Shown here in pieces: positions 1 to 64,000 of a stretch of DNA of 64,000 bases. Position 1 is the stretch's first letter, and the number at the start of each line of letters is the position of its first letter. Source of the stretch: Alloprevotella rava (GTDB taxonomy: Bacteria > Bacteroidota > Bacteroidia > Bacteroidales > Bacteroidaceae); NCBI RefSeq assembly GCF_014195585.1, contig NZ_JACICA010000001.1, positions 434,001 through 498,000 on the forward strand. Reading direction: 5' to 3'. A program made the position numbers and the translations under genes. Below the pieces are notes generated by a model. That model saw only the letters and a list, made by a program, of their open reading frames with translations. It was not told where the DNA came from and did no database searches.

Positions 1-28
1 CTGTTGTGGTTACTTACAAATAAATATG

Positions 29-36
29 TAAATTTG
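29..36 (+). promoter_or_regulatory. Bacteroidetes-type -7 promoter box (TAAATTTG)
   Basis: TAAATTTG matches the Bacteroidetes -7 consensus TAnnTTTG. A TTGTGG stretch about 20 nt upstream could be a weak -33 box. It lies 24 nt before the ATG of the PstS-like lipoprotein gene, so that gene may have its own start even if it also belongs to an upstream operon outside the window. Confidence 0.5.
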
Positions 37-60
37 CGGCAAACAAATAAAATTTAGAGA

Positions 61-996
61 ATGAAGAAAATTTTGTTGTTTACTGCTACTCTTCTGCTTT
101 TAGCTTCCTGTGGTGGCAATAAGAAAGCAGATAATAGTTGGCTGACATCTAATGATGTAAAGATAGCAATAGATGAAACCTTTCAACCTATTATGGCAGA
201 ACAGTTGCAGCAGTTTGGTTTGTCTCACGTACAAGCTAATTTGTTGCCCCTGTATTGCAGCGAAGATTCTGCCTTTCGTTTGCTTGTTGATGATAGTTTG
301 CGTTCCATTGTAGTAACTCGCAAATTAACAGAGCGCGAACTTCAGAAAATTCAGCAAGCGGGTCATAGTGCCTCACAATCTATGATTGCCAGTGAGGCTT
401 TTGCGCTTATTATAAATAAGAGTAATCCCGATAGCACCATTCGCCTTAGTGAAGTCAAAAAGATTGTGAGTGGACAGATTACTGATTGGAGCCAGCTTCG
501 TGATAGCCAGAAAAAAGGGAAGTTGAGTCTAGTTTTCGATAATTCAGGTTCAAGTACCGTTCGTTATATGCGCGATAGTCTTTGTGGCGGCAAGGAACTC
601 AAGGGAAATCTTTATGCTCAAGGCAGTAATACGGCAGTTATTGAAGCTGTCAAGGAAAATCCAAATGCAATCGGAGTTGTTGGTACGGACTGGTTGCGCG
701 GAAAGAGCGAGAACGTGTTGCCCAATTTCAACTCTCTCGATGTCAGAGTGATGCTTGTAACTAGATCCGATGAAGAGTACCCACAATTCTATCGTCCTTA
801 CCAATACAACGTTGCTATGGGGCAATACCCACTGGTTCGTTCCGTTTATACCATTACTACTGACCCACGTGATCGTTCTATGCCTAAGCTCCTTTATTTC
901 TGGTTGAAAGGGCAAAAAGGTCAGTTGATCTTCTGCAACAATAGTCAGTTGCTACCCGTTATGCCAGTACAGATTCGCAACGTGAATATTAAGTAA
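61..996 (+). CDS. PstS-like substrate-binding lipoprotein
   Basis: A 311-residue periplasmic-binding-type protein of the PstS/phosphate-binding superfamily. The N-terminus is a lipoprotein signal with lipobox LLASC (Cys17), so it should be anchored to the inner or outer membrane facing the periplasm. The DNSGSSTVRYMRD segment at about residue 160 resembles the Ser/Gly ligand-binding loop of PstS proteins, and NPNAIGVVG is typical of the family's second domain. There are no pst permease or ATPase genes next to it. In Bacteroidales this kind of gene often follows exbB-exbD-tonB, which would lie to the left of the window; that is inferred from family context, not seen. Phosphate as ligand is a guess. 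Confidence 0.75.
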   Translation: MKKILLFTATLLLLASCGGNKKADNSWLTSNDVKIAIDETFQPIMAEQLQQFGLSHVQANLLPLYCSEDSAFRLLVDDSLRSIVVTRKLTERELQKIQQAGHSASQSMIASEAFALIINKSNPDSTIRLSEVKKIVSGQITDWSQLRDSQKKGKLSLVFDNSGSSTVRYMRDSLCGGKELKGNLYAQGSNTAVIEAVKENPNAIGVVGTDWLRGKSENVLPNFNSLDVRVMLVTRSDEEYPQFYRPYQYNVAMGQYPLVRSVYTITTDPRDRSMPKLLYFWLKGQKGQLIFCNNSQLLPVMPVQIRNVNIK

Positions 997-1217
997 AGAT
1001 TTTGTTAAACTATATAAGTGTGCATACTGCTCAATAATCAGTTGATTAACGTTATAAAGTCCAAAAAAACTCTCAAACGTTATCCACTACGAAGATTTTT
1101 ACTATTTTTGCAGTTATATCTTCAGTAAAAAGAAGACAAAGTACATAAAAGATAGTTATTCTTACCGTCTGCAATATAAGGCGGTCTTATTGTGAAACAA
1201 TAAAAATGTTAGATAAT

Positions 1218-2684
1218 ATGAAAAGTAAATTCCTGAAAGGTTTAGCACTCGCAGCGATGCTCTTCGTTGGCGTATCGGCAAGTGCACAGATGGACAAGGG
1301 CTACACAGCTAACCCGCTTAGTGGAGAAATGGCAACTCAGGCACAACAGGTGCTAGATCTTCAGCTTAGCGATCCAGACAAGGCTTTCACTGTATTCCAA
1401 AAAATGATGAGAAGCGTTAAGAACAACAATCAGAAATTGATTGATGTGGGCGACTTCTTTCTCAATGAAAAGATTTATCCGTGCGCCAATATGTGTGCGA
1501 AGCAAATCTATCAGAACGATCCCAAATTTGTTCCCGGCCTTTTCTTTGCAGGTCAGGTAGCTATGCTTCGTAAGGATTATGGTGGTGCCGGTCAGAAGTA
1601 TGACGAGGTTCTCGCTTATGAGCCTAACAATATTACGGCTATGCGTGCCAATGCTTTCGTTTATAAGAACGTAAATCCCGCAGTAGCTATTGAGATGCTC
1701 AATAAGATTAAAGCTCTTGAGCCTAATGATGTTGAGGTTGACAAGCAGTTGGGCGATATCAACTATAATCTTGATAAGTTCAAGGACGCAGTAGCCAGCT
1801 ATAAAGCATATTTTGCGGCCGTAAAACCAGAAAATATCGACGTTCGTGCAGCTGAGAACTATTGCTTGAGCTTGTATTCTACTGCTGAATTCTTCGATTT
1901 GAAAGAAAAAGCAGTACAGTTTGCTCCGCTCGATCCGAATGATATTATCTTCCCTCGTATGCAGTTTTTTGCTGATGTAAATAACTACGAGCTTGACAAA
2001 GCTAAAGAGAGTATAAAGTATATCACAGAGAAACGCTTCGCTGATTCTCTCTACATTTCTCTTGACTACGAATACGCAGCAAACTATGCTTCAGAGAACA
2101 GCGATCTTCCTACTGCTATCACAAACTATAAGAAAGCTATCGAAAAAGATTCAGCGAAGGCAACCAGTTATAAGGAATTAGCAATGCTCTACCGTCGTAA
2201 TCATCAGCCTGAAGAAGCTCTTGGTATCTTCCAGAAATATCTGAGTATTCTTGGTGATAAAGCACAAATGACAGATAGCTTCCGCCTTGGCGAAATCTAT
2301 GCTGCTGCAAGCCAAGAGAACTCCCTTAGCCCAGAGAAGAAGGCAGAGTACTTCAAAGCAGGTGACGAACTCTTCCAGACTATTGCAGAACGTACTCCCG
2401 ATAATTATCAAGCTGTGTTGATGCGTGCTCGTATCAATATCACTGATTCAAGCAAACCGCAGGATAAGGTTCGCGAACTCTACGAAGAAGTTCTCCAGCG
2501 CGCAGGTAAGAGTGAAGACGTGAAGAGTGCTCGCACAGAAGCAGATCGTTATCTGATTTTCTATTACATCAACAAGGATATGTTGCAGGATGCACGTCGT
2601 GTTACTAACGACCTCCTTTCTGTTGACCCTGAGAATGCTGTCGCTAAAAATGCTGAAGCTTATCTCAAGCAGCAAGGTGTGTAA
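1218..2684 (+). CDS. Secreted tetratricopeptide repeat protein
   Basis: A protein of about 488 residues with an N-terminal signal peptide (MKSKFLKGLALAAMLFVGVSASAQ-type) followed by repeated helix-turn-helix units resembling TPRs. Visible repeat signatures include YDEVLAYEPNNITAMR and YKKAIEKDSAKATSYKELA, each with the alternating small/aromatic pattern and an (E/D)P or DS turn. TPR proteins are scaffolds; no catalytic motif is visible. An in-frame ATG at 1206 would add four residues before the signal peptide; 1218 is preferred because it gives a normal Lys-rich signal start. It follows the PstS-like gene after 220 nt holding its own TATTTTTG-type promoter (about 1101-1110), and a strong terminator closes the unit. 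Confidence 0.8.
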   Translation: MKSKFLKGLALAAMLFVGVSASAQMDKGYTANPLSGEMATQAQQVLDLQLSDPDKAFTVFQKMMRSVKNNNQKLIDVGDFFLNEKIYPCANMCAKQIYQNDPKFVPGLFFAGQVAMLRKDYGGAGQKYDEVLAYEPNNITAMRANAFVYKNVNPAVAIEMLNKIKALEPNDVEVDKQLGDINYNLDKFKDAVASYKAYFAAVKPENIDVRAAENYCLSLYSTAEFFDLKEKAVQFAPLDPNDIIFPRMQFFADVNNYELDKAKESIKYITEKRFADSLYISLDYEYAANYASENSDLPTAITNYKKAIEKDSAKATSYKELAMLYRRNHQPEEALGIFQKYLSILGDKAQMTDSFRLGEIYAAASQENSLSPEKKAEYFKAGDELFQTIAERTPDNYQAVLMRARINITDSSKPQDKVRELYEEVLQRAGKSEDVKSARTEADRYLIFYYINKDMLQDARRVTNDLLSVDPENAVAKNAEAYLKQQGV

Positions 2685-2718
2685 GTAGCATAACACATCC
2701 TACCGCAATTATACGTTT

Positions 2719-2747
2719 AGCCGCTTCCCTCGGGAGGCGGCTTTTTC
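2719..2747 (+). terminator. Intrinsic terminator after the TPR gene
   Basis: AGCCGC-TTCC-CTC-GGGA-GGCGGCT stem-loop followed directly by TTTTTC. It begins 34 nt after the TPR stop codon. Confidence 0.9.
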
Positions 2748-2915
2748 TATGTGCTGCACAGCTCTGTTTTTATTACCACGTATGAAACCAAGTATCAGTT
2801 ATTGCTGGGCGACTAAAGCCAACTTGATGTTTGTTTACCGTATATTCTGCGGTGAAAGTAGGCTTATAGTAGGGCAGAAAAATTCCATCTTAAAAGAGTA
2901 TTTATTTATTTTTGC

Positions 2916-2923
2916 TAACTTTG
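2916..2923 (+). promoter_or_regulatory. -7 promoter box (TAACTTTG) for psd
   Basis: TAACTTTG followed by CACC matches the Bacteroidetes -7 consensus. It is 56 nt before the psd ATG. No clear TTTG -33 box is seen. Confidence 0.6.
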
Positions 2924-2978
2924 CACCTAAGTTAATGTCCGAATGCGTTATTCGGTCACATTTTAGCTCCCAACCAAT

Positions 2979-3665
2979 ATGAAACATATCAAGACCATTC
3001 GCCTGCACCATGAAGGAAATCCCACGCTCATCGTTGGTTTTTGTATCTTGGCGCTTATCAACGGCCTTCTTTACTACTTTTTGAACGAAACTTCATTAGT
3101 TCCTTTTTACATTTTCCTGACTATAAGCTTCATTGTTTATGGTATTATCATCAATTTCTTCCGATGCCCCATCCGTGTCTTTACGGACGATCCTGAGAAT
3201 AATGTTGTGGCCGGTGCAGACGGAAAAATTGTAGTAGTAGAAGAGGTTGAGGAAAACGAATATTTCCACGATCGCCGCATAATGGTTAGTATCTTTATGT
3301 CACTCTTCAATGTTCATGCCAATTGGTTTCCAGTGCAAGGCATTGTGAAGATGGTGAAGCATCATAATGGCAACTTCTATAAGGCATGGTTGCCAAAGTC
3401 GTCCACAGAAAACGAACGTAGCACCATTGTCATTGAGACACCCGATGGTCAGGAAGTTCTTGTTCGCCAAATAGCAGGTGCTGTAGCCCGTCGCATTGTG
3501 ACCTATGCACACGAAAACGAAGAGTGTTATATTGACGAACACATGGGTTTTATTAAGTTTGGTTCACGCGTTGATGTTTTCCTACCTTTAGGCACTACAA
3601 TCAACGTGGAAGTTGGGCAAACCGTTATGGGTAACCAAACCATTATTGGAAAGCTCAATCCCTAA
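2979..3665 (+). CDS. psd: Phosphatidylserine decarboxylase proenzyme
   Basis: 228 residues, the short class of phosphatidylserine decarboxylase. It converts phosphatidylserine to phosphatidylethanolamine at the inner membrane using a pyruvoyl group made by self-cleavage. The cleavage motif is visible as [10 protein letters not shown] at about residue 195, where Ser becomes the pyruvoyl residue. Two hydrophobic N-terminal segments (about residues 19-36 and 40-62) probably anchor it. The His-rich [10 protein letters not shown] segment is also family-typical. pssA, encoding the preceding step, follows 85 nt downstream, although a strong hairpin lies between the two genes. Confidence 0.92.
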
Positions 3666-3682
3666 GACATATTTATTCTATC

Positions 3683-3718
3683 ATGCAGAAAAGGTTGCAC
3701 AGGCAACCTTTTCTGCAT
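3683..3718 (+). terminator. 16-bp perfect hairpin terminator between psd and pssA
   Basis: Arms ATGCAGAAAAGGTTGC (3683-3698) and GCAACCTTTTCTGCAT (3703-3718) are perfectly complementary around an ACAG loop, followed by CATTTTTATT. This is strong enough to stop most transcription, so pssA may be expressed by readthrough or from a weak promoter at about 3730-3750. Confidence 0.85.
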
Positions 3719-3750
3719 CATTTTTATTCATCATATAGTACAATTAAGAA

Positions 3751-4449
3751 ATGAAGAAGCATATTCCAAACACCATCACTTGTTGCAATCTCATCTCAGG
3801 CTGTATTGCCACTTATTTCGCTTTCAAAGGTGAATATAGCACAGCTCTAACGTTTATCGTTGTTGGTGCAATTTTTGATTTCTTCGATGGCTTTGCCGCG
3901 CGCCTACTGAAAGTCTCCTCCCCCATAGGGAAAGAGCTCGATTCACTTGCCGATGTCATCACTTTTGGCTTTGCTCCAGCAGCTCTTGTATTCTCCACGC
4001 TTAGCTCTTATTTCATGGCCGGAAACGGTGACCTTCTTGTTTACGTTCCCTACTTGGCCTTCCTCATTGCTGCTTTCAGTGCTTTGCGATTAGCTAAGTT
4101 CAATCTTGACGAACGCCAAACTATGGGATTTATCGGACTCCCCACACCTGCCAATGCTCTTTTCTGGGCCACATTTATTGTTACTTTACCCGCTTCGCTC
4201 TCCGCTGAGCCATGGCTTCCCTACGCTTTGATTGTGGGAATCTTTATTAGCTGTTATCTGCTCGTAAGCGAAATACCCATGTTCGCCCTTAAGTTCAAGA
4301 GTTTCGGATGGAAGCACAACGAATTACGCTATGTGTTCATTCTCCTTAGTGCTATTTTGATAGCCATCTTAGGTCTTGCTGCATTTGTGGTTATCATACC
4401 ATTTTATATTATTGTTTCTGTAATAAACAATAAGCTTTCTAAACAGTAG
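3751..4449 (+). CDS. pssA: CDP-diacylglycerol-serine O-phosphatidyltransferase
   Basis: 232 residues, integral membrane CDP-alcohol phosphatidyltransferase. The family motif DG-x2-AR-x8-G-x3-D-x3-D is complete (DGFAARLLKVSSPIG, then ELDSLAD) at about residues 46-68 and provides the metal-binding aspartates. About seven hydrophobic segments follow, ending in a very hydrophobic C-terminal helix. It makes phosphatidylserine from CDP-diacylglycerol and serine, the substrate for the psd product encoded just upstream. Confidence 0.92.
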   Translation: MKKHIPNTITCCNLISGCIATYFAFKGEYSTALTFIVVGAIFDFFDGFAARLLKVSSPIGKELDSLADVITFGFAPAALVFSTLSSYFMAGNGDLLVYVPYLAFLIAAFSALRLAKFNLDERQTMGFIGLPTPANALFWATFIVTLPASLSAEPWLPYALIVGIFISCYLLVSEIPMFALKFKSFGWKHNELRYVFILLSAILIAILGLAAFVVIIPFYIIVSVINNKLSKQ

Positions 4450-4514
4450 AACCTCTTGTTTGGCATACGATTTGCCCTTTTACGACGTCAGATACAACAT
4501 TTAGAAATTAGATT

Positions 4515-4751
4515 ATGACACAACTATTAGGCTGCTTAGGCGCTCTTTTTCTCACTCTCTTTGCTATCGTTCTTTTGCCTGTACTCCGTTTGAGTCATTT
4601 CCTTTTTGGAATGAACAAGCAAGCAGGCCGATTCACAGGAGAGAATACACGCGAAGAGCAGCACACCCATCAGCAAGAATCGCAGCAGAAAGAACAGAAA
4701 ATATATCAGCGAGATGAAGGAGAATACGTTGATTTTGAAGAAATGAAATAA
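4515..4751 (+). CDS. DUF4834 family small membrane protein
   Basis: 78 residues: one N-terminal transmembrane helix (about residues 5-27) and a polar, Gln/Glu-rich tail ending in EYVDFEEMK. The layout and the conserved tail fit the Bacteroidetes family DUF4834. No function is known to me. It is co-directional with pssA (65 nt gap) and a terminator follows, so it is probably the last gene of that unit. Confidence 0.7.
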   Translation: MTQLLGCLGALFLTLFAIVLLPVLRLSHFLFGMNKQAGRFTGENTREEQHTHQQESQQKEQKIYQRDEGEYVDFEEMK

Positions 4752-4782
4752 GTCTTAATCCGACAATTTGGCTAAACTATAA

Positions 4783-4815
4783 TCCCGGGGGATGGAAGTT
4801 CTTCGGGATTCTTTA
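4783..4815 (+). terminator. Intrinsic terminator after DUF4834 gene
   Basis: AATCCCG and CGGGATT arms separated by about 17 nt, followed by CTTTATGCTTG. A moderately stable hairpin located about 30 nt after the stop. Confidence 0.7.
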
Positions 4816-4874
4816 TGCTTGTTTATTAGCAAGTTATAGGTGTGTAAAAATACAATACTTGCGTTTTAAAATAT

Positions 4875-4923
4875 CCTTATTGCGTCAGCTGACATCCTTA
4901 TTGTGTCCGCCGATACAATAAGG
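4875..4923 (+). repeat. Dispersed 21-bp tandem repeat, copy A
   Basis: Two 21-nt units start at 4875 and 4896, each opening with CCTTATTG. The first continues with CGTCAGCTGACA; the second is decayed to TGTCCGCCGATA. The array ends with an inverted CAATAAGG (4916-4923). The same unit occurs at 45472-45550 and 55655-55724. It lies in a gene-free stretch between the DUF4834 terminator and the glycosyltransferase promoter. Confidence 0.85.
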
Positions 4924-5039
4924 GCGTTTTTGAATAGGTATATACCTTTTTTTAGAACCGAAAAATAGGACAATTTCTATCTTTATTTTGAGGGGAGATT
5001 TCTGCAAGCGATAGTGTGGCCGAAAAGGAAGGTAAAAAC

Positions 5040-5071
5040 TTTGTCATGTTTCAATTGTCTTTGTATCTTTG
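5040..5071 (+). promoter_or_regulatory. Textbook Bacteroidetes promoter for the GT2 operon
   Basis: A -33 box TTTG (5040-5043) and a -7 box TATCTTTG (5064-5071) are separated by exactly 20 nt, the ideal Bacteroidetes arrangement. The expected start of transcription, about 7 nt after the -7 box, coincides with the ATG at 5077, so the message should be leaderless or nearly so. Confidence 0.8.
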
Positions 5072-5076
5072 CGTTT

Positions 5077-6165
5077 ATGAAGTATTCGTTCATCATTCCA
5101 GTTTACAACCGTCCTGACGAAGTCGATGAATTGTTGGCTTCGCTCTGCGAACAGACCTTAAAGGATTTTGAAGTCATTGTCGTTGAAGACGGATCCAGCG
5201 TTCCGTGTCACGATGTTGTGGAAAACTATGCGGGACGGCTTGACGTACACTATTTCCTAAAGCCCAATTCTGGTCCAGGCCAGACGCGCAACTATGGCGT
5301 TGAGCGAGCACACGGAGAATATGTACTCATTCTCGACTCTGATGTAGTGCTTCCTGCTGACTATTTATCGGCTGTTGAAACTGAACTCACGCAGCATCCT
5401 TGTGATGCCTTTGGCGGTCCAGATCGTGCCCACGAAAGTTTCAGTCCGATGCAGAAAGCCATCAACTATGCTATGACATCATTCTTCACAACAGGCGGTA
5501 TTCGTGGCGGGAAAAAGAAGATGGACAAGTTCTATCCTCGCTCGTTCAATATGGGCGTACGTACTGATGTTTACCAAAAGCTCGAAGGCTTCAGCAAAAT
5601 GCGCTTCGGAGAAGATATCGACTTTTCCACCCGCATTTTCGAGAATGGTTACAAAGCCCTCCTATTCCCCACGGCATGGGTGTGGCATAAGCGTCGGACC
5701 GATTTGAAGAAGTTTTTCAAACAAGTTCATAATTCAGGTATTGCACGTATCAATCTGACCAAGCGTCACCCTGGTACGCTCAAACTTGTACACCTGCTCC
5801 CCATGGTCTTCACTCTGGGCGTAGGTTTCTTGTTGTTTCTTATCCTGGTGGGCCTTCTCCTCATGGCGTGGGGCGTGCTCGTTTGCCACTCAACGGATTG
5901 TCCCATAGCTGCATCTTTTAGTAATTGCAGCCCTCTTGGCGGGCATCTCGTTTGCTTTGGACTGCTTCCACTCATGCTCTATTCGCTCATCATTTGCGTT
6001 GATTCAACTCTACAAAACAAAAGTTTGGGCGTTGGGCTGCGCTCTATTGCCGCTGCTTTTGTTCAACTCACAGGGTACGGTAGCGGTTTCATTCGTGCCT
6101 GGTGGCAGCGTTGCGTTTTGGGTAGAGGAGAGTTTGAAGCTTTCAAGAAGAATTTTTACAAATAG
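5077..6165 (+). CDS. Family 2 glycosyltransferase with C-terminal membrane domain
   Basis: 362 residues. The N-terminal half is a GT-A fold family 2 glycosyltransferase: SFIIPVYNRPDEVDELL at the start, VVEDGSS nucleotide-binding loop, LDSDV metal-binding DxD-type motif at about residue 91, and the GEDIDFSTRI acceptor/ED motif. The C-terminal third has two or three transmembrane helices. It probably adds a sugar to a lipid-linked or surface glycan on the cytoplasmic face; the sugar is unknown. The open frame extends to 5014, but the promoter boxes lie inside that extension, so ATG 5077 (MKYSFIIPV) is the real start. radC follows 38 nt later. Confidence 0.88.
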   Translation: MKYSFIIPVYNRPDEVDELLASLCEQTLKDFEVIVVEDGSSVPCHDVVENYAGRLDVHYFLKPNSGPGQTRNYGVERAHGEYVLILDSDVVLPADYLSAVETELTQHPCDAFGGPDRAHESFSPMQKAINYAMTSFFTTGGIRGGKKKMDKFYPRSFNMGVRTDVYQKLEGFSKMRFGEDIDFSTRIFENGYKALLFPTAWVWHKRRTDLKKFFKQVHNSGIARINLTKRHPGTLKLVHLLPMVFTLGVGFLLFLILVGLLLMAWGVLVCHSTDCPIAASFSNCSPLGGHLVCFGLLPLMLYSLIICVDSTLQNKSLGVGLRSIAAAFVQLTGYGSGFIRAWWQRCVLGRGEFEAFKKNFYK

Positions 6166-6203
6166 CATATACCGCCTCTTTGGCAGTAGGAATCTAAAGA
6201 CGA

Positions 6204-6968
6204 ATGACTCCCGACATAAGCATCGACATTCACCCCGCAGTGCTTTCCCAAAGCCCGAAGGAGCAGTCTCCTTCTGACAAAGAGCACTCGCTCACTATTC
6301 GGAATTGGGACGAAGCCGACCGACCGCGCGAAAAATTGTCGGCACAAGGTGCTGAGCGCTTGACGCCTGCCGAGCTCCTTGCCATACTCATTGGTAGCGG
6401 TACGCCGCAGGAAAGTGCCGTGAGTCTGATGCAACGCATCATGAAGGATTGCAATGGTAGTCTTCGCAGATTGGGACGTATGTCGATTGCAGAATTGTGT
6501 CGCTACAAAGGAATAGGGGAGGCAAAAGCTATCACCATTCTTGCAGCGTGCGAGTTGGGAAAGCGGAGGGCGCAAGAACCCGCTTCGGCAGATGTGGTAC
6601 TCAATAGTCCTGAGGTGCTCTACGAATACTTCCTTCCGCGTATGGAGGACCTTACCGTGGAAGAGTTCCACATATTGCTACTCCGTCAAAACCTTTCTCT
6701 CATCTCCGATATCTGCATCGGGCGTGGTGGGCTGACGGCCACGGCAGTGGATGTTCGGGTGTTGCTGCGCGAAGCCTTACTGGCTAAGGCAACAGCCATT
6801 GTGATGTGTCACAACCACCCCAGTGGTAGCACAAGCCCGAGCCAGCAAGATGATCTTCTCACAATGAAAGTGAAACGTGCGGCAGAGATGATGGATATTC
6901 GCCTTATCGACCATATCATTATGGGCGACCGCACTTATTTTAGTTACAACCAAGCAGGACGGCTTTAA
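6204..6968 (+). CDS. radC: RadC family JAB/MPN-domain protein
   Basis: 254 residues. N-terminal UPF0758-type helix-hairpin-helix part (LTPAELLAILIGSGT, then YKGIGEAKAITI) and a C-terminal JAB/MPN metalloprotease-like domain with the zinc motif CHNHPSGSTSPSQQD at about residues 202-216. The family is named for DNA repair, but its biochemical role is not settled. It is co-directional with its neighbours with short gaps (38 nt upstream, 28 nt downstream), so it is probably part of a four-gene unit running to the LpxH-like gene. Confidence 0.9.
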   Translation: MTPDISIDIHPAVLSQSPKEQSPSDKEHSLTIRNWDEADRPREKLSAQGAERLTPAELLAILIGSGTPQESAVSLMQRIMKDCNGSLRRLGRMSIAELCRYKGIGEAKAITILAACELGKRRAQEPASADVVLNSPEVLYEYFLPRMEDLTVEEFHILLLRQNLSLISDICIGRGGLTATAVDVRVLLREALLAKATAIVMCHNHPSGSTSPSQQDDLLTMKVKRAAEMMDIRLIDHIIMGDRTYFSYNQAGRL

Positions 6969-6996
6969 GGGCCTTCTGCTCCATATACAGATTATA

Positions 6997-7317
6997 ATGA
7001 CACAAGAAGAAAAGACCAAGATTGAAGAACGTATCGTGGAGGTGCTCAAAACTGTTTACGATCCCGAAATACCCGTAAATATCTACGACCTCGGCCTGAT
7101 ATATCGCATCGATTTGCAGGAAACCGGCCAACTGGATGTGGACATGACATTCACAGCTCCCAGTTGTCCCGCAGCCGACTTTATATTGGAAGATGTCCAT
7201 ACTAAGCTCAATGCCGTTGAGGGCGTGACGCAAGTTCTCGTCAACGTTGTCTTTGAACCAGAATGGGACAGAGACATGATGACGGAAGAGGCAAAACTCG
7301 AATTAGGTTTGATGTAA
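6997..7317 (+). CDS. DUF59/MIP18 family iron-sulfur assembly protein
   Basis: 106 residues, single-domain DUF59 (MIP18/SufT-type) protein. Family signatures are DPEIPVNIYDLGLIYRI at about residues 27-43 and FTAPSCPAADFILEDV with the conserved reactive cysteine. Such proteins help maturation or delivery of iron-sulfur clusters. No suf genes are adjacent, so the exact partner is unknown. Confidence 0.88.
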   Translation: MTQEEKTKIEERIVEVLKTVYDPEIPVNIYDLGLIYRIDLQETGQLDVDMTFTAPSCPAADFILEDVHTKLNAVEGVTQVLVNVVFEPEWDRDMMTEEAKLELGLM

Positions 7318-7328
7318 AATATTGCGAA

Positions 7329-8099
7329 ATGAAGAACGTCTATTTTCTATCTGATGCGCACTTGGGCAGCTGGGCTATACCACACCGCCGTATGCACGAG
7401 CGTCGCATTGTCAACTTTCTCGACTCCATTAAGGATAAAGCCGAGGCGATCTACATCTTAGGCGACCTCTTCGACTTTTGGCACGAATATAAATACGTAG
7501 TGCCCAAAGGTTATACGCGCTTGTTGGGGAAAATTAGTGAACTGACGGATAATGGTGTGGAAGTACATTTCTTCACGGGCAACCACGACTTGTGGGTACA
7601 CAACTACTTTGAAGAAGAATGTGGCATGATTGTTCATCGCGATATTGCTTGTGTGACAGAGATTTGTGGACGTTTGTTCTATCTGGCACATGGTGATGGC
7701 ATTGGCACTTCTGATAGGAAATTTATGATGCTTCGCCGTGTGTTTCACAATAGCCTTTGTCAGCGTCTCTTTGCCAGTGTACATCCCCGTTGGGGTATGT
7801 GGTTTGGCTTGAAATGGGCTGAGCATTCTCGACGGAAACACGAAGTAGAAGGTGGCGAACCTCCTTTCTTTGGTGAGGACAAAGAAGAACTTGTTGTTTT
7901 TGCAAAGAAATATCTGATAACACATCCCAATATCAACTATTTTATCTTTGGGCATCGCCACATAGAATTGGATTTACATCTCCAAAGAGAGTCGCGCCTC
8001 TTCATTCTCGGTGATTGGATTGATAAGTTTACCTACGCCGTTTTTGATGGAGAGCACATCTTCATGGAGAACTTTATAGAAGGCGAAACCAACCCATAA
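7329..8099 (+). CDS. lpxH: UDP-2,3-diacylglucosamine diphosphatase (LpxH-like)
   Basis: 256 residues, calcineurin-like metallophosphoesterase. All metal-binding motifs are present in order: SDAHLGSW, GDLFDFW, TGNHDLW, LAHGDGIG and FGHRHIELD. This set, with the aromatic after GDLFD, fits the LpxH group, which hydrolyses UDP-2,3-diacylglucosamine to lipid X in lipid A synthesis. ATG 7329 (MKNVYFLSDAH) is chosen over in-frame upstream codons because it starts the first beta strand and lies just after the DUF59 stop. A bidirectional terminator follows. Confidence 0.85.
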   Translation: MKNVYFLSDAHLGSWAIPHRRMHERRIVNFLDSIKDKAEAIYILGDLFDFWHEYKYVVPKGYTRLLGKISELTDNGVEVHFFTGNHDLWVHNYFEEECGMIVHRDIACVTEICGRLFYLAHGDGIGTSDRKFMMLRRVFHNSLCQRLFASVHPRWGMWFGLKWAEHSRRKHEVEGGEPPFFGEDKEELVVFAKKYLITHPNINYFIFGHRHIELDLHLQRESRLFILGDWIDKFTYAVFDGEHIFMENFIEGETNP

Positions 8100-8147
8100 A
8101 ACCTATAAGACACGTTTACTGCTATCCGTGTTTTTCTCCCATAACAA

Positions 8148-8184
8148 AAGCGAAGTCTAAGGTCTATTCCCTCCGACTTCGCTT
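8148..8184. terminator. Bidirectional terminator between converging genes
   Basis: AAGCGAAGTC (8148-8157) pairs with GACTTCGCTT (8175-8184). A GTTTTG tract follows on the plus strand and a TTTGTTAT tract on the minus strand. It sits between the converging LpxH-like and LRR genes. Confidence 0.8.
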
Positions 8185-8259
8185 GTTTTGTTATATGATT
8201 CCTACTTGTCTTATTTTGTATGTGTAAAGGTTGTGCAATTTCCAATAGGAGGATTTTGA

Positions 8260-9735
8260 TTATGGAATAATGACCTTGAAAGATTTGTTGCCGATAAGAA
8301 CAAGATAAACGCCTTGTGGTAGTGCTACCGATAGAGGACTGTTCGGTTCAATCGTTGTTTTTGTGGTACATTTACCATTAAGTTGGTAGATGCGCACAGA
8401 CGCTGATTTATCTGTGAGAACGATTGTTAAGTGACCTGGAGTTGTGGAAAAATATGGGTCTTTAGCTGTGGTAGGGGAGCTGACTCCTGTAGTGGGAGAT
8501 ACGACTTTAAAGTATGTGCTATAGAGAGCCGCCTTATCTTTTAGTTTAGGGAAAGCGGCGGTCTTAATCTTTATTCGGAGTGCTTTATCAAATGCTTTAG
8601 AGAAAGTGAAGATACCATTAGTGCAGGTATAATTATCGCCTTCTGATAGCATATTTCCTTCAGAATCATACACAAAGAAGTCCGTTTTTTTCTTGCTTTG
8701 TGCAACGCCTGTAGCTTCTGCTTCTTGACTTAAATCTAAAGGTTTGCCTACTTCTACTTGCTGCGCTACCATAAAATCTTTTTGAGGCCAGTAGATATAA
8801 GTAGATAAGTTTCCTCGCATTGGCAACTGAGAAATAGGAAGTCTGTTAGCACCACAGTCCAAAGAAGTTAATGAATCTAGGACAATGTTGAGTGTTTGAA
8901 GTTGGTTGTTGCTTACATTGAGTTCAACGAGCTTTGCGTTCTGACTAAGATCAATGTGTTGCAGCTTATTGCCATTGATATTTAATTTTATCAAATCTTT
9001 CAGTGTAGATAAGTTCGCGTCTGTTAAGAGGTTGTCTGTTAATTCAACACTTTGCAACTTTGTGTTTTTAGAAAGATCTATGGATGAGGTCTTTGTATTT
9101 GTCAAATCAAGAACTTGTAGTTCTGTTAGCGCCGAGAGGTCGGGGTTGCTTAAAGAAGAGTTGTAGGCGTACAGGTAGTTAAGTGCTGTACAACGATTTA
9201 AGCCTTCTGGAATCAATCCCTCAGTGTTGGAGATGTTCAGAATTTTAAGTTCGGTAAGATCAGTAACATCTAAAGCTTTTAGTTTTGTGTTACCATGGAG
9301 GTAAAGTTCCTCCATTTCCTCGAGTCCGGAAAGGTTTATGCTTTCAAGATTTTGATAGGGTAGCGTGAGTCGTTTGATTTCTTTACACCCTGTAAGGTCT
9401 ACTTTTGTAATACCTGTTTGTTGTGAGGCGAAAGAAGCAATTCCTTCAACAGTTATTTCTATAGTCCAAGGAGCAGGGACATCTTTGATTCGATGTGCAA
9501 ACTTCGTGAGCCGGTAGTCGTTGTCGCTCACAGCCTCGGCAACAATTCCATCGGGAAATTTTACTGTTACTGTTGTGTTGGGATTGATAGTACGTACAGA
9601 AAAACTTTGTATGGGAACACTTCCGTCGGCCACATACGTTAGCTTAGACTGTGCCTGTACAGGCTGAGATGTGAAATAGCATAGTACCAATAAAATTGAT
9701 AGAAATGCGGAGTAATGTTTCTGATCCATAAGCAT
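8260..9735 (-). CDS. Secreted leucine-rich repeat protein with T9SS-like C-terminal domain
   Basis: 491 residues. Signal peptide at the N-terminus (cleavage near QPVQAQS), then about residues 105-285 with leucine-rich repeats of about 21-23 residues (LKALDVTDLTELKILNIS and similar units), then a beta-rich region. The last about 65 residues (VRIYQLNGK ... LPQGVYLVLIGNKSFKVIIP) resemble the type A sorting domain of the type IX secretion system. It is therefore probably exported across the outer membrane and attached to the surface or released. A second ATG at 9729 is equally possible. It is preceded by a TATATTTG promoter box at 9830-9823. Confidence 0.8.
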   Translation of the reverse strand: MLMDQKHYSAFLSILLVLCYFTSQPVQAQSKLTYVADGSVPIQSFSVRTINPNTTVTVKFPDGIVAEAVSDNDYRLTKFAHRIKDVPAPWTIEITVEGIASFASQQTGITKVDLTGCKEIKRLTLPYQNLESINLSGLEEMEELYLHGNTKLKALDVTDLTELKILNISNTEGLIPEGLNRCTALNYLYAYNSSLSNPDLSALTELQVLDLTNTKTSSIDLSKNTKLQSVELTDNLLTDANLSTLKDLIKLNINGNKLQHIDLSQNAKLVELNVSNNQLQTLNIVLDSLTSLDCGANRLPISQLPMRGNLSTYIYWPQKDFMVAQQVEVGKPLDLSQEAEATGVAQSKKKTDFFVYDSEGNMLSEGDNYTCTNGIFTFSKAFDKALRIKIKTAAFPKLKDKAALYSTYFKVVSPTTGVSSPTTAKDPYFSTTPGHLTIVLTDKSASVRIYQLNGKCTTKTTIEPNSPLSVALPQGVYLVLIGNKSFKVIIP

Positions 9736-9822
9736 TTAAAATTTAAGATGAGTAATTAAAATAATTGCGTTATAGTTATAGATTTATATTCAAGAGAGTA
9801 TATCATAGTGTGACTTTCTTTG

Positions 9823-9830
9823 CAAATATA
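9823..9830 (-). promoter_or_regulatory. -7 promoter box (TATATTTG) for the LRR gene
   Basis: On the minus strand TATATTTGC matches TAnnTTTG. It gives a 5' leader of about 80 nt before the LRR protein start. Confidence 0.6.
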
Positions 9831-9916
9831 CACTCTTATTTAATTCATTGCAACTATATCTCGGCTGATAGATCAGAAAATGCTACAAGAGTCTCAAAAG
9901 ATTATATGAAAATAAG

Positions 9917-9947
9917 GAATCATGCTTCTCTATATGGTGCATGATTC
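9917..9947 (-). terminator. Hairpin terminator after the LuxR-type regulator
   Basis: GAATCATGC (9917-9925) and GCATGATTC (9939-9947) form a perfect 9-bp stem. Read on the minus strand it is followed by CTTATTTTCATA. It begins 36 nt after the regulator's stop codon. Confidence 0.65.
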
Positions 9948-9982
9948 GATGATATATAAGTATGTGGCTTTTTACTTATATC

Positions 9983-10570
9983 TTAAATATCCTCTAATTT
10001 TACAATGCCATGCATGACAGCATAGACAGTAAGGCCGCTAACAGATTTGATGCCAAGTTTTTCAGTAAGGTTTTTGCGGTGAGAGATAACAGTCGTAAGG
10101 CCCACGTTTAGCTTTTCCGCAATTTCTTTATTGATAAGCCCCATGGCTACAAAGTGGAGCACTTCCGTTTCGCGCGGAGTGAGCGGAGTGGGGAGGCTGC
10201 GCGGGCGAGGAAGTTGCGAGTTGGCACCATGTCCACTGTGGAAGATGCTGAGCAGTTGTCGTGTGAAGTCTGTCTCAGTTTGATGTGTGTCAATAGTGCG
10301 AAAGGCATTGGGGATGCAGCCAGTATCAGTACCATTGATTAAGACAATGGTGCGATGACATATAGGGGTGAAGAATGCGGAGTGTTGTAAGAGAACGTGA
10401 CCAGTAATAAAGAAGTGGAAGAATTGTCCATTGTTCTCCTTTTGCATTTCTTCAAAGTCGTGAAAAATGCATGCTTCGCCCATTGGCATCATTCGCTTAA
10501 TCATTTCGGCAAGTCCTCTTCCTTCCAGTGGGTTTGCTGTAATGATAGCTATTTGTGGCGTAAATTTCAT
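9983..10570 (-). CDS. Orphan LuxR-type transcriptional regulator with degenerate receiver
   Basis: 195 residues. The C-terminal about 65 residues form a clear LuxR helix-turn-helix: LTPRETEVLHFVAMGLINKEIA, then LNVGLTTVISHRKNLTEKLGI. The N-terminal about 120 residues have the length of a receiver domain, but the usual acidic pocket, phospho-acceptor Asp and conserved Lys are not evident, so phosphorylation control is doubtful. There is no histidine kinase nearby. It is divergently oriented to the nuo operon with 580 nt between them, so it could regulate nuo, but nothing in the sequence proves that. Promoter box TATATTTG at 10600-10593. Confidence 0.82.
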   Translation of the reverse strand: MKFTPQIAIITANPLEGRGLAEMIKRMMPMGEACIFHDFEEMQKENNGQFFHFFITGHVLLQHSAFFTPICHRTIVLINGTDTGCIPNAFRTIDTHQTETDFTRQLLSIFHSGHGANSQLPRPRSLPTPLTPRETEVLHFVAMGLINKEIAEKLNVGLTTVISHRKNLTEKLGIKSVSGLTVYAVMHGIVKLEDI

Positions 10571-10592
10571 TGGTTACTACGTTTTTGTGTTG

Positions 10593-10600
10593 CAAATATA
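10593..10600 (-). promoter_or_regulatory. -7 promoter box (TATATTTG) for the LuxR-type regulator
   Basis: CAAATATA on the plus strand reads TATATTTG on the minus strand, followed by C. It lies 23 nt before the regulator start. Confidence 0.6.
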
Positions 10601-11152
10601 CAAAGCTACGTGATAATTTGCTGGTAAACTCTTCAGAAAAGAGCAGAAAGAAATCCTTTAAAGGAGAGACGTGAACCGTTATAAAGTATGAAAAACGATT
10701 GTTTATAATCAGATTTGGTAGCCCATTTAGATAAAAGAAATAATGGCAAGAGAAGAAGTAATGCTTCTTGTTCATGTTTTTTTAGAAATTAAGACAAGTG
10801 GATAACAGCTTAAAGACCAGAGAAAAATAGCTCAAAGGCGAAGAAAGAGAGGGGTATAGATGGTAGTATAAATTTCTTTTTCCCAATAATTCTTCGTACC
10901 TTCGCACTCTATAAGACGAAAAGAAGTGAAGAATTTCTCTATCATTCGGTGTGATTGCAACACATCGCTTGAAAATGTTCAGGTTGAAGCGGAGGACAAG
11001 TGTGCCCTTTCGCTGATTCGTCGTATCCGTCTCTTCCGTCAGGAGGTAGGCGGCATTTTTTTGCTTCTCACTCAACCTGCGAGATATTCTTACTGTGCTT
11101 TGGCGTCTTACCAGAGAACTTCAACTAAATTTATAAATAACACATTAAAGCT
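10601..11152. other. Long gene-free region upstream of nuoA with candidate promoter and leader hairpin
   Basis: Several short open frames exist here, but none has recognisable protein character. A near-consensus -7 box TACCTTCG at 10897-10904 (one mismatch to TAnnTTTG) could drive nuo, leaving a leader of about 240 nt. Within that leader, CCGTC (11036-11040) can pair with GGCGG (11049-11053), followed by CATTTTTTT (11054-11062). That is a small terminator-like structure about 90 nt before nuoA. The rest (10601-10890) shows no structure that I can support. Confidence 0.45.
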
Positions 11153-11503
11153 ATGAACTTTACCTTATTTGTCACGACTATCGTGACGGGTCTGGCGTTT
11201 GTGGGTGTTGTTACGGTGTTGGCCAATCTGTTGGCACCACGCAGCTTCAACGCGCAGAAGGATGAGGCTTTCGAGTGTGGTATTCCGACTCGTGGAGGTG
11301 CATGGATGCAGTTCCGCATTGGCTACTACTTGTTCGCTATTCTCTTCCTTATGTTCGATGTGGAAACGATGTTCCTCTTTCCCTGGGCTGTGGTGATGAA
11401 AAGTCTCGGTCTGATGGGTTTGGTGGTAGTCGGATTTTTCCTGTTTGTCTTAGTTCTGGGCTTGGCTTATGCCTGGAGGAAAGGAGCATTGAAATGGGAA
11501 TGA
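11153..11503 (+). CDS. nuoA: NADH-quinone oxidoreductase subunit A
   Basis: 116 residues, three transmembrane helices. The conserved loop FECGIPTRGGAWMQFRIGYY, with the Cys that lines the quinone-access region in complex I, follows helix 1. FDVETMFLFPWAVV, containing the conserved acidic residues of helix 2, is also present. It is the first gene of a ten-gene complex I operon. Its stop overlaps the ATG of nuoB (ATGA), which implies translational coupling. Confidence 0.95.
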   Translation: MNFTLFVTTIVTGLAFVGVVTVLANLLAPRSFNAQKDEAFECGIPTRGGAWMQFRIGYYLFAILFLMFDVETMFLFPWAVVMKSLGLMGLVVVGFFLFVLVLGLAYAWRKGALKWE

Positions 11504-12138
11504 AACTGAAAAGGCCCAAAATCAAGAACATTCCTTACGAGGAGTTCAATGACAACGAGACCTATGAGGAACTCGTTGCAGAGTTGAATAAAAACGGAGC
11601 CAATGTGGTTGTGAAGTCGCTTGACGATTTGATCAACTGGGGCCGTTCTAATTCTCTCTGGCCGCTAACGTTCGCTACGAGCTGTTGCGGTATCGAATTT
11701 ATGGCAGTTTGTGCGGCACGCTACGATATTGCTCGCTTCGGCTTCGAGGTGACACGTAACAGTCCTCGTCAAGCTGACGTAATCTTGGTGAATGGTACTA
11801 TTACTTACAAGATGGCCCCTGTTCTGCGTCGTCTCTACGATCAGATGGCCGATCCTAAGTATGTCGTGGCTATTGGCGGTTGTGCCGTAGCCGGAGGTCC
11901 ATTCACGAAATCTTATCACGTAGTGAAGGGCGTTGACGAAATCATCCCCGTTGATGTTTATGTCCCTGGTTGCCCTCCGCGTCCTGAAAGCTTCCTTTAT
12001 GGCATGATGCAATTGCAGCGTATAGTGAAAGCCGAAAACTTCTTCGGTACTGCTAATCGCAAGCAGAAAGATCCTATGAGCCGTTCTGAGATAGCAAAAC
12101 AGGCAAACGAAATCATTAAACAGGAGGAAGAGGCATGA
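11500..12138 (+). CDS. nuoB: NADH-quinone oxidoreductase subunit B
   Basis: About 212 residues. It carries the N2 iron-sulfur cluster ligands: TSCCGIEFMAVCAARYD (tandem Cys), IGGCAVAGGPF and VYVPGCPPRPESFLYG. Subunit B passes electrons to quinone at the junction of the peripheral and membrane arms. The start ATG 11500 overlaps the nuoA stop; an in-frame ATG at 11494 would add two residues. The 3' end again overlaps the next gene by ATGA. The frame is open further upstream (to 11275) inside nuoA, but that part is only an antiphase reading of nuoA. Confidence 0.95.
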   Translation: MKLKRPKIKNIPYEEFNDNETYEELVAELNKNGANVVVKSLDDLINWGRSNSLWPLTFATSCCGIEFMAVCAARYDIARFGFEVTRNSPRQADVILVNGTITYKMAPVLRRLYDQMADPKYVVAIGGCAVAGGPFTKSYHVVKGVDEIIPVDVYVPGCPPRPESFLYGMMQLQRIVKAENFFGTANRKQKDPMSRSEIAKQANEIIKQEEEA

Positions 12139-13808
12139 GCGAATTAGAAGAAAAGAAAATTCAGGCTCAACAGTCTGCGCCTGCTGCAACGCCTGCAGCC
12201 ACTTGTCCTGCAGCAGCTGCCGTTCCCGCTGCTCCCGCTGAAAATGAGATACATCCCCGTATGGTGACCATCGATGAGTTCCACACAGAAATGGAACGCC
12301 TCAAAAATGAGGAAAAGATGGATATGCTCGAACTCATCACGGGAGAAGACTGGCAGGAAGAAGGCCTCGGTTGTATTTACAACCTGTGGTCGACGGATAC
12401 GGGTAAGCGTGAATATATCAAACTGGTGACAACGGATCGCGAAAATCCGTTCCTTCCGACAGTTTCTGACTTGTGGGAAATTGCCAATATATATGAGCGC
12501 GAAGTGTTCGATTTCTATGGTATCAAGTTCTTAGGTCATCCCGATATGCGCCGCGTCTTTTTACGTGAAGACTGGGAAGGCTATCCTATGCGTAAGGACG
12601 ATGAAACGGAGCAGAACAATCCGCTGCGTATGACTAACGAAGTACTGGCTGACACGACAACGCAGTATGACCGGATGCCCGATGGATCTATCAAGGAAAC
12701 TACCAATGTGGTGTTTACGCCAGAGGATTATATGGTTAACATTGGTCCGCAACATCCCTCTACTCATGGTGTGCTCCACTTCCGTGTGGCACTTGAGGGT
12801 GAGCGTATCAAGAAGATAGATCCGAAACTCGGCTATATCCACCGTGGTATTGAGAAACTCAATGAAGCATACACTTATCCGCAAACATTGGCATTGACCG
12901 ATCGTATGGATTACCTCGGAGCAACGCAAAGTCGCCATGCTCTCTGTATGACCATTGAGAAAGCTGCGAGAATAGAAGTGAGCGATCGCGTACAGGTTAT
13001 TCGTACAATTATGGATGAGCTTCAGCGTATCGACTCTCACATCCTCTTCTTCTCTTGTCTCTGTCAAGATATGGGTGCAACATCTGCCTTCCTTTATGGT
13101 TTCCGCGACCGCGAGATGATTCTCGATATCTTCGAGGAAACTTGTGGTGGACGCCTCATCATCAATTACAACATGATTGGTGGTGTGAGCCATGATTTGC
13201 ATCCTAATTTCCAGAAGCGAGTGAAAGAGTTTATCCCCAAAATGCGTCAAGGTATTAAGGAGTACTACGATATCTTTATTAACAATGTCATCGCGCGCAA
13301 TCGCCTTATTGGCGTGGGTGTTTTAACTAACGAGCAAGTTCGCAACATGGGTGTGACAGGACCTTCTGGTCGCGCATCAGGTTGGCACAACGACATTCGT
13401 AAGCGTCAGTCCTATGCAGCCTATGACAAGGTTGAGTTCAATGAAGTTGTACGCACCGAGGGTGATAGCTACGCTCGACTGCTGAACCGTATTGACGAGA
13501 TGGAAGAGAGTCTGCACATTATTGAGCAGCTCATCGATAACATCCCCGAGGGTACGTTCCAGACAAAGACGAAGCCTATTATTAAAGTGCCTACTGGAAC
13601 ATACTACAGCTGCGTAGAAGGTAGCCGTGGTGAATTCGGCGTATTCCTTGAGAGTAAGGGCGATAAGAGTCCGTACCGCTTGCATTATCGTTCAACAGGT
13701 CTGCCGCTTGTCAACGCTATGGATGTTGCTTGCCGCAACGAACTGATTGCAGACATGATGGCTATCAACGGAACTCTCGATTACGTTGTACCAGACATTG
13801 ACAGATAA
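12135..13808 (+). CDS. nuoCD: NADH-quinone oxidoreductase fused subunits C and D
   Basis: 557 residues, a fusion of NuoC (about residues 50-165) and NuoD (about residues 190-557). The NuoC part has REVFDFYGIKFLGHPDMRRVFLREDWEGYPMRKD; the NuoD part has NIGPQHPSTHGVLHF, YIHRGIEKLNE and the C-terminal GTLDYVVPDIDR typical of the 49-kDa subunit. The first about 35 residues are an Ala/Pro-rich low-complexity head (SAPAATPAATCPAAAA) not found in most homologues. Fusion of C and D is a known Bacteroidetes and enterobacterial arrangement. Quinone reduction takes place in the NuoD/NuoB cleft. Confidence 0.95.
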   Translation: MSELEEKKIQAQQSAPAATPAATCPAAAAVPAAPAENEIHPRMVTIDEFHTEMERLKNEEKMDMLELITGEDWQEEGLGCIYNLWSTDTGKREYIKLVTTDRENPFLPTVSDLWEIANIYEREVFDFYGIKFLGHPDMRRVFLREDWEGYPMRKDDETEQNNPLRMTNEVLADTTTQYDRMPDGSIKETTNVVFTPEDYMVNIGPQHPSTHGVLHFRVALEGERIKKIDPKLGYIHRGIEKLNEAYTYPQTLALTDRMDYLGATQSRHALCMTIEKAARIEVSDRVQVIRTIMDELQRIDSHILFFSCLCQDMGATSAFLYGFRDREMILDIFEETCGGRLIINYNMIGGVSHDLHPNFQKRVKEFIPKMRQGIKEYYDIFINNVIARNRLIGVGVLTNEQVRNMGVTGPSGRASGWHNDIRKRQSYAAYDKVEFNEVVRTEGDSYARLLNRIDEMEESLHIIEQLIDNIPEGTFQTKTKPIIKVPTGTYYSCVEGSRGEFGVFLESKGDKSPYRLHYRSTGLPLVNAMDVACRNELIADMMAINGTLDYVVPDIDR

Positions 13809-13824
13809 ATCTCATTTAATCCAC

Positions 13825-13888
13825 AATTAATAATCAACGAAGAATCATTTGTGGGCACACCACGACGATTCATTGTATATTGTTAATT
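13825..13888. repeat. Imperfect inverted repeat between nuoCD and nuoH
   Basis: The only sizeable spacer in the nuo operon (93 nt) can fold into a long interrupted hairpin. AATTAA (13825-13830) pairs with TTAATT (13883-13888) and GAATC (13842-13846) pairs with GATTC (13867-13871). There is no T-run after it, so it is more likely an mRNA-processing or stability structure than a terminator. Confidence 0.45.
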
Positions 13889-13901
13889 ATTCATTTAAGC
13901 A

Positions 13902-14999
13902 ATGAATTCAAATATTTTCGATTTAACTACTTGGACAACGGCGATCCACGATTGGCTGACGGAGTTTATTCCTGAATGGTCTGCCATCCTGCTGGAATCG
14001 ATAGTGGTAGCGCTAATTATCATTACGCTCTATGCTGTCTTTGCCATTGCCCTAATTTATATGGAGCGTAAGGTCTGTGCCTTCTTCCAGTGCCGTATCG
14101 GTCCGAACCGTGTCGGCAAGTGGGGCTTGCTACAGGTCTTCGGTGACGTCTTCAAAATGCTCACCAAGGAAATTATCCGCATGCGTAAGTCGGATCGCTT
14201 TCTTCACGACTTAGCTCCATATCTGGTTGTGACAGCTTCCATGCTGACTTTCGCCTGCCTGCCCTGGAATAAGGGTGGCCAAGTTTTGGATTTCAATGTA
14301 GGCGTATTCTTCTTTATTGCTGTTAGCGGTATCGGTGTCGTCGGTATTCTGATGGCCGGTCTTGGCTCTAATAGTAAATATCCGATGATTGGTTCTATGC
14401 GTGCTGGAGCACAGCTTATCAGCTACGAGATCTCTATCGGTATCACTATGCTGACGATGGTTACCCTCTGTGGAACTATGCAAATCAGTGAAATTGTGCA
14501 GCAACAGGCCGATCAAGGTTGGAATATCGTTCGCGGACACATTCCTGCACTGATCGCTTTCTTGATCTTCTTGATTGCTGGCAATGCAGAGTGTAATCGT
14601 GGTCCGTTTGACCTTCCAGAAGGTGAATCAGAGTTGACTGCTGGTTATCATACAGAGTATTCTGGTATGCACTTCGGTTATTACTATTTGGCTGAATACT
14701 TGAACCTGTTTATCTGCGCTGCAATGGCTTCTACCATCTTCTTAGGTGGGTGGGCTCCGTTGCATATTGCAGGTTTGGATGGCTTTAACGAGGTTATGAA
14801 CTACATTCCTGGAGTCGTATGGTTCGTGGGGAAAACGTTCTTTATCCTTGTATTGCTATTGTGGGAACGCTGGACATTCCCTCGTCTACGTATCGACCAT
14901 ATCCTTTCACTTGAATGGAAGTATCTGATGCCTATCAGTCTTCTGAATCTTCTGCTCATGGCGCTTGTTGTGACATTGGGCTTGGGTATTAACGTGTAA
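13902..14999 (+). CDS. nuoH: NADH-quinone oxidoreductase subunit H
   Basis: 365 residues, about eight transmembrane helices. Family motifs are YMERKVCAFFQCRIGPNRVGKWGLLQ, which is part of the quinone-binding site, plus ECNRGPFDLPEGESELTAGYHTEYSGM and LLWERWTFPRLRIDHI. NuoH joins the hydrophilic arm to the proton-pumping subunits. It starts 93 nt after nuoCD, across a possible hairpin, and nuoI follows 13 nt later. Confidence 0.95.
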   Translation: MNSNIFDLTTWTTAIHDWLTEFIPEWSAILLESIVVALIIITLYAVFAIALIYMERKVCAFFQCRIGPNRVGKWGLLQVFGDVFKMLTKEIIRMRKSDRFLHDLAPYLVVTASMLTFACLPWNKGGQVLDFNVGVFFFIAVSGIGVVGILMAGLGSNSKYPMIGSMRAGAQLISYEISIGITMLTMVTLCGTMQISEIVQQQADQGWNIVRGHIPALIAFLIFLIAGNAECNRGPFDLPEGESELTAGYHTEYSGMHFGYYYLAEYLNLFICAAMASTIFLGGWAPLHIAGLDGFNEVMNYIPGVVWFVGKTFFILVLLLWERWTFPRLRIDHILSLEWKYLMPISLLNLLLMALVVTLGLGINV

Positions 15000-15012
15000 T
15001 CGAATTGTAACA

Positions 15013-15588
15013 ATGAAAGAAAACTCATATTTACAAGGGCTGTTCGCTGGCGTTAAGACGCTCACCGTTGGTTTGAGAACCACAATGCGCGAACTTTTCA
15101 CTAAGAAGATTACGGAACAGTACCCTGAAAATCGTAAGGAGCTGGTTATGTTTGACCGCTTTCGCGGAAGTTTGGTGATGCCTCACGATGAGAACAATGA
15201 GCACAAGTGTGTGGCTTGCGGAATCTGTATGATCAATTGCCCGAACGATACTATCACCGTTGTGAGCAAGATGATAGAAACGGAGGACGGAAAAAAGAAG
15301 AAAGTGCTAGATAAGTACATCTACAATCAAGGCATTTGTATGTACTGTGAAATCTGCACACGCGTTTGTCCTCATGACGCCATCACATTTGATCAAAGTT
15401 ACGAAACCGCAGTATTCGATCGTGCCAAGCTTATTAAAGAGCTTAATCAGCCTGGCAGTAAATGTCAAGAACGTAAGCCCGTGGCTCGTCCAGCTGTGGC
15501 AAAGCCTGCTGCTCCAGTAACTCCGAAACCAAAAGCTCCAGCCGCTCCTGCAACTCCTGCAGCTGAAACAGCGGCCGCTAACAATTAA
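15013..15588 (+). CDS. nuoI: NADH-quinone oxidoreductase subunit I with Ala/Pro-rich tail
   Basis: 191 residues. Two [4Fe-4S] motifs, CVACGICMINCPND and CMYCEICTRVCPHD, hold clusters N6a and N6b that carry electrons to NuoB. The last about 40 residues are a low-complexity tail of Ala, Pro, Lys and Val (KPAAPVTPKPKAPAAPATPA), absent from typical NuoI proteins. Its composition recalls the Ala/Pro-rich head of NuoCD in the same operon. Confidence 0.94.
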   Translation: MKENSYLQGLFAGVKTLTVGLRTTMRELFTKKITEQYPENRKELVMFDRFRGSLVMPHDENNEHKCVACGICMINCPNDTITVVSKMIETEDGKKKKVLDKYIYNQGICMYCEICTRVCPHDAITFDQSYETAVFDRAKLIKELNQPGSKCQERKPVARPAVAKPAAPVTPKPKAPAAPATPAAETAAANN

Positions 15589-15603
15589 AAACCAAATCAA
15601 ACA

Positions 15604-16116
15604 ATGGATTCCCATAACATAATGTTCATCATTCTGGCAGTCATCATTGCTTGCTCTTCTCTGGCCTGCGTGCTAGCAAAGAGTATCATTCGTGCTGCCA
15701 CCTACCTGTTCTTTGCCCTTTTGGGTACGGCAGGTCTGTACTTCCTGATGGGCTATACCTTCCTTGGTTCTGTTCAGGTCATGGTTTATGCCGGCGGCGT
15801 TGTTGTGCTGTACGTCTTTGCCATCCTGCTGACAAGAGGAAAGAAGGATCGACTGAGCGAGAATACGAAGACAAAGATTTTCACTTCAGCTCTCCTGAGT
15901 CTAGTAGGGCTTGGTATAGTTCTCTTTGCTATCTTTAAGCAAGAGTTCCTGGCCAGTGCCCTGGATGCCCCCAATGAGAATGTTCTTCCGATCAAGGAAG
16001 TAGGTACTTCTATGCTCTCAACGGACGTCAATGGTTATTTGCTTCCTTTTGAAGCTGTTTCCGTTTTGCTTCTCGCTTGTATTGTTGCTGCATTGCTTAT
16101 TGCCCGTAAACGCTAA
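15604..16116 (+). CDS. nuoJ: NADH-quinone oxidoreductase subunit J
   Basis: 170 residues, five transmembrane helices. VQVMVYAGGVVVLYVFAILL is the conserved NuoJ helix 3 that contains the pi-bulge region of the E-channel. It is a membrane-arm subunit of complex I, 15 nt after nuoI and 14 nt before nuoK. Confidence 0.95.
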   Translation: MDSHNIMFIILAVIIACSSLACVLAKSIIRAATYLFFALLGTAGLYFLMGYTFLGSVQVMVYAGGVVVLYVFAILLTRGKKDRLSENTKTKIFTSALLSLVGLGIVLFAIFKQEFLASALDAPNENVLPIKEVGTSMLSTDVNGYLLPFEAVSVLLLACIVAALLIARKR

Positions 16117-16130
16117 AATGAAAGAAAGCT

Positions 16131-16445
16131 ATGATTGAATTAAATTATATCCTCATCGTTTCTGCCATTATGATGTTTGCAGGCATCTTTGGGTTTCTCA
16201 CCCGCCGCAGCACATTGGCAATCCTTCTATCCATCGAATTGATGTTGAACTCTGCCGATATCAACTTTGCAGTGTTCAACCGTATGCTCTACGGACAAAG
16301 CGGTAATACAGAAGGTTTCTTCTTCACGCTTTTCTCTATCGCCATCACGGCTGCAGAAAGCGCTATCGCCATCGCCATCATGGTCAATATCTACCGTTTG
16401 ATCAAGGATACGTCTGTTGACAAGCTCACAAAGATGAAATGGTAA
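16131..16445 (+). CDS. nuoK: NADH-quinone oxidoreductase subunit K
   Basis: 104 residues, three transmembrane helices. The conserved glutamates of helices 2 and 3 are visible in LLSIELMLNSADINF and ITAAESAIAIAIMV, both needed for proton transfer. Normal length for the family. Confidence 0.95.
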   Translation: MIELNYILIVSAIMMFAGIFGFLTRRSTLAILLSIELMLNSADINFAVFNRMLYGQSGNTEGFFFTLFSIAITAAESAIAIAIMVNIYRLIKDTSVDKLTKMKW

Positions 16446-16462
16446 AAGACTTTTAATGCACA

Positions 16463-18403
16463 ATGGAAACTCAATTTTTATATACAATTCTGATTCTGGC
16501 ATTGCCTTTTTGCTCTTTTCTCTTTCTGGGGCTCTTCGGCCACAAATTGAGCCATAAGGTTGCTGGACTTATCGGTACAACTAGCTTGGGACTGGTCTTC
16601 TTGCTTTCGCTCTACACAGCCTTTGAATACTTCTTCGGCATTGGGCGCAATGTACAAGGCATCTATCAAGCTCTAGTGCCGTATAATACAACATGGTTGC
16701 CTCTTGGCAATCTCCACTTCGATATGGGTATCTTGTTAGACCCGATTGCTGTGATGATGCTTATTGTCATCTCTACGGTGTCTTTCATGGTACACATCTA
16801 TTCTTTTGGTTATATGCACGGTGAGCGCGGCTTTCAGCGTTATTATGCTTTCTTGAGCCTCTTTACCATGTCTATGCTCGGCCTCGTTGTCGCTACCAAT
16901 ATCTTCCAGATGTATCTCTTCTGGGAGCTTGTCGGTGTTTCTTCTTATTTGCTCATTGGCTTCTTCTATACAGAGAAGCCTGCTATTGCAGCTAGTAAGA
17001 AAGCATTTATTGTGACGCGTTTTGCCGACCTCTTCTTCCTCATCGGTATTCTCATCTATGGCTACTATGCGCAAACCTTTAGTTTCAGTTTTGTTGAAAC
17101 TGGTAGCGTGCGTGAATTTGCAAGTGCAGCCTTTATGCTGCCTACTGCCTTGTTCCTCATGTTTATCGGTGGTGCAGGTAAGAGTGCGATGTTCCCACTT
17201 CATATTTGGCTTCCCGATGCAATGGAGGGCCCAACGCCTGTTAGTGCACTGATTCATGCTGCAACCATGGTTGTCGCAGGTGTATATCAGGTGGCACGTA
17301 TGTTCCCTCTTTGGATTGCCTATGCTCCCGACACTCTCCATATCGTGGCTTGGGTTGGAGCGTTTACAGCTTTCTATGCTGCTGCAGTTGCTTGCGCACA
17401 GAGTGACATTAAGCGTGTCTTGGCTTTCTCTACCATCTCTCAGATAGCTTTTATGATGGTGGCTTTGGGCGTTTGTATGCCTCTGCCTAATGGAGCAAGT
17501 CCTGAGTTGATTGATCATGAGTTTGGAATTGGTTATATGGCTAGTATGTTCCATCTCTTCACCCATGCTATGTTCAAGGCTACGCTCTTCCTCTGTGCTG
17601 GCTGCCTTATCCATGCAGTTCATAGCAATGAGATGAGCGCAATGGGCGGAATGCGTAAATATATGCCAATCACTCATTGGACTTTCCTCATAGCTTGCTT
17701 GGCAATCTCTGGTATTCCTCCTTTCTCTGGCTTCTTCTCGAAGGACGAGATTTTGGAAGCGAGCTTCGCTTATAGTCCTGTAATGGGTTGGGTAATGACA
17801 GGTATTGCTGCCATGACGGCTTTCTATATGTTTCGCCTTTACTATGGTATCTTCTGGGGAACAGAAAACAAGGAACATCACGCAGAATGCCATCCGCATG
17901 AGAGTCCTTTGGCGATGACATTCCCGCTCTTATTCCTTACAGCTATTACGTTAGTAGCAGGCTTTATTCCTTTTGGAAAAATTATTTCTGCTGATGGACT
18001 TGCGTACGACTTCTTGGCACATTTCAATTGGGCTTTAGGTGCTAAGAGTTGTTTCATCGCACTCATCTCTATTGGGCTTGCCACTTGGATTTACAAGGGA
18101 GAGAAACAGCCTATTGCTGACAAGATGCAGAATGCAGCTCCGCATCTCCATCGTTGGGCATTTAAGCGTTTCTATCTAGATGAAGTCTACCAGTTCATTA
18201 CGCATCGCATCATCTTCAAGTACATCTCTGCAACCATTGCTAAGTTTGACCGTAAGTATATTGACGGCTTCTTCAACTTCTTGGCTTGGGGAACTCACGA
18301 ATTGGGTTTCCAAATTCGTGGTTTCCAGAGCGGTTCTATTCAGAAGTATGCGTTTATCTTCTTCTTGGGTGCTCTCGCCCTGTTATTAGTTATGATCCTC
18401 TAA
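16463..18403 (+). CDS. nuoL: NADH-quinone oxidoreductase subunit L
   Basis: 646 residues, antiporter-like proton-pumping subunit at the tip of the membrane arm. Conserved sites include FWELVGVSSYLLIGF (the essential Glu), GKSAMFPLHIWLPDAMEGPTPVSALIHAATMV (Lys and His channel residues) and FSKDEILEASF. The long C-terminal lateral helix region (about residues 530-646) is present, so the protein is full length. Confidence 0.95.
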   Translation: METQFLYTILILALPFCSFLFLGLFGHKLSHKVAGLIGTTSLGLVFLLSLYTAFEYFFGIGRNVQGIYQALVPYNTTWLPLGNLHFDMGILLDPIAVMMLIVISTVSFMVHIYSFGYMHGERGFQRYYAFLSLFTMSMLGLVVATNIFQMYLFWELVGVSSYLLIGFFYTEKPAIAASKKAFIVTRFADLFFLIGILIYGYYAQTFSFSFVETGSVREFASAAFMLPTALFLMFIGGAGKSAMFPLHIWLPDAMEGPTPVSALIHAATMVVAGVYQVARMFPLWIAYAPDTLHIVAWVGAFTAFYAAAVACAQSDIKRVLAFSTISQIAFMMVALGVCMPLPNGASPELIDHEFGIGYMASMFHLFTHAMFKATLFLCAGCLIHAVHSNEMSAMGGMRKYMPITHWTFLIACLAISGIPPFSGFFSKDEILEASFAYSPVMGWVMTGIAAMTAFYMFRLYYGIFWGTENKEHHAECHPHESPLAMTFPLLFLTAITLVAGFIPFGKIISADGLAYDFLAHFNWALGAKSCFIALISIGLATWIYKGEKQPIADKMQNAAPHLHRWAFKRFYLDEVYQFITHRIIFKYISATIAKFDRKYIDGFFNFLAWGTHELGFQIRGFQSGSIQKYAFIFFLGALALLLVMIL

Positions 18404-18416
18404 AACTGACAGATAT

Positions 18417-19937
18417 ATGAATTTCTTATCAATATTTGTACTGATACCTCTGCTTATGCTGCTCGGTTTGTGGCTGGCAAGAGATCAAAAAAGTATTAGA
18501 GGCGTGATGGTAGCGGGCAGTACCTGCTTGCTCATCCTTTCTGCTGTCCTCACTGTGCTCTTTCTTCAAGAACGAGCTGCTGGTAATACGGCAGAAATGT
18601 TGTTCACCGCCTCTTTCGATTGGATAACACCATTGCACATTAAGTACTCCGTTGGAGTCGATGGTATCTCTGTTGCAATGCTGTTGCTTTCCTCCGTCAT
18701 CGTATTTACAGGTACATTTGTTTCTTGGTACATGAATAAGGAATACTTCCTGTGGTTCACACTGTTAAGTGCAGGTGTTTATGGTTTCTTCATTTCCATT
18801 GACATGTTTACCATGTTTATGTTCTATGAAGTAGCTCTTATCCCGATGTATTTGCTGATTGGTGTGTGGGGCACTGGCCCTAAAGAATATGCAGCCATGA
18901 AGCTGACACTCATGCTTATGGGCGGTTCTGCTTTCCTTATGTGTGGTATCTTTGGTATCTTCTATGGAGCAGGAGGCCAGACAATGGACATTCTCGACAT
19001 TGCCCATCAGCAGAATGGTGCTCATTTGATTGACATTGCACAGCAACACATATGGTTCCCGCTAACTTTTGCTGGCTTTGGCGTTCTCGGTGCATTGTTC
19101 CCATTCCACACTTGGAGTCCTGATGGTCACGCTTCTGCGCCAACGGCTGTGTCAATGTTGCACGCAGGCGTATTGATGAAGCTTGGTGGTTATGGCTGTT
19201 TCCGCATTGCTATGTTCCTCATGCCGCAAGGCGCACAGGACTTAGGTTGGATTTTCCTTGTATTGACGGGTATCTCTGTTGTTTATGGTGCATTCTCGGC
19301 TTGTGTTCAAACCGACTTGAAGTATATCAATGCTTACTCCTCTGTGTCTCACTGCGGCTTAGTGCTCTTCGGTATTCTGATGGTTAATCAAGTAGCGGCT
19401 ACTGGTGCTGTGTTGCAGATGCTTTCTCACGGTTTGACCACAGCTCTCTTCTTTGCCCTCATCGGTATGATTTATGGCCGTACGCATACGCGTGATATCC
19501 GTGAGATGAGTGGTTTGATGCGCATCATGCCGTTCCTCTCTGTGTGCTACGTGATAGCTGGTTTGGCTAATCTCGGCCTTCCCGGTTTCAGCGGCTTTAT
19601 TGCAGAAATGACCATCTTTGTTGGTTCCTTTGCTAATGCCGATACCTTCCATCGTGTACTGACTATTGCCGCCTGCACTAGTATTGTTGTCACTGCTGTC
19701 TATATTCTCCGTCTTGTTGGTAAAATCCTCTATGGTGTTTCCACTAACGAAGAACATTTGAAGCTTGACGATGCTCATTGGGAAGAACGTTTTGCTGTTA
19801 TCTGTCTCATTGGTACGATTGCGGCTCTCGGTTCTGCTCCGTGGTGGGTAAGTAATATGATAGATTCTGGCGTAGCTCCAGTTGTCGAACATATTACGGC
19901 GTTTGCAGCCAATACGAATCTCAATCCGTTCATGTAA
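18417..19937 (+). CDS. nuoM: NADH-quinone oxidoreductase subunit M
   Basis: 506 residues, antiporter-like subunit with about 14 transmembrane helices. Motifs are FYEVALIPMYLLIGVWG (conserved Glu of helix 5), FPFHTWSPDGHASAPTAVSM and the KYINAYSSVSHCGLVLFG segment. It starts 13 nt after nuoL. Confidence 0.95.
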   Translation: MNFLSIFVLIPLLMLLGLWLARDQKSIRGVMVAGSTCLLILSAVLTVLFLQERAAGNTAEMLFTASFDWITPLHIKYSVGVDGISVAMLLLSSVIVFTGTFVSWYMNKEYFLWFTLLSAGVYGFFISIDMFTMFMFYEVALIPMYLLIGVWGTGPKEYAAMKLTLMLMGGSAFLMCGIFGIFYGAGGQTMDILDIAHQQNGAHLIDIAQQHIWFPLTFAGFGVLGALFPFHTWSPDGHASAPTAVSMLHAGVLMKLGGYGCFRIAMFLMPQGAQDLGWIFLVLTGISVVYGAFSACVQTDLKYINAYSSVSHCGLVLFGILMVNQVAATGAVLQMLSHGLTTALFFALIGMIYGRTHTRDIREMSGLMRIMPFLSVCYVIAGLANLGLPGFSGFIAEMTIFVGSFANADTFHRVLTIAACTSIVVTAVYILRLVGKILYGVSTNEEHLKLDDAHWEERFAVICLIGTIAALGSAPWWVSNMIDSGVAPVVEHITAFAANTNLNPFM

Positions 19938-19961
19938 TCTCTTAAAGAATAAAAACAGACA

Positions 19962-21455
19962 ATGGATTATTCACAATTCTTACATATGCCCGAGGAGGCA
20001 AGCCTTTTGGCTGTTATTCTTATTCTCTTCTTGGCCGACTTGTTTATGTGCAAAGAGCCCAAGGATGGGGAAACTATTAGCCAGAAGCCTTCAGCTATCA
20101 ACGTTGTAGCTATTGGCCTTCTCTCTATTCATACTCTCATCAACTTGTTGCCTTGCTGCAATGGTTGTATGCAGGCAACTGAGGCCTTTGGTGGAATGTA
20201 CCAGCATACACCGATGATGACCGTCATTAAGTCGGTTCTCAATATCGGAACGCTTGTAGTATTTCTCATGGCTAATAGTTGGTTGCGTCGTCCAGAGAAT
20301 ATTGTTAAGCAAGGTGAGTTCTATCTCGTCACGCTTTTCACGTTGCTCGGTATGTACTTTATGATCAGTAGTGGCCACTTCCTGATGTTCTTCATCGGCT
20401 TGGAATTGGCCAGCGTACCTATGGCAGCCCTTGTGGCTTACGATAAGTATCGTTATGAAAGTGCAGAAGCTGGTGCTAAGTTCATCTTGTTGGCACTCTT
20501 CTCCAGTGCACTTCTTGTCTATGGCCTTTCGCTCATCTATGGTGCTACTGGAACGCTCTATTACAGCAGTGTGGGTGCTCTCTTCTCTGGTGATACGCTT
20601 CTCAGCGTTATAGGTCTGACGTTCTTCCTTTCTGGAATGGGATTTAAGATAAGTTTGGTACCATTCCATCTTTGGACGGCTGATACTTATCAGGGGGCAC
20701 CGACCGTTGTGACAGCTTATCTCAGCGTTATCTCAAAAAGTAGTGCTGCTTTTGTTCTCTTCACGGTTCTTGTGAAGGCTTTTGCCGGCGACTCTTTGAT
20801 GGCTGAGTGGAACACAGGTCTTTATTGGATTATCATTGCTTCTATCACGTTGGCAAATATCTTTGCCATTCAGCAGCAGAATCTAAAGCGCTTTATGGCG
20901 TTCTCTGCCATCTCCCAAGCTGGTTATATCGTACTCGGTATTATGGGGGGAACGGCACAGGGCATGACTTCCATCGTGTTCTACATCCTCGTCTATATGG
21001 TAGCCAACTTAGGTGCTTTCGCTGTTATCAATGTGATTGAGCAAAATAGCGGTAAGATTCGTATTGACGACTACGACGGACTTTATGAAACAAACCCACA
21101 CTTGAGTTTTATCATGACGCTCTGCCTCTTTAGTTTGGCAGGTATTCCGCCGTTTGCTGGTATGTTTTCTAAGTTCTTCATCTTCATGGCAGCGTTCAAT
21201 GCTGGTTATCACTGGCTTGTACTGATTGCTTTGATCAACACGGTTCTTTCACTCTATTACTACTTGCTGATTGTGAAGGCTATGTATATCAAGAAGAACG
21301 AACATCCTATAGCTCAGTTCCAATCTGATGGTTATACGCGTGCAGCTCTCGTTATCTGTACAACAGGCGTCGTAGTGCTGGGTATCGGTGGTGTCTTCTA
21401 TAACTATATTGATACACTTTCCTACGGTATCGATAAGATGCTCGGGGCTCTCTGA
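19962..21455 (+). CDS. nuoN: NADH-quinone oxidoreductase subunit N
   Basis: 497 residues, third antiporter-like subunit. Motifs are [20 protein letters not shown] (conserved Glu), [29 protein letters not shown], and [20 protein letters not shown]. It is the last gene of the operon; a terminator starts 24 nt after the stop. nuoE, nuoF and nuoG are not present anywhere in the operon. Confidence 0.95.
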
Positions 21456-21479
21456 TAAAGTGTAAATCTTTTTATCTTC

Positions 21480-21517
21480 AGCGGCTTTTCTTGAAACAAG
21501 AGAAGCCGCTGTTTTTA
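21480..21517 (+). terminator. Intrinsic terminator of the nuo operon
   Basis: AGCGGCTT (21480-21487) pairs with AAGCCGCT (21503-21510), with TCTTG/CAAGA extending the stem inside. GTTTTTAT follows. It begins 24 nt after the nuoN stop. Confidence 0.9.
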
Positions 21518-21570
21518 TATGCAATAAAATAATACTATATTGCGCCGTGAATCAAAAAGGAAGCAAACGT

Positions 21571-22455
21571 ATGGAAAAGAAAAGATATGTAGTGGGCTTA
21601 GGTGAGCTACTTTGGGACTTACTCCCTTCTGGCAAACGTTTAGGTGGTGCTCCAGCAAATTTTGCCTATCATGTTTCTCAGTTTGGTTTGAATGGCTTGG
21701 CAGTAAGTGCTATTGGGCAAGATGATTTAGGCGAAGAAGCCATTCAAGAATTAGAGCGTAAGCAACTTTCTGCATATCTTGAGCGAGTGGAATATCCTAC
21801 GGGGCGGGTAAACGTACAGCTTGATGAAGCTGGTATTCCTCTTTACGATATTCAGCAGAATGTGGCATGGGATAATATTCCTTTTACAGAAGAGCTACGC
21901 GAGATTGCGGAAAATACTCAAGCAGTCTGTTTCGGCTCTTTGGCTCAGCGTAGTCCGCAAAGCCGTATTGCTATTCAAGCCTTTTTAGCTTCCTTGCCTG
22001 TTGACGATGATGTTCTTCGCATTTATGATATAAATCTTCGCACTCCTTTTTATAGTAAAGAAGTGGTAGATTTGTCTCTTTCTGCCGCAAATATTCTTAA
22101 AGTTAACGATGAAGAACTGCCCGTCCTTGCCAATTATTACAATCTTCCTGTAACATCTCCTTTGGAGCAATGTGAACTTCTTCGTCAGCGTTTCGATCTG
22201 CGCCTTGTCATCTATACTTGTGGTGCAGAAGGCAGTTATGTGATCTCTGAAGAGGGAGTATCTTCCCAATCTACGCCAAAGGTTTCGGTCGTAGATACAG
22301 TTGGAGCTGGAGATAGTTTCACCGCTTCTTTTTGCGCTGCATTTATCAAAGGCCTTTCCATCCCAGAGGCTCATGCTATTGCTGTAAAAGTAGCAGCTTT
22401 TGTCTGCACCCAACAAGGCGCAATGCCTATTTTACCTGACGATTTATTGGGCTAA
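21571..22455 (+). CDS. PfkB family sugar kinase, probable fructokinase
   Basis: 294 residues, ribokinase/PfkB fold. The N-terminus VGLGELLWDLLPSGKRLGGAPANFAYH gives the sugar-binding GG motif and the C-terminal DTVGAGDSFTASFCAAF gives the catalytic Asp and anion hole. The sequence around LGGAPANFA is typical of bacterial fructokinases, which phosphorylate fructose at C6 with ATP. Start at ATG 21571 (MEKKRYVVG) is preferred over a GTG at 21547. No sucrose or fructan genes are adjacent, so the substrate stays an inference. Confidence 0.8.
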   Translation: MEKKRYVVGLGELLWDLLPSGKRLGGAPANFAYHVSQFGLNGLAVSAIGQDDLGEEAIQELERKQLSAYLERVEYPTGRVNVQLDEAGIPLYDIQQNVAWDNIPFTEELREIAENTQAVCFGSLAQRSPQSRIAIQAFLASLPVDDDVLRIYDINLRTPFYSKEVVDLSLSAANILKVNDEELPVLANYYNLPVTSPLEQCELLRQRFDLRLVIYTCGAEGSYVISEEGVSSQSTPKVSVVDTVGAGDSFTASFCAAFIKGLSIPEAHAIAVKVAAFVCTQQGAMPILPDDLLG

Positions 22456-22600
22456 AGTGGTAAAGAAAATAGAATGCTCAGATTCAAACGCATTGTGAAG
22501 ATCACTCTTTTTCTCCATTCCTTTCGAGCGAGAATGCTTTCTCTTAATAGCAAATAGCGAAAAAGTGGATACTCTTATTAGGATATTCATTCTAATATTG

Positions 22601-22608
22601 TAACTTTG
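22601..22608 (+). promoter_or_regulatory. -7 promoter box (TAACTTTG)
   Basis: TAACTTTGCCC matches the Bacteroidetes -7 consensus and lies 42 nt before the Gfo/Idh/MocA gene. The 195-nt spacer upstream of it (22456-22600) shows no other clear element. Confidence 0.6.
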
Positions 22609-22650
22609 CCCATATAGAAATACCTAATAAATTTATTTATACACAACTTT

Positions 22651-24279
22651 ATGAAATTTTTCAAAGTTCTTGCTGTCGCCGTTTTGGCGGTACTTTCGTC
22701 TGGGCAGATGAATGCCCAGTCCACCTCTCCTTCTACGAAGTGGCATTGGAATGAAGGGCAGATTGTACTTGACACTCCTGCTCGCCCTGCTGGCCAACAG
22801 TCGGCTTTAGGCTTGACAGTTCCCAAAATTCAGAATGTGCGTGTTGCTTTTGTAGGCTTAGGAATGCGTGGACCTAGTGCTGTTGCACGCTGGACATATA
22901 TTCCTGGTGTAGAAATCGTTGCTTTGTGCGACTATGAGCAGAAGCGCGCAGAATGTTGCCAAGAATATCTAAAGAAGGCAAACCTTCCGCCTGCTTCCAT
23001 CTATTTTGGTGCAGAAGGCTACAAGGAATTGTGCAAACGCCCAGATATTGATCTCGTTTACATTGCAACCGACTGGGATCACCACTTCCCCGTGGCTAAG
23101 TTTGCTATGGAAAAAGGTAAGAATACGGCTATTGAAGTACCTTCTGCTATGAATGTTGAACAATGTTGGGATCTTATCAACTTAGTTGAGAAAACTCGCA
23201 AACATTGTATGATTCTTGAGAACTGTTGCTACGACTGGTTTGAAATGAATACTTTGAATATGGCACAGCACGGAGTTTTCGGTGAATTGCTCCATGGACA
23301 AGGTGCTTATATTCATAACCTAGATGATTTTTGGAATGCATATTGGAAGAATCCTGAGAAATCTCCTGAATTAGGCTGGCGTATGCAGTATAATATGGAG
23401 AATCGTGGCGATGTCTACGCTACTCACGGTCTAGGTCCTGTGGCACAAGCTTTCGACATTCATCGTGGTGACCGCATGAAAACACTTGTTGCAATGGACA
23501 CTAAACCTGTTCATGGTCCTAACTATGTGGAAGCTAAGACAGGTGTTCGCCCAACAAATTTCCGCAATGGTGATCATACCACAACACTGATTCGTACAGA
23601 GGAAGGAAAGGTTATTGAGGTTCAGCACCAAGTGATGAATCCGCGTCCTTACGACCGCCTCTATCAACTCTCTGGTACGAAAGGGTTTGCCAATAAATAT
23701 CCTGTTGAAGGTTACGCTCTTGATGCGAAGAGCTTGAAAGAAGCTGGTGTCACTCCTAAGGTTGATGACCTTTCTTCTCACTCTTTCATGTCGGCAGCTG
23801 AAAAGAAGGCCCTCGAAGAGAAGTATCAATCGCCCATCTTGAAGAAGTATGCCAAGAAGGCCAAGGAGGTTGGTGGTCACGGCGGTATGGACTTCATCAT
23901 GGACAGTCGCCTTGTTTACTGTTTGCAGAACGGTCTACCTCTCGACATGGATATTTACGACCTTGCCGAATGGTGTGCTTTAGCAGAACTCGGTACTCTT
24001 TCTCTTGACAACAACTCTGCCAGCGTTGCTTTCCCTGATTTTACACGTGGACATTGGAACGAAGTGAAAGGTTATAAGCACGCTTTTGCTTCAGCTGAGC
24101 AAGAAGAAGCAACAGCTCAACTTGCTACTGCTATTACTGATGCACAGAAGGCTATCTCTGCTAAGGCTTGGGCCGATTATGATAAGGCAATCACTGTTGA
24201 AGCTAAGAATGCAGTTAGCACAAAGGCTGTTGCCAACGTACAGAAAGCTGTTGCTAAATTGATGAAGAAGATAAAATAA
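22651..24279 (+). CDS. Secreted Gfo/Idh/MocA oxidoreductase, GH109-like
   Basis: 542 residues. Signal peptide (to about residue 23, SGQMNAQS), then a Rossmann NAD-binding domain starting at RVAFVGLGMRGPSAVARW (about residues 65-85), with IEVPSAMNVEQCWD and the GDVYATHGLGPVAQAFDI region typical of glycoside hydrolase family 109. GH109 enzymes use bound NAD to cleave alpha-N-acetylgalactosamine from glycans, so a role in mucin or blood-group glycan degradation is possible. The last about 65 residues are an extra Ala/Lys/Glu-rich helical tail. A terminator follows directly. Confidence 0.8.
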   Translation: MKFFKVLAVAVLAVLSSGQMNAQSTSPSTKWHWNEGQIVLDTPARPAGQQSALGLTVPKIQNVRVAFVGLGMRGPSAVARWTYIPGVEIVALCDYEQKRAECCQEYLKKANLPPASIYFGAEGYKELCKRPDIDLVYIATDWDHHFPVAKFAMEKGKNTAIEVPSAMNVEQCWDLINLVEKTRKHCMILENCCYDWFEMNTLNMAQHGVFGELLHGQGAYIHNLDDFWNAYWKNPEKSPELGWRMQYNMENRGDVYATHGLGPVAQAFDIHRGDRMKTLVAMDTKPVHGPNYVEAKTGVRPTNFRNGDHTTTLIRTEEGKVIEVQHQVMNPRPYDRLYQLSGTKGFANKYPVEGYALDAKSLKEAGVTPKVDDLSSHSFMSAAEKKALEEKYQSPILKKYAKKAKEVGGHGGMDFIMDSRLVYCLQNGLPLDMDIYDLAEWCALAELGTLSLDNNSASVAFPDFTRGHWNEVKGYKHAFASAEQEEATAQLATAITDAQKAISAKAWADYDKAITVEAKNAVSTKAVANVQKAVAKLMKKIK

Positions 24280-24307
24280 AAATTTATCGTCTACATAATT
24301 ATACGTT

Positions 24308-24344
24308 AAATGCGCTCACTACTTCCGTAGTGGGCGCATTTTTA
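24308..24344 (+). terminator. Intrinsic terminator after the GH109-like gene
   Basis: ATGCGC-T-CACTAC and GTAGTG-G-GCGCAT arms around a TTCC loop, followed by TTTTTATT. It begins about 28 nt after the stop codon. Confidence 0.9.
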
Positions 24345-24864
24345 TTGAGATGATAGGGGAGTGATGAAAGAGTTTTGTAGAGTCTTGCATATGATAAGTA
24401 GTTGTCCCTGAAAAACTTCATGAGAAGAATTTTTGTGATTTTTTTAATGTCATATAGAGTTCTGATTATTAAATACTTGTGCTCTAAATGGAGGCTTCTG
24501 AAGCTTTTTACAACTTTCTCTGGAGGAGATGTACTTATGTAATAAAGATAGTTATAAATATCCTTATTCTATTTTCAGTGACAACAAATTATAACTTTTA
24601 TGGGGGAGTGTATCATGATAAAGAAGTTACGCCAGCCTGCTATTCTGACTATTTCTTCCTTTCCCCTACCTACTCTTTTATTTCCTCTCTCTTCATCCAA
24701 GCAAAATCTCACAAACTATTGCTAATTATCTGATTAAGTGGAAACTTATTTTGCTCAAATAGCTGCTTACAAAAGCTTAAAAACTTCTTTTTCTTTGCTA
24801 TTATATATTATATTATATTTGCAAAATAGTTATGTTAGCTCTTTCTTAACTAAAAATCAAAATT
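24345..24864. other. Gene-free region upstream of the barrel-protein gene
   Basis: About 520 AT-rich bases without a convincing gene. A fragment at about 24556-24573 (ATATCCTTATTCTATTTT) resembles the end piece of the dispersed 21-bp repeat family, but it has no TGTCAGCTGACA core. Promoter boxes close to the next gene are TTTG (24794-24797) and TATATTTG (24814-24821), 16 nt apart, which is shorter than ideal. Nothing else can be supported. Confidence 0.4.
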
Positions 24865-27792
24865 ATGAAACGTATCTCTTTCGTTCTTTTACTTGTTTTC
24901 ACACCTATTCTTTGCCTTTATGCACAGAATGGAGAAATAACAGGTAGAATCCGTGACCTCATCACAGAGAATAGTATCGATTCTACAGCAGTGACACTGC
25001 TGAGAACTGACAGCAGCAGAGTGGGAGCCACTTATGCAATAACAGAGCTTAGCCACACGGAAATAGATGGGAAACCGGTTCGGGATAGGAATCCGAAGGA
25101 TGGAGCAACGTTCATATTAAAAGTTCCGAAGCCAGGTCGCTACATTCTGCGCTGCATGGCCGTGGGCTACAAAACAATGTACTTTCCCATCCACGTGAAA
25201 TACACATCTGCAAGAACAAAATATGATGTGGGCGACTTCTATTTGCAGGAATCTTTTGTACAATTGGGAGAAGCTGTAGTGAAAGGTACCAAAATACGCA
25301 TGTTCTACAAAGGTGATACGCTTGTGTATAATGCCTCTGCTTTCCAACTTCCTGACGGCTCTATGCTTAATGATCTTGTTGCTCAACTACCTGGAGCAGA
25401 AATACGCGATGGCAACATTTACGTCAATGGACGCTTAGTTGAAAATCTGCTATTAGGAGGAAAAGACTTTTTCAACGGCAATCCTCGTGCAGCTCTGGCA
25501 AGCTTACCCGCCTACGTGGCTAAGAACGTGAAAGTGTACACGAAGAAAGGCGAAAAGAGTAGTATGATGGGGAGCTCGATGGGAGACGAGCAATTTGTGA
25601 TGGATGTACACTTGAAACGGAAGTATATAGGCACTTATATAGGCCAATTGGTGGCAGGATACGGAACAAAAGAGCGCTATCAGGCAGGATTTAATCTAAT
25701 GAGATTTAACGACTACCAAAGTTTTAGTTTAGCCGGAGACTTCAATAACCGCAGCCAACAGTATCAATATGCGAGAGAAGGAGAAAGAGGGAAAGCAGAA
25801 AAGAGCGGAAAGCACCGCAGGAACTATCTGACTTTCAATTACCAATATGAGCCTAACGGAAAGATTCGTTTCACAATGGGGGCAGACTATCATGACAATG
25901 CGGTGCATAATGATGAAGGGGCGAGCCGAGAGAATTTCCTTTCAGGAGGTAATACGTTTATTCGCACGTCCAATGTGTCCTATCTCGACAATATGTCGGT
26001 GGCAGGCAGAACTCGTCTGACGCTTCGTCCACGCAAGAATCAATTCTACGAAATCAAATATTCCATCAACTACCTGAAAAATCACGGATATAATCACATT
26101 CGGACGGCCAACTACAACGCAAATCCTTCGGAGAAAGACTTCTACGCGTTAATGGACAGTACGTTTTCGAGACTTAACACCAACGTGTTCCTTCAGTCCA
26201 TCTTGCTCAGCCGCCTTCAAAACCGGGTGCACTTCGATAGCAAACAACTCAACCATCAGGCCTCTTTCTTGATGCACAATGCCTTTGGAGGGAATTTACT
26301 GAATGTTGAGGGCGAGTTTGCTGCCACTAATCAAGATGGACATCGTTATGACTTATATAATCTGCGCTACAGTCGCCCCACACCTCAAACGGATTTCCGA
26401 AATCGGTATGTGGCGTCACAAACTGACTCCTACCACTATTTAGGGAAAATTTCTTACGATTGGAAATATAGGCAGACAGAAAAGGCCGATGGACTTTTAA
26501 CCCCTTACTACAGCTTTGCGTACGATAAAAACTGTAACAACAACCCTCTTTATCGCCTTGACCTCTTAGCTGGAACATGGGGAAACTTTGATACGTCTGT
26601 ATTGGGAGTACTGCCTTCCAACACTACAGATTTGGAACAGGTTCTGAGTAGTGCCGACAGCTATTGGGGCAATCTTAGACAAAAGAAGCATCTGCTGGGT
26701 GCAAACTGGCAACACGAGCTAAAACTTGCCAATAGACGATGGTTGAAATTCAATGTTACAGCAGAAACGGGATATTTGGACAGTCAGTATAATTATTGGC
26801 GCTACGGAAACAAATATCCAGCCACACGCCATTCTTGGCTTCCTTCTCCTTCGGTCAGACTGACATATAATCCCATCGCGGAGGATCGTGGAGGAAGAGG
26901 CACAAGTTGGGTATTGTCTGCGTCAAGTCGTAAAGAGCAAGTCAACCTTCATCATCTTATCGACATTACTGATGCAGCAGATCCGCTGAATGTGTCCAAA
27001 GGTAACTCGCAGCTACATGACACATGGATAAACAATGTTTCACTGCAGCACATGCGCCGTTTCTACAAAACAAGCACGAATCTCTATAGTAAGGTTTCCT
27101 TCAATTTCTTGAAAAACGCTGTAGAAATCTCCACCATCTACGATCGGATAAAAGGTGTACGCACGACACAGCCCGTCAATGTCGATGGAAATTGGAATGC
27201 AGGCTTCAACTTTATGGTAAACACACCATTAGACAAGGATCAGAGATGGATTATCTTTTACATGGCAAGCATAAACGCCTATCACAGTGCAGACTTAAGT
27301 TATACCACAACAGGCCGTCACAACGAGAAATACAATGTGGACAGACTGGATTGGTCAACAGGAGTTATACTACAAAGCCATCCCACAGCTTGGCTGAATC
27401 TCTCCAGTTCTTTCTCTGCTTTCATGAACAATATCAGAGGCTCCCGCCCACAATTCGAAAAGATTTATACCACCACATTACTCTATGGCCTTCAGGCAAT
27501 TGTCAACCTACCTGCCAAGTTCATTCTGTATGCGAACTGCGACTTCTCCTCACGGTTTGGTTATAACGACGCATCGCTCAACGAAACGCGTGCAAACATC
27601 GAGACAAGTCTGGAGCGCTCTATCAAGAATTTTACTTTAAAGTTCCAAGCTTGCGACCTCTTAGCTCGTAATCTCTACACTACTAATTCTATTGATGCAC
27701 AAGGTCGCACCGAGAGCTTTGCAACAACTATTCCTCGCTATTTCCTCTTCTCACTGACATGGAGATTTAACAAAGTAGCCAACCGAAAATAA
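24865..27792 (+). CDS. Outer-membrane beta-barrel protein with carboxypeptidase-like N-terminal domain
   Basis: 975 residues. Signal peptide (cleavage near CLYAQNG), an N-terminal carboxypeptidase-regulatory-like beta domain (about residues 24-125, ending YRYILRCMAVGYKTMYF-like), a plug-like segment (DGSMLNDLVAQLPGAEIRDGNIYVNGR at about 165-190) and a long C-terminal region of alternating amphipathic strands ending in FLFSLTWRFNK. This fits the TonB-receptor-like outer-membrane protein class common in Bacteroidetes. There is no SusD partner, so it is unlikely to be a classic SusC/D pair. The IS982 mobile unit is inserted exactly at its stop codon: the TAA is the first three bases of the TAATATA target duplication. 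Confidence 0.82.
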   Translation: MKRISFVLLLVFTPILCLYAQNGEITGRIRDLITENSIDSTAVTLLRTDSSRVGATYAITELSHTEIDGKPVRDRNPKDGATFILKVPKPGRYILRCMAVGYKTMYFPIHVKYTSARTKYDVGDFYLQESFVQLGEAVVKGTKIRMFYKGDTLVYNASAFQLPDGSMLNDLVAQLPGAEIRDGNIYVNGRLVENLLLGGKDFFNGNPRAALASLPAYVAKNVKVYTKKGEKSSMMGSSMGDEQFVMDVHLKRKYIGTYIGQLVAGYGTKERYQAGFNLMRFNDYQSFSLAGDFNNRSQQYQYAREGERGKAEKSGKHRRNYLTFNYQYEPNGKIRFTMGADYHDNAVHNDEGASRENFLSGGNTFIRTSNVSYLDNMSVAGRTRLTLRPRKNQFYEIKYSINYLKNHGYNHIRTANYNANPSEKDFYALMDSTFSRLNTNVFLQSILLSRLQNRVHFDSKQLNHQASFLMHNAFGGNLLNVEGEFAATNQDGHRYDLYNLRYSRPTPQTDFRNRYVASQTDSYHYLGKISYDWKYRQTEKADGLLTPYYSFAYDKNCNNNPLYRLDLLAGTWGNFDTSVLGVLPSNTTDLEQVLSSADSYWGNLRQKKHLLGANWQHELKLANRRWLKFNVTAETGYLDSQYNYWRYGNKYPATRHSWLPSPSVRLTYNPIAEDRGGRGTSWVLSASSRKEQVNLHHLIDITDAADPLNVSKGNSQLHDTWINNVSLQHMRRFYKTSTNLYSKVSFNFLKNAVEISTIYDRIKGVRTTQPVNVDGNWNAGFNFMVNTPLDKDQRWIIFYMASINAYHSADLSYTTTGRHNEKYNVDRLDWSTGVILQSHPTAWLNLSSSFSAFMNNIRGSRPQFEKIYTTTLLYGLQAIVNLPAKFILYANCDFSSRFGYNDASLNETRANIETSLERSIKNFTLKFQACDLLARNLYTTNSIDAQGRTESFATTIPRYFLFSLTWRFNKVANRK

Positions 27793-27796
27793 TATA
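27790..27796. repeat. Left target-site duplication (TAATATA)
   Basis: TAATATA directly precedes the left inverted repeat of the IS982 element. The same seven bases follow the outermost right inverted repeat at 31467-31473, but they do not follow the inner right end of the IS at 28823. Confidence 0.8.
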
Positions 27797-28823
27797 ACGT
27801 GAGTTCGACGAATTCAGAACAATGTAAGCTGTGTGTCAATGGTCCTTTGTACATTGATACACGGCTTCTTTGGAAACAGACAATAGGCAGCAATGACCCC
27901 TAATAAGTTGACGATGAAATTGTCAAAGCATCTATGTCTGGAGTGCTCCACTTGTGCAATGTTCTTAAGTTCATCATTCACCGTTTCTATAATGGCTCTT
28001 TTTCGGAGTAAAAGTCTGTCTGAAACGCTCATTAAAGCTCCTTTCATATTACTTTTCAATTTGGTAATAAGTTGTATTCCGTCAACGAAAAGCCTTTGAA
28101 AGAGGTTCTTACTGATGTACCCCTTGTCACCGACCAGCTTACCATGTATGAACTCTACAAAAGCGTTATATTCCAAAGGCTTACGGTCATCAATATCTCC
28201 TGGCGTTATCATAAAGTTGAGAAGTTCTCCTTTCTCATTGCAAATCAAATGCAACTTGAAGCCAAAGAACCAACCCATAGAACATTTCCCTCTTTGGGCT
28301 ATGCCTTTGAAAACTTTGTGAATATGTATTCTTTGGTTTTTGCAGACACGCAGTAGTGTGCTGTCAACAAAGCTTATGCCCGTGCATTTGCCCAACAGTA
28401 CCTTCTTGATAAACAAGGTTAAGGGTATGACTACATCCCTTTCCAATTCTACTAAACGGTTATAAGAAACAACTTTGGGAAACAGATGGCGAAGATGCTT
28501 ACATACTTTTTCAAGATAGAAATGTTTGAAGCAGCGATAACCGGAAGTGTGGAAAAGAATCATTATCAGCATGACTTCTGCCTTTGACATTGTAGAACTT
28601 CGATGATATTTTCTTTTTCCAGTAGGTTTTAGCGTATATTTTGCTGTTATAACATCAAATAACTTGCAGAAGTCGTCTGCCATACAAAAGATTTCTGTAA
28701 TTTTGTCCTCGGTGATCATAGCGATTTTTTGTTTGTAATTATTTGTATTTCAACACCTTAAAATTACAATAAATTTCGCTAATCACCAAATTTATAGACA
28801 CTTATAATTCGTCGAACTCACGT
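27797..28823 (-). mobile_element. IS982-family insertion sequence
   Basis: About 1,027 bp bounded by perfect 18-bp inverted repeats (27797-27814 and 28806-28823; pairing extends to 20 bp if the flanking TA/TA is counted). It contains one intact transposase gene read on the minus strand, whose stop codon touches the left repeat. Length and layout are normal for IS982. Confidence 0.9.
27814..28719 (-). CDS. IS982 family transposase
   Basis: 301 residues. The DDE catalytic triad is visible in order: FVDSTLLRVCKNQRI (D), LVGDKGYISKNLF (D) and RKRAIIETVNDELKN (E). The block MGWFFGFKLHLICNEKGELL with MITPGDIDDRKP is the signature of IS982 transposases. The frame is intact, so the element may be active. 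It is separated from the right inverted repeat by about 85 nt holding its promoter. Confidence 0.95.
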   Translation of the reverse strand: MITEDKITEIFCMADDFCKLFDVITAKYTLKPTGKRKYHRSSTMSKAEVMLIMILFHTSGYRCFKHFYLEKVCKHLRHLFPKVVSYNRLVELERDVVIPLTLFIKKVLLGKCTGISFVDSTLLRVCKNQRIHIHKVFKGIAQRGKCSMGWFFGFKLHLICNEKGELLNFMITPGDIDDRKPLEYNAFVEFIHGKLVGDKGYISKNLFQRLFVDGIQLITKLKSNMKGALMSVSDRLLLRKRAIIETVNDELKNIAQVEHSRHRCFDNFIVNLLGVIAAYCLFPKKPCINVQRTIDTQLTLF

Positions 28824-28836
28824 TAAAATAGAAGTT

Positions 28837-30144
28837 ATGAAAAGAAAAAATATCATTATAATTCTCTGGATTCTGTGGATTGTATCTATGATTGGTATGG
28901 TGTTCGGTGTTTACTACTATATCGATAACAAGCGCATTAGATTACGATCTGAAATCAGAGATAATGTAGAATCTATTTTCGAAGGTCAGTCAAGTGGGGA
29001 TATGATTGTCTCAAATAATGATGGATTTTTCGATGTCGCTTATAGTGGTAGTCCAGTGCGACACTATAAGAAAGTTGCCATACCTTCTAAACCGTCTAAA
29101 GGTGGACTTGTAGCTATTGACCCAAGTATTGACGAGAAGATAACTGATGACTGGAAACAAAGTTATGGTGACTTGGCATCATTATATGAACTCAACTGGG
29201 GTGACAAATATCCAAATCAGGAAGATGATGGTTGGAGTATCATTAGAATATATTGTAGAGGAGTTGATGAAGATTTTATTCAAACCAATACTTTTTTCCC
29301 ATATAAAGTAGGACTTAAAAAATCTGAATGGGGAAACTTTTATACCGTTGAGCAGGCTGTTAATGAAGCGTTCGAGTTTTATACAACCAATACAAAATCT
29401 GGTTATTCTGAACGTTTTAGTAAAGGTTCTAGTAATCGTCTTTGGTCAAAGATTCATGATAGCGGCAATGAATATTTCTGGATTGTTGAGAATAAAAATC
29501 CCAATAGTTGGAAAGCTGGGATTCCTATATGTCATCCGAAGGAGAAAAGCTATGATGAAGTTCAACGAACAATGCCATACGAAAATGGATGGATGCACAA
29601 TGGTTATTACAGAGTTTTTATTGCAGCAACACAAGAAAGGCATTATATGATTGAAGAAAAAGATTGGGCCGTAAATAAAAACCGAAATCAACTTTTTCTA
29701 TGGTGGGGAATAAGTCTAACAGTCTTATTCATGTCACTAATAATTCCACTGACTATTAAGGAGAGTAAGGTGAACAAGAAAAAGTCTGAAACATTATATC
29801 AACGCCTTGTCAGATTATGTAATCCAATGAATTTTATAGATAATTATGACAAGGAGAAAGTTGAAAAAGCCAATATAATCTATAAAAGATTGCTTGAAAC
29901 AACTCCAGATAATAATGATGCTTTAATAGAAATCCAAATACAAGCTTCATCGGAACTTGGGATTAACTTTATTGATAAAGCAGAGTTGGAAGATTTAAAA
30001 GAAAAGGTAAATCCAAAGAGATTTATCAATCCTTACAATGCAGAGAAAGTTTCATTAGCAAATGAACTCTATGCGATTCTTGTGAAAGAAAACCTTACAT
30101 ATGGAGAATTGATAGAAGTAAAAGAAAAATCAAAACTATTATAA
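28837..30144 (+). CDS. Two-helix membrane protein of unknown function (passenger gene 1)
   Basis: 435 residues, not recognised. Transmembrane helix 1 at about residues 5-28, an extracytoplasmic domain of about 255 residues rich in Trp/Tyr/Asn, transmembrane helix 2 at about 288-310 (LFLWWGISLTVLFMSLIIPL), then a helical cytoplasmic tail. The tail holds two related units: NPMNFIDNYDKEKVEKANIIY and, about 70 residues later, NPKRFINPYNAEKVSLANELY (consensus NPxxFIxxYxxEKVxxANxxY). The gene is AT-rich relative to the neighbouring chromosome. It starts 13 nt inside the IS right end, and the next gene begins 2 nt after its stop, so the three passengers form an operon. Function is unknown. Confidence 0.75.
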   Translation: MKRKNIIIILWILWIVSMIGMVFGVYYYIDNKRIRLRSEIRDNVESIFEGQSSGDMIVSNNDGFFDVAYSGSPVRHYKKVAIPSKPSKGGLVAIDPSIDEKITDDWKQSYGDLASLYELNWGDKYPNQEDDGWSIIRIYCRGVDEDFIQTNTFFPYKVGLKKSEWGNFYTVEQAVNEAFEFYTTNTKSGYSERFSKGSSNRLWSKIHDSGNEYFWIVENKNPNSWKAGIPICHPKEKSYDEVQRTMPYENGWMHNGYYRVFIAATQERHYMIEEKDWAVNKNRNQLFLWWGISLTVLFMSLIIPLTIKESKVNKKKSETLYQRLVRLCNPMNFIDNYDKEKVEKANIIYKRLLETTPDNNDALIEIQIQASSELGINFIDKAELEDLKEKVNPKRFINPYNAEKVSLANELYAILVKENLTYGELIEVKEKSKLL

Positions 30145-30146
30145 TT

Positions 30147-30767
30147 ATGAGTAGAATAGTATTAACATTAGTGGCGACATTTATCTGTACATGGTTAAAT
30201 GCCCAGACCATAAGTAATGGTCTTATGGAAAATGTAGTAGTAAATACAGAGGGAGGTAACAGATTCGAACTTAGTTATTACACAGAAAATGGGATAAATG
30301 TTGTCAGTATTTGTGATTGGTACAGAAAGTTAGGTGAAAGTGGTATCCATTGTTCATCATTGGGAAATAATATGACAATTTTTAAGTCAGAATTAAAGAA
30401 CTTGCAAACAAAATACGAACAATGGATAGCTACAGCTAAATCAAACAAAGTACAAGAGGTGGAAAAAGAAATGCCTTGTGAAATTAGTTATTCCACCTTT
30501 GATTGCGATGCCTATGCAGGAAATGCAACAGAGGTAATAGTAAAGCCTTATTTTGTCATACGAAATTACGTACCACGTTGCGAAATAAGAATTTGGCAAT
30601 ATTTCTATGATCGCACGCCTAATTACAATGTCTGGTATCTATCACCAAAAGATATTCCCTTTTTAATATCGGCAATAGATAGGGGTATCAAGAATACATT
30701 TCAAAGAGTATACAAAAGAAAAGAACGGAAGATTTATTCAAGTAGATTATGGAAACGGTTATTGTAA
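30147..30767 (+). CDS. Secreted protein of unknown function (passenger gene 2)
   Basis: 206 residues, not recognised. A signal peptide (MSRIVLTLVATFICTWLNAQ) indicates export to the periplasm. The mature part contains four or five Cys residues and a beta-rich pattern (FELSYYTENGINVVSICDW, VIVKPYFVIRNYVPRCEIRIW). The basic C-terminus overlaps the start of passenger gene 3 by 19 nt, showing tight translational linkage. It may interact with the extracytoplasmic domain of passenger 1; this is inference from the operon only. Confidence 0.7.
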   Translation: MSRIVLTLVATFICTWLNAQTISNGLMENVVVNTEGGNRFELSYYTENGINVVSICDWYRKLGESGIHCSSLGNNMTIFKSELKNLQTKYEQWIATAKSNKVQEVEKEMPCEISYSTFDCDAYAGNATEVIVKPYFVIRNYVPRCEIRIWQYFYDRTPNYNVWYLSPKDIPFLISAIDRGIKNTFQRVYKRKERKIYSSRLWKRLL

Positions 30768-31399
30768 TTGTAGCTATAGTATTCTTTGTTATTTATCTTT
30801 TTGCACAGGATTCAAAAAAGGAAACAACAAGAGAAAAATATGGCGAAGCTATAGGACAAGTTGCTCATTCTGCCGCAAGCACAATTGCAGGTATAGCACA
30901 TGATATTGCAGAGCCTGCAAGCAAAAAGGAAATTCGTCTAGCCAGAGAGACACTTGCATATAGGAACGGACAGTTGTATAGATTTGAATATTATTCAGAA
31001 AAAGAGCGTATTAAAGAACTGCTTGATGTGGACGAATCTTTTGAAAAATCATTGAATTTACTTGGACTTTCAGCAGAACGCTGGAAGAAGATTGGTAAGC
31101 ACATTTTCTATGTAGGTGTTATTAAATACTTGTCACGTGAACATTCTGATTACATTAAGAAAAATCAAGATTTCATTCGTAAAAGAATCTTAAATGAGTG
31201 GGGTAAAGACCCTCATATGAAGGTTTATCCAGATACACTTCGAAAAGCATTAGGCTATTTCAATATCTCAGAAGAGGAATGGATAAAATATGGTGATACG
31301 GTTATAGATATGTATAATATAAATGACAATAAAGATGTTGAAGAGTATGGTATTATCACACAGATTATGCCAATGCCTAATAACAAGCATCTTTTGTGA
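30749..31399 (+). CDS. Membrane-anchored protein of unknown function (passenger gene 3)
   Basis: 216 residues, not recognised. One N-terminal transmembrane helix (VIVIVAIVFFVIYLFAQ, about residues 4-21), then a charged, mostly helical cytoplasmic domain with HSAASTIAGIAHDIAEPASK. A helix pair with related spacing (LLDVDESFEKSLNLLGLSAERWKKIG and LRKALGYFNISEEEWIKYG) suggests an internal duplication. It overlaps passenger gene 2 by 19 nt. A run of seven T's lies about 20 nt after the stop but with no clear stem. Confidence 0.7.
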   Translation: METVIVIVAIVFFVIYLFAQDSKKETTREKYGEAIGQVAHSAASTIAGIAHDIAEPASKKEIRLARETLAYRNGQLYRFEYYSEKERIKELLDVDESFEKSLNLLGLSAERWKKIGKHIFYVGVIKYLSREHSDYIKKNQDFIRKRILNEWGKDPHMKVYPDTLRKALGYFNISEEEWIKYGDTVIDMYNINDNKDVEEYGIITQIMPMPNNKHLL

Positions 31400-31436
31400 T
31401 TCCAACATTGTATTGGGAGTTTTTTTAGATATACGC

Positions 31437-31473
31437 TATATTAACGTGAATTCGTCGAACTCACGTTAATATA
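31437..31473. repeat. 37-bp palindromic right end of the mobile unit, with target duplication
   Basis: TATATTAACGTGA (31437-31449) is the exact reverse complement of TCACGTTAATATA (31461-31473), with an 11-nt loop. The right half contains the outer IS982 right inverted repeat (31449-31466) and the TAATATA target copy (31467-31473). The left half therefore inverts both the IS tip and the duplicated target sequence. Confidence 0.8.
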
Positions 31474-31523
31474 AATGCAAACTCTTTTATTGCTCTTATA
31501 TAGCTATCCGAGGGATAAAACAA

Positions 31524-31559
31524 AACTGCCACTTATCTGAAAAAAGATAAGTGGCAGTT
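31524..31559 (-). terminator. Terminator of the pta-ackA operon
   Basis: AACTGCCACTTATC (31524-31537) pairs perfectly with GATAAGTGGCAGTT (31546-31559). Read on the minus strand it is followed by TTGTTTTATC. It lies about 50 nt after the ackA stop. Confidence 0.85.
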
Positions 31560-31610
31560 GAAATTATAAGTAGTAGGTAAGTTTCTCCTCCAACTATTAA
31601 AGAAATGAAT

Positions 31611-32810
31611 CTACTGCTTAGCAACAAGCTGCATCGTATCAGTAGCAATCATCAATTCTTCATCCGTCGGGATAACAGCTACCTTTACTTTACTTTCAGG
31701 CAGAGAAATAAGTTCTTCTTCACCATTATTGCGCTCGTTCTTTTCTTGATCAAGCTGTATACCTAAGTATTCCATTCCTTCCATTGTAGCCTTACGCACA
31801 TCCCACTGATGCTCGCCTACGCCAGCAGTGAAGACAATGACATCAACACCTCCCATAACGGCCGTATAAGCACCTATGTACTTCTTAATGCGATAGGAAT
31901 ACATATCAAGAGCCAGTTGAGCGCGCTCGTTGCCCTTTTCGGCTGCATCTTCCACTTCGCGCATATCACTGCTCACACCACTGATGCCGAGCAGACCGCT
32001 CTTCTTGTTGAGCAGGTCGATGGCTTCTTCCGGAGTTTGGTGCTCTTTCTCCATAATATAGAGAATGGCACTGGAGTCGATGTCACCCGTGCGCGTACCC
32101 ATCATTACACCTTCCAAAGGGGTAAGTCCCATAGAGGTATCAACGCATTTGCCATGATCAACAGCAGAGATACTTGCACCATTTCCGATATGGCACGTAA
32201 TCATACGTACGTCTTTCGGATCGAAACCGAGCACCTCACCTGCTCGTGCAGTCACATAGCGATGGCTCGTGCCATGAGCTCCGTAGCGGCGGAAGTTATA
32301 ATCTGTATAATAATTATAAGGCAGACCATACATGAAAGCCTTAGGCGGCATTGTCTGATGGAAAGCTGTATCGAAAACGAACACCTGCGGAAGATTGGGT
32401 AACTGTGCACGCACTGCAAGATAGCCTTTCAGATGGGCGGGGCTATGAAGGGGAGCTAATTCCATAAAAGGTTTCCATCCTTCAAGCATTTCGTCTGTCA
32501 CAATCTGGCTCTTAGTGTAAGTACCACCAGCCACTATACGATGGCCCGCTGCATCAATCTCATCAAGGCTCTTAATTGCACCAATCTCAGGATCGAGAAG
32601 AGTGTCGAACATCAATTTAATACCTTCCGTATGAGTGGGACACTCGTGGCTGATAATTTTCTTTTCCCCATTGGGAAGAGCTACTTTATTGAAAGAGCCG
32701 GCTAAACCTACTTTTTCAATGCCGCCTGCTGCGAGGACGGACTTGTCGGTCATGTCGTACAGCTTGTACTTGATGCTGGAACTACCGCAGTTGATAACAA
32801 GGATTTTCAT
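31611..32810 (-). CDS. ackA: Acetate kinase
   Basis: 399 residues, normal length. ASKHA-fold motifs are clear: the N-terminal NCGSSSIKYKL, RYGAHGTSHRYV (catalytic region), ITCHIGNGASISAV, GVMMGTRTGDIDSS and FTAGVGEH. It converts acetyl phosphate and ADP to acetate and ATP, the energy-yielding end of acetate fermentation. It is 13 nt downstream of pta on the minus strand, so the two form an operon. Confidence 0.97.
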   Translation of the reverse strand: MKILVINCGSSSIKYKLYDMTDKSVLAAGGIEKVGLAGSFNKVALPNGEKKIISHECPTHTEGIKLMFDTLLDPEIGAIKSLDEIDAAGHRIVAGGTYTKSQIVTDEMLEGWKPFMELAPLHSPAHLKGYLAVRAQLPNLPQVFVFDTAFHQTMPPKAFMYGLPYNYYTDYNFRRYGAHGTSHRYVTARAGEVLGFDPKDVRMITCHIGNGASISAVDHGKCVDTSMGLTPLEGVMMGTRTGDIDSSAILYIMEKEHQTPEEAIDLLNKKSGLLGISGVSSDMREVEDAAEKGNERAQLALDMYSYRIKKYIGAYTAVMGGVDVIVFTAGVGEHQWDVRKATMEGMEYLGIQLDQEKNERNNGEEELISLPESKVKVAVIPTDEELMIATDTMQLVAKQ

Positions 32811-32823
32811 AAATAGAGGAATT

Positions 32824-33834
32824 TTACTGTTTAGCCGCCTGTGCTTGACAAGCTGTGATGGCTACCATATAATAAATGTCATCGATAGAGCAACCGCGGC
32901 TCAAGTCATTGACTGGCCGAGCTATACCCTGGAGGATTGGACCTACTGCAATAGCATTGCCCAAACGCTGAGCAAGCTTATAGCCTATATTACCCACCTC
33001 AAGGTTAGGAACAATCAGCACGTTAGCTCTACCAGCGATCTCACTGCCTTTGGCTTTCTTCTCTGCCACGGAGGGAACAAGAGCTGCATCTGCTTGGAGT
33101 TCGCCATCTACTTTCAATTCAGGATAATGTTCATGGGCCAAGCGAGTAGCCTCAACCACCTTATCAACTACTTCATGAGAAGCACTGCCTTTAGTAGAGA
33201 AACTCAACATAGCTACGCGAGGATCGGTAATACCGGCTACAGACTTTGCAGTCTCTGCAGTGCAGTAAGCAAACTGAGCCAACTGTTCAGCTGTAGGAAC
33301 TGGAGTGACAGCGACATCACTCATCACAACAACGCCATCTTCACCGTATTGATGCTGCTGAGTAATGAGCAACATAGCACCACTCACACAAGTGATACCA
33401 GGAGCACACTTGATAATTTGAAGAGCGGGACGGAGCGTATCGCCCGTAGTACTGAGTGCACCAGAGATTTGGCCATCGGCGTCTCCATTCTTAATAATAA
33501 GACAGCCCAAATAGAGAGGATTCTTCACCAATTCACGAGCCTGCTCAATTGTCATACCCTTCTTCTTACGAAGTTCTGCGAGCAGTTGTGCATATTCCTC
33601 AGATTTTGGATTGTTCTCTGGGGCGATAATAGTAGCTTTGCTGATATTCGTCAAGTTGAAAGTTTCAACTTGTTGCTGAATTTTAGCAGGATTTCCAATA
33701 AGAATAATGTCGGCGAGAGCGTCGGCAAGAGCGCGGTCAGCAGCCTTAATAGTGCGTTCCTCCTCAGCTTCTGGAAGAACGATACGCTGCTTATTGGCCT
33801 TAGCGCGGACAATAAGATTTTCTAAGATATCCAT
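32824..33834 (-). CDS. pta: Phosphate acetyltransferase
   Basis: 336 residues, the short Pta form without the N-terminal regulatory domain. Conserved stretches include ENLIVRAKANKQRIVLPEAEE, SGALSTTGDTLRPALQII, VAMLSFSTKGSASHE and the C-terminal RPVNDLSRGCSIDDIYYMVAITACQAQ. It makes acetyl phosphate from acetyl-CoA and phosphate, feeding AckA. Its promoter box (TACCTTTG at 33871-33864) sits against the efp terminator. Confidence 0.97.
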   Translation of the reverse strand: MDILENLIVRAKANKQRIVLPEAEEERTIKAADRALADALADIILIGNPAKIQQQVETFNLTNISKATIIAPENNPKSEEYAQLLAELRKKKGMTIEQARELVKNPLYLGCLIIKNGDADGQISGALSTTGDTLRPALQIIKCAPGITCVSGAMLLITQQHQYGEDGVVVMSDVAVTPVPTAEQLAQFAYCTAETAKSVAGITDPRVAMLSFSTKGSASHEVVDKVVEATRLAHEHYPELKVDGELQADAALVPSVAEKKAKGSEIAGRANVLIVPNLEVGNIGYKLAQRLGNAIAVGPILQGIARPVNDLSRGCSIDDIYYMVAITACQAQAAKQ

Positions 33835-33863
33835 TATTTATTAAAAAAAATTTATGTATGATG

Positions 33864-33871
33864 CAAAGGTA
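33864..33871 (-). promoter_or_regulatory. -7 promoter box (TACCTTTG) for pta-ackA
   Basis: CAAAGGTA on the plus strand reads TACCTTTG on the minus strand, followed by CAT. It is 30 nt before the pta start and directly abuts the T-run of the efp terminator. Confidence 0.7.
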
Positions 33872-33912
33872 TAAAAAAATGTGCTAATGCACACATAGGT
33901 ACATTAGCACAT
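33872..33912 (-). terminator. Terminator of efp
   Basis: ATGTGCTAATG (33879-33889) pairs with CATTAGCACAT (33902-33912). On the minus strand the hairpin is followed by TTTTTTTAT. It lies about 50 nt after the efp stop. Confidence 0.85.
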
Positions 33913-33959
33913 TTAGTATAAAAACTTATTTCGGAGTGGATTATCTGCTCAAAAGTAGC

Positions 33960-34523
33960 TTACTTCACGCGGTTGAGATAAGAACCATCGCGAGTATCTA
34001 CCTCGATAACTTCGCCTTCATTGATAAAGAGAGGTACGCGAACTTCAACTCCGGTTTCAAGCTTGGCTGGTTTTGTTGCGTTTGTAGCGGTATCACCCTT
34101 CAAACCAGGTTCTGTGTAGACAATCTTAAGTTGTGTTTTGACCGGCATTTCAGCATACAGAATGGTCTCTGTAGAAGCATCACTAACGACGTCGAGAATA
34201 TCACCTTCTTTCATAAACTCCACACCTGTGATAAGCTCTTTCTCAATCATAACATCATCGAATGTTTCCTGATTCATGAAGTGGAAATCATCACCATCAG
34301 CGTAGGTGTATTGGAAGGGGCGACGCTCTACGCGTACATCCTCGAGAGCTTCACCGATATTGAAGCGCTTTTCCAACACGTGGCCAGAAACAACATCCTT
34401 CAAAGTCGTACGCATAATTGTGTTACCCTTACCTGGCTTCACATGAAGGAAGTCGATGCAGAAATACAGTTTACCATCCAAACGGATGCAAGTACCTTTC
34501 TTAATCTCTTGTGATTTAATCAT
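33960..34523 (-). CDS. efp: Translation elongation factor P
   Basis: 187 residues, three-domain EF-P. KPGKGNTIMRTTLKDV at about residues 29-44 is the domain I loop with the lysine that reaches the peptidyl-transferase centre (often modified in other bacteria). The C-terminal GEVIEVDTRDGSYLNRVK is the family signature. EF-P relieves ribosome stalling at polyproline. Monocistronic: own promoter box TATTTTTG at 34573-34566 and own terminator. Confidence 0.97.
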   Translation of the reverse strand: MIKSQEIKKGTCIRLDGKLYFCIDFLHVKPGKGNTIMRTTLKDVVSGHVLEKRFNIGEALEDVRVERRPFQYTYADGDDFHFMNQETFDDVMIEKELITGVEFMKEGDILDVVSDASTETILYAEMPVKTQLKIVYTEPGLKGDTATNATKPAKLETGVEVRVPLFINEGEVIEVDTRDGSYLNRVK

Positions 34524-34565
34524 CTGATATGTATTGTTTTATTCTTATATTCGTATAAGCGGCTG

Positions 34566-34573
34566 CAAAAATA
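34566..34573 (-). promoter_or_regulatory. -7 promoter box (TATTTTTG) for efp
   Basis: CAAAAATA on the plus strand reads TATTTTTG on the minus strand, followed by CAG. It lies about 43 nt before the efp start. Confidence 0.65.
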
Positions 34574-34650
34574 CTAATTACTTAACTAACAAGCAACGGA
34601 ATTCTGCCTTTTTTAGCTCTGCGCGATTGTAATATAGCAGTTAGCAACGG

Positions 34651-36666
34651 CTACCATATCTGCACTTTGTCAGCACGATACATTTTATCGTCTGGCTTTA
34701 CATGAAAAGCGTCATAGAATTCTTGGATATTGGACAACGGACCTAATACTCGCCATTTTGCGGGTGCATGTTCGTTGCTTTTCACCTGTGTTGCCAAAGC
34801 CTCGGGGCGCATCTGTAGCATCCAAGCTTGAGCATAACCAAGGAAGAAGCGTTGCAACGGAGTGAAACCGCCAATCTGCTCTCCAGCTTGATATTGTGGT
34901 GTCTTCTTAAATGCTTCTAAGGCAACAATAACACCACCGAGATCGGCGATATTCTCACCTTGCGTCAAACTACCATTTATATGCAAGCCTGGAGCCACTT
35001 CATATTCGTTGAACTGTTTAACAATTTGTGCGGTGCGAGCATCAAACTGTTTCTTATCAGCTTCGGCCCACCAGTTATGAAGGTTACCATCTTTATCATA
35101 CAGACATCCTTGATCGTCGAAACCATGCGTAACTTCATGTCCAAATGTTCCACCAACGATGGCATAGAGGATAGCATCGTCTGGCATTCCCGTAAAACCT
35201 GGTACAAAAATATTGCAACCAGGTATCACTATCTCGTTGTTCGATGGATTGTAATAAGCATTATACGTTTGCGGTTCCATGTCCCATTCAGTACGATCTA
35301 CTTTCTTGCCATAATGGGACAAGTGTCGCTGCATCTCCCAAATGTTTACGTTCATCACATTACGAACATAGGACTTACGGGAGATCTCCAACTGGCTCAT
35401 ATCCTTCCACTTGTCTGGATAGCCCAGTTTCATCACCACTGCATTGAGTTTGTCAAGTGCCTTTAATTTTGTTTCTTCGCTCATCCAGCTAAGATTGCGG
35501 ATGCGGGTAGCAAGCTCCGATTTGACAGCATTACCAATTTCTAAGAACTTTTCTTTCGTTCCCTTTGGTAAGAAATCTTGCACGTAAACTTGTCCCACGA
35601 GATCGCCCAAGGCATGATCCGTGCTCGTAACGGCTCGCCGCCAACGAGAACGAGGTTGTTCGATACCACGCAATGTCTTTGAATAAAAGTCAAACTGAGC
35701 TTGGAAAAGAGCATCATCCAAAGAAGCTGCAAGCCCATTGACATAATGGAACAAAAGATAATTATTCCAATTAGTCATCGAGATGCGAAGAAGCATTCCG
35801 TCAAGATGCGTGAAGAATTCTGGTTGTCCCACAACAACCGTATCAACATCTTTCAGCCCTAAAGTCTTTGTCAAGAGGGACAGAGCAAGATGAGGAGCCA
35901 GTTTCTCAAAGGCCGTCGCACTCATCTTATTGAAGTTGGTCAGAGGATCGCGCGTATCTTCTCGCTTGCGACTGTGCTGCGCCAATTCAGTTTCTATGCT
36001 AAGCAACGTCTCTGCTGCTTTTCGCGCTTCCTCTTCAACAAAACCTGCACGCTTGAAAACTATCGTTGCGTATTCCACAAAACGCTGACGAATGCGCCGT
36101 GTAGCCTCATCGTTCTCCACGTAATATCTACGATCGGGTAGCGACAAGCCACCCTGATTCAAATAGAAAGCATACTTATCACTTTGCTGCTGATCCTGCC
36201 AAACGCCAAAAGAAAACAGCGCACTACTACTTACACGCGTAACATAAGCTAACATACGAATCAGCGCATTAACATCCTTCACCGAACGAATCCGTCGAAT
36301 GTCACCTTGCAGTTCTGAAATACCACGCTTATTGCGCCCTATGCTATCCATATAAGAAGCATAGAAATCGCCTATCTTTTGGCGAGCGGAGCCTCTCAAT
36401 TGCTTGCGAACACTGGCGTCTTGACAGATACGACGAATTTGATCATCAATGGTATCCTGTATCACCGTAAAAATTCCGTTGTCCTTTTCTGTTGCAGGGA
36501 TAGGATTCTCACGAAACCATGCGCCGTTGGCATATTCAAAGAAATCGTCTTGTGGGCGAACAGATGTGTTGATATGCGAAACTATTGGATCTATACTCTG
36601 TGCTGTTGCAGTGGCGGCTACGCAAGCTATAGCAGCAAAGAGCGTTTTTATTCTTATCATTTTCAT
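34651..36666 (-). CDS. M13 family zinc metallopeptidase (PepO/neprilysin-like)
   Basis: 671 residues with a signal peptide (MKMIRIKTLFAAIACVAATATAQS). Zinc motif GHEVTHGFDD at about residues 505-514, third zinc ligand in ENIADLGG about 60 residues later, and substrate-binding NAYYNPSNNEIVIP upstream. The last residues (KMYRADKVQIW) match the family's C-terminus. It is a periplasmic or surface oligopeptidase. Start at ATG 36666 is chosen because upstream in-frame ATG 36684 would lie inside murF; 7 nt separate it from the murF stop, so the two genes are probably co-transcribed. Confidence 0.93.
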   Translation of the reverse strand: MKMIRIKTLFAAIACVAATATAQSIDPIVSHINTSVRPQDDFFEYANGAWFRENPIPATEKDNGIFTVIQDTIDDQIRRICQDASVRKQLRGSARQKIGDFYASYMDSIGRNKRGISELQGDIRRIRSVKDVNALIRMLAYVTRVSSSALFSFGVWQDQQQSDKYAFYLNQGGLSLPDRRYYVENDEATRRIRQRFVEYATIVFKRAGFVEEEARKAAETLLSIETELAQHSRKREDTRDPLTNFNKMSATAFEKLAPHLALSLLTKTLGLKDVDTVVVGQPEFFTHLDGMLLRISMTNWNNYLLFHYVNGLAASLDDALFQAQFDFYSKTLRGIEQPRSRWRRAVTSTDHALGDLVGQVYVQDFLPKGTKEKFLEIGNAVKSELATRIRNLSWMSEETKLKALDKLNAVVMKLGYPDKWKDMSQLEISRKSYVRNVMNVNIWEMQRHLSHYGKKVDRTEWDMEPQTYNAYYNPSNNEIVIPGCNIFVPGFTGMPDDAILYAIVGGTFGHEVTHGFDDQGCLYDKDGNLHNWWAEADKKQFDARTAQIVKQFNEYEVAPGLHINGSLTQGENIADLGGVIVALEAFKKTPQYQAGEQIGGFTPLQRFFLGYAQAWMLQMRPEALATQVKSNEHAPAKWRVLGPLSNIQEFYDAFHVKPDDKMYRADKVQIW

Positions 36667-36673
36667 TGAGCAA

Positions 36674-37978
36674 TTATAGCACATCTGGCAATTGGAACAA
36701 TTTCTGAGAATTGCTGCCTTTAATGAGTATCATGTGATTTTCTACGGGGGCTGCTGCCAGTGCTTCTTTTACAGCTTCCACATTTTCAAAATAGCGATAT
36801 TGATGGGCAAAGGGTTTAAACTCTTCGCCAACAAGCCAAACAGATTCGAGATTCAGCTGATTGAGCAAATCAATAATCTTTTGGTGTTCTTCAACACTTG
36901 CTGCTCCCAACTCGCGCATACCGCCCAAGATGGCCATTTTGTGTGGAGACTCTATTAGGCGGAAGTTTTCCAAAGCTGCCTTCATACTGGTGGGGTTGGC
37001 ATTATAAGCATCAACCACAAGCGTATTCTTAGCTGTGCGCTTCAACTCGCTTCGGTTATTTGTCGGTTCATAAGCTGCAATAGCATGTGTCACTTGTTCT
37101 GGCGTCACGCCAAAATGAACGCCAACGGCAGCAGCTGCCAAAGCATTGTCTATATTATATGCGCCAATGAGCTGCGTCTGCACTTCTTGCCAGACACCAT
37201 CTTTCACACGCCAACGAAAATGCAGGAAGGGGTTGCAATTCAGCACCTCACCTTCCACATCATAGCCTTGTCCTGGACGCCCGTAAGTGTATGCTTTCAA
37301 ACCTTTTGCTATATTGAGCAAATATTCGTTGTCACCATTGAGAAAAATATAGCCACCTGCTTTCGAGCGGAGATAATCGTAAAGCTCTCCCTTCGTATGG
37401 ATAACGCCCTCGAAACTTCCAAAGCCTTCTAAGTGAGCCTTACCAACATTCGTTATTAAGCCACAATCAGGATCTACGATATTTGCCAGCGCTTTGATTT
37501 CTCCAGGATGATTTGCTCCCGTTTCAATCACAGCTATTTCGTCCTTTTCTGTCAGACGCAGGAGCGTTTTGGGAACTCCTATGTGGTTGTTCAAATTGCC
37601 GAGAGTATAGAGTACGCGATATTTCTCAGCAAGGACAGCACTGGTGAGTTCCTTCGTAGTAGTCTTACCGTTTGTTCCCGTCACCTCCAAAATTGGTGTC
37701 CCCAACTGGTGGCGGTGGTAAGAGGCCAGTTCCTGCATTGCTGTCAAAACATCGTCAACGAGAATCATGCGGTCATCATTGCTCACCATTTTCTTATCGT
37801 CAACCACAGCAAAGGCGCAGCCTTTTTCGAGGGCCATAGTTGCAAATTTATTACCATCGAAAGTTTCTCCTTTCAACGCAAAGAAGATTGCCCCTTTCGG
37901 ACACTCGCGCGTATCCGTCGTAATGACAGGATGCTCGCAGAACAGTTTGTACAAGTCTGCTGTATTCATTTCTTTCAT
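36674..37978 (-). CDS. murF: UDP-N-acetylmuramoyl-tripeptide--D-alanyl-D-alanine ligase
   Basis: 434 residues, Mur ligase. ATP-binding P-loop EVTGTNGKTTTKELTSAVL at about residues 100-118, ANHPGEIKALANIVDPD and the DAYNANPTSMKAALENF signature of MurF are all present. It adds D-Ala-D-Ala to the UDP-MurNAc-tripeptide in the cytoplasm. Ddl, which makes its substrate, is encoded at 51203-52189. Near-consensus promoter box TAACTTCG at 37999-37992. Confidence 0.95.
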   Translation of the reverse strand: MKEMNTADLYKLFCEHPVITTDTRECPKGAIFFALKGETFDGNKFATMALEKGCAFAVVDDKKMVSNDDRMILVDDVLTAMQELASYHRHQLGTPILEVTGTNGKTTTKELTSAVLAEKYRVLYTLGNLNNHIGVPKTLLRLTEKDEIAVIETGANHPGEIKALANIVDPDCGLITNVGKAHLEGFGSFEGVIHTKGELYDYLRSKAGGYIFLNGDNEYLLNIAKGLKAYTYGRPGQGYDVEGEVLNCNPFLHFRWRVKDGVWQEVQTQLIGAYNIDNALAAAAVGVHFGVTPEQVTHAIAAYEPTNNRSELKRTAKNTLVVDAYNANPTSMKAALENFRLIESPHKMAILGGMRELGAASVEEHQKIIDLLNQLNLESVWLVGEEFKPFAHQYRYFENVEAVKEALAAAPVENHMILIKGSNSQKLFQLPDVL

Positions 37979-38105
37979 TCTAAATATCGTGCGAAGTTAC
38001 AAGTTTTTTTTCGCAGCCTACTTCTTTTCCGACAGATACCTTACCTTTATGGAGCTTTAGCAGTAAAAAAAGAGATAGATACAAGCATGGTCAGCGGAAT
38101 TTAAC

Positions 38106-38113
38106 TACTTTTG
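38106..38113 (+). promoter_or_regulatory. -7 promoter box (TACTTTTG) for folP-cdaA
   Basis: TACTTTTGC matches TAnnTTTG and lies 24 nt before the folP ATG. The divergent murF promoter is about 110 nt to the left. Confidence 0.65.
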
Positions 38114-38137
38114 CGAGTAAATAAAGTAAAGGAAATC

Positions 38138-38974
38138 ATGCAGACCTATACAATAAATTGCAGCGGAAAGCTTATAGACTTCAGTCAGCCTAAAGTGATG
38201 GGCATTTTAAATGTAACGCCAGATTCTTTCTTTGTAGAGAGCAGAAAACAATCCGACGAGGAAATCCACCGACGTGTACAGCAGATGGTGGACGAAGGCG
38301 CACAAATGATCGACATTGGAGCATATAGTTCGCGCCCTGGGGCTGATGATGTTTCCCCAGAGGAAGAAATGCGCCGCCTCTCGCATGGTCTGCAAATAGT
38401 CAACAAACTTGCGCCACAACTCCCGGTTAGTGTCGACACTTTCCGAGCTGATGTGGCCCGAATGGCTGTAGAGGAATATGGCGCCGATATTATCAACGAT
38501 ATTTCGGGAGGCGAAATGGATGCGCAAATGTTTCGTACCATAGCGCAACTCAATGTTCCTTACATTCTCATGCACATGCAAGGAACCCCCCAAACAATGC
38601 AGGACAACCCGCAATATTCAGATTTCTTACGCGAAGTGTTTCTCTATATGGCACAACGCATCAATAGGTTGCGCGATATGGGCGTAAAGGACATTATTCT
38701 TGATCCTGGCTTTGGCTTTGGTAAGACGCTCGATGAAAACTATGAGTTGTTGAACCACTTGCAGGACTTCCACGAATTTGAATTACCCTTGCTCGTTGGC
38801 GTTTCTAGGAAGTCCATGATCTACAAGCTGCTCAACACCACACCGCAAGAAGCCCTTAACGGAACAAGTGTACTCCACACCATCGCTCTCCTAAAGGGGG
38901 CAAATATTTTGCGCGTCCACGACGTTCAGCAAGCTGTTGAAGCCGTACAGTTATATACTAAAACCGTTCAGTAA
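38138..38974 (+). CDS. folP: Dihydropteroate synthase
   Basis: 278 residues, TIM barrel. Motifs: KVMGILNVTPDSFF (pterin diphosphate loop), DIGAYSSRPGA, ILDPGFGFGKT and LVGVSRKSMIYKLL. It condenses dihydropterin diphosphate with p-aminobenzoate in folate synthesis and is the sulfonamide target. Start ATG 38138 (MQTYTINCSG) is preferred over an upstream in-frame codon at 38111 because that codon overlaps the -7 promoter box. cdaA follows 6 nt later. Confidence 0.95.
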   Translation: MQTYTINCSGKLIDFSQPKVMGILNVTPDSFFVESRKQSDEEIHRRVQQMVDEGAQMIDIGAYSSRPGADDVSPEEEMRRLSHGLQIVNKLAPQLPVSVDTFRADVARMAVEEYGADIINDISGGEMDAQMFRTIAQLNVPYILMHMQGTPQTMQDNPQYSDFLREVFLYMAQRINRLRDMGVKDIILDPGFGFGKTLDENYELLNHLQDFHEFELPLLVGVSRKSMIYKLLNTTPQEALNGTSVLHTIALLKGANILRVHDVQQAVEAVQLYTKTVQ

Positions 38975-38980
38975 GTTCTC

Positions 38981-39748
38981 ATGCTCTCACTCGGAATTAA
39001 AGACATCATCGACATTTTCCTTGTCGCTTTGTTGCTCTACTACATTTGGAAACTCATGAAGCAGTCCAGCGCTGCCAACATCTTTAGCGGCGTCATCATC
39101 TTCACTGTAGTATGGATTCTTGTGTCACGCGTGTTTGAGATGCGACTGATTGGAGGCATCATGGACAACTTGATGAACATCGGTTTGCTGGCTGTCATCA
39201 TTCTTTTCCAAGACGAGATTCGACATTTCCTTTCTACCATTGGCAACCAAAAGAATGCAAAGTATCTTGCACGCATTTTCCACTTAAATAAAGAGGTCAA
39301 ATCCCACCGCACTGACATTATGCCAATCGTTATGGCTTGTCTGAGCATGTCGAAACAAAAGGTGGGCGCACTCATCATAGTGGAACGGGGGGTCAACCTT
39401 GCAGAATACATCAACACTGGGGAAATCATCAATGGCAAAATCAGCCAACGACTCATCGAAAACATCTTTTTCAAAAACTCTCCACTCCATGATGGTGCTA
39501 TGATTATTAGCAATAGCCACATCACTGCTGCGGGCTGTATCCTCCCCGTGTCTCACGACACCGACATCCCTAAGGCCCTCGGCCTGAGGCATCGCTCAGC
39601 CTTAGGCATTTCGCAAAAAAGCGATTGTCTGGCTATCTGCGTTTCAGAAGAAACGGGCGGCATCTCAATAGCCGAAAATGGCCATTTCCATCTCCGCTTA
39701 AATGCTGAAGAGCTTGAACGAATGCTCACAGAGGAATGGCAGGACTGA
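38981..39748 (+). CDS. cdaA: Diadenylate cyclase CdaA
   Basis: 255 residues. Three N-terminal transmembrane helices (about residues 1-75) and a cytoplasmic DAC domain with the catalytic motifs SPLHDGAMII (about 164-173) and GLRHRSALGIS (about 203-213). It makes the second messenger c-di-AMP from two ATP. The pairing folP-cdaA is familiar in Bacteroidetes. Normal length; no terminator is obvious directly after it. Confidence 0.95.
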   Translation: MLSLGIKDIIDIFLVALLLYYIWKLMKQSSAANIFSGVIIFTVVWILVSRVFEMRLIGGIMDNLMNIGLLAVIILFQDEIRHFLSTIGNQKNAKYLARIFHLNKEVKSHRTDIMPIVMACLSMSKQKVGALIIVERGVNLAEYINTGEIINGKISQRLIENIFFKNSPLHDGAMIISNSHITAAGCILPVSHDTDIPKALGLRHRSALGISQKSDCLAICVSEETGGISIAENGHFHLRLNAEELERMLTEEWQD

Positions 39749-39933
39749 TTCCTATAAGAACTTCAGATTTTTCCCAACTCTTTTTGTTTATTTCCTAAAA
39801 CCTTTCTTTCATCATTTCCCTGCAAAGACTTTCTTAGCAGCGCATAATTCTCGATTCGTTGGCCAGAACAAACGGAATACAGAAACAAGCCCTTTTTCTC
39901 TCTCTTTGAAAAACCCCAAAATGTCTATTACTA

Positions 39934-39982
39934 ACATGTAATCGGTACTATTGTTTTTGCATGAGGTACCGATGATACATGT
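39934..39982. repeat. Inverted repeat at the left edge of the retron island
   Basis: ACATGT (39934-39939) plus ATCGGTAC (39941-39948) pairs with GTACCGAT (39966-39973) plus ACATGT (39977-39982). On the minus strand it could end transcription of the retron operon, whose last stop is at 40001, but a clear T-run is lacking. Otherwise the 250 nt between cdaA and the island hold only meaningless short frames. Confidence 0.5.
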
Positions 39983-40000
39983 TTTCTATGTGAATTATTC

Positions 40001-40918
40001 TCACTTTATATCTACTATATCTATAATCGAAGAGTTCTTATAGATGATTTCTATTTGAGAATTTGCCGTTTTGTTACAGACATTCTTCAGTTGTTGTAGT
40101 GAAACCTGTAGGCTTTTTCCTTCTACTTTTATAAAAGCTATACTGGGCAAAACATTTACTATTACTCCTCGTTTTTTTATGATTTTACCTACATTTTCTA
40201 TTTCTTGTTTTATCGTTCCTACCAATTTGATTAAAACAATTCTAATACTATTAAATGTATTGTATTTGAAAAACCTATATAAGGCATTGTTTTCATCGTG
40301 TTCTTCCACGATTACCATACAGCGATGAGCTCCTTCGTTTCGTACTTGCCTTAATTGTGAATATGTAGCTTTTATATTTTTGTCATCAGGAAAAAGAGTG
40401 TTACATATCGCATTGAGTTTATGAGTAATTTCAATATCACTTACGCTTTTATATTCTTTGTTAGCATTACACTTGAAAGAATATATTCCATCAACATTTG
40501 TCGCATTCTCTATAAAACTCAACAAATTGTTAATATCTGGAAACATTACATAAAAATAGAAATTTACGACATTTTCTATTTGATAGAACGCATTTGCGCA
40601 AAAGGAATAAAAACGTTCTAGTTCTTTTTCCTTCAGGTTCAAAGCGGCATTTTCCATGCGAAGATTATCAATGAGAAGTTGGTCTCTTAATCTTTGATTT
40701 CCTTTTGCCAATATAAAATCATACGAAATGCTGTTATTGGCTCTTATTTCTAGCGTCTCACGAATAGCATGAACATCATCGCAAATTGACATTTGGGATG
40801 AAATAACATTTGCGGAGGAGGTTCTTTCTAACCTCTTCCGCAATTCTGCGTCAAACTCTGGATTTTGTTTGCTCAGTTGTACTATTTTATCTATTGTTGA
40901 TTTCAGTTTCTCGTCCAT
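40001..40918 (-). CDS. Retron-associated HEPN-motif protein with cold-shock-like C-terminus (putative effector)
   Basis: 305 residues. It is mostly helical, with a coiled-coil-like middle (about residues 75-100, MENAALNLKEKELERFYSF) and LRQVRNEGAHRCM at about 189-201. RNEGAH fits the R-X4-H catalytic motif of HEPN ribonucleases. The last about 60 residues (KKRGVIVNVLPSIAFIKVEGKS and on) have the spacing of a small OB/cold-shock-type beta domain. ATG 40918 lies 5 nt after the RT stop, so the two are one operon; a GTG at 40924 overlaps the RT stop. By position it should be the toxic effector held in check by the retron RT-msDNA complex. That role is inferred; the HEPN call rests on one motif. 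Confidence 0.7.
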   Translation of the reverse strand: MDEKLKSTIDKIVQLSKQNPEFDAELRKRLERTSSANVISSQMSICDDVHAIRETLEIRANNSISYDFILAKGNQRLRDQLLIDNLRMENAALNLKEKELERFYSFCANAFYQIENVVNFYFYVMFPDINNLLSFIENATNVDGIYSFKCNANKEYKSVSDIEITHKLNAICNTLFPDDKNIKATYSQLRQVRNEGAHRCMVIVEEHDENNALYRFFKYNTFNSIRIVLIKLVGTIKQEIENVGKIIKKRGVIVNVLPSIAFIKVEGKSLQVSLQQLKNVCNKTANSQIEIIYKNSSIIDIVDIK

Positions 40919-40923
40919 AAGCA

Positions 40924-42423
40924 CTAATTTAATAGTTTGTCCAAATCATCATTCAATTCATCTATGTCAACAGGTTGAGCTGGTGATACAGTTACCTTGT
41001 CTGAACGATGAACGAGCCAGAAGAGTTTTCCTTTTGCATCTCGACAATTGGATATTGACAACAACTCCTTTCGGTCTTCGTCTTCTTTTTTCAATGACTT
41101 GTTCACTGATGCCTTTTGCATTCTCCCACCTAATTTAAAGGATACATAGCGATGAGGAATGAAATTCTCAGAGATACTCTTTTGTGTATCTTCTGTTGCC
41201 TCTTGGGACGTATGTTCGGTGTAGAACTCTTTGGGCTTAGTTGTCACTATAGTGATTGTCGTGTTATTCTTCTTCTCAAACTCCAATACTGGCAATGTCT
41301 CAACGTATGTGATTCCTTGTAGAGTCGTCTTTGTATCGTCATGAAGTGAGTTGCACAATGCGTCAAATTGGCTTCTCAGTCTCTTGTAAACGCTGTCGTC
41401 TTCACCCTTCACCATTTTAAGATACATAAGTTTACCGTCCAACACGTTCACCATGTCAGGATTACCCTTCTTCACATGTCCTTTGGCTTCTTTGTATTTG
41501 GGGAAGAATTTATTGAATGCGGTGTCATAGCCGTATTTATGCCATATGTAGAGAATGTTGCGTATGTCGCGAACATATTTTTGGGACACATTGAGTTTGT
41601 CACTAACGATGATGCCTGTAACTTCCTGTCGTGAGCCAAACTTCTGTAGCCTTGTCTTGGCTTCATTCATTGTGAAGCCTTGGCTTTCGATTATTCGTTT
41701 TAGTTCTTTTCTGAACTCCCCTGAAGTTTGATAAACATTGTGCATTGAGCTAAATGTGATGTCATCAGCATATCTGGAATACACAACGCTAAAGCGTTTT
41801 GCCAATCCTGCCAGCCTGCGATCCAAATTGTCACAAATCATATTTGTTATGATAGGTGATGTTGGTGCGCCTTGAGGTAAGACAAACTTGATGTTGCCAT
41901 CTTCGGTTTTCTCTTTCATAGAGCACAGACCTGCAAGGATATTGGCTATCGATTGTTTGAAAAGCAAAGGCTTCAATTGTAACCTTTTCCATACTCTCGC
42001 TTGATGGATACTTGGAAAGAAATCTTTCAGGTCGGTGTTGAAAACATAGTTGTGTCCTTTATGCTTGTTTGCATTAGTCACAACGGAACGACCTTCGGTA
42101 AATCCCATGGCATAATCAGAAGGGGTGTATACAGCCTTGAATACTTCATTTACATATCGCAATAGCAACATAAAACTTTGATTTCTCGGTGCCGTTATCA
42201 GCCTAAAGCCTCCTGATTTCTTTTTAATCTTGAATTGCTTATATCGATGAAACGAATTGTTGGGGTTGCAATAATAATTCAGGTGTTTCATCGTGAATGG
42301 ATAGAATTTATCAGACATACCATATTCAGTCATCTCATCCTGCTTTATCTGGTTGAGAAGACGAAGGAGATCCTCTTTTGTCTCCAATTGTTGTGTGGCT
42401 TTTGATATACTATTCTTATCCAT
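40924..42423 (-). CDS. Retron-type reverse transcriptase
   Basis: 499 residues. RT motifs in order: IKKKSGGFRLITAPR, TNANKH (about residues 114-119, the retron-specific NAxxH), FNTDLKDFFPSIH (first catalytic Asp), LPQGAPTSPIITNMICDNLD (about 180-199), SRYADDITFS (about 215-224, active-site YADD) and QEVTGIIVSDKL with the retron VTG triplet (about 267-269). There is no maturase or endonuclease domain, so it is not a group II intron. Typical retron RTs are about 300-350 residues; this one carries about 165 extra residues at the C-terminus (from about 330) with no domain that I recognise. It copies part of the adjacent ncRNA into msDNA. Confidence 0.92.
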   Translation of the reverse strand: MDKNSISKATQQLETKEDLLRLLNQIKQDEMTEYGMSDKFYPFTMKHLNYYCNPNNSFHRYKQFKIKKKSGGFRLITAPRNQSFMLLLRYVNEVFKAVYTPSDYAMGFTEGRSVVTNANKHKGHNYVFNTDLKDFFPSIHQARVWKRLQLKPLLFKQSIANILAGLCSMKEKTEDGNIKFVLPQGAPTSPIITNMICDNLDRRLAGLAKRFSVVYSRYADDITFSSMHNVYQTSGEFRKELKRIIESQGFTMNEAKTRLQKFGSRQEVTGIIVSDKLNVSQKYVRDIRNILYIWHKYGYDTAFNKFFPKYKEAKGHVKKGNPDMVNVLDGKLMYLKMVKGEDDSVYKRLRSQFDALCNSLHDDTKTTLQGITYVETLPVLEFEKKNNTTITIVTTKPKEFYTEHTSQEATEDTQKSISENFIPHRYVSFKLGGRMQKASVNKSLKKEDEDRKELLSISNCRDAKGKLFWLVHRSDKVTVSPAQPVDIDELNDDLDKLLN

Positions 42424-42434
42424 ACTTGTTTATA

Positions 42435-42626
42435 TTTAAGAAGGTGACATCGGAAACGACAGACATTCATTTCTTTATATAAGAAAATAAGACTATTAAA
42501 TATAAAAACAACATAACACAATAGAAAGCACATACAACGTATGTGCAAGTCTACGTTAACGTGATAACATTGTTATCTCTATATCCCGAAAGATAATGAG
42601 ACATCATGCGAATATACCTTCTTAAA
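42435..42626 (-). ncRNA. Candidate retron msr-msd RNA
   Basis: A 192-nt non-coding segment directly upstream of the RT is bounded by a perfect 11-bp inverted repeat: TTTAAGAAGGT at the 5' end (42626-42616, a1) and ACCTTCTTAAA at the 3' end (42445-42435, a2), 11 nt before the RT ATG. This is the arrangement of the a1/a2 stem in retrons. Inside are hairpins expected of msr/msd: GATAAC/GTTATC (42563-42577), an 8-bp stem GCACATAC-AAC-GTATGTGC (42528-42546), the palindrome ACGTTAACGT (42553-42562) and a 3' AT-rich hairpin (about 42468-42487). The branching G and the msd limits cannot be fixed by eye. Transcription probably starts near 42705. Confidence 0.82.
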
Positions 42627-42627
42627 A

Positions 42628-42642
42628 GAAAGCATGGCTTTC
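42628..42642 (-). other. Small hairpin just 5' of the retron a1 repeat
   Basis: GAAAGC-ATG-GCTTTC, a perfect 6-bp stem, adjoins the a1 repeat. On the minus strand it is followed by TTTTAAG, so it could act as a weak leader terminator or protect the RNA's 5' end. Confidence 0.4.
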
Positions 42643-42711
42643 ACCCGCAAGACGAATTCAAATTTATGTCTGCCGCCCCGAATGTCAAAGACCTCTTTTT
42701 ATTTTCTGATG

Positions 42712-42746
42712 CAAAGTTTCTACATTGTCACGAATTCTTTGTTCGT
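42712..42746 (-). promoter_or_regulatory. Retron promoter with candidate WYL operator (site 1)
   Basis: The -7 box reads AAACTTTG on the minus strand (42719-42712, one mismatch to TAnnTTTG). Ten nt further upstream is the inverted repeat ACGAA-TTCTTTG-TTCGT (42730-42746). The same repeat, same 7-nt spacer and same 10-nt distance to the -7 box occur before the WG-repeat and WYL genes. It sits where the -33 box should be. Confidence 0.75.
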
Positions 42747-42770
42747 TGTTATGCGTAAATTGCAATATTA

Positions 42771-43619
42771 CTAATCAATATTCCAATAAGCGTCAGGATC
42801 GCCATCAAAAGCATCGTCTATCACATCGTCACTATATCCTTCCACATCTTGGGCATACGAACCAGCGTATTCACCAAAGTTTGTACCATAATCATCGACA
42901 TTGATATCATAGTTATCCGAGTGATTGTCCTTTTCTTGGGTTTTATCCATATCCAATAGTTCAGAAAGAATGACATCATGGGCAACATTACCTTTTACGA
43001 CCTTGGTTGTAACACGTTTCTTGTCATAAAAATTCCATATATTATCATACTCTAAAGAGAGGACTTCTTTGCCATTTTCATTTATCAATCCCCACTTGTT
43101 ACCATTCTCTTTTTGCCCATTTGTCACGTTTCCTATTTTTACCCTTGCAAGACCCTTGTCGAATCCGTCAATCCAATTATATTTTCCAAAAGGAACAACT
43201 TCTGTTCCATCTATATTTAAAACTGCATATTCAAAATGATTATTTTGGACAGTATATAGTTTCTTGTCTCCAATAGCTGGTAGCAAAAGATAAAATGATG
43301 GTTCAAAGATTGTCTCGCCTTTATAATTAATAAGTCCATACATCGGACGCTTATATGTGGAAACTTTTCCTCCACTGCGAGGGAACCCATAGAGGTCGTC
43401 TACAGTAACCCTTATATTATCGTTTTCTTCATAACACTCACCATAGTACATGCTGAATTGCGGCTTTACTACGATGTATCCTTCTTTATTTACAAACCCT
43501 ATTTTGTCACCACTTGTGAAAGGAATAAGAAGCCTATCATCATCTTGCATATTATATGAAGATGCTGGTACTAAAACTTTAGTATATTGATTAACTGACA
43601 GCAATTCTTTCTTTTCCAT
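42771..43619 (-). CDS. WG-repeat protein of the retron island
   Basis: 282 residues, cytoplasmic (no signal peptide). It contains at least three WG (KWG) repeats: DKIGFVNKEGYIVVKPQFSM, YGLINYKGETIFEPSFYLLL and KWGLINENGKEVLSLEYDNIW. Each has the (W/Y/I)G-hinge followed by an aromatic-Asp turn, and together they form a beta-structured scaffold. The last about 60 residues are acidic (DDYGTNFGEYAGSYAQDVEG and on). No catalytic motif is visible. It is transcribed from its own promoter with WYL-type operator (site 2), so it is likely co-regulated with the retron. Role unknown; possibly a sensor or adaptor. Confidence 0.8.
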   Translation of the reverse strand: MEKKELLSVNQYTKVLVPASSYNMQDDDRLLIPFTSGDKIGFVNKEGYIVVKPQFSMYYGECYEENDNIRVTVDDLYGFPRSGGKVSTYKRPMYGLINYKGETIFEPSFYLLLPAIGDKKLYTVQNNHFEYAVLNIDGTEVVPFGKYNWIDGFDKGLARVKIGNVTNGQKENGNKWGLINENGKEVLSLEYDNIWNFYDKKRVTTKVVKGNVAHDVILSELLDMDKTQEKDNHSDNYDINVDDYGTNFGEYAGSYAQDVEGYSDDVIDDAFDGDPDAYWNID

Positions 43620-43645
43620 ATTATATCATTTTATGTTTCGTGATG

Positions 43646-43680
43646 CAAAGTTAAATATGTAGTACGAATTCTAAGTTCGC
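43646..43680 (-). promoter_or_regulatory. WG-gene promoter with candidate WYL operator (site 2)
   Basis: -7 box TAACTTTG on the minus strand (43653-43646). Ten nt upstream is ACGAA-TTCTAAG-TTCGC (43664-43680), which overlaps the stop codon of the WYL gene. The predicted 5' leader is only about 20 nt. Confidence 0.75.
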
Positions 43681-44753
43681 ATCTCCAGAGATTTATAATT
43701 ATCAACCATTTCCGTTATTCTGTTTTCTATCTTCTTCCGTATTATGACTGGTGTAAGGACTATAAGTTCCTTGCCAAAGCTTGTAAGTTCACGAATAAGT
43801 TCATAATTCTCCTTGCAATCTATGCTGAAGAATCTTCCATTAGAACGTGTCGGATATATTTTCCTAAGCTTCTCTTCTTCACTTCCGCTTATGTTTTTTT
43901 GAGAATCGTGAATAGGTTTTGTTGCAACATAATCTTTTGAGATATCACTAACCCAGAAAACTATATTGTACACAGGACTTTCCTCGTTTATCGTTACACC
44001 TAGTGTATCGTCAAAGATTTCGCTTATTTCACCATCATAATCTATAAATTTATGCGAAGGTAACGGAACCACATTGTCGATTCTATCAAGACTGAAACAA
44101 AGTAGTTTCCTATCTGATTCAGCTGCTGCAAACAGAAACCAACGTCGATTATATTCTTTCAAAAGATACGGATGTATATTGACTGTTAACCCTGTGTGCG
44201 GTGAAGAAAACTTATGATAATGCAATTCCACAACCTGTCGATGTGAAATAGTGGTAAAAAGTTCACCAAGCAAATTGGAATTTTCCAAAGGATTCTTTGT
44301 TAAAGATATTATCTTTCTTTCATTTCTTCTTACACCTAATCCGAGTCTTAACCCTTCCAAAGCATCCAAATTGGGAAGTCCTTCGAACTGTCCAAGCAAT
44401 GAAAGTGCTTCTTTCAGCAGATACTCCTCATCATCACTCAAATCTTTCTTGAAAATAGAGAATGAGGGGCTTGTATATCTGAGACAGCGTTTGTTGTATG
44501 ACTTCTGCTTCTCGCTATTATAACCAGGAGTACTATAACGTTCAATTTCTACCAAGAAAGGTCCCTCATATTCTAAATAGAAAAGATCCTTCTCGATAGT
44601 ACGACGTCCAACGCCATTTGTATCAGGATACAATTCGGCAAGACGCTTGTTGACTTCTTCTGTTAAATCATCAAGCGAATAGTTATGATACCGACAACTA
44701 AGCAGATCGTCAAGTATCTTATATCGAGTCATCGCATTTTTATTAGCTGGCAT
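43671..44753 (-). CDS. WYL-domain transcriptional regulator
   Basis: 360 residues. An N-terminal winged helix-turn-helix (about residues 1-75, with VGRRTIEKDLFYLEYEG as the recognition part), a central WYL domain (about 160-235: VVELHYHKFSSPHTG, NIHPYLLKEYNRRWFLFAAA, LCFSLDRIDNVV) and a C-terminal WCX-like region (about 265-350). WYL regulators such as CapW and BrxR repress anti-phage defence operons and release them on ligand (nucleic acid) binding. Three copies of an inverted repeat in this island, one before this gene itself, are good candidates for its operator. Probably autoregulated. Confidence 0.88.
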   Translation of the reverse strand: MPANKNAMTRYKILDDLLSCRYHNYSLDDLTEEVNKRLAELYPDTNGVGRRTIEKDLFYLEYEGPFLVEIERYSTPGYNSEKQKSYNKRCLRYTSPSFSIFKKDLSDDEEYLLKEALSLLGQFEGLPNLDALEGLRLGLGVRRNERKIISLTKNPLENSNLLGELFTTISHRQVVELHYHKFSSPHTGLTVNIHPYLLKEYNRRWFLFAAAESDRKLLCFSLDRIDNVVPLPSHKFIDYDGEISEIFDDTLGVTINEESPVYNIVFWVSDISKDYVATKPIHDSQKNISGSEEEKLRKIYPTRSNGRFFSIDCKENYELIRELTSFGKELIVLTPVIIRKKIENRITEMVDNYKSLEMRT

Positions 44754-44774
44754 TACTTCTCCATTTTAATGGTA

Positions 44775-44810
44775 CAAAAGATACATAGATATAACGAACT
44801 CTATATTCGT
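44775..44810 (-). promoter_or_regulatory. WYL-gene promoter with candidate WYL operator (site 3)
   Basis: -7-like box TATCTTTTG on the minus strand (44783-44775, one extra base against the consensus). Ten nt upstream is ACGAA-CTCTATA-TTCGT (44794-44810), a perfect 5-bp-arm repeat with a 7-nt spacer. It starts 1 nt after the stop of the next upstream gene. Confidence 0.75.
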
Positions 44811-44811
44811 A

Positions 44812-45276
44812 TTATTGTGTTGAAGTATAATCTTTTCTATCTATTTCTTTCCTCAACTGCGCATTATCATACGCCAAGAATATCGTCAAGAACACAGAAA
44901 CGGCAAGGGCACAAGCCATGCAGATAATCAGGAACTGACAAAAGTGCTTACTTCGATACATTCTTTTTATCCAATACCAGGGATATGTCATGAATATGAA
45001 GCGTGGTAAGTCATTCAATGTCTTTGGCATAGATGGTGGCTCTATAACCTTGGATTTCTTCGCTTGCATAAGCTTCATCATTGCAGTATATCGCTTTTCC
45101 GTCAGTTGGATATTACGATTAAGAGTCTCTGCATTTTTATTGCAGTTAGCTGTAACGGTGTTATACATATTGGCAAGTTCCGTAAAGGAGTCAACAATCT
45201 TATCCACATATTTCTCATCATCATAAAGGCGAGACTGCAAGGGCACAGCACTCCCTCGGTGTTTTTCATTCCTCAA
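44812..45276 (-). CDS. Small membrane protein of unknown function, possibly 5'-truncated
   Basis: About 154 residues if read from a TTG at 45276; there is no ATG in frame before residue 37, and an in-frame stop lies 18 nt upstream. The only nearby ATG (45269) is in another frame. The middle (about residues 20-75, VDKIVDSFTELANMYNTV to MMKLMQ) looks like a helical coiled coil. A transmembrane helix follows at about 117-140 (FCQFLIICMACALAVSVFLTIFLAY), then a short charged tail. The missing start suggests truncation or a frameshift, perhaps a leftover of the element that brought the island. I do not recognise the family. Confidence 0.5.
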   Translation of the reverse strand: MRNEKHRGSAVPLQSRLYDDEKYVDKIVDSFTELANMYNTVTANCNKNAETLNRNIQLTEKRYTAMMKLMQAKKSKVIEPPSMPKTLNDLPRFIFMTYPWYWIKRMYRSKHFCQFLIICMACALAVSVFLTIFLAYDNAQLRKEIDRKDYTSTQ

Positions 45277-45345
45277 GCAGCCACCGCAAATAACCTAGAA
45301 AGCCAAATAAATTAAAAATCCTTATCTTTGCCACCATAAGGCAAG

Positions 45346-45449
45346 TGTCAACCTAAAACAGATTTAGGAAACAACAATGACAACCTCCTATAAACTTAAT
45401 TTCAGGAGCTGTCAACCAAAATATATTTTAACAAACAGAACTGTCAACC
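45346..45449. repeat. Four 8-bp direct repeats in exact 32-bp phase
   Basis: TGTCAACC starts at 45346, 45410 and 45442, and TGACAACC at 45378: four copies spaced exactly 32 bp apart. The intervening 24 bp differ, but several contain their own small inverted repeat (CCTAAA/TTTAGG, CTCCT/AGGAG, AAAATATATTTT). Spacing of about three helical turns puts all copies on one face of the DNA, as in iterons or multi-site protein binding. Confidence 0.7.
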
Positions 45450-45471
45450 TTTTTCAGTACAGAGCAAAATA

Positions 45472-45550
45472 CAATAAGCCTGTCAGCTGACAGCCTTATT
45501 GTGTCAGCTGGCTTCCTTATTGTGTCAGCCGATATCCTTATTGTATTTTT
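45472..45550 (+). repeat. Dispersed 21-bp tandem repeat, copy B
   Basis: Units start at 45494 and 45515, each opening CCTTATTG and continuing TGTCAGCTGG or TGTCAGCCGA, then a third partial CCTTATTGTATTTTT at 45536-45550. Before them stands an inverted half unit, CAATAAG + CCTGTCAGCTGACAG (45472-45493). Same family as 4875-4923 and 55655-55724. It lies between the right edge of the retron island and the SemiSWEET gene. Confidence 0.85.
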
Positions 45551-45676
45551 GAGACTGCTTATTGGGTAAAGGCATAGCTCTATAACGCCGTTTTTTTTCA
45601 AAAAGATTTCAATGTTTTTTTTACTTTGCACACGCTTTTTAGGCACTTCTTTTTCTTCGTTCCAAAATCCTTTTTC

Positions 45677-45684
45677 TACCTTTG
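45677..45684 (+). promoter_or_regulatory. -7 promoter box (TACCTTTG) for the SemiSWEET gene
   Basis: TACCTTTGC matches TAnnTTTG and gives a leader of about 90 nt. No good -33 box is seen. Confidence 0.5.
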
Positions 45685-45778
45685 CTGCGGTAGTTCGGGA
45701 TAACAATGCTTAAAATATGAAGTTTTTAGGACTGCCAGAACTTAAGTTTTATTTACTCTTAAAACAAAGCAAGAACTA

Positions 45779-46039
45779 ATGAAGAAAGAAAAGTTTTTTG
45801 AAATGATGGGATGGATTGGTACAGTAACAGCAGTATTAATGTATGTATTCTATTTCCCGCAAATTGAGAACAATTTAGCAGGTCATAAAGGAACCTTCAT
45901 TCAACCATTTATGGCAGGTGTCAACTGTGTGCTTTGGGTATCATACGGGCTCTTCAAAGAAAAGCGCGATTGGCCAGTAGCCATTGCCAATGCCCCAGGT
46001 ATTATCTTTGGTTTTGCCGCAGCTTTCACAGCACTTTAA
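45779..46039 (+). CDS. SemiSWEET family sugar transporter
   Basis: 86 residues, three transmembrane helices with the PQ-loop motif YFPQIENN in helix 1 (about residues 25-32) and a conserved FIQPFMAGVNCVLWVSYG helix 2. SemiSWEETs work as dimers that move small sugars by facilitated diffusion. Normal length; monocistronic with a terminator 60 nt later. Confidence 0.88.
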   Translation: MKKEKFFEMMGWIGTVTAVLMYVFYFPQIENNLAGHKGTFIQPFMAGVNCVLWVSYGLFKEKRDWPVAIANAPGIIFGFAAAFTAL

Positions 46040-46101
46040 TATATAAATATATCCCTTTCTGCAGCTTTTATCGGTGCTGGAAAGGAAGATGTTTCTAAAA
46101 C

Positions 46102-46127
46102 AAAAGGCGCACAAATGTGCGCCTTTT
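46102..46127. terminator. Hairpin terminator after the SemiSWEET gene
   Basis: AAAAGGCGCAC (46102-46112) and GTGCGCCTTTT (46117-46127) form a perfect 11-bp stem with AAAT loop and T/A runs at both ends, so it can stop transcription from both converging genes. Confidence 0.88.
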
Positions 46128-46193
46128 ATATTTCTAAGCGTAAAAGATCTTACTCTTTTCGTTATTAAAGTATTGAAAATGCAGGATTTGTGG

Positions 46194-47255
46194 CTATGGT
46201 AAAACAATAACTTTGATGTAATCTTTCAAATGAAAGATGCCTTTGCCAACAGATGCTTGACTGTCATTGACAAGCAGGAGAGTCTGTCGGCCATCATCGA
46301 GACGGCGACCAAGACACATACCCTCATAGTTGGCATAAGAAAAAGAAAGTGGCGTTATCTCCGTCTCAACACTACACAAAAACTCTTTATTCACGAATTT
46401 GTCCGCTGATAGTTTCGAGAGAGGTGTGGATGAATCTATCTTATGTTCGCGCGACGGATTAACAATATAAAGACGGCTCACACTCTTTGCTCCTATATAA
46501 TCGTTAGGAACATTGAGTTCTCGTTCCATTACAATGAGTCTACCATCAGGCAAGGCACAGAGATCACTCACCCCAAAACAATAGTATCTCCCTGTTGCTT
46601 GCAAACCAGGTGCATCCATCCGGTAAGCATATTGTCCCACAGGCTGAAGATCATTACCAAAACTCTGCAAGCGCAGTAGGTTTGTGGCCGTCATGTTCCT
46701 AGAATGGACATAGTCGCCGTCAGATTTCAATGTGCTTTCGGTGGTAGTCCAGAAACGACCAGTTGTTGCATCATAGCTGAGCGACTCAAAGCCGTAGTTG
46801 TGGCGAATATTAGGAACGCCAAACTCATCAGGGATATTCAAGCCGCGCCCTGTTGGCACACCATTCAATCCATATTCCAGAATCTGCTGATCGCCTTCTC
46901 CGCTAATGAAAACTGTATTGAGTGATGGATTATAGGCCACTCCCTCACAATCGCGCAGGGTAAATCCGCGACTGTCGAGTTGTGGACGGGGATTTCCTTT
47001 GAATTCAGAAAGACCGACATACTCCACTTGCCCTGAGATGGGATTCTGCACAATGCGAAATTCAAAAAAACCATCTTCAGGTTCTTTGTCGCTGACCATG
47101 ACATAACGATCGCCATGAATCGGAGCAATACCACTGAAATTGGCAGTACCCACTCCCCACTTTGAAAGGCGTTGTTGCTTGAGTTGGACCACAGGTTGCG
47201 CCATAACTGCTAGCGCGGTCAAAAAGAATGCTGAAAAAAATATTGTGAGTCGCAT
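46194..47255 (-). CDS. Secreted phytase-like esterase domain protein
   Basis: 353 residues with signal peptide (FFLTALAVMAQP). The beta-propeller-like sequence with GVGTANFSGIAPIHGDRYVMVSD, FTLRDCEGVAYNPS, YGFESLSYDATTGRFW and NYEGMCLGRRLDDG fits the 'esterase-like activity of phytase' family (Phytase-like). Substrate unknown; it should act in the periplasm or outside. The next gene on this strand lies 40 nt upstream. Confidence 0.8.
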   Translation of the reverse strand: MRLTIFFSAFFLTALAVMAQPVVQLKQQRLSKWGVGTANFSGIAPIHGDRYVMVSDKEPEDGFFEFRIVQNPISGQVEYVGLSEFKGNPRPQLDSRGFTLRDCEGVAYNPSLNTVFISGEGDQQILEYGLNGVPTGRGLNIPDEFGVPNIRHNYGFESLSYDATTGRFWTTTESTLKSDGDYVHSRNMTATNLLRLQSFGNDLQPVGQYAYRMDAPGLQATGRYYCFGVSDLCALPDGRLIVMERELNVPNDYIGAKSVSRLYIVNPSREHKIDSSTPLSKLSADKFVNKEFLCSVETEITPLSFSYANYEGMCLGRRLDDGRQTLLLVNDSQASVGKGIFHLKDYIKVIVLP

Positions 47256-47295
47256 AATATTGTCTAACGCTATAATGTCCTCAAATATTGCCTAC

Positions 47296-48339
47296 TTACT
47301 CATCGAGCATATTTCTGACTATCACGGGCTGAGAGCCGAGGAACATCGCAGCAAGTCCACCAGGGGTAATAATCTGACTGGGACGATCCTCCACAATAAA
47401 GACTTCTCCGCCACGCAGCATATAATATCCGTTGTTTTCAGGCACATCTAGATCGCCATCAATACCAATGCTCAGCTCAAAACCAGGATGCTGGAGCAAA
47501 ATGGTCTTGAAGAATTTAACAACATTAACAACACGAGCCATAGCATAAGGTTGTGCTCCCTTTATGGCTCCCGCGCAAGCACCACGATCGTAGATGTGCT
47601 CCACTGCATACTTACGACAGAGGTACGTCACAAAGAGGTTCTGAACCCGATAGTCACTCACCACAATGTCGCGCAGCATCACGCGACCGTCGGACTCTTG
47701 TACACCCCAGCACAAACCAACAATCCGCGACTTATTACGAGCCACAAGAACAAATCCTCCTTCTAAATCGCAGGTCTCTAAGGCTGCAAAAAAATCGTTC
47801 AGAGATGATTTGAAAATAAAAGGATAAGTACGACAGCGTTGTTGGTAATAGACATAAAGATTTTCTCCCCATTCTTCGGGCTCCTCAATCACGATGTGAG
47901 CATCTTCTTCGCCCGTGGGCGTAAGCTCCACTTCTGCACGGAAAGTAGAGGTCCAAAAAGCACCATGCTGCGGCCGTTCGTAGAAATGGCGTAGTTCTTC
48001 ATTACCAGGAATGAGATAACTCAAAACGCCTCCCTGCTCATAGAGTCGACGATGACCCTCACTAATAATCTGTGAAGCCAATCCATACCCACGATACTCG
48101 GGCAAAGTGCCTACCCCACTGAAATAACCTGTATGAACAGTACTGCCGTAGAAATTCATACTATAGGGCAACAACTGTCCTGCAGCAACCACTTGAGTCC
48201 CCTCGCGGCGTGTTATGTTGGAGGCATCGGTATATTTATCCTCAAAATAAATATCTAGAAACTCTTCGCTATCTGTTGGAAAACAAGTTTTCCAAAGTTC
48301 GCGAGTCTGTTGTTTGAGTTCTTCAGGAGTAAGAAGCAT
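47296..48339 (-). CDS. GNAT family N-acetyltransferase, Eis-like
   Basis: 347 residues. The N-terminal GNAT fold has the acetyl-CoA loop GVGTLPEYRGYGLASQIISEG at about residues 83-103 (R/Q-x-x-G-x-G/A type). The C-terminal half may be a second GNAT-like and sterol-carrier-like domain as in Eis proteins. Substrate unknown. ATG 48339 (MLLTPEELKQQ) is preferred; the open frame reaches a TTG at 48378. It follows the DUF2156 gene by about 40 nt on the same strand. Confidence 0.82.
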   Translation of the reverse strand: MLLTPEELKQQTRELWKTCFPTDSEEFLDIYFEDKYTDASNITRREGTQVVAAGQLLPYSMNFYGSTVHTGYFSGVGTLPEYRGYGLASQIISEGHRRLYEQGGVLSYLIPGNEELRHFYERPQHGAFWTSTFRAEVELTPTGEEDAHIVIEEPEEWGENLYVYYQQRCRTYPFIFKSSLNDFFAALETCDLEGGFVLVARNKSRIVGLCWGVQESDGRVMLRDIVVSDYRVQNLFVTYLCRKYAVEHIYDRGACAGAIKGAQPYAMARVVNVVKFFKTILLQHPGFELSIGIDGDLDVPENNGYYMLRGGEVFIVEDRPSQIITPGGLAAMFLGSQPVIVRNMLDE

Positions 48340-48380
48340 ATCGAAAGAATTATTTTTACGATGAATAGATGTGTGCAAAT

Positions 48381-49292
48381 TTAATCCATCTTCATTGGAT
48401 GTCGTTCCATAACGGTAAATTTATTGAGCAAAAAGGCAGGACGATAGCTCTCCTTTGAGCGGCGTAAGCCTGGAAGCCCCAAATCTTCTTCTCGATTTAT
48501 ATAGACGTATTGCTCAGGCAGGTGACGCGCAAATTCGCGATTGATCATGGCAAAAGCTCCCTCAAAGTTGAAATCGGCTTTCTCTGCACAGGTGTCAAAA
48601 GTGTCATAGTTGACTGGCCCACCATAGGTGAAAGCGATGATCTTCCCTTCTACGCGGAGCACTCCACCAAAGGCTCCCAACTCTTCCCAATGAGAAAAGA
48701 CGTACTCAATACTGCGCCGCTCGGCATTAGCTGAGAGCCGCCCCGAAGGAATCTCATCTTTCTCTTCCTCCCATTGTTCGCGAAGTTCTAAACATTCTGG
48801 AATGAACTCAGATGTGAGGGGGAGATATTCATAATTGGGATAGAGTTTTTCAAACTTATTGGCATGATTGCGCTTTGGCTGGAGTTTTTTTCCGGCCAAC
48901 GTAGCCAACGACTCGCGATAATAAATGTAGTCGGTATAACTACGGTCAGCCGTAGCATAAAAGTAGTCGGGCATAGCTGCGTTAATATAGCCCAACTGCG
49001 CTTCTGGGCAGCCCAACATCAAGAAAGGGGCTTCCTGTTGGCGAGCATCTTCGAGCAAATCGCCAACAACAGCGGCCCAATCCCCATGCCCCACTGGGGC
49101 TAAATAGGCGTTATGTCCTTCGGCTTTAAAGCGGAAAAGCAGCCAATCATCATGATAGGCCACTTGCGTATCATAAAGAAAACGCCAACTCATCAAGTTC
49201 AAGAAGTTGAGATCACAATTTCGGCATTCGCTCTCACGAACAACCTCTTGAATACGTTCTCGATCAGCCAATTCTATAGGATGGAAATCCAT
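48381..49292 (-). CDS. DUF2156 acyl/aminoacyl-transferase family protein
   Basis: 303 residues, two tandem GNAT-like halves as in the C-terminal domain of phosphatidylglycerol lysyltransferases (DUF2156). Signatures: CNFLNLMSW-type start (RNCDLNFLNLMSW), KKLQPKRNHANKFEKLYPNYEY and YVYINREEDLGLPGLRRSKESYRPA. Proteins of this type may aminoacylate lipids or other acceptors, but there is no membrane domain here, so the acceptor is unknown. It forms a pair with the Eis-like gene downstream. Confidence 0.82.
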   Translation of the reverse strand: MDFHPIELADRERIQEVVRESECRNCDLNFLNLMSWRFLYDTQVAYHDDWLLFRFKAEGHNAYLAPVGHGDWAAVVGDLLEDARQQEAPFLMLGCPEAQLGYINAAMPDYFYATADRSYTDYIYYRESLATLAGKKLQPKRNHANKFEKLYPNYEYLPLTSEFIPECLELREQWEEEKDEIPSGRLSANAERRSIEYVFSHWEELGAFGGVLRVEGKIIAFTYGGPVNYDTFDTCAEKADFNFEGAFAMINREFARHLPEQYVYINREEDLGLPGLRRSKESYRPAFLLNKFTVMERHPMKMD

Positions 49293-49355
49293 TTAGTTCT
49301 GGTAGTTTAGTTTAAAATGGCAGTACTTAAAGAAGCTACTGCCTAAAGGATTGAA

Positions 49356-49991
49356 TCAATAAACTTGTGTTATTGAGGTTCGCCTACCTTTCTCGTCCAC
49401 ATAGGACAAGCGGATGCTGTCCCCCTTCGAGAGGTGTGGGAGATGAGAATCAAGGCGGCAAGAAAAATAAGTATCACGATAGTAGGCTTTTCCGTCTCCA
49501 TTCTGAAAATGAAAGAGCTGCAAATTCAGCGTCTGCGTGTGCGCTCCGTTTTCTGAAAATCCCTTATCAACAACACCCAGATAATGGCTACGCTTTGCTG
49601 GACCAGTGGGCAGCGCTACAAAGAAATTAAGGTACCGACCGCCCAGCCACATCGACCGCAGTAGCAGGGCATCAGTTCGGAGAACAGTATCGGGGATTTG
49701 CTGAATGGAACAGGTTAATACAGGCGAAAGGCGCGTCAGTTCAACTGTCTTATCCGTGCGTACATAAAGCGCATAGGCTCGAAAAGCTGAGTCTGGTTGC
49801 GCCGCCATAATCCGATTGGTCACTGAAAGGGTATCGCCATTATCTAAGACTATTTGAGACACTGTTTTATCCCCTCGCGACATTGCTTCAACCAATCCTT
49901 GCTCATAATTCTGCAAAGGTCTGCCCTCATCGTCGGAACAAGCCGACAACAAGGTGCAGAGCAGTAGAAATGCACTAAAGCACGCTTTCAT
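49356..49991 (-). CDS. NigD-like lipoprotein
   Basis: 211 residues from ATG 49991 (MKACFSAFLLLCTLLSAC), with lipobox LLSAC and Cys18. The rest is beta-rich with VLDNGDTLSVTNRI and a C-terminal GDSIRLSYVDEKGRRTSI, similar to the NigD family of Bacteroidales lipoproteins. Function unknown. The start overlaps the 3' end of the acyltransferase gene by 17 nt; the open frame upstream to 50048 is only a reading of that gene. Confidence 0.72.
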   Translation of the reverse strand: MKACFSAFLLLCTLLSACSDDEGRPLQNYEQGLVEAMSRGDKTVSQIVLDNGDTLSVTNRIMAAQPDSAFRAYALYVRTDKTVELTRLSPVLTCSIQQIPDTVLRTDALLLRSMWLGGRYLNFFVALPTGPAKRSHYLGVVDKGFSENGAHTQTLNLQLFHFQNGDGKAYYRDTYFSCRLDSHLPHLSKGDSIRLSYVDEKGRRTSITQVY

Positions 49992-51123
49992 GATTGAAAA
50001 CAGGATTGGCATACATTTCCAGTATGCGTTCACGCAGAAAAGCTTCATCCTTGTTCGGGATAATTATCTTGGCCAACTGGCCTGACAAATATTTCTCAAA
50101 ATGATTTTTTTCGTCTGCTGAGTAATGACTGGCATGATCAGCATTTCCATGAAGCAGATCGGCAGCAACATAATTACCAGGGAATAAACGATAGTTGCGA
50201 TAGATTTCTCGGTCCATACGCTGAGCTATTTCTCCAAAGAATTCTCCCTTAGGAGCATCTTCCAGTTCGTCTAACCAATCATTGATAGGCGTACCCATAG
50301 CAAAATGTACGTGTCCCTTAAAGCCAAAGATTCCTGTTTGCATATTTAGCAAATCATCCTGCTTACTCTTTTTGAAATCTGCGTTGTCTCGTTTCAGTTG
50401 GAATTCCTGTGCTTTGAGATAGTCGCAAGGGTCATATTCGTAAGAAAGACTCATTGGCACAATATTCATTTCTTTCAGATTACCCAACGGAGTTCCTGTT
50501 CCACCCATGGCTACCATTTTTAAGACGGCTTCAGCTGTTTTATCGTTACTATCCTTCGCGCGCCCTTCGCGTTGTGCAATCCAAATAGGGTTCTGCTTCT
50601 CGCGAATGACGAAGTGCATATAGCTACTCATTTTCTTACTTGCTGCAAGCATTTCACGAAGACCGAGACTCCGCTGAACGATAAACGCTTTGTTAAGACG
50701 TACAAAATGCTTAATCCAAGGGTAAATAAGGAGATTATCACCAATCGCTATTTCTTGCGTTGTAGAGAAACCATTCTTTATAAGCAACATAGCCAAAAGC
50801 GCAGGGTCTAAAACAATATCTCGATGGTTAGAAATGAACGTGTAAGCTTTGCGCTTATTCTCTATTTTCTCACAGTTGAGGTCGTAGCCCAAACTTACTT
50901 TGCTCATCAACTTATCTATGTACGTATAGATAAATTTCTCTTGAAAATCGATCACTTCTTTACACGAATAGATCCCAGCTTTGAGCTGTTCAAATGCCAT
51001 TTCGGGAAAGAGTTGCTGCAGGATGCCGCAGAACTGTTCGTCAGCGAGCAGCGCATCGAACGTAGCTTTCAAATCTTTCGCTTCATAGCAGCGAATATCG
51101 TCATATTCTGCAGGTGTTTCCAT
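49975..51123 (-). CDS. 1-acylglycerol-3-phosphate acyltransferase family protein
   Basis: 382 residues, PlsC-type acyltransferase. The catalytic NHRDIVLD (H-x4-D) motif is at about residues 95-102 and IAQREGRAKDSND (the EGR glycerol-phosphate-binding motif) at about 185. There is no strong transmembrane helix. It probably transfers an acyl chain to a lipid or lysophospholipid; the acceptor may be an ornithine or glycine lipid precursor, which is a guess. No partner gene is adjacent. Confidence 0.82.
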   Translation of the reverse strand: METPAEYDDIRCYEAKDLKATFDALLADEQFCGILQQLFPEMAFEQLKAGIYSCKEVIDFQEKFIYTYIDKLMSKVSLGYDLNCEKIENKRKAYTFISNHRDIVLDPALLAMLLIKNGFSTTQEIAIGDNLLIYPWIKHFVRLNKAFIVQRSLGLREMLAASKKMSSYMHFVIREKQNPIWIAQREGRAKDSNDKTAEAVLKMVAMGGTGTPLGNLKEMNIVPMSLSYEYDPCDYLKAQEFQLKRDNADFKKSKQDDLLNMQTGIFGFKGHVHFAMGTPINDWLDELEDAPKGEFFGEIAQRMDREIYRNYRLFPGNYVAADLLHGNADHASHYSADEKNHFEKYLSGQLAKIIIPNKDEAFLRERILEMYANPVFNHESVL

Positions 51124-51202
51124 ATTGTTTCGGTTTTAAAAAAGACAGCTCCACGCCAACAGGCCTTTAAGAGTTGTTGGTATGGAGCCGATATGTTGAA
51201 AA

Positions 51203-52189
51203 TTAGAATTTACCTTTGATAATCTCGGAAAGGACATCTCCAGGCTTACGCCCTGCAGCGCGTATCTGCTGCGGGATAAAACTGGTGACGGTCATACCAG
51301 GAGTTGTATTTATCTCAAGCATATTGATTTGCTCATTGCCTGCTTCGCCCGACAGAATATAGTCGATACGGATGATGCCGTAGCAACCGAGAATTTTATA
51401 GATGCGCTTCGTCATTTCACTTACGCGCTTCGCAGTTTCATCGGCGATGCGGGCTGGCGTGATTTCACTAACCTTGCCGTTATACTTCGCGTCGTAGTCG
51501 AAGAACTCTTGGCTAGTCACTACCTCTGTGATGGGGAAAGTTACGATCTCATCGCCTTGTTTGTACGCACCACAAGTGATTTCAGTGCCCACCATGATTT
51601 TCTCTATCAACACCTCATCGCTTTCGTTCATTGCTTTCTCAATGGCTGGTATGAGGGCTTCAGCAGTCTTTACCTTTGTTACGCCGAAGCTGCTACCGCC
51701 TGCATTGGGCTTTACAAAGCACGGCAGCCCTAAACGACTTACGACTTCCGTCTCCACAGGCATTGTGTCGCCTTTGCGCACCATGATGCTGTCAGAAATG
51801 TGCAGTTCGGGGAAGGAACGAAGAAAGTTGTTCAGGGCAAACTTATTGAAAGTAATTGCCTCGACAAGTACACCACTCGTGGAATAAGGCATTCCTATCA
51901 GATCGAAATAGCCTTGAAGGATACCATCTTCACCTGGCGTTCCGTGAATCGTTATGTATGCAAAGTCAAACTTATGCTGCCCGTCACTGGCCGTAAAGGA
52001 GAAATCGCTGCGATTGATAGGACAAAGCTCACTACCATAATGTGCTGTCCAACTGTTCTCTTCTATGTCAACAACGTAGCTATCATATTTCTCGTTGTCC
52101 ATGAAAGAGAGAATTCCCTCTGCACTACGCAGAGAGACATCATGCTCAGAGGAATAACCTCCGGCTACAATTGCAATAACTTTTTTCAT
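51203..52189 (-). CDS. ddl: D-alanine--D-alanine ligase
   Basis: 328 residues, ATP-grasp fold. Motifs: IVAGGYSSEHDVSLRSAEG, HGTPGEDGILQGYFDLIGMPYS, FVKPNAGGSSFGVTKV and MLEINTTPGMTVTSFIPQQ. It makes D-Ala-D-Ala for MurF. The Tyr in PYSTSG is the usual Ddl residue for D-Ala acceptance. It is 15 nt after rluD on the minus strand, in the familiar order PASTA-rluD-ddl. Confidence 0.95.
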   Translation of the reverse strand: MKKVIAIVAGGYSSEHDVSLRSAEGILSFMDNEKYDSYVVDIEENSWTAHYGSELCPINRSDFSFTASDGQHKFDFAYITIHGTPGEDGILQGYFDLIGMPYSTSGVLVEAITFNKFALNNFLRSFPELHISDSIMVRKGDTMPVETEVVSRLGLPCFVKPNAGGSSFGVTKVKTAEALIPAIEKAMNESDEVLIEKIMVGTEITCGAYKQGDEIVTFPITEVVTSQEFFDYDAKYNGKVSEITPARIADETAKRVSEMTKRIYKILGCYGIIRIDYILSGEAGNEQINMLEINTTPGMTVTSFIPQQIRAAGRKPGDVLSEIIKGKF

Positions 52190-52204
52190 TGCTATCTTGT
52201 ATGT

Positions 52205-53308
52205 TTACTTAATTCCATTAAAATATGTTCGCCAACGCTCGAGGAGCTGGGCCATATCGCAAGGTATTTCGGACGTAAAATCGAGTTCTTTCCCTGTTGT
52301 GGGATGCTTAAAACCGAGTGTGCGAGCGTGGAGAGCTTGACGCGGGCAGATTTCAAAGCAGTTGCGGATAAAGCTATTATAGCTGCTTGATTGTGTGCCA
52401 CGTAAAACTTTGTCCCCTCCATAGCGTTCGTCGCAGAAGAGCGGATGTCCTAGATGTTTCATGTGGGCTCGGATCTGATGGGTTCGTCCTGTTTCAAGAA
52501 TACATTCTACAAGCGTGATGTAGCCAAAGCGCTCCAATACGCGATAATGAGTAACGGCGTGCTTACCTATTTCCGAATCAGGAGGGAATACTGCCATCTG
52601 CAATCGGTCCTTTGGATTTCGGGCGATATTACCAACAATTGTTCCTTCCTCCTCCTGGAAATTTCCCCACACAAGGGCATTATAGCGACGCCGCGTTGTT
52701 TTGTTGAAGAATTGCAAGCCCAGTTTGGTCTTGGCATCGGGTGTTTTGGCTACAACAAGAAGTCCGCTAGTATCTTTATCAATTCGATGGACGAGCCCCA
52801 CTCCTGGATCATTGGGGTCATAGTTGGTGTCGTCGCGCAGATGCCAGGCAATGGCATTCACAAGTGTTCCGGTGTAGTTTCCCCACCCTGGATGAACCAC
52901 GAGGCCTGCGGGTTTATTGACCACCATCAGTTCGCTGTCTTCATAAATAATATCAAGCGGAATATCCTCGGGCTCTATTTTGTTTTCATAGCGAGGATGG
53001 TCAAGAAGTAGCGTAACAACATCGAAGGGTTTTACGCGATAATTGCTTTTTACAGGCTTTTGGTTGACGTGAATAAAGCCTGCTTTGGCTGCCAACTGAA
53101 TACGATTACGAGACGTATCGGGCAGATGAATCATTAGGAACTTATCCACACGCAAAAGTTGCTGACCTTTATCGGCCACCACGCGGAAATGCTCGTAGAG
53201 GCCTCCGCCCATCGAGTCGTCTTCTGACTCGTCAAGAAGTTCTTTATTATCTTCTTCCGGCATATTTGGAAGAAGAGTGTCCTCTGTTTCTGCTGAAAAC
53301 TCCGTCAT
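52205..53308 (-). CDS. rluD: RluA family 23S rRNA pseudouridine synthase (RluD-like)
   Basis: 367 residues. An acidic N-terminal extension (about 1-35), an S4 RNA-binding domain (LLRVDKFLMIHLPDTSRNRIQLAAKAGF) and the catalytic domain with GLVHRIDKDTSGLLVVAKT (catalytic Asp) at about residue 167. GRTHQIRAHMKHLGHPLFCDERYGG is the second signature. It modifies uridines of 23S rRNA. The start overlaps the PASTA gene stop (ATGA). Confidence 0.93.
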   Translation of the reverse strand: MTEFSAETEDTLLPNMPEEDNKELLDESEDDSMGGGLYEHFRVVADKGQQLLRVDKFLMIHLPDTSRNRIQLAAKAGFIHVNQKPVKSNYRVKPFDVVTLLLDHPRYENKIEPEDIPLDIIYEDSELMVVNKPAGLVVHPGWGNYTGTLVNAIAWHLRDDTNYDPNDPGVGLVHRIDKDTSGLLVVAKTPDAKTKLGLQFFNKTTRRRYNALVWGNFQEEEGTIVGNIARNPKDRLQMAVFPPDSEIGKHAVTHYRVLERFGYITLVECILETGRTHQIRAHMKHLGHPLFCDERYGGDKVLRGTQSSSYNSFIRNCFEICPRQALHARTLGFKHPTTGKELDFTSEIPCDMAQLLERWRTYFNGIK

Positions 53309-53985
53309 TCGGAAATATGGATTGAATCGTAATCGTTGTTTTCATAGAGCGAACGCATAGCGTCGAGTTCGGCTTCGCTCGGTCCGTTGATGACATAGTC
53401 AAGACTGTCGTTACCATTATACTCGTCTTGGGAATTTCCATCACCCACAACAAGCGTAAGGGGTACGTCAACCGACACTCTCTGCCCTTTCACAACATTT
53501 CGACCATTCACCTCAATGCCGTAAACCCAATCCTTATCGCCTGTAACATACTTCGGAGCTGTCAACTTGAAGCCCATAACTTGCAACTTGGCCTCGGCTT
53601 CACGAAGAGAACAGTTGTCGGCAATATCGGGAATAGCAACAGCACGTGCTGAAGCCGCATTGATAGTAAATTCTATGACACGCCCTGCTTTAACTTTCAC
53701 ACCAGGACGGATGGATTGATCTAGGACCGAATTAGGAGGCAGTGTGCGAACATAGCCCGTATCACGAACTTCTGCCTTGAGTCCCATGTCGTTGAGTTCT
53801 GCTACAGCCACTTCGTAACTCTTACCGCGCAGGTCGGGGACTGTTACTTCTTGTCCGTGGCGTGTATAAACTCCAAGGAAGGAGGAAACGCCTACTATCA
53901 GCAGCACCGTGAGCAGTATCATAGCTAGTATATTGCCTACAATGCTCTTGCTGCAAACTTTCTTGAAAAACTCCTTAACCGTCAT
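53305..53985 (-). CDS. PASTA-domain membrane protein
   Basis: 226 residues. Short cytoplasmic N-terminus, one transmembrane helix (IVGNILAMILLTVLLIVGVSSF, about residues 14-36), then two clear PASTA domains (VTVPDLRGKSYEVAVAELND and AIPDIADNCSLREAEAKLQV) and a partial third. It ends in an acidic tail. PASTA domains bind peptidoglycan fragments; there is no kinase domain. ATG 53985 is preferred because the promoter box TACCTTTG (54040-54033) lies inside the longer open frame. Confidence 0.88.
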   Translation of the reverse strand: MTVKEFFKKVCSKSIVGNILAMILLTVLLIVGVSSFLGVYTRHGQEVTVPDLRGKSYEVAVAELNDMGLKAEVRDTGYVRTLPPNSVLDQSIRPGVKVKAGRVIEFTINAASARAVAIPDIADNCSLREAEAKLQVMGFKLTAPKYVTGDKDWVYGIEVNGRNVVKGQRVSVDVPLTLVVGDGNSQDEYNGNDSLDYVINGPSEAELDAMRSLYENNDYDSIHISE

Positions 53986-54032
53986 GGGTGATGTTATCTT
54001 TGACTTATGGGGTATAACCTCGTATTCTCTTG

Positions 54033-54040
54033 CAAAGGTA
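54033..54040 (-). promoter_or_regulatory. -7 promoter box (TACCTTTG) for PASTA-rluD-ddl
   Basis: CAAAGGTA on plus reads TACCTTTG on minus, followed by CAAG. It directly follows the rpmH terminator, the same compact layout as at pta/efp. Confidence 0.7.
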
Positions 54041-54045
54041 CTATA

Positions 54046-54076
54046 AAAAAACGAGAGAAGCATTTGCCTCTCTCGT
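54046..54076 (-). terminator. Terminator of rpmH
   Basis: ACGAGAGA (54051-54058) pairs with TCTCTCGT (54069-54076). On the minus strand TTTTTTTATAG follows. It lies 25 nt after the rpmH stop. Confidence 0.85.
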
Positions 54077-54101
54077 AAATCTCAAAGTCTCAAAAAGAGA
54101 A

Positions 54102-54260
54102 TTACTTCTTACCATGAACTTCGTCAGAAACAGTGAGCTTCTTGCGGCCATGACGGCGACGTGAAGCGAGCACGCGACGACCGTTAGCGGTCTGCATACG
54201 ATGACGGAAACCATGCTTGTTGTTTCTCTTTCTGTTGTGGGGCTGGAATGTACGTTTCAT
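54102..54260 (-). CDS. rpmH: 50S ribosomal protein L34
   Basis: 52 residues, a very short gene. The translation begins [19 protein letters not shown], followed by [20 protein letters not shown] and [13 protein letters not shown], which is unmistakably L34 (consensus MKRTyQPs-R-R-hGFR-RM-T-nGR-vl-rRR-kGR). It has its own promoter box TAACTTTG at 54336-54329 and its own terminator. The C-terminus is slightly longer than in E. coli (46 residues). Confidence 0.97.
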
Positions 54261-54328
54261 TTTTATTTTGTCTTTTTTATTTTTTGTTTCGTTCTTTTCA
54301 GCTGACGCAGTCTATGCGTTTCGGGGTG

Positions 54329-54336
54329 CAAAGTTA
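54329..54336 (-). promoter_or_regulatory. -7 promoter box (TAACTTTG) for rpmH
   Basis: CAAAGTTA on plus reads TAACTTTG on minus, followed by CACC. It gives a leader of about 60 nt. Confidence 0.65.
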
Positions 54337-54375
54337 AGAAGAATATTCGAACTCTCAAAGAGTTAGCCTGCAAAA

Positions 54376-55464
54376 TTATTTTGCATAACGCTTCACTTGC
54401 TCTTCAATAAGTGCTGTATCGTCGAAATAATTTATTTTCATTGCACGTTTTACCTCCGAAAGCGTTGCTGCTGCGGCTTCGCGAGCGTGTTCTGTTCCCT
54501 TGCGCAACATCTCGTAGACGGCCGGGATGTCTTTCTCAAATTCAGCACGACGCAAACGCATAGGTTCTAGTTCGGCTTGCAAGATATTGTTAAGGAACTT
54601 TTTCACCTTTACGTCGCCCAATCCTCCCCGTTGGTAATGCTCTTTCACTTCGTCAAGATTCTTATAGTCTGCCCAGAATTCCTCAAAATGTTCGGGGCGG
54701 CAGAAAGCATCAAGATAAGTAAAAACTGTGTTGCCTTCAATATGTCCTGGATCTTCCACGCGCAAATGTTCGGGATCAGTGTACATCGACATAATTTTTT
54801 TCTTCATGTCCTTAGGATCTTCGCTCAAATAGATACAATTTCCTAAACTCTTTGACATTTTGGCCTTGCCATCTGTTCCTGGCAGACGCAAACAGGCTGC
54901 ATTTGTTGGCAGGATTATCTGCGGCTCTACAAGGGTGTCGCCATAGATATGATTGAAGCGGCGCACAATCTCTGTGGCTTGTTCAAGCATTGGCTTCTGG
55001 TCTTCCCCGACGGGTACATGTGTAGCCTTGAATGCCGTTATATCTGCAGCTTGAGAAATGGGATAAGTGAAAAATCCAACGGGTATACTTGAATCAAAGC
55101 CGCGCATAGAGATTTCAGTCTTCACAGTTGGATTGCGCTGCAAACGACTCACGGAAACGAGATCCATATAATAGAAGGACAGCTCAGTGAGTTCTGGAAT
55201 CTGACTCTGAATAAAAATCGTAACTTTATTAGGGTCTAAGCCAACGCTCAAATAGTCCAAGGCTACCTCTATCACGTTTTGGCGAACCTTTTCTGGATTC
55301 TCCATATTATCGGTCAACGCCTGAGCATCAGCGATAAACACATAGAAATCCTTATAATCATCAGTATTCTGAATCTCCACGCGACGGCGAAGAGATCCTA
55401 CATAGTGTCCAATATGAAGGCGACCTGTTGGGCGGTCGCCAGTAAGATAAATTTTGTCTGACAT
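54376..55464 (-). CDS. trpS: Tryptophanyl-tRNA synthetase
   Basis: 362 residues from ATG 55464 ([25 protein letters not shown]). Class I signatures: HIGH at about residue 18 and [15 protein letters not shown] at about 201. It charges tRNA-Trp. The open frame continues to 55599, but the promoter box TACTTTTG (55496-55489) lies inside that stretch, so 55464 is the start. Confidence 0.95.
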
Positions 55465-55488
55465 ATCAAAATACGTATTTTGCGGTGA

Positions 55489-55496
55489 CAAAAGTA
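55489..55496 (-). promoter_or_regulatory. -7 promoter box (TACTTTTG) for trpS
   Basis: CAAAAGTA on plus reads TACTTTTG on minus. It predicts a leader of about 18 nt before ATG 55464. Confidence 0.6.
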
Positions 55497-55654
55497 CAAT
55501 ATTTTCGCCACAAGACAAACCTTTCCGTTCTTTGCAGACGGAACAGGGGGCGAATGATACCAGTTGGCCTCTTTCAAATTCTGTTACATTAGAAAGCATC
55601 TCTTTATAAAAAGAACGCTATAAATACAACTCGTAGTTTTCTGTCCATAAATAT

Positions 55655-55724
55655 CCTTATTGTATTTTAAATTACAATAAGGCTGTCAGCTGATAGAATA
55701 AGGCTGTCAGCTGACACAATAAGG
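55655..55724 (-). repeat. Dispersed 21-bp tandem repeat, copy C
   Basis: On the minus strand the units read CCTTATTG + TGTCAGCTGACA + G (55724-55704) and CCTTATTC + TATCAGCTGACA + G (55703-55683), followed by CCTTATTG (55682-55675) and an inverted CCTTATTG on the plus strand (55655-55662). Same family as copies A and B, opposite orientation. The rest of 55465-55811 contains the trpS promoter and nothing else recognisable. Confidence 0.85.
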
Positions 55725-55811
55725 AAATTTTTCTTCGTGTGTAGAGCTATGCTAAGTTATAGTCGAGGCAGATAAAAGGGGGAAGAGATGTGATAAGGAC
55801 AAAATGTTGTT

Positions 55812-57044
55812 CTATTTGCGCTTTCTTTCTTTCCTTTCTCGATACATCTCAATGAAGCGACGACGGCTGCGGCGAATGTTGAGGGTGTAGATGATACAAG
55901 TGGTGGTGAAGTAGAAAAAGGTTTGTATCCACAGCGCGTGCCATTCGGGTTTTACATCTCCCATTTCTGCACCTAAACTATTGATTTTGATATAGGCATT
56001 TACTCCAAAAGTGGAGGGGAAGAGGTAGGATACATATTTCCAAAATGTGGGAATGCTTACTCCTGGCCAACTGACACCAGAGAGGAATAGCAGTGGAACA
56101 GATGCAAAGACGATGAGCATGAAGCCTGTTTCGCGTTGGCGAATCAAGAACGTGACCGTCATAGCCATAAAAATGATGGCCAATAGGAAAGGAATGGCAA
56201 TGAGCCATAGGTCTAAGGGATTGCCTATCTGCGGTAGGCAGAAGATGCGCGGTACTACTTCGAGCACAAAAGCGATGTTCCAGAGATAGACCAGCAAATA
56301 GGCAAAGCCTTTGCCGAAGACAATGCGCAGCATACCATTGAAATGACTGTTGATGGGCTGCAATTCGCGGTAGCGGTTACTTTCGTTGTCTGTTCCGGCA
56401 GAGAGTCCAACGCCTAAAACGAGTGTTTGTTGCAGCACAAGGATGAGAACGGCAGGAATGAGGAATGCTGCGAAGCCCGTTTGAGGATTGTAGAGGTCTA
56501 CTTGCTCATAGCGTATGGGCATTTGCGTTACTTTGTCTTGTTCAACCGTTGTACTAGGTTTTCTTTGCACCTTTATGTCTGCATTCATGGCTAGCGACAC
56601 ATTGGTGTTGGCGAGAAGCAGTGCTTTATAGTAAAGAAGTCCGCTCATATCTGCATACACACCAACATGAGCTTGCTGCATGGTGTTGATGTTCCGTGTG
56701 AAGTCAGAGGGAATACGGACGATGCCGTAAACTTCACGATTCTTGATGAGCTGTTCTGCCTCGGCCATACTCGTGCAATGAGCCACAATGTGAACATCGG
56801 GTGTGGCATCTACATTGCGAATATACTGTCGCGATAAAGCCGTATTATCGTAGTCGACAACAGCAGTGGGAACTTCGCGGATCACTTCGTTATTATAGAT
56901 GAACGCGTAGAGCAGCGGGTATGCTAGGGGAACTAAGATAAAGAAGATAAGCACGCCTTTATCCTGGAATACTTTCTTCAATTCGGCTTTGAAGATATAA
57001 TTCCAATCATCTAAGGCTTGTCGTCCATTCTTCAGTATTGACAT
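55812..57044 (-). CDS. ABC-2 type transporter permease (second of pair)
   Basis: 410 residues. One N-terminal transmembrane helix (VLIFFILVPLAYPLLYAFIY), a large extracytoplasmic domain (about residues 55-190), then five helices, the topology of YhhJ/YbhR-type ABC-2 permeases. The tail is very basic (RRSRRRFIEMYRERKERKRK). It should form a channel dimer with the product of the next gene upstream (52 nt gap). No ATPase gene is in the operon. Confidence 0.85.
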   Translation of the reverse strand: MSILKNGRQALDDWNYIFKAELKKVFQDKGVLIFFILVPLAYPLLYAFIYNNEVIREVPTAVVDYDNTALSRQYIRNVDATPDVHIVAHCTSMAEAEQLIKNREVYGIVRIPSDFTRNINTMQQAHVGVYADMSGLLYYKALLLANTNVSLAMNADIKVQRKPSTTVEQDKVTQMPIRYEQVDLYNPQTGFAAFLIPAVLILVLQQTLVLGVGLSAGTDNESNRYRELQPINSHFNGMLRIVFGKGFAYLLVYLWNIAFVLEVVPRIFCLPQIGNPLDLWLIAIPFLLAIIFMAMTVTFLIRQRETGFMLIVFASVPLLFLSGVSWPGVSIPTFWKYVSYLFPSTFGVNAYIKINSLGAEMGDVKPEWHALWIQTFFYFTTTCIIYTLNIRRSRRRFIEMYRERKERKRK

Positions 57045-57096
57045 AATGATATAAGTTTTACAATTACCTGTAAAAGAGTAAATGTAGAGTCAGAGG

Positions 57097-58257
57097 TTAT
57101 GGTACATATTTCACAGTGAGGAGTTCACGCTTTAAAATGGGGGTTGTGATGATAGCTAGGAGAATGAAGCCGGCGAGGGCTACCAGGTATAGCCAAGCAT
57201 TTGTGAGGTTGTAGCCATCAAGCGCGCAGTTAACATACAGAATGAAATAGTGACGGAGTGGGAACAACCAGGATAGGCCTTGGAGTGCAGGGTGCATTGC
57301 CATGACAGGAAACGACATTCCGCAGATACTCAGCGAGAGAACTCCCCATAGAGAGGCAAAACTTAGTCCTAATCTTAGTGTGGGAAGTATAGTAATCATA
57401 AGAATGCCAAGCGCTTCGCAGCTAAGAATGAAGAGCGTCATGAGAATCAGCATATCGGTAATTCCTGAATTGCAGGGGAAGTGCATATATCCATAGAAGT
57501 AGAACACTATGGTCCACCCCACAAGGAGAAATAGGAGAGTATTGGGTAAGAGTTTTCCAATGAGAGCCACGTGCATATTGCCGCGTGCTTTTAGAATCCA
57601 ATCGTGTGCTGTGCCTTCTTTGATTTCTGTACCAATGCTATAAACAGTCATCATGAAGAGGAAAATACCTAGGATGCCAGGAACAATCGTATTACTCAAA
57701 TAGATGTTGTAGTTGAGCCAAGGGTTATTGATAGCATGAGAATCGACAACAATAGGTTGCAAGAAAGCAAGAGCCTGTTGTTCTGTAGCACCGCGTGCAT
57801 AAAGAACCGAACGCCCTGCTGAGGCAGAGGCCAATTCGGACATCATACGCATATCGCGCATAACGAGTGAGCCTGCTACGAGGTAAGCATAGTTTGTGTA
57901 GAACGAGATCGTAGGGATTTTCTGCGCATTGGCTTTTGCGGTTGTTCCTTTGGGGATATAGTAGAACGCATAAATATCTCCACGCTGCACAGCCCGTCGT
58001 GCACTACTCACGTCTGGGTAGTTTTGAATGATGGCTGTTTGCTGAAACGCATCAAGGTTGCGTGCAATCTTCCGCGTTGTGGTGGTGTTGTCCTGGTCTA
58101 CAAGTCCGATGGGAAGGTTTGTGGGAAGCCCCTGCCACATGATGGTTGTGAAGAAGACAACGCAGAGAAGGGGAGCAAAGATGATGGAAAACCAATAGAT
58201 GGGGTTATTCTTCATCCGATGGTATTCCCGTTTGGCTATTTTTGTGATCTCCTTCAT
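57097..58257 (-). CDS. ABC-2 type transporter permease (first of pair)
   Basis: 386 residues with the same topology as the following permease: N-terminal helix (PIYWFSIIFAPLLCVVFFTTIMW), an extracytoplasmic domain and five C-terminal helices. PTNLPIGLVDQDNTTTTRKIARNLDAF is typical of the YhhJ/YbhS group. It follows the HlyD gene by 10 nt. Substrate unknown (drug, lipid or cell-envelope compound). Confidence 0.85.
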   Translation of the reverse strand: MKEITKIAKREYHRMKNNPIYWFSIIFAPLLCVVFFTTIMWQGLPTNLPIGLVDQDNTTTTRKIARNLDAFQQTAIIQNYPDVSSARRAVQRGDIYAFYYIPKGTTAKANAQKIPTISFYTNYAYLVAGSLVMRDMRMMSELASASAGRSVLYARGATEQQALAFLQPIVVDSHAINNPWLNYNIYLSNTIVPGILGIFLFMMTVYSIGTEIKEGTAHDWILKARGNMHVALIGKLLPNTLLFLLVGWTIVFYFYGYMHFPCNSGITDMLILMTLFILSCEALGILMITILPTLRLGLSFASLWGVLSLSICGMSFPVMAMHPALQGLSWLFPLRHYFILYVNCALDGYNLTNAWLYLVALAGFILLAIITTPILKRELLTVKYVP

Positions 58258-58267
58258 GACAACATTG

Positions 58268-59254
58268 TTATTTTAAGAGTACGGACATACCAGGACGTAG
58301 GCCGTCAACTTTTTTTGTGGGGCGTACCTTTACTTCAAAGGTTTTCATATCAAATTGTCCAGTGGATTTTGTGGCTTTCCATGTGGCATAACTGCCCAAA
58401 TTTTTCATATAGAAAACTTTGGCTTCCACCTCTTTGTTCAAAGCAGGGATATTCACTTTGACCGTTTGATTCATGCGGAAAAGCTTCAAATTGTCCTCTC
58501 TCACATTGAAAGTCATCCACATATCGTTCATTAATGCAACATTCATAACGGGGGCACCCGTACCAACAAGTTCTCCTACAGAAGGAAAAATCTCGGTTAC
58601 TTCACCATCGGCCGACGCTAAGAGATATGTTTCTTTGATGTATGAACTCACTTCTTTAATGGCTCCGCGTGCTTGGTTGACAAGTGCACGTGCTGCTTCT
58701 TTGTCCTCTATGCGAGCACCGTTAACCGCCATATCATATTGCGACTTTGCCGCCTTTTCTGTGGCAATGGCTGCATCACGTTGTGCAGTGACTTCGTCCA
58801 GCTTCTGAGCAGGGAGCACTCCTTCGTCGGCTAAACGCTTAACGCGTGCCCAAGATTTTTCGGCAATCGTAACACCAACTTTGGCTTTTTGCCACATATC
58901 ATAGGCTCCTTGGATCTGCTCTTTGCGTGCTCCATTGTCCGCTTTCTGGCTCTGTGCTGCTGCGGCATTCTCCACGGCTTGAGCTTGCTCCAGTTTGGCC
59001 GTTACTTCAGGCGCTTCGAGAACAGCTAAAGTGTCGCCTGCGTGAACATACTGTCCCTCTGTAACATAGAACTTCTTGATTCGACCAGGCACTTTGCTAG
59101 ATACCCGATATTCTGTGACGTCGGCTTGTCCCTCAAGTGTTTCGTCTTCGTTGCGGAAGGCGTAGAGACTTGCCAATACCACTAAAATGATCACAGTAAG
59201 AAGAATGAGGATTGCGGGAATTAAATTGACTTTTCCTTTATTATTAGTAGCCAT
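58268..59254 (-). CDS. HlyD/EmrA-type periplasmic adaptor protein
   Basis: 328 residues. One N-terminal transmembrane helix (LIPAILILLTVIILVVLASLYAF), split lipoyl domain (VSSKVPGRIKKFYVTEGQYVHAGDTLAVLEAPEV and LLASADGEVTEIFPSVGELVGTG), and an alpha-helical hairpin (about residues 80-200) rich in Ala/Gln/Lys. It links the inner-membrane permeases to the TolC-like channel encoded upstream. Confidence 0.9.
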   Translation of the reverse strand: MATNNKGKVNLIPAILILLTVIILVVLASLYAFRNEDETLEGQADVTEYRVSSKVPGRIKKFYVTEGQYVHAGDTLAVLEAPEVTAKLEQAQAVENAAAAQSQKADNGARKEQIQGAYDMWQKAKVGVTIAEKSWARVKRLADEGVLPAQKLDEVTAQRDAAIATEKAAKSQYDMAVNGARIEDKEAARALVNQARGAIKEVSSYIKETYLLASADGEVTEIFPSVGELVGTGAPVMNVALMNDMWMTFNVREDNLKLFRMNQTVKVNIPALNKEVEAKVFYMKNLGSYATWKATKSTGQFDMKTFEVKVRPTKKVDGLRPGMSVLLK

Positions 59255-59290
59255 ATTTATTGATGAAATTACAGATGAATGAACGATTGT

Positions 59291-60760
59291 TTAATTGAGC
59301 GTACCGAGGGCTTTCTGCAAGCTAGTTTGTGTTAGTTTGCAGTCTATTTCTGCGTCGATTTTTTCACTATGTGCTTGCAGCCAAGCTGTTTCGGCTGAGA
59401 GAACATCGGTCATGGTGATAACGCCTTCTTTATACCCCAATGTTGCCACTCTTAGGTTTTCGTTGGCTTGTTCAAGATTCTTTTGCGCCATCATTAGTTT
59501 TTTGTTGGCTTCATTCACACGGAATGTTTCTTGGTTTACTTGTAGCTCGATTTTCTCTCGTGCTTCGGTGGCACGCAGTGTCGTGATAGCTGCTTCTGCC
59601 TTGGCGGCGCGCACTTTGTAGCGTCCTTCGCCCCAGCTCCAGAGAGGCATTTTTAGCGTGATACCAACATGCCAGTCTCCGCGAAATTTCTTTTCAAAAC
59701 TATTGTAGGCATTGGGGTAGGTGAGTCCGTATCCGGCAAGCAATGCTACTTGTGGAAGAAATTCTGAGCGTACGATATTGATTTTTTCATCGTAGATGTT
59801 TTGAGCTGTTTGCAGCTGGCAGAGTTCAGGGCGGTTGTTGAAAGCCGTTTCAACATCGGGAGTTGCATTTTCATTGCAAACCTTAAGATCTTCTTGGGTC
59901 TCGTCCTCCGTTGTTACTTGTTCTTCGAGTGGTAGACCACAAAGTTGGCAGAGCAACATCCGCGACAGGGCCAATCCATCTTCTACTTTCGTTACTAGCA
60001 TTTCTGCTTCGTTGAGTTTTACAGCTATTTGTAGCCCATTTGCTTTTGTAGCTATGCCTTCACGAATCATTTTCCGCACATCGTCGTCCAGCTTTTTTAA
60101 TGTGTTACGATAGCTCGTGGCCAACTTGTGTTTGTTCGCCAGAGAAACGACTTGCCAATAGGCTTGGTCAGTTTGAAGCAAAACTTCCTGCTCATCGCCG
60201 CGTAGCTTTTCATTGGCTAAGTCCTGCTGATAATGTGTGATTTTGTCGTAGGCTCGAATTTTTCCACCCATATAGAGCGGTTGTGTTAAAATCACAGCTC
60301 CTGCTGCCATATTGCGATTGTCTGTTCGGAAAGCATCGACGACCCGTTGGCCAGCTCCATCAATGATGTTGCCCACACTCTGAAGTATAGGTGTTAGTTG
60401 TTGAATGAGCGGCGCGAGACTCGGATTCTGTTGTAACAGTCGTTGGGCCGTTTGTCCAAAGCCGTTTACAAGAGCTGTTCCGTTTCCTGTGAGTGCATTT
60501 TTCTGTTCTTTATTAAGAATAGAAAACTCCTTTCCCGAGCGCATATAGCCAGCAGTGGCCGAAAGTTTTGGAAGATAGTTGGTCTTTGCTGCCTTTTGGG
60601 TATATTCTGCCACTTCTTGATTGAGTCGGCTTTGTGCTAAAAATTTATTATTGTCTATGGCAAGTTTTCGGCATTCTTCCAAAGAAAGCGTGCGCTGTGC
60701 TTGTAAAGGCGGAAGAAAAAGAAGAGCAATTGCCAAAGAAACGATACAATGCTTAATCAT
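59291..60760 (-). CDS. TolC family outer-membrane efflux protein
   Basis: 489 residues with signal peptide (LALLFLPPLQAQR). Two OEP repeats: LSLEECRKLAIDNNKFLAQSRLNQE near the start, and VETAFNNRPELCQLQTAQNIYDEKINIVRSEFLPQVALLAGYG in the second half, with long helical stretches between. It forms the outer-membrane channel of the exporter. First gene of the operon TolC-HlyD-permease-permease; promoter box TAACTTTG at 60802-60795. Confidence 0.92.
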   Translation of the reverse strand: MIKHCIVSLAIALLFLPPLQAQRTLSLEECRKLAIDNNKFLAQSRLNQEVAEYTQKAAKTNYLPKLSATAGYMRSGKEFSILNKEQKNALTGNGTALVNGFGQTAQRLLQQNPSLAPLIQQLTPILQSVGNIIDGAGQRVVDAFRTDNRNMAAGAVILTQPLYMGGKIRAYDKITHYQQDLANEKLRGDEQEVLLQTDQAYWQVVSLANKHKLATSYRNTLKKLDDDVRKMIREGIATKANGLQIAVKLNEAEMLVTKVEDGLALSRMLLCQLCGLPLEEQVTTEDETQEDLKVCNENATPDVETAFNNRPELCQLQTAQNIYDEKINIVRSEFLPQVALLAGYGLTYPNAYNSFEKKFRGDWHVGITLKMPLWSWGEGRYKVRAAKAEAAITTLRATEAREKIELQVNQETFRVNEANKKLMMAQKNLEQANENLRVATLGYKEGVITMTDVLSAETAWLQAHSEKIDAEIDCKLTQTSLQKALGTLN

Positions 60761-60794
60761 AAGTATTTGTTTTTACCTATTATAAATTACTCTG

Positions 60795-60802
60795 CAAAGT
60801 TA
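60795..60802 (-). promoter_or_regulatory. -7 promoter box (TAACTTTG) for the export operon
   Basis: CAAAGTTA on plus reads TAACTTTG on minus, followed by CAGAG. It lies 35 nt before the TolC-family start. Confidence 0.65.
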
Positions 60803-60869
60803 AAATGTTTTTTATAGGCGGAATAAAAAATCGGACTTTTTGACCAAATAAAGCATAAAAAGAAAAAGA

Positions 60870-60906
60870 ACTGCCGCTTACGGTATTGAGCTTGGTAAGC
60901 GGCAGT
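60870..60906 (-). terminator. Terminator after the aminotransferase gene
   Basis: ACTGCCGCTTAC (60870-60881) pairs with GTAAGCGGCAGT (60895-60906). On the minus strand TCTTTTTCTTTTT follows. It lies about 33 nt after the aminotransferase stop. Confidence 0.88.
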
Positions 60907-60939
60907 TTTAATAAGTTATTTTGTTAAAAAAGGTTCGTC

Positions 60940-62133
60940 TTATTTCAGAAGAGCTACAGCCTCTTTTATACGCTTCAGTGCTTCAATGATATTCTCATCG
61001 CTAGTGGCATAACTCATACGGAAGCATTCGGGACTACCGAAAGCATCGCCACCAACTGTGGCTACATGTGCCTTTTCGAGTAGGTAGAGCGCAAAGTCGG
61101 TAGAATTATTGATGACGTAATCTCCATCGCGCTTTCCAAAGTAGTAGCTACATTTCGGAAAAAGATAGAACGCTCCTTCTGGAACATTCACTTCAAAGCC
61201 CGGAATCTCTTTAGCTAATTTTACGATAAGGTCGCGGCGACGCTCAAAGGCTTTGCGCATTTCTTCAATACAATCCTGTGGGCCAGCAAAAGCTACTACG
61301 GCTGCTTTTTGGCTCACACTGCATGGGCCGCTAGTGTATTGTCCCTGAAGCTTAGAGCAAGCTTTCGCGATTTCAGGAGCTGCTGCTAAGAAACCGATGC
61401 GCCATCCAGTCATGGCATAAGCCTTGCTCACACCGTTGATGACAATGCATCGGTCTTTCATGCCCTCACATTTTGCTAAAGAGCCGTGGATTCCACTGTA
61501 ATTGATGTGCTCATAGATTTCGTCCGCAATGACAAATACGCGGGGATAGCGGCGAAGCACTGCTGCCAAAGCTTCCATTTCCTTTTGGCTGTAGACAGAG
61601 CCAGTAGGGTTGCAGGGAGAGCAGAGGATGATAGCTTTGGTTTGTGCCGTAATGGTAGCTTCAAGTTGGTCGGGAGTGATCTTGAAGTCTTGTTCAATGG
61701 TTGCGCCAACATAGGTCGGTGTACCGCCAGCCATCAGCACCATCTGCGGATAGCTCACCCAATAGGGGGCTGGAATAATAACCTCATCGCCAGGATTAAC
61801 AAGGGCCATAATGGCATTGCAAACAGCTTGTTTGGCACCATTGCCCACAACAATTTGGGCAGGCTCGTAATCCAGTCCATTCTCGTTTTTGAGTTTGTCA
61901 CAAATAGCTTTGCGCAAATCAGGATAGCCAGGCACGGGCGAGTATCTCGTCCAGTTGTCATCAATAGCCTGTTTTGCAGCATCTTTGATGTGTTGTGGCG
62001 TGGGGAAGTCAGGTTCGCCTACGGACATATTAATGATGTCAATACCTTGTGCTTTGAGTTCAGCACTTTTTTGCGACATAGCCAGTGTTGCACTAGGCTG
62101 TAGTCGGTTCACGCAATCTGATAGTACGCTCAT
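60940..62133 (-). CDS. Class I PLP-dependent aminotransferase (aspartate aminotransferase type)
   Basis: 397 residues, fold type I. MSVGEPDFPTPQHI near the start, PNPTGSVYSQKEMEAL, ADEIYEHINYSG, and the PLP-lysine motif NGVSKAYAMTGWRIGFLAA at about residue 236-254. This matches the subgroup Ib aspartate aminotransferases, which exchange the amino group between aspartate and glutamate; some also act on prephenate or other amino acids. Confidence 0.92.
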   Translation of the reverse strand: MSVLSDCVNRLQPSATLAMSQKSAELKAQGIDIINMSVGEPDFPTPQHIKDAAKQAIDDNWTRYSPVPGYPDLRKAICDKLKNENGLDYEPAQIVVGNGAKQAVCNAIMALVNPGDEVIIPAPYWVSYPQMVLMAGGTPTYVGATIEQDFKITPDQLEATITAQTKAIILCSPCNPTGSVYSQKEMEALAAVLRRYPRVFVIADEIYEHINYSGIHGSLAKCEGMKDRCIVINGVSKAYAMTGWRIGFLAAAPEIAKACSKLQGQYTSGPCSVSQKAAVVAFAGPQDCIEEMRKAFERRRDLIVKLAKEIPGFEVNVPEGAFYLFPKCSYYFGKRDGDYVINNSTDFALYLLEKAHVATVGGDAFGSPECFRMSYATSDENIIEALKRIKEAVALLK

Positions 62134-62176
62134 TGATATTAGGATTAGATATGATAGTCTGTTTTTTCAGCTTTCT

Positions 62177-62872
62177 TTAATAGTCCTTGAAGAGGCGGAG
62201 CAGATAAAGGAAGATGTTGATAAAGTCAAGGTAGAGCTCCAAGCTTCCTATAAGTGCTAACTTCAAGGTGTTCTCATTTTCCTCATCGCCCATTTCTTGT
62301 AGCATGATTTTGATGCGCTGTGAGTCCCAAGCTGTGAGCCCGCAGAAGATGAGCACACCAGCGATTGATACAAACCAGTCAAAAGTGTTGTTTGTTACAA
62401 AAAGGTTTACAATACCTGCAATGATGAGTCCGATGAGTGCCATATAGAACATACGGCCCGTGATACTCAGGTCTTTCTTGGTTATATAGCCTAGAAGTGC
62501 CATACCACCAAATGTTCCAGCTGTGATAAAGAAAGTAGTGGCGATGGTGTTAAACTCATATACTAAGAAGATGAAACTCATCGTTACGCCATTGAGTATG
62601 GAGTAGAGACCAAATGTAATACCTGCTGTGGCAAACGACATTTTCCAAATGCGAGTGGAGAGAAAAATAACGAGTAAGAGTTCAATGCCGATAGCACCAA
62701 AGAACCAGCCTTGTGAAATATGATAAATTGCGCCAGACTGTGCAACCCAAGCGGCGGTCAGTCCTGTCATCGCTAAGGCTAGTGTCATCCAAAGATACAC
62801 TTTGCGTATAAGAGTGCCGAAGGCAACTTTCGTTTCAGTTACCTCTCCATAATTGTTATACCTATTCTCCAT
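62177..62872 (-). CDS. Bax inhibitor-1/YccA family membrane protein
   Basis: 231 residues, seven transmembrane helices. FVSIAGVLIFCGLTAWDSQRIK in helix 6 is the BI-1 family signature, and SLELYLDFINIFLYLLRLF ends the protein with the typical C-terminal segment. These proteins are pH-sensitive calcium leak channels in the studied examples; the function here is unknown. Confidence 0.92.
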   Translation of the reverse strand: MENRYNNYGEVTETKVAFGTLIRKVYLWMTLALAMTGLTAAWVAQSGAIYHISQGWFFGAIGIELLLVIFLSTRIWKMSFATAGITFGLYSILNGVTMSFIFLVYEFNTIATTFFITAGTFGGMALLGYITKKDLSITGRMFYMALIGLIIAGIVNLFVTNNTFDWFVSIAGVLIFCGLTAWDSQRIKIMLQEMGDEENENTLKLALIGSLELYLDFINIFLYLLRLFKDY

Positions 62873-62907
62873 AATAGTGTTTTACTAATCTACTGAATTA
62901 CGTTTAC

Positions 62908-64000
62908 TTACTTCTCGAAATGCAGTTTGTGTCCCATACGATCCTTCTTTGTGCGGAGGTAGCGTTCATTATATTTGTTAGGTTGAATTTCGATGGGGAC
63001 ATTTTCAACGATTTCCAAACCATAAGCTTCCAAGCCTACGCGCTTCACGGGATTGTTAGTCATAAGTCGCATTTTGTGCGCACCAATGAGATGCAGGATT
63101 TGTGCACCTACACCGTAGTCGCGCTCATCTGGGTCGTAGCCTAAGTGAATATTAGCATCCACTGTGTCGTAGCCTTCTTCTTGTAGCTTGTATGCTGCGA
63201 TTTTTGCCATTAGTCCGATGCCGCGGCCCTCCTGATTGAGATAGAGAATGACTCCTTTGCCTTCTTCCTCCACTATGCGCATGGCGCGGTGAAGTTGTTC
63301 GCCGCAATCGCAGCGTTCAGAGCCGAAAATATCTCCAGTGGCGCAAGATGAGTGGACACGTACCAAAACGGGCTCGTCCTTTTCCCATTTTCCTTTGATA
63401 AGTGCTACATGTTCTTTTCCGTTACTTTTTTGACGGAAAGGAATGAGGCGAAAGTCGCCGTATTCGGTGGGCATTTTAACTTCTTCACCTTGTTCGACGA
63501 GGCACTCAGTTTTTAAGCGGTAGGAAATTAGGTCTTTTATTGTTATCACCTTTAGTCCTTCTTTCTGAGCAAACTCTTGTAGTTGCGGCATTCGAGCCAT
63601 CGTTCCGTCTTCGTTGAGAATCTCAATGAGACAAGCGGCAGGCTGCAAACCAGACAAGCGTGCTAAATCAACAGCGGCTTCAGTATGTCCGGCGCGCGCC
63701 AAAACGCCTCGATCTTGTGCATACAGCGGGTTGATATGTCCAGGGCGGCCGAAGGTCTCGGGGCGACTCTTGGGGTCTGCTAAAGCGCGAATGGTGGCTG
63801 CTCGGTCGTGCGCACTTACGCCTGTTGTGCAACCTTCCAGTTTGTCGATCGTAATGGTAAAAGGAGTGCCTAGCATACTGGTGTTGTCGTTTACCTGTCG
63901 ATCTAGTTTTAGTTCGTTGCAGCGTTCAATAGTGATAGGGGTGCAAAGAACTCCGCGTCCATAGCGGAGCATATAGTTGACAGATTCTGGAGTGGCGAAC
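62908..64000 (-). CDS. ribBA: Bifunctional 3,4-dihydroxy-2-butanone 4-phosphate synthase / GTP cyclohydrolase II (5' end outside window)
   Basis: Partial: at least 364 codons are in the window and the 5' end lies beyond base 64000. The frame continues through the edge with [16 protein letters not shown], the RibB substrate region, so the true start is further right. The RibB part runs to about the first 165 visible residues ([28 protein letters not shown]). The RibA part has [21 protein letters not shown] (zinc Cys set) and [13 protein letters not shown]. The two enzymes start the two branches of riboflavin synthesis. Confidence 0.95.

Follow-up and report, generated by a model that had tools for sequence, protein, structure and literature searches.

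Three promoters of a retron island in Alloprevotella rava share one operator at a fixed distance from the -7 box: a probable WYL regulon

Several WYL regulators have been described whose binding sites hold characteristic positions in their promoters. The activator DriD of Caulobacter crescentus binds sites that overlap the -35 element, at one distance from the -10 element, in promoters with a poor -35, and it governs DNA-damage genes, its own gene not being controlled from that site (PMC12340889). The mycobacterial activators PafBC and SiwR act with the housekeeping polymerase from between -35 and -10, PafBC as a heterodimer that uses a -26 motif and SiwR at two DinB-like genes (PMC11804915, PMC10693628). 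CapW, found beside the abortive-infection system CBASS, has a palindrome in its own promoter and represses from palindromes that overlap the -10 (PMC9122588). BrxR proteins head defence islands and use inverted repeats; in E. fergusonii, the BrxR box consists of 11-5-11 repeats, occurs more than once per island and is located downstream of the -10 (PMC9122601), and Acinetobacter BrxR sits over a canonical -35 (PMC9122589). Among retrons, the type IX retron Kva2 has a HEPN RNase effector, together with a winged-helix partner and without a canonical HEPN motif (PMC13405049). A search of the literature by titles and abstract openings, with subscription papers mostly outside its reach, found no WYL-controlled retron, and in the main text of PMC9122601 the word "retron" appears in the introduction and reference list only.

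The DNA studied here is a 64-kb stretch of Alloprevotella rava (the window); the whole genome comprises 2,557,292 bases in 28 contigs. All island genes are on the minus strand, and the features are, in the order of transcription:

44794..44810, minus strand: operator 3, before the WYL gene; forward read ACGAACTCTATATTCGT, gene orientation ACGAATATAGAGTTCGT; matrix score 21.8
44776..44783, minus strand: -7 box of the WYL promoter, TATCTTTT then G; 1 mismatch to TAnnTTTG; 10 nt after operator 3
43671..44753, minus strand: WYL regulator, 360 aa; WYL domain E 8.3e-10
43664..43680, minus strand: operator 2, before the WG-repeat gene; forward read ACGAATTCTAAGTTCGC, gene orientation GCGAACTTAGAATTCGT; matrix score 38.3
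43646..43653, minus strand: -7 box of the WG-repeat gene, TAACTTTG; 0 mismatches to TAnnTTTG
42771..43619, minus strand: WG-repeat protein, 282 aa; WG_beta_rep E 1.4e-17
42730..42746, minus strand: operator 1, before the retron RNA; forward read ACGAATTCTTTGTTCGT, gene orientation ACGAACAAAGAATTCGT; matrix score 32.4
42712..42719, minus strand: -7 box of the retron promoter, AAACTTTG; 1 mismatch to TAnnTTTG
42424..42711, minus strand: retron non-coding RNA region; alignable across 12 loci including that of the window; some pairs covary
40924..42423, minus strand: retron reverse transcriptase (RT), 499 aa; RVT_1 E 7.8e-22; YADD, NANKH and VTG motifs
40001..40924, minus strand: probable HEPN RNase effector, 305 or 307 aa depending on the start codon; RN-x(2-3)-HR; HEPN_LA2681 E 0.0047, below cut-off

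An earlier, sequence-only reading had placed ACGAA-N7-TTCGY at the three operator positions, each repeat ending 10 nt before the -7 box of its gene; direct reading of the sequence agreed with both points, the latter at 3 of 3 sites. In gene orientation, all three sites are followed by exactly 10 nt and then by a -7 box, two of the three boxes departing from TAnnTTTG by a single base. Operator 2 also overlaps the stop codon of the WYL gene, a detail absent from that reading.

ACGAA-N7-TTCGY gave 6 strand matches in the window as compared to 0.50 expected, a number reached in 0 of 100 shuffles; these matches represent the three island sites and, at 62818-62833, one match unrelated to them. In the whole genome, 24 strand matches were found as compared to 20 for the reversed control, and the palindrome is thus at background outside the island. 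The 24 matches correspond to 17 places (3 in the island and 14 scattered), none of the scattered ones showing, as judged by eye, the YTCTWWR spacer; at genome density, approx. 0.01 palindromes would be expected in 2.1 kb. The palindrome combined with a -7 box (up to 2 mismatches) yielded 17 matches genome-wide as compared to 10 for the reversed control, with 0, 1 and 1 mismatches for the three island sites, 1 for one other place and 2 for the 13 others. Within the 2.56-Mb genome, the site-plus-box is essentially confined to this island. Moreover, a weight matrix built exclusively from other loci found exactly the three island sites in the 64-kb window, with scores of 38.3, 32.4 and 21.8 as compared to a maximum of 10.7 in 0.7 Mb of random sequence. 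The shuffles and genome scans bear out the claim that three such sites are unlikely by chance, and the whole-genome scan did not reveal the motif at many unrelated promoters, a distribution that had been named as evidence against a regulon.

Conservation was assessed in 56 loci with WYL relatives (L037-L092; 672 kb) of the 65 loci found; L093-L101 were left out of gene maps and counts as too distant or partial, and the maps came from a simple ATG-to-stop caller, with which small genes and starts may be wrong. Among these loci, L037 comes from Prevotella pectinovora P4-76, a natural carrier with a WYL protein 91% identical to that of the window. The palindrome with a 7-nt spacer occurred 74 times in these 56 loci, as compared to 0-10 times for any other spacer length between 0 and 15. 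At least 5 of the 6 box letters were present at +10 in 72 of the 74 palindromes, all 72 reading with the WYL gene, and exact TAnnTTTG was present at 64 of the 74. When GAA and GCA arms were both counted, all 86 of the 86 exact boxes located 0-30 nt downstream stand at 10 nt. A single exact box at +9 was seen, located on the strand opposite to that of its site in L045. Among 32 whole genomes, with distances of 2-24 nt allowed, 54 of 63 matches were at exactly 10 nt (reversed control, 13 over all distances), and in G348 a site that is likely genuine stands 9 nt from its box. An operator above threshold was not found in L064, L084, L088 and L092. Overall, the palindrome counts in the 56 loci and the weight matrix confirm that the site is conserved in related islands, and the rule RCGAA-N7-TTCGY-N10-TAnnTTTG finds the regulon in raw genomes.

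These data bear on the possibility that the sites resemble one another by chance, or arose when a promoter was copied along with a repeated element, and have no regulatory meaning. The window itself has three sites only; against this reading, 53 of 57 loci have the site, four further genomes have it next to WYL genes of 37-51% identity, its spacers and flanks vary among sites, and counts for other-spacer and reversed controls are low. Chance or composition was ruled out by shuffles, spacer controls and genome scans, and the conservation of the site refutes the copied promoter as well, making this explanation hardly credible.

Promoters of Bacteroides have a consensus of -33 and -7 boxes. In agreement with the earlier proposal, the site stands in place of the -33 box: this box is missing, and the site keeps a fixed 10 nt from the -7 box. 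TTTG at the usual -33 place was found in 0 of 72 operator promoters as compared to 36 of 286 other TAnnTTTG promoters in the same loci (P = 2.9e-4), although this absence partly follows from the operator letters that define the set. In a dereplicated set of 55 sites (one per WYL cluster and next-gene family), the 10-nt DNA between site and box showed an identity of 0.343 as compared to 0.275 from composition; its first base was A in 42 of 55 sites, the spacer thus not being wholly free. An ATAGA-like core between the half-sites points with transcription in 54 of these 55 sites (82 of 84 without dereplication; 43 of 43 when dereplicated by spacer).

The WYL protein of the window matched the WYL domain PF13280 (E 8.3e-10; 39.0 bits as compared to a cut-off of 21.8) and, just under the cut-off, the C-terminal WCX domain PF25583 (E 1.5e-4; 22.5 bits, cut-off 23.9); we infer an N-terminal HTH, for which no HTH family matched at E 0.1. 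R51, E54 and D56 were nearly invariant (90% or more) in an alignment of 50 of the 57 proteins (L052 was left out for in-frame stops; L056, L074, L076, L079, L089 and L091 are absent). The composite site was found in 25 of 28 genomes with the WYL gene as compared to 14 of 371 others (399 genomes; P = 1.4e-26), and 44 of 48 sites in the former were located within 10 kb of the WYL gene. Of 120 sites, 37 have the WYL gene immediately next to them and many others are followed by defence cargo; where the WYL gene is next, the site begins 54-65 nt before the gene start in 30 of 37 cases. This co-occurrence across genomes suggests that the WYL protein is very probably the binder of the three sites. 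One operator at three promoters forming a regulon that belongs to the WYL gene, as first proposed, is supported by co-occurrence, proximity and the site in the gene's own promoter.

The site might also be read by another protein (e.g., a different dimeric regulator or a sigma-like factor), the WYL gene being just one target. Binding by the WYL protein is a prediction from sequence, 14 of the 39 genomes with the composite site have no close WYL gene (in 10 of these 14, none was found within 10 kb of the site), and the oriented core shows that a symmetric dimer is not the sole reader of the site. Conversely, in 4 of these 14 genomes the site does have a WYL gene beside it, albeit a more distant one, the only WYL match in the window genome is the island gene itself, composite sites elsewhere in that genome are near the control level (14 vs. 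10), and the arms read GCA instead of GAA in one group of WYL loci. Recognition by a protein other than the WYL regulator appears improbable on these data.

GCGCA-type sites accompanied 5 of 5 WYL proteins with SLRTIQ or CLSTIQ, and also L059, L066 and L081 with RRTIE or RRSIE (6 of the 50 aligned proteins, i.e., L051, L084, L087, L088, L090 and L092, were left out of these counts). By mutual information, the WYL columns most associated with operator type were not concentrated in the recognition helix. Operator type (GAA or GCA) follows the WYL groups, but with this spread of associated columns shared ancestry explains the pattern equally well; given the RRTIE/RRSIE exceptions and a mutual information that does not single out the recognition helix, covariation was not taken as proof of WYL-operator specificity. 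Among loci of distant WYL paralogues (approx. 28-34% identity; L012-L018), no such site was found in 5 of 7; L014 has a relaxed site before its gene, and L016 a strict site that points in the direction opposite to its gene; the 10-nt distance is kept in both.

The earlier reading had combined a WYL regulon with repression of the CapW/BrxR kind. While the regulon is supported, repression is the weaker half of that reading, as an invariant distance over varying DNA, a missing -33 box (replaced by the site) and an oriented core together resemble DriD. The likeness to DriD lies in a WYL protein whose site covers the -35 element and keeps a single distance from the -10, and in a poor -35; here, by contrast, the targets are defence genes and the regulator's own gene, the host belongs to the Bacteroidota, and the -7 box TAnnTTTG is near consensus. 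Binding of and activation by single-stranded DNA, and activation of transcription, are properties of DriD, the present system being known from its sequence. With CapW and BrxR, the locus shares a palindrome in the regulator's own promoter beside defence genes; unlike the sites of CapW and E. fergusonii BrxR, which lie over or downstream of the -10, the operator is upstream, its end 10 nt short of the -7 box, and unlike that of CapW it is repeated with fixed spacing before several transcription units. A profile search of solved structures returned PafBC chains as best matches (E 8e-7), with 7qfz at 8.4e-4, CapW at 0.0076 and BrxR (7t8k) at 0.074; as DriD was not returned and unrelated receptors also scored 0.07, these values say little about polarity. 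A PDB search with the single WYL sequence gave no match.

We favour an activator over a repressor, with polarity and ligand both predicted; the best explanation appears to be that the WYL protein acts as a self-activating activator at its three promoters. A WYL homodimer would bind both ACGAA/TTCGT arms at its own, the WG-repeat and the retron RNA-RT-HEPN promoters, straddle the place where sigma region 4 would grip a -33 box, and anchor RNA polymerase at promoters without this box, like DriD in Caulobacter. Activation would raise the WYL protein, the WG protein and the retron together and, since the WYL gene has the same promoter, would feed back on itself. By analogy, the trigger would probably be a nucleic-acid signal that betrays phage attack or DNA damage; one example is single-stranded DNA, which DriD, PafBC and CapW are reported to bind as their ligand. 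Speaking against activation, the -7 boxes are near consensus, unlike the poor -10s of DriD promoters, Acinetobacter BrxR, a proposed repressor, also binds over a -35, and TTTG at -33 is present in just 36 of 286 other promoters.

Alternatively, the WYL protein could be a repressor of the CapW/BrxR kind: with a dimer on the place that sigma region 4 must bind, it would silence the WYL gene itself, the WG gene and the retron until a ligand (e.g., single-stranded DNA) makes it let go, and the oriented core would represent a weak -33 element beneath the operator. In the cited papers on defence islands (PMC9122588, PMC9122601, PMC13373217), the WYL regulators are repressors, it benefits abortive effectors (e.g., a HEPN RNase) to stay silent, and near-consensus -7 boxes suit promoters working without help. 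Yet a repressor needs no fixed distance, while 10 nt was observed for 86 of 86 boxes and 54 of 63 genome-wide matches with varying letters between; no recognisable -33 box is left, and the sites of CapW and E. fergusonii BrxR are at or below the -10. Because Acinetobacter BrxR covers a -35, repression keeps some probability, though less than activation.

The RT of the window carries YADD at 218, NANKH at 117 and VTG at 268; YxDD, NAxxH and VTG are the hallmarks of retron RTs. PADLOC retron RT models matched it with up to 336.6 bits, and NCBIfam retron models matched below their cut-offs. In the non-coding RNA upstream of the RT, 14 of 27 predicted pairs were changed on both sides in at least one sequence among the 12 aligned loci, the covariation term being small (-2.27 kcal/mol); an Rfam search with this RNA gave no match. 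RN-x(2-3)-HR was invariant in 18 of 18 members of the HEPN cluster (the window's included), and no winged-helix partner was seen between promoter and HEPN gene in the window; the retron resembles type IX in its probable HEPN RNase effector and differs from it in both other traits. RT genes occur in 25 of 57 loci, 17 of these 25 with the operator 150-420 nt before the RT. The same site precedes AAA-ATPase, GHKL-ATPase, TOTE and other modules, similar WYL-promoter units carrying different cargo, and several cargo genes had no Pfam match. As only 25 of 57 loci have RT genes and the remaining loci carry other cargo, a retron-specific regulon was rejected; the island regulon first proposed is supported, its retron-specific framing being too narrow, with the retron as one of several cargoes.

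The presence of the same site and regulator before many defence genes in related gut bacteria suggests a plug-in switch, which probably turns defence on. Across Bacteroidales, the same switch would act as a docking promoter, with an exchange of different defence modules behind it. We tentatively propose a Bacteroidales-wide arrangement in which a self-activating WYL activator would replace the -33 contact of the housekeeping sigma, the polymerase would read the oriented core between the half-sites, and retron, TOTE, ATPase and other cassettes would be exchanged behind the promoter. Single-stranded DNA may serve as the signal, and this may extend to the msDNA of the retron itself, in which case retron activity would be coupled to its own transcription. 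As far as our literature search shows, this would be the first retron under a WYL regulator. Little is known about how defence islands are switched on; the sequence rule makes this question directly testable in Bacteroidales and points to unrecognised defence modules. If activation is true, defence would be induced by polymerase recruitment and positive feedback rather than by relief of repression.

Direct reading reproduced exactly the coordinates that the sequence-only reading had assigned to the three operators of the island (ACGAA-N7-TTCGY type), which lies in a 2.56-Mb genome. In order of transcription, and with operators in gene orientation (in each case a -7 box, i.e., the promoter element TAnnTTTG, comes after a further 10 nt), the island comprises:

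44794-44810, minus strand: operator ACGAATATAGAGTTCGT, then the WYL regulator (360 aa)
43664-43680, minus strand: operator GCGAACTTAGAATTCGT, then the WG-repeat protein (282 aa)
42730-42746, minus strand: operator ACGAACAAAGAATTCGT, then the retron RNA and reverse transcriptase (RT; 499 aa)
Last gene, minus strand: probable HEPN RNase

The second operator overlaps the WYL stop codon, so that the final WYL codons and the next promoter occupy common DNA. A lone operator-like half-site, ACGAATTC (42652-42659), lies within the retron RNA, where it adjoins a conserved RNA motif and is probably part of that RNA. The nearest named relative at the locus is Prevotella pectinovora P4-76 (L037; WYL protein identity 91%). 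Beside its cassette, on the other strand, a minus-strand gene upstream of WYL codes for a second WYL protein, which the ORF caller put at 374 aa.

Within the window, the pattern had 6 strand matches as compared to 0.50 expected from shuffles (at least 6 in 0 of 100 shuffles). Across the whole genome, bare ACGAA-N7-TTCGY was at background (24 strand matches as compared to 20 for the reversed control), and, of its 17 places, the 14 that are not in the island are scattered and lack the spacer motif. Pattern plus -7 box, with up to 2 mismatches, gave 17 matches as compared to 10 in the control; the three island sites show 0, 1 and 1 mismatches, and one other place in the genome shows 1. Occurrence at many unrelated promoters, which had been named as evidence against a regulon, was thus not observed, composite sites being scarce outside the island. 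Judged by this composite pattern, the regulon in this genome is therefore three promoters.

A scan of the WYL protein against contigs of one genome per species (84,980 species) returned 65 loci, of which 56 (L037-L092; 672,052 bases; WYL identity 39-91%) were analyzed. The motif search in related islands that had been proposed found the site conserved, as RCGAA-N7-TTCGY occurred 74 times in the 56 loci, compared to 0 to 10 times for each other spacer length from 0 to 15 and 4 times for the reversed pattern with N7. Around these 74 sites, in both directions, exact TAnnTTTG boxes were located at 10 nt in 64 cases, at 9 nt in one (on the opposite strand of a site in L045), at 11-29 nt in none and at 30-52 nt in five. 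At least 5 of the 6 box letters were present at +10 in 72 of the 74 sites (the exceptions being in L083 and L085), and all 72 are co-directional with the WYL gene. With both arm types (GAA and GCA) pooled, exact boxes on the WYL strand 0-30 nt downstream were at 10 nt in 86 of 86 cases. Moreover, a weight matrix trained only on these loci found exactly three sites in the window, the same three as before. With the window included, 120 sites were spread over 53 of 57 loci, and the gene that followed was WYL (37), RT (17), WG (12), AAA_15 ATPase (9), GHKL-type ATPase (5), a single-locus gene (14) or, in fewer cases each, another gene. L064, L084, L088 and L092 (4 of 57 loci) had no operator above threshold; an imperfect one is present in L064. 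In L052, the WYL reading frame, translated over the matched range, contains stop codons, yet operators and cargo are present. Among WYL paralogues of about 29% identity, a relaxed ACGCA-type palindrome precedes the paralogue gene in L014 (near 2603, minus) and a strict one in L016 (near 2631, plus) points away from its WYL gene, each 10 nt before a -7 box; other WYL families may share this arrangement of operator and box.

Because loci were not to be picked by WYL, the composite pattern and the WYL protein were searched separately in 399 genomes of the family (WYL gene counted at E <= 1e-60). The pattern was found in 39 genomes (65 sites; reversed control, 1) and the gene in 28, with both in 25, the pattern only in 14 and the gene only in 3 (P = 1.4e-26; Fisher); in one of the gene-only genomes, G167, the WYL gene (L117) is accompanied by a site of hybrid type, ACGAA-N7-TGCGT. 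In WYL genomes, 44 of 48 sites were within 10 kb of the WYL gene, 43 of these 44 co-directional. In 4 of the 14 pattern-only genomes, the site adjoins a more distantly related WYL gene (37-51% identity), and in the other 10 it does not. The WYL-linked regulon proposed previously is supported by this co-occurrence, 25 of the 28 WYL genomes having the pattern. One group of WYL loci, in which GCGCA-N7-TGCGC sites replace the usual arms, would fit the WYL protein as reader of the site, but mutual information did not separate the recognition helix from shared descent.

When distances of 2-24 nt were permitted in 32 WYL genomes, operator and box were exactly 10 nt apart in 54 of 63 matches (the others at 5, 8, 9, 11, 12, 13, 13, 15 and 20; reversed control, 13 matches). 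The clearest exception, G348:C22:20276-20309, looks genuine, with an operator just before a WYL gene (37% identity) and 9 nt to the -7 box. Among 55 sites (one per WYL cluster at 75% identity and next-gene family), the 10-nt stretch showed a pairwise identity of 0.343 as compared to 0.275 expected from composition, and began with A in 42; fixed distance and low identity thus indicate that length was retained but letters mostly were not. TTTG at positions -25 to -23 relative to the box occurred in 36 of 286 other TAnnTTTG promoters of the same loci and in 0 of 72 operator promoters (P = 2.9e-4), a difference partly built in because operator letters fill that place. The arms are symmetric and the core (positions 7-11, ATAGA) is asymmetric, pointing with transcription in 54 of 55 sites (82 of 84 undereplicated). 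An oriented core near the -33 place would therefore be read by something directional, most simply RNA polymerase. Distance, varied stretch, missing TTTG and oriented core lead us to lean towards activation of these promoters by the WYL protein, rather than the CapW/BrxR-type repression suggested previously. Repression, which we consider less likely, would be compatible with the good -7 boxes of operator promoters and with Acinetobacter BrxR, a proposed repressor whose site is over a canonical -35 (PMC9122589); however, the -10 itself is the place of the repressor CapW (PMC9122588), and E. fergusonii BrxR binds downstream of its -10 (PMC9122601), whereas the operators here are 10 nt upstream of the -7 box. 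Activation has a parallel in position in the WYL activator DriD, which binds over a poor -35 at a constant distance from the -10 (PMC12340889), and in SiwR and PafBC, which likewise act upstream of the -10 (PMC10693628 and PMC11804915).

RT genes of the window's RT cluster were present in 25 of 57 loci, with an operator 150-420 nt upstream in 17 of the 25 and a HEPN-like neighbor, with an invariant RN-x(2-3)-HR motif, in 18. The type IX retron also contains HEPN, but in a different arrangement (PMC13405049). The retron RNA starts a few tens of nt past the operator. Alignment of its region across 12 loci gave 27 predicted pairs, of which 14 have both partners changed in one sequence or more; the region had no match in an Rfam search. 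As retrons produce single-stranded DNA, msDNA is a conceivable ligand of the WYL protein. By analogy, single-stranded DNA is the activating ligand of DriD (PMC12340889) and of PafBC, and CapW/BrxR is reportedly released by it (PMC13373217).

Defence islands regulated by WYL proteins are already known, also with several boxes in a single island. Among the literature matches listed, which left most subscription papers outside their scope, none described a retron under WYL control, in line with the sequence-only reading, nor the present Bacteroidales site or any defence island with a WYL site at a fixed distance.

Modules preceded by operators include TOTE helicase, AAA_15, GHKL ATPase, HAD/DprA-like and retron modules; a YhcG-like nuclease gene often directly follows WYL without its own site. 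The second genes of AAA_15 modules (L069:9888-10898 and L067:10762-11769), candidates for unrecognised effectors, and the GHKL-ATPase partner (L078:10831-12147) matched nothing in Pfam or PADLOC at E 0.001. Upstream of WYL and co-directional with it, L046:3171-6014 encodes a member of a family of about 830-975 aa, with no Pfam match except a marginal WD40; relatives are upstream of WYL in L041, L047 and L063, as a fragment in L040 and elsewhere in L081, and several loci have an operator in front of the gene. In one group of loci, WYL proteins are 82-99% identical (12 pairs compared), the YhcG-like nuclease is similar and the promoter is near-identical for about 45 nt from the operator start, spacer included; the cargo that follows is RT-HEPN in L070, L072, L076, L077 and L091, AAA_15 in L067, L069, L079 and L082, and GHKL ATPase in L078 and L080. 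As the spacer varies in other loci, these near-identical promoters point to recent cargo replacement, which looks like cassette exchange behind a fixed promoter.
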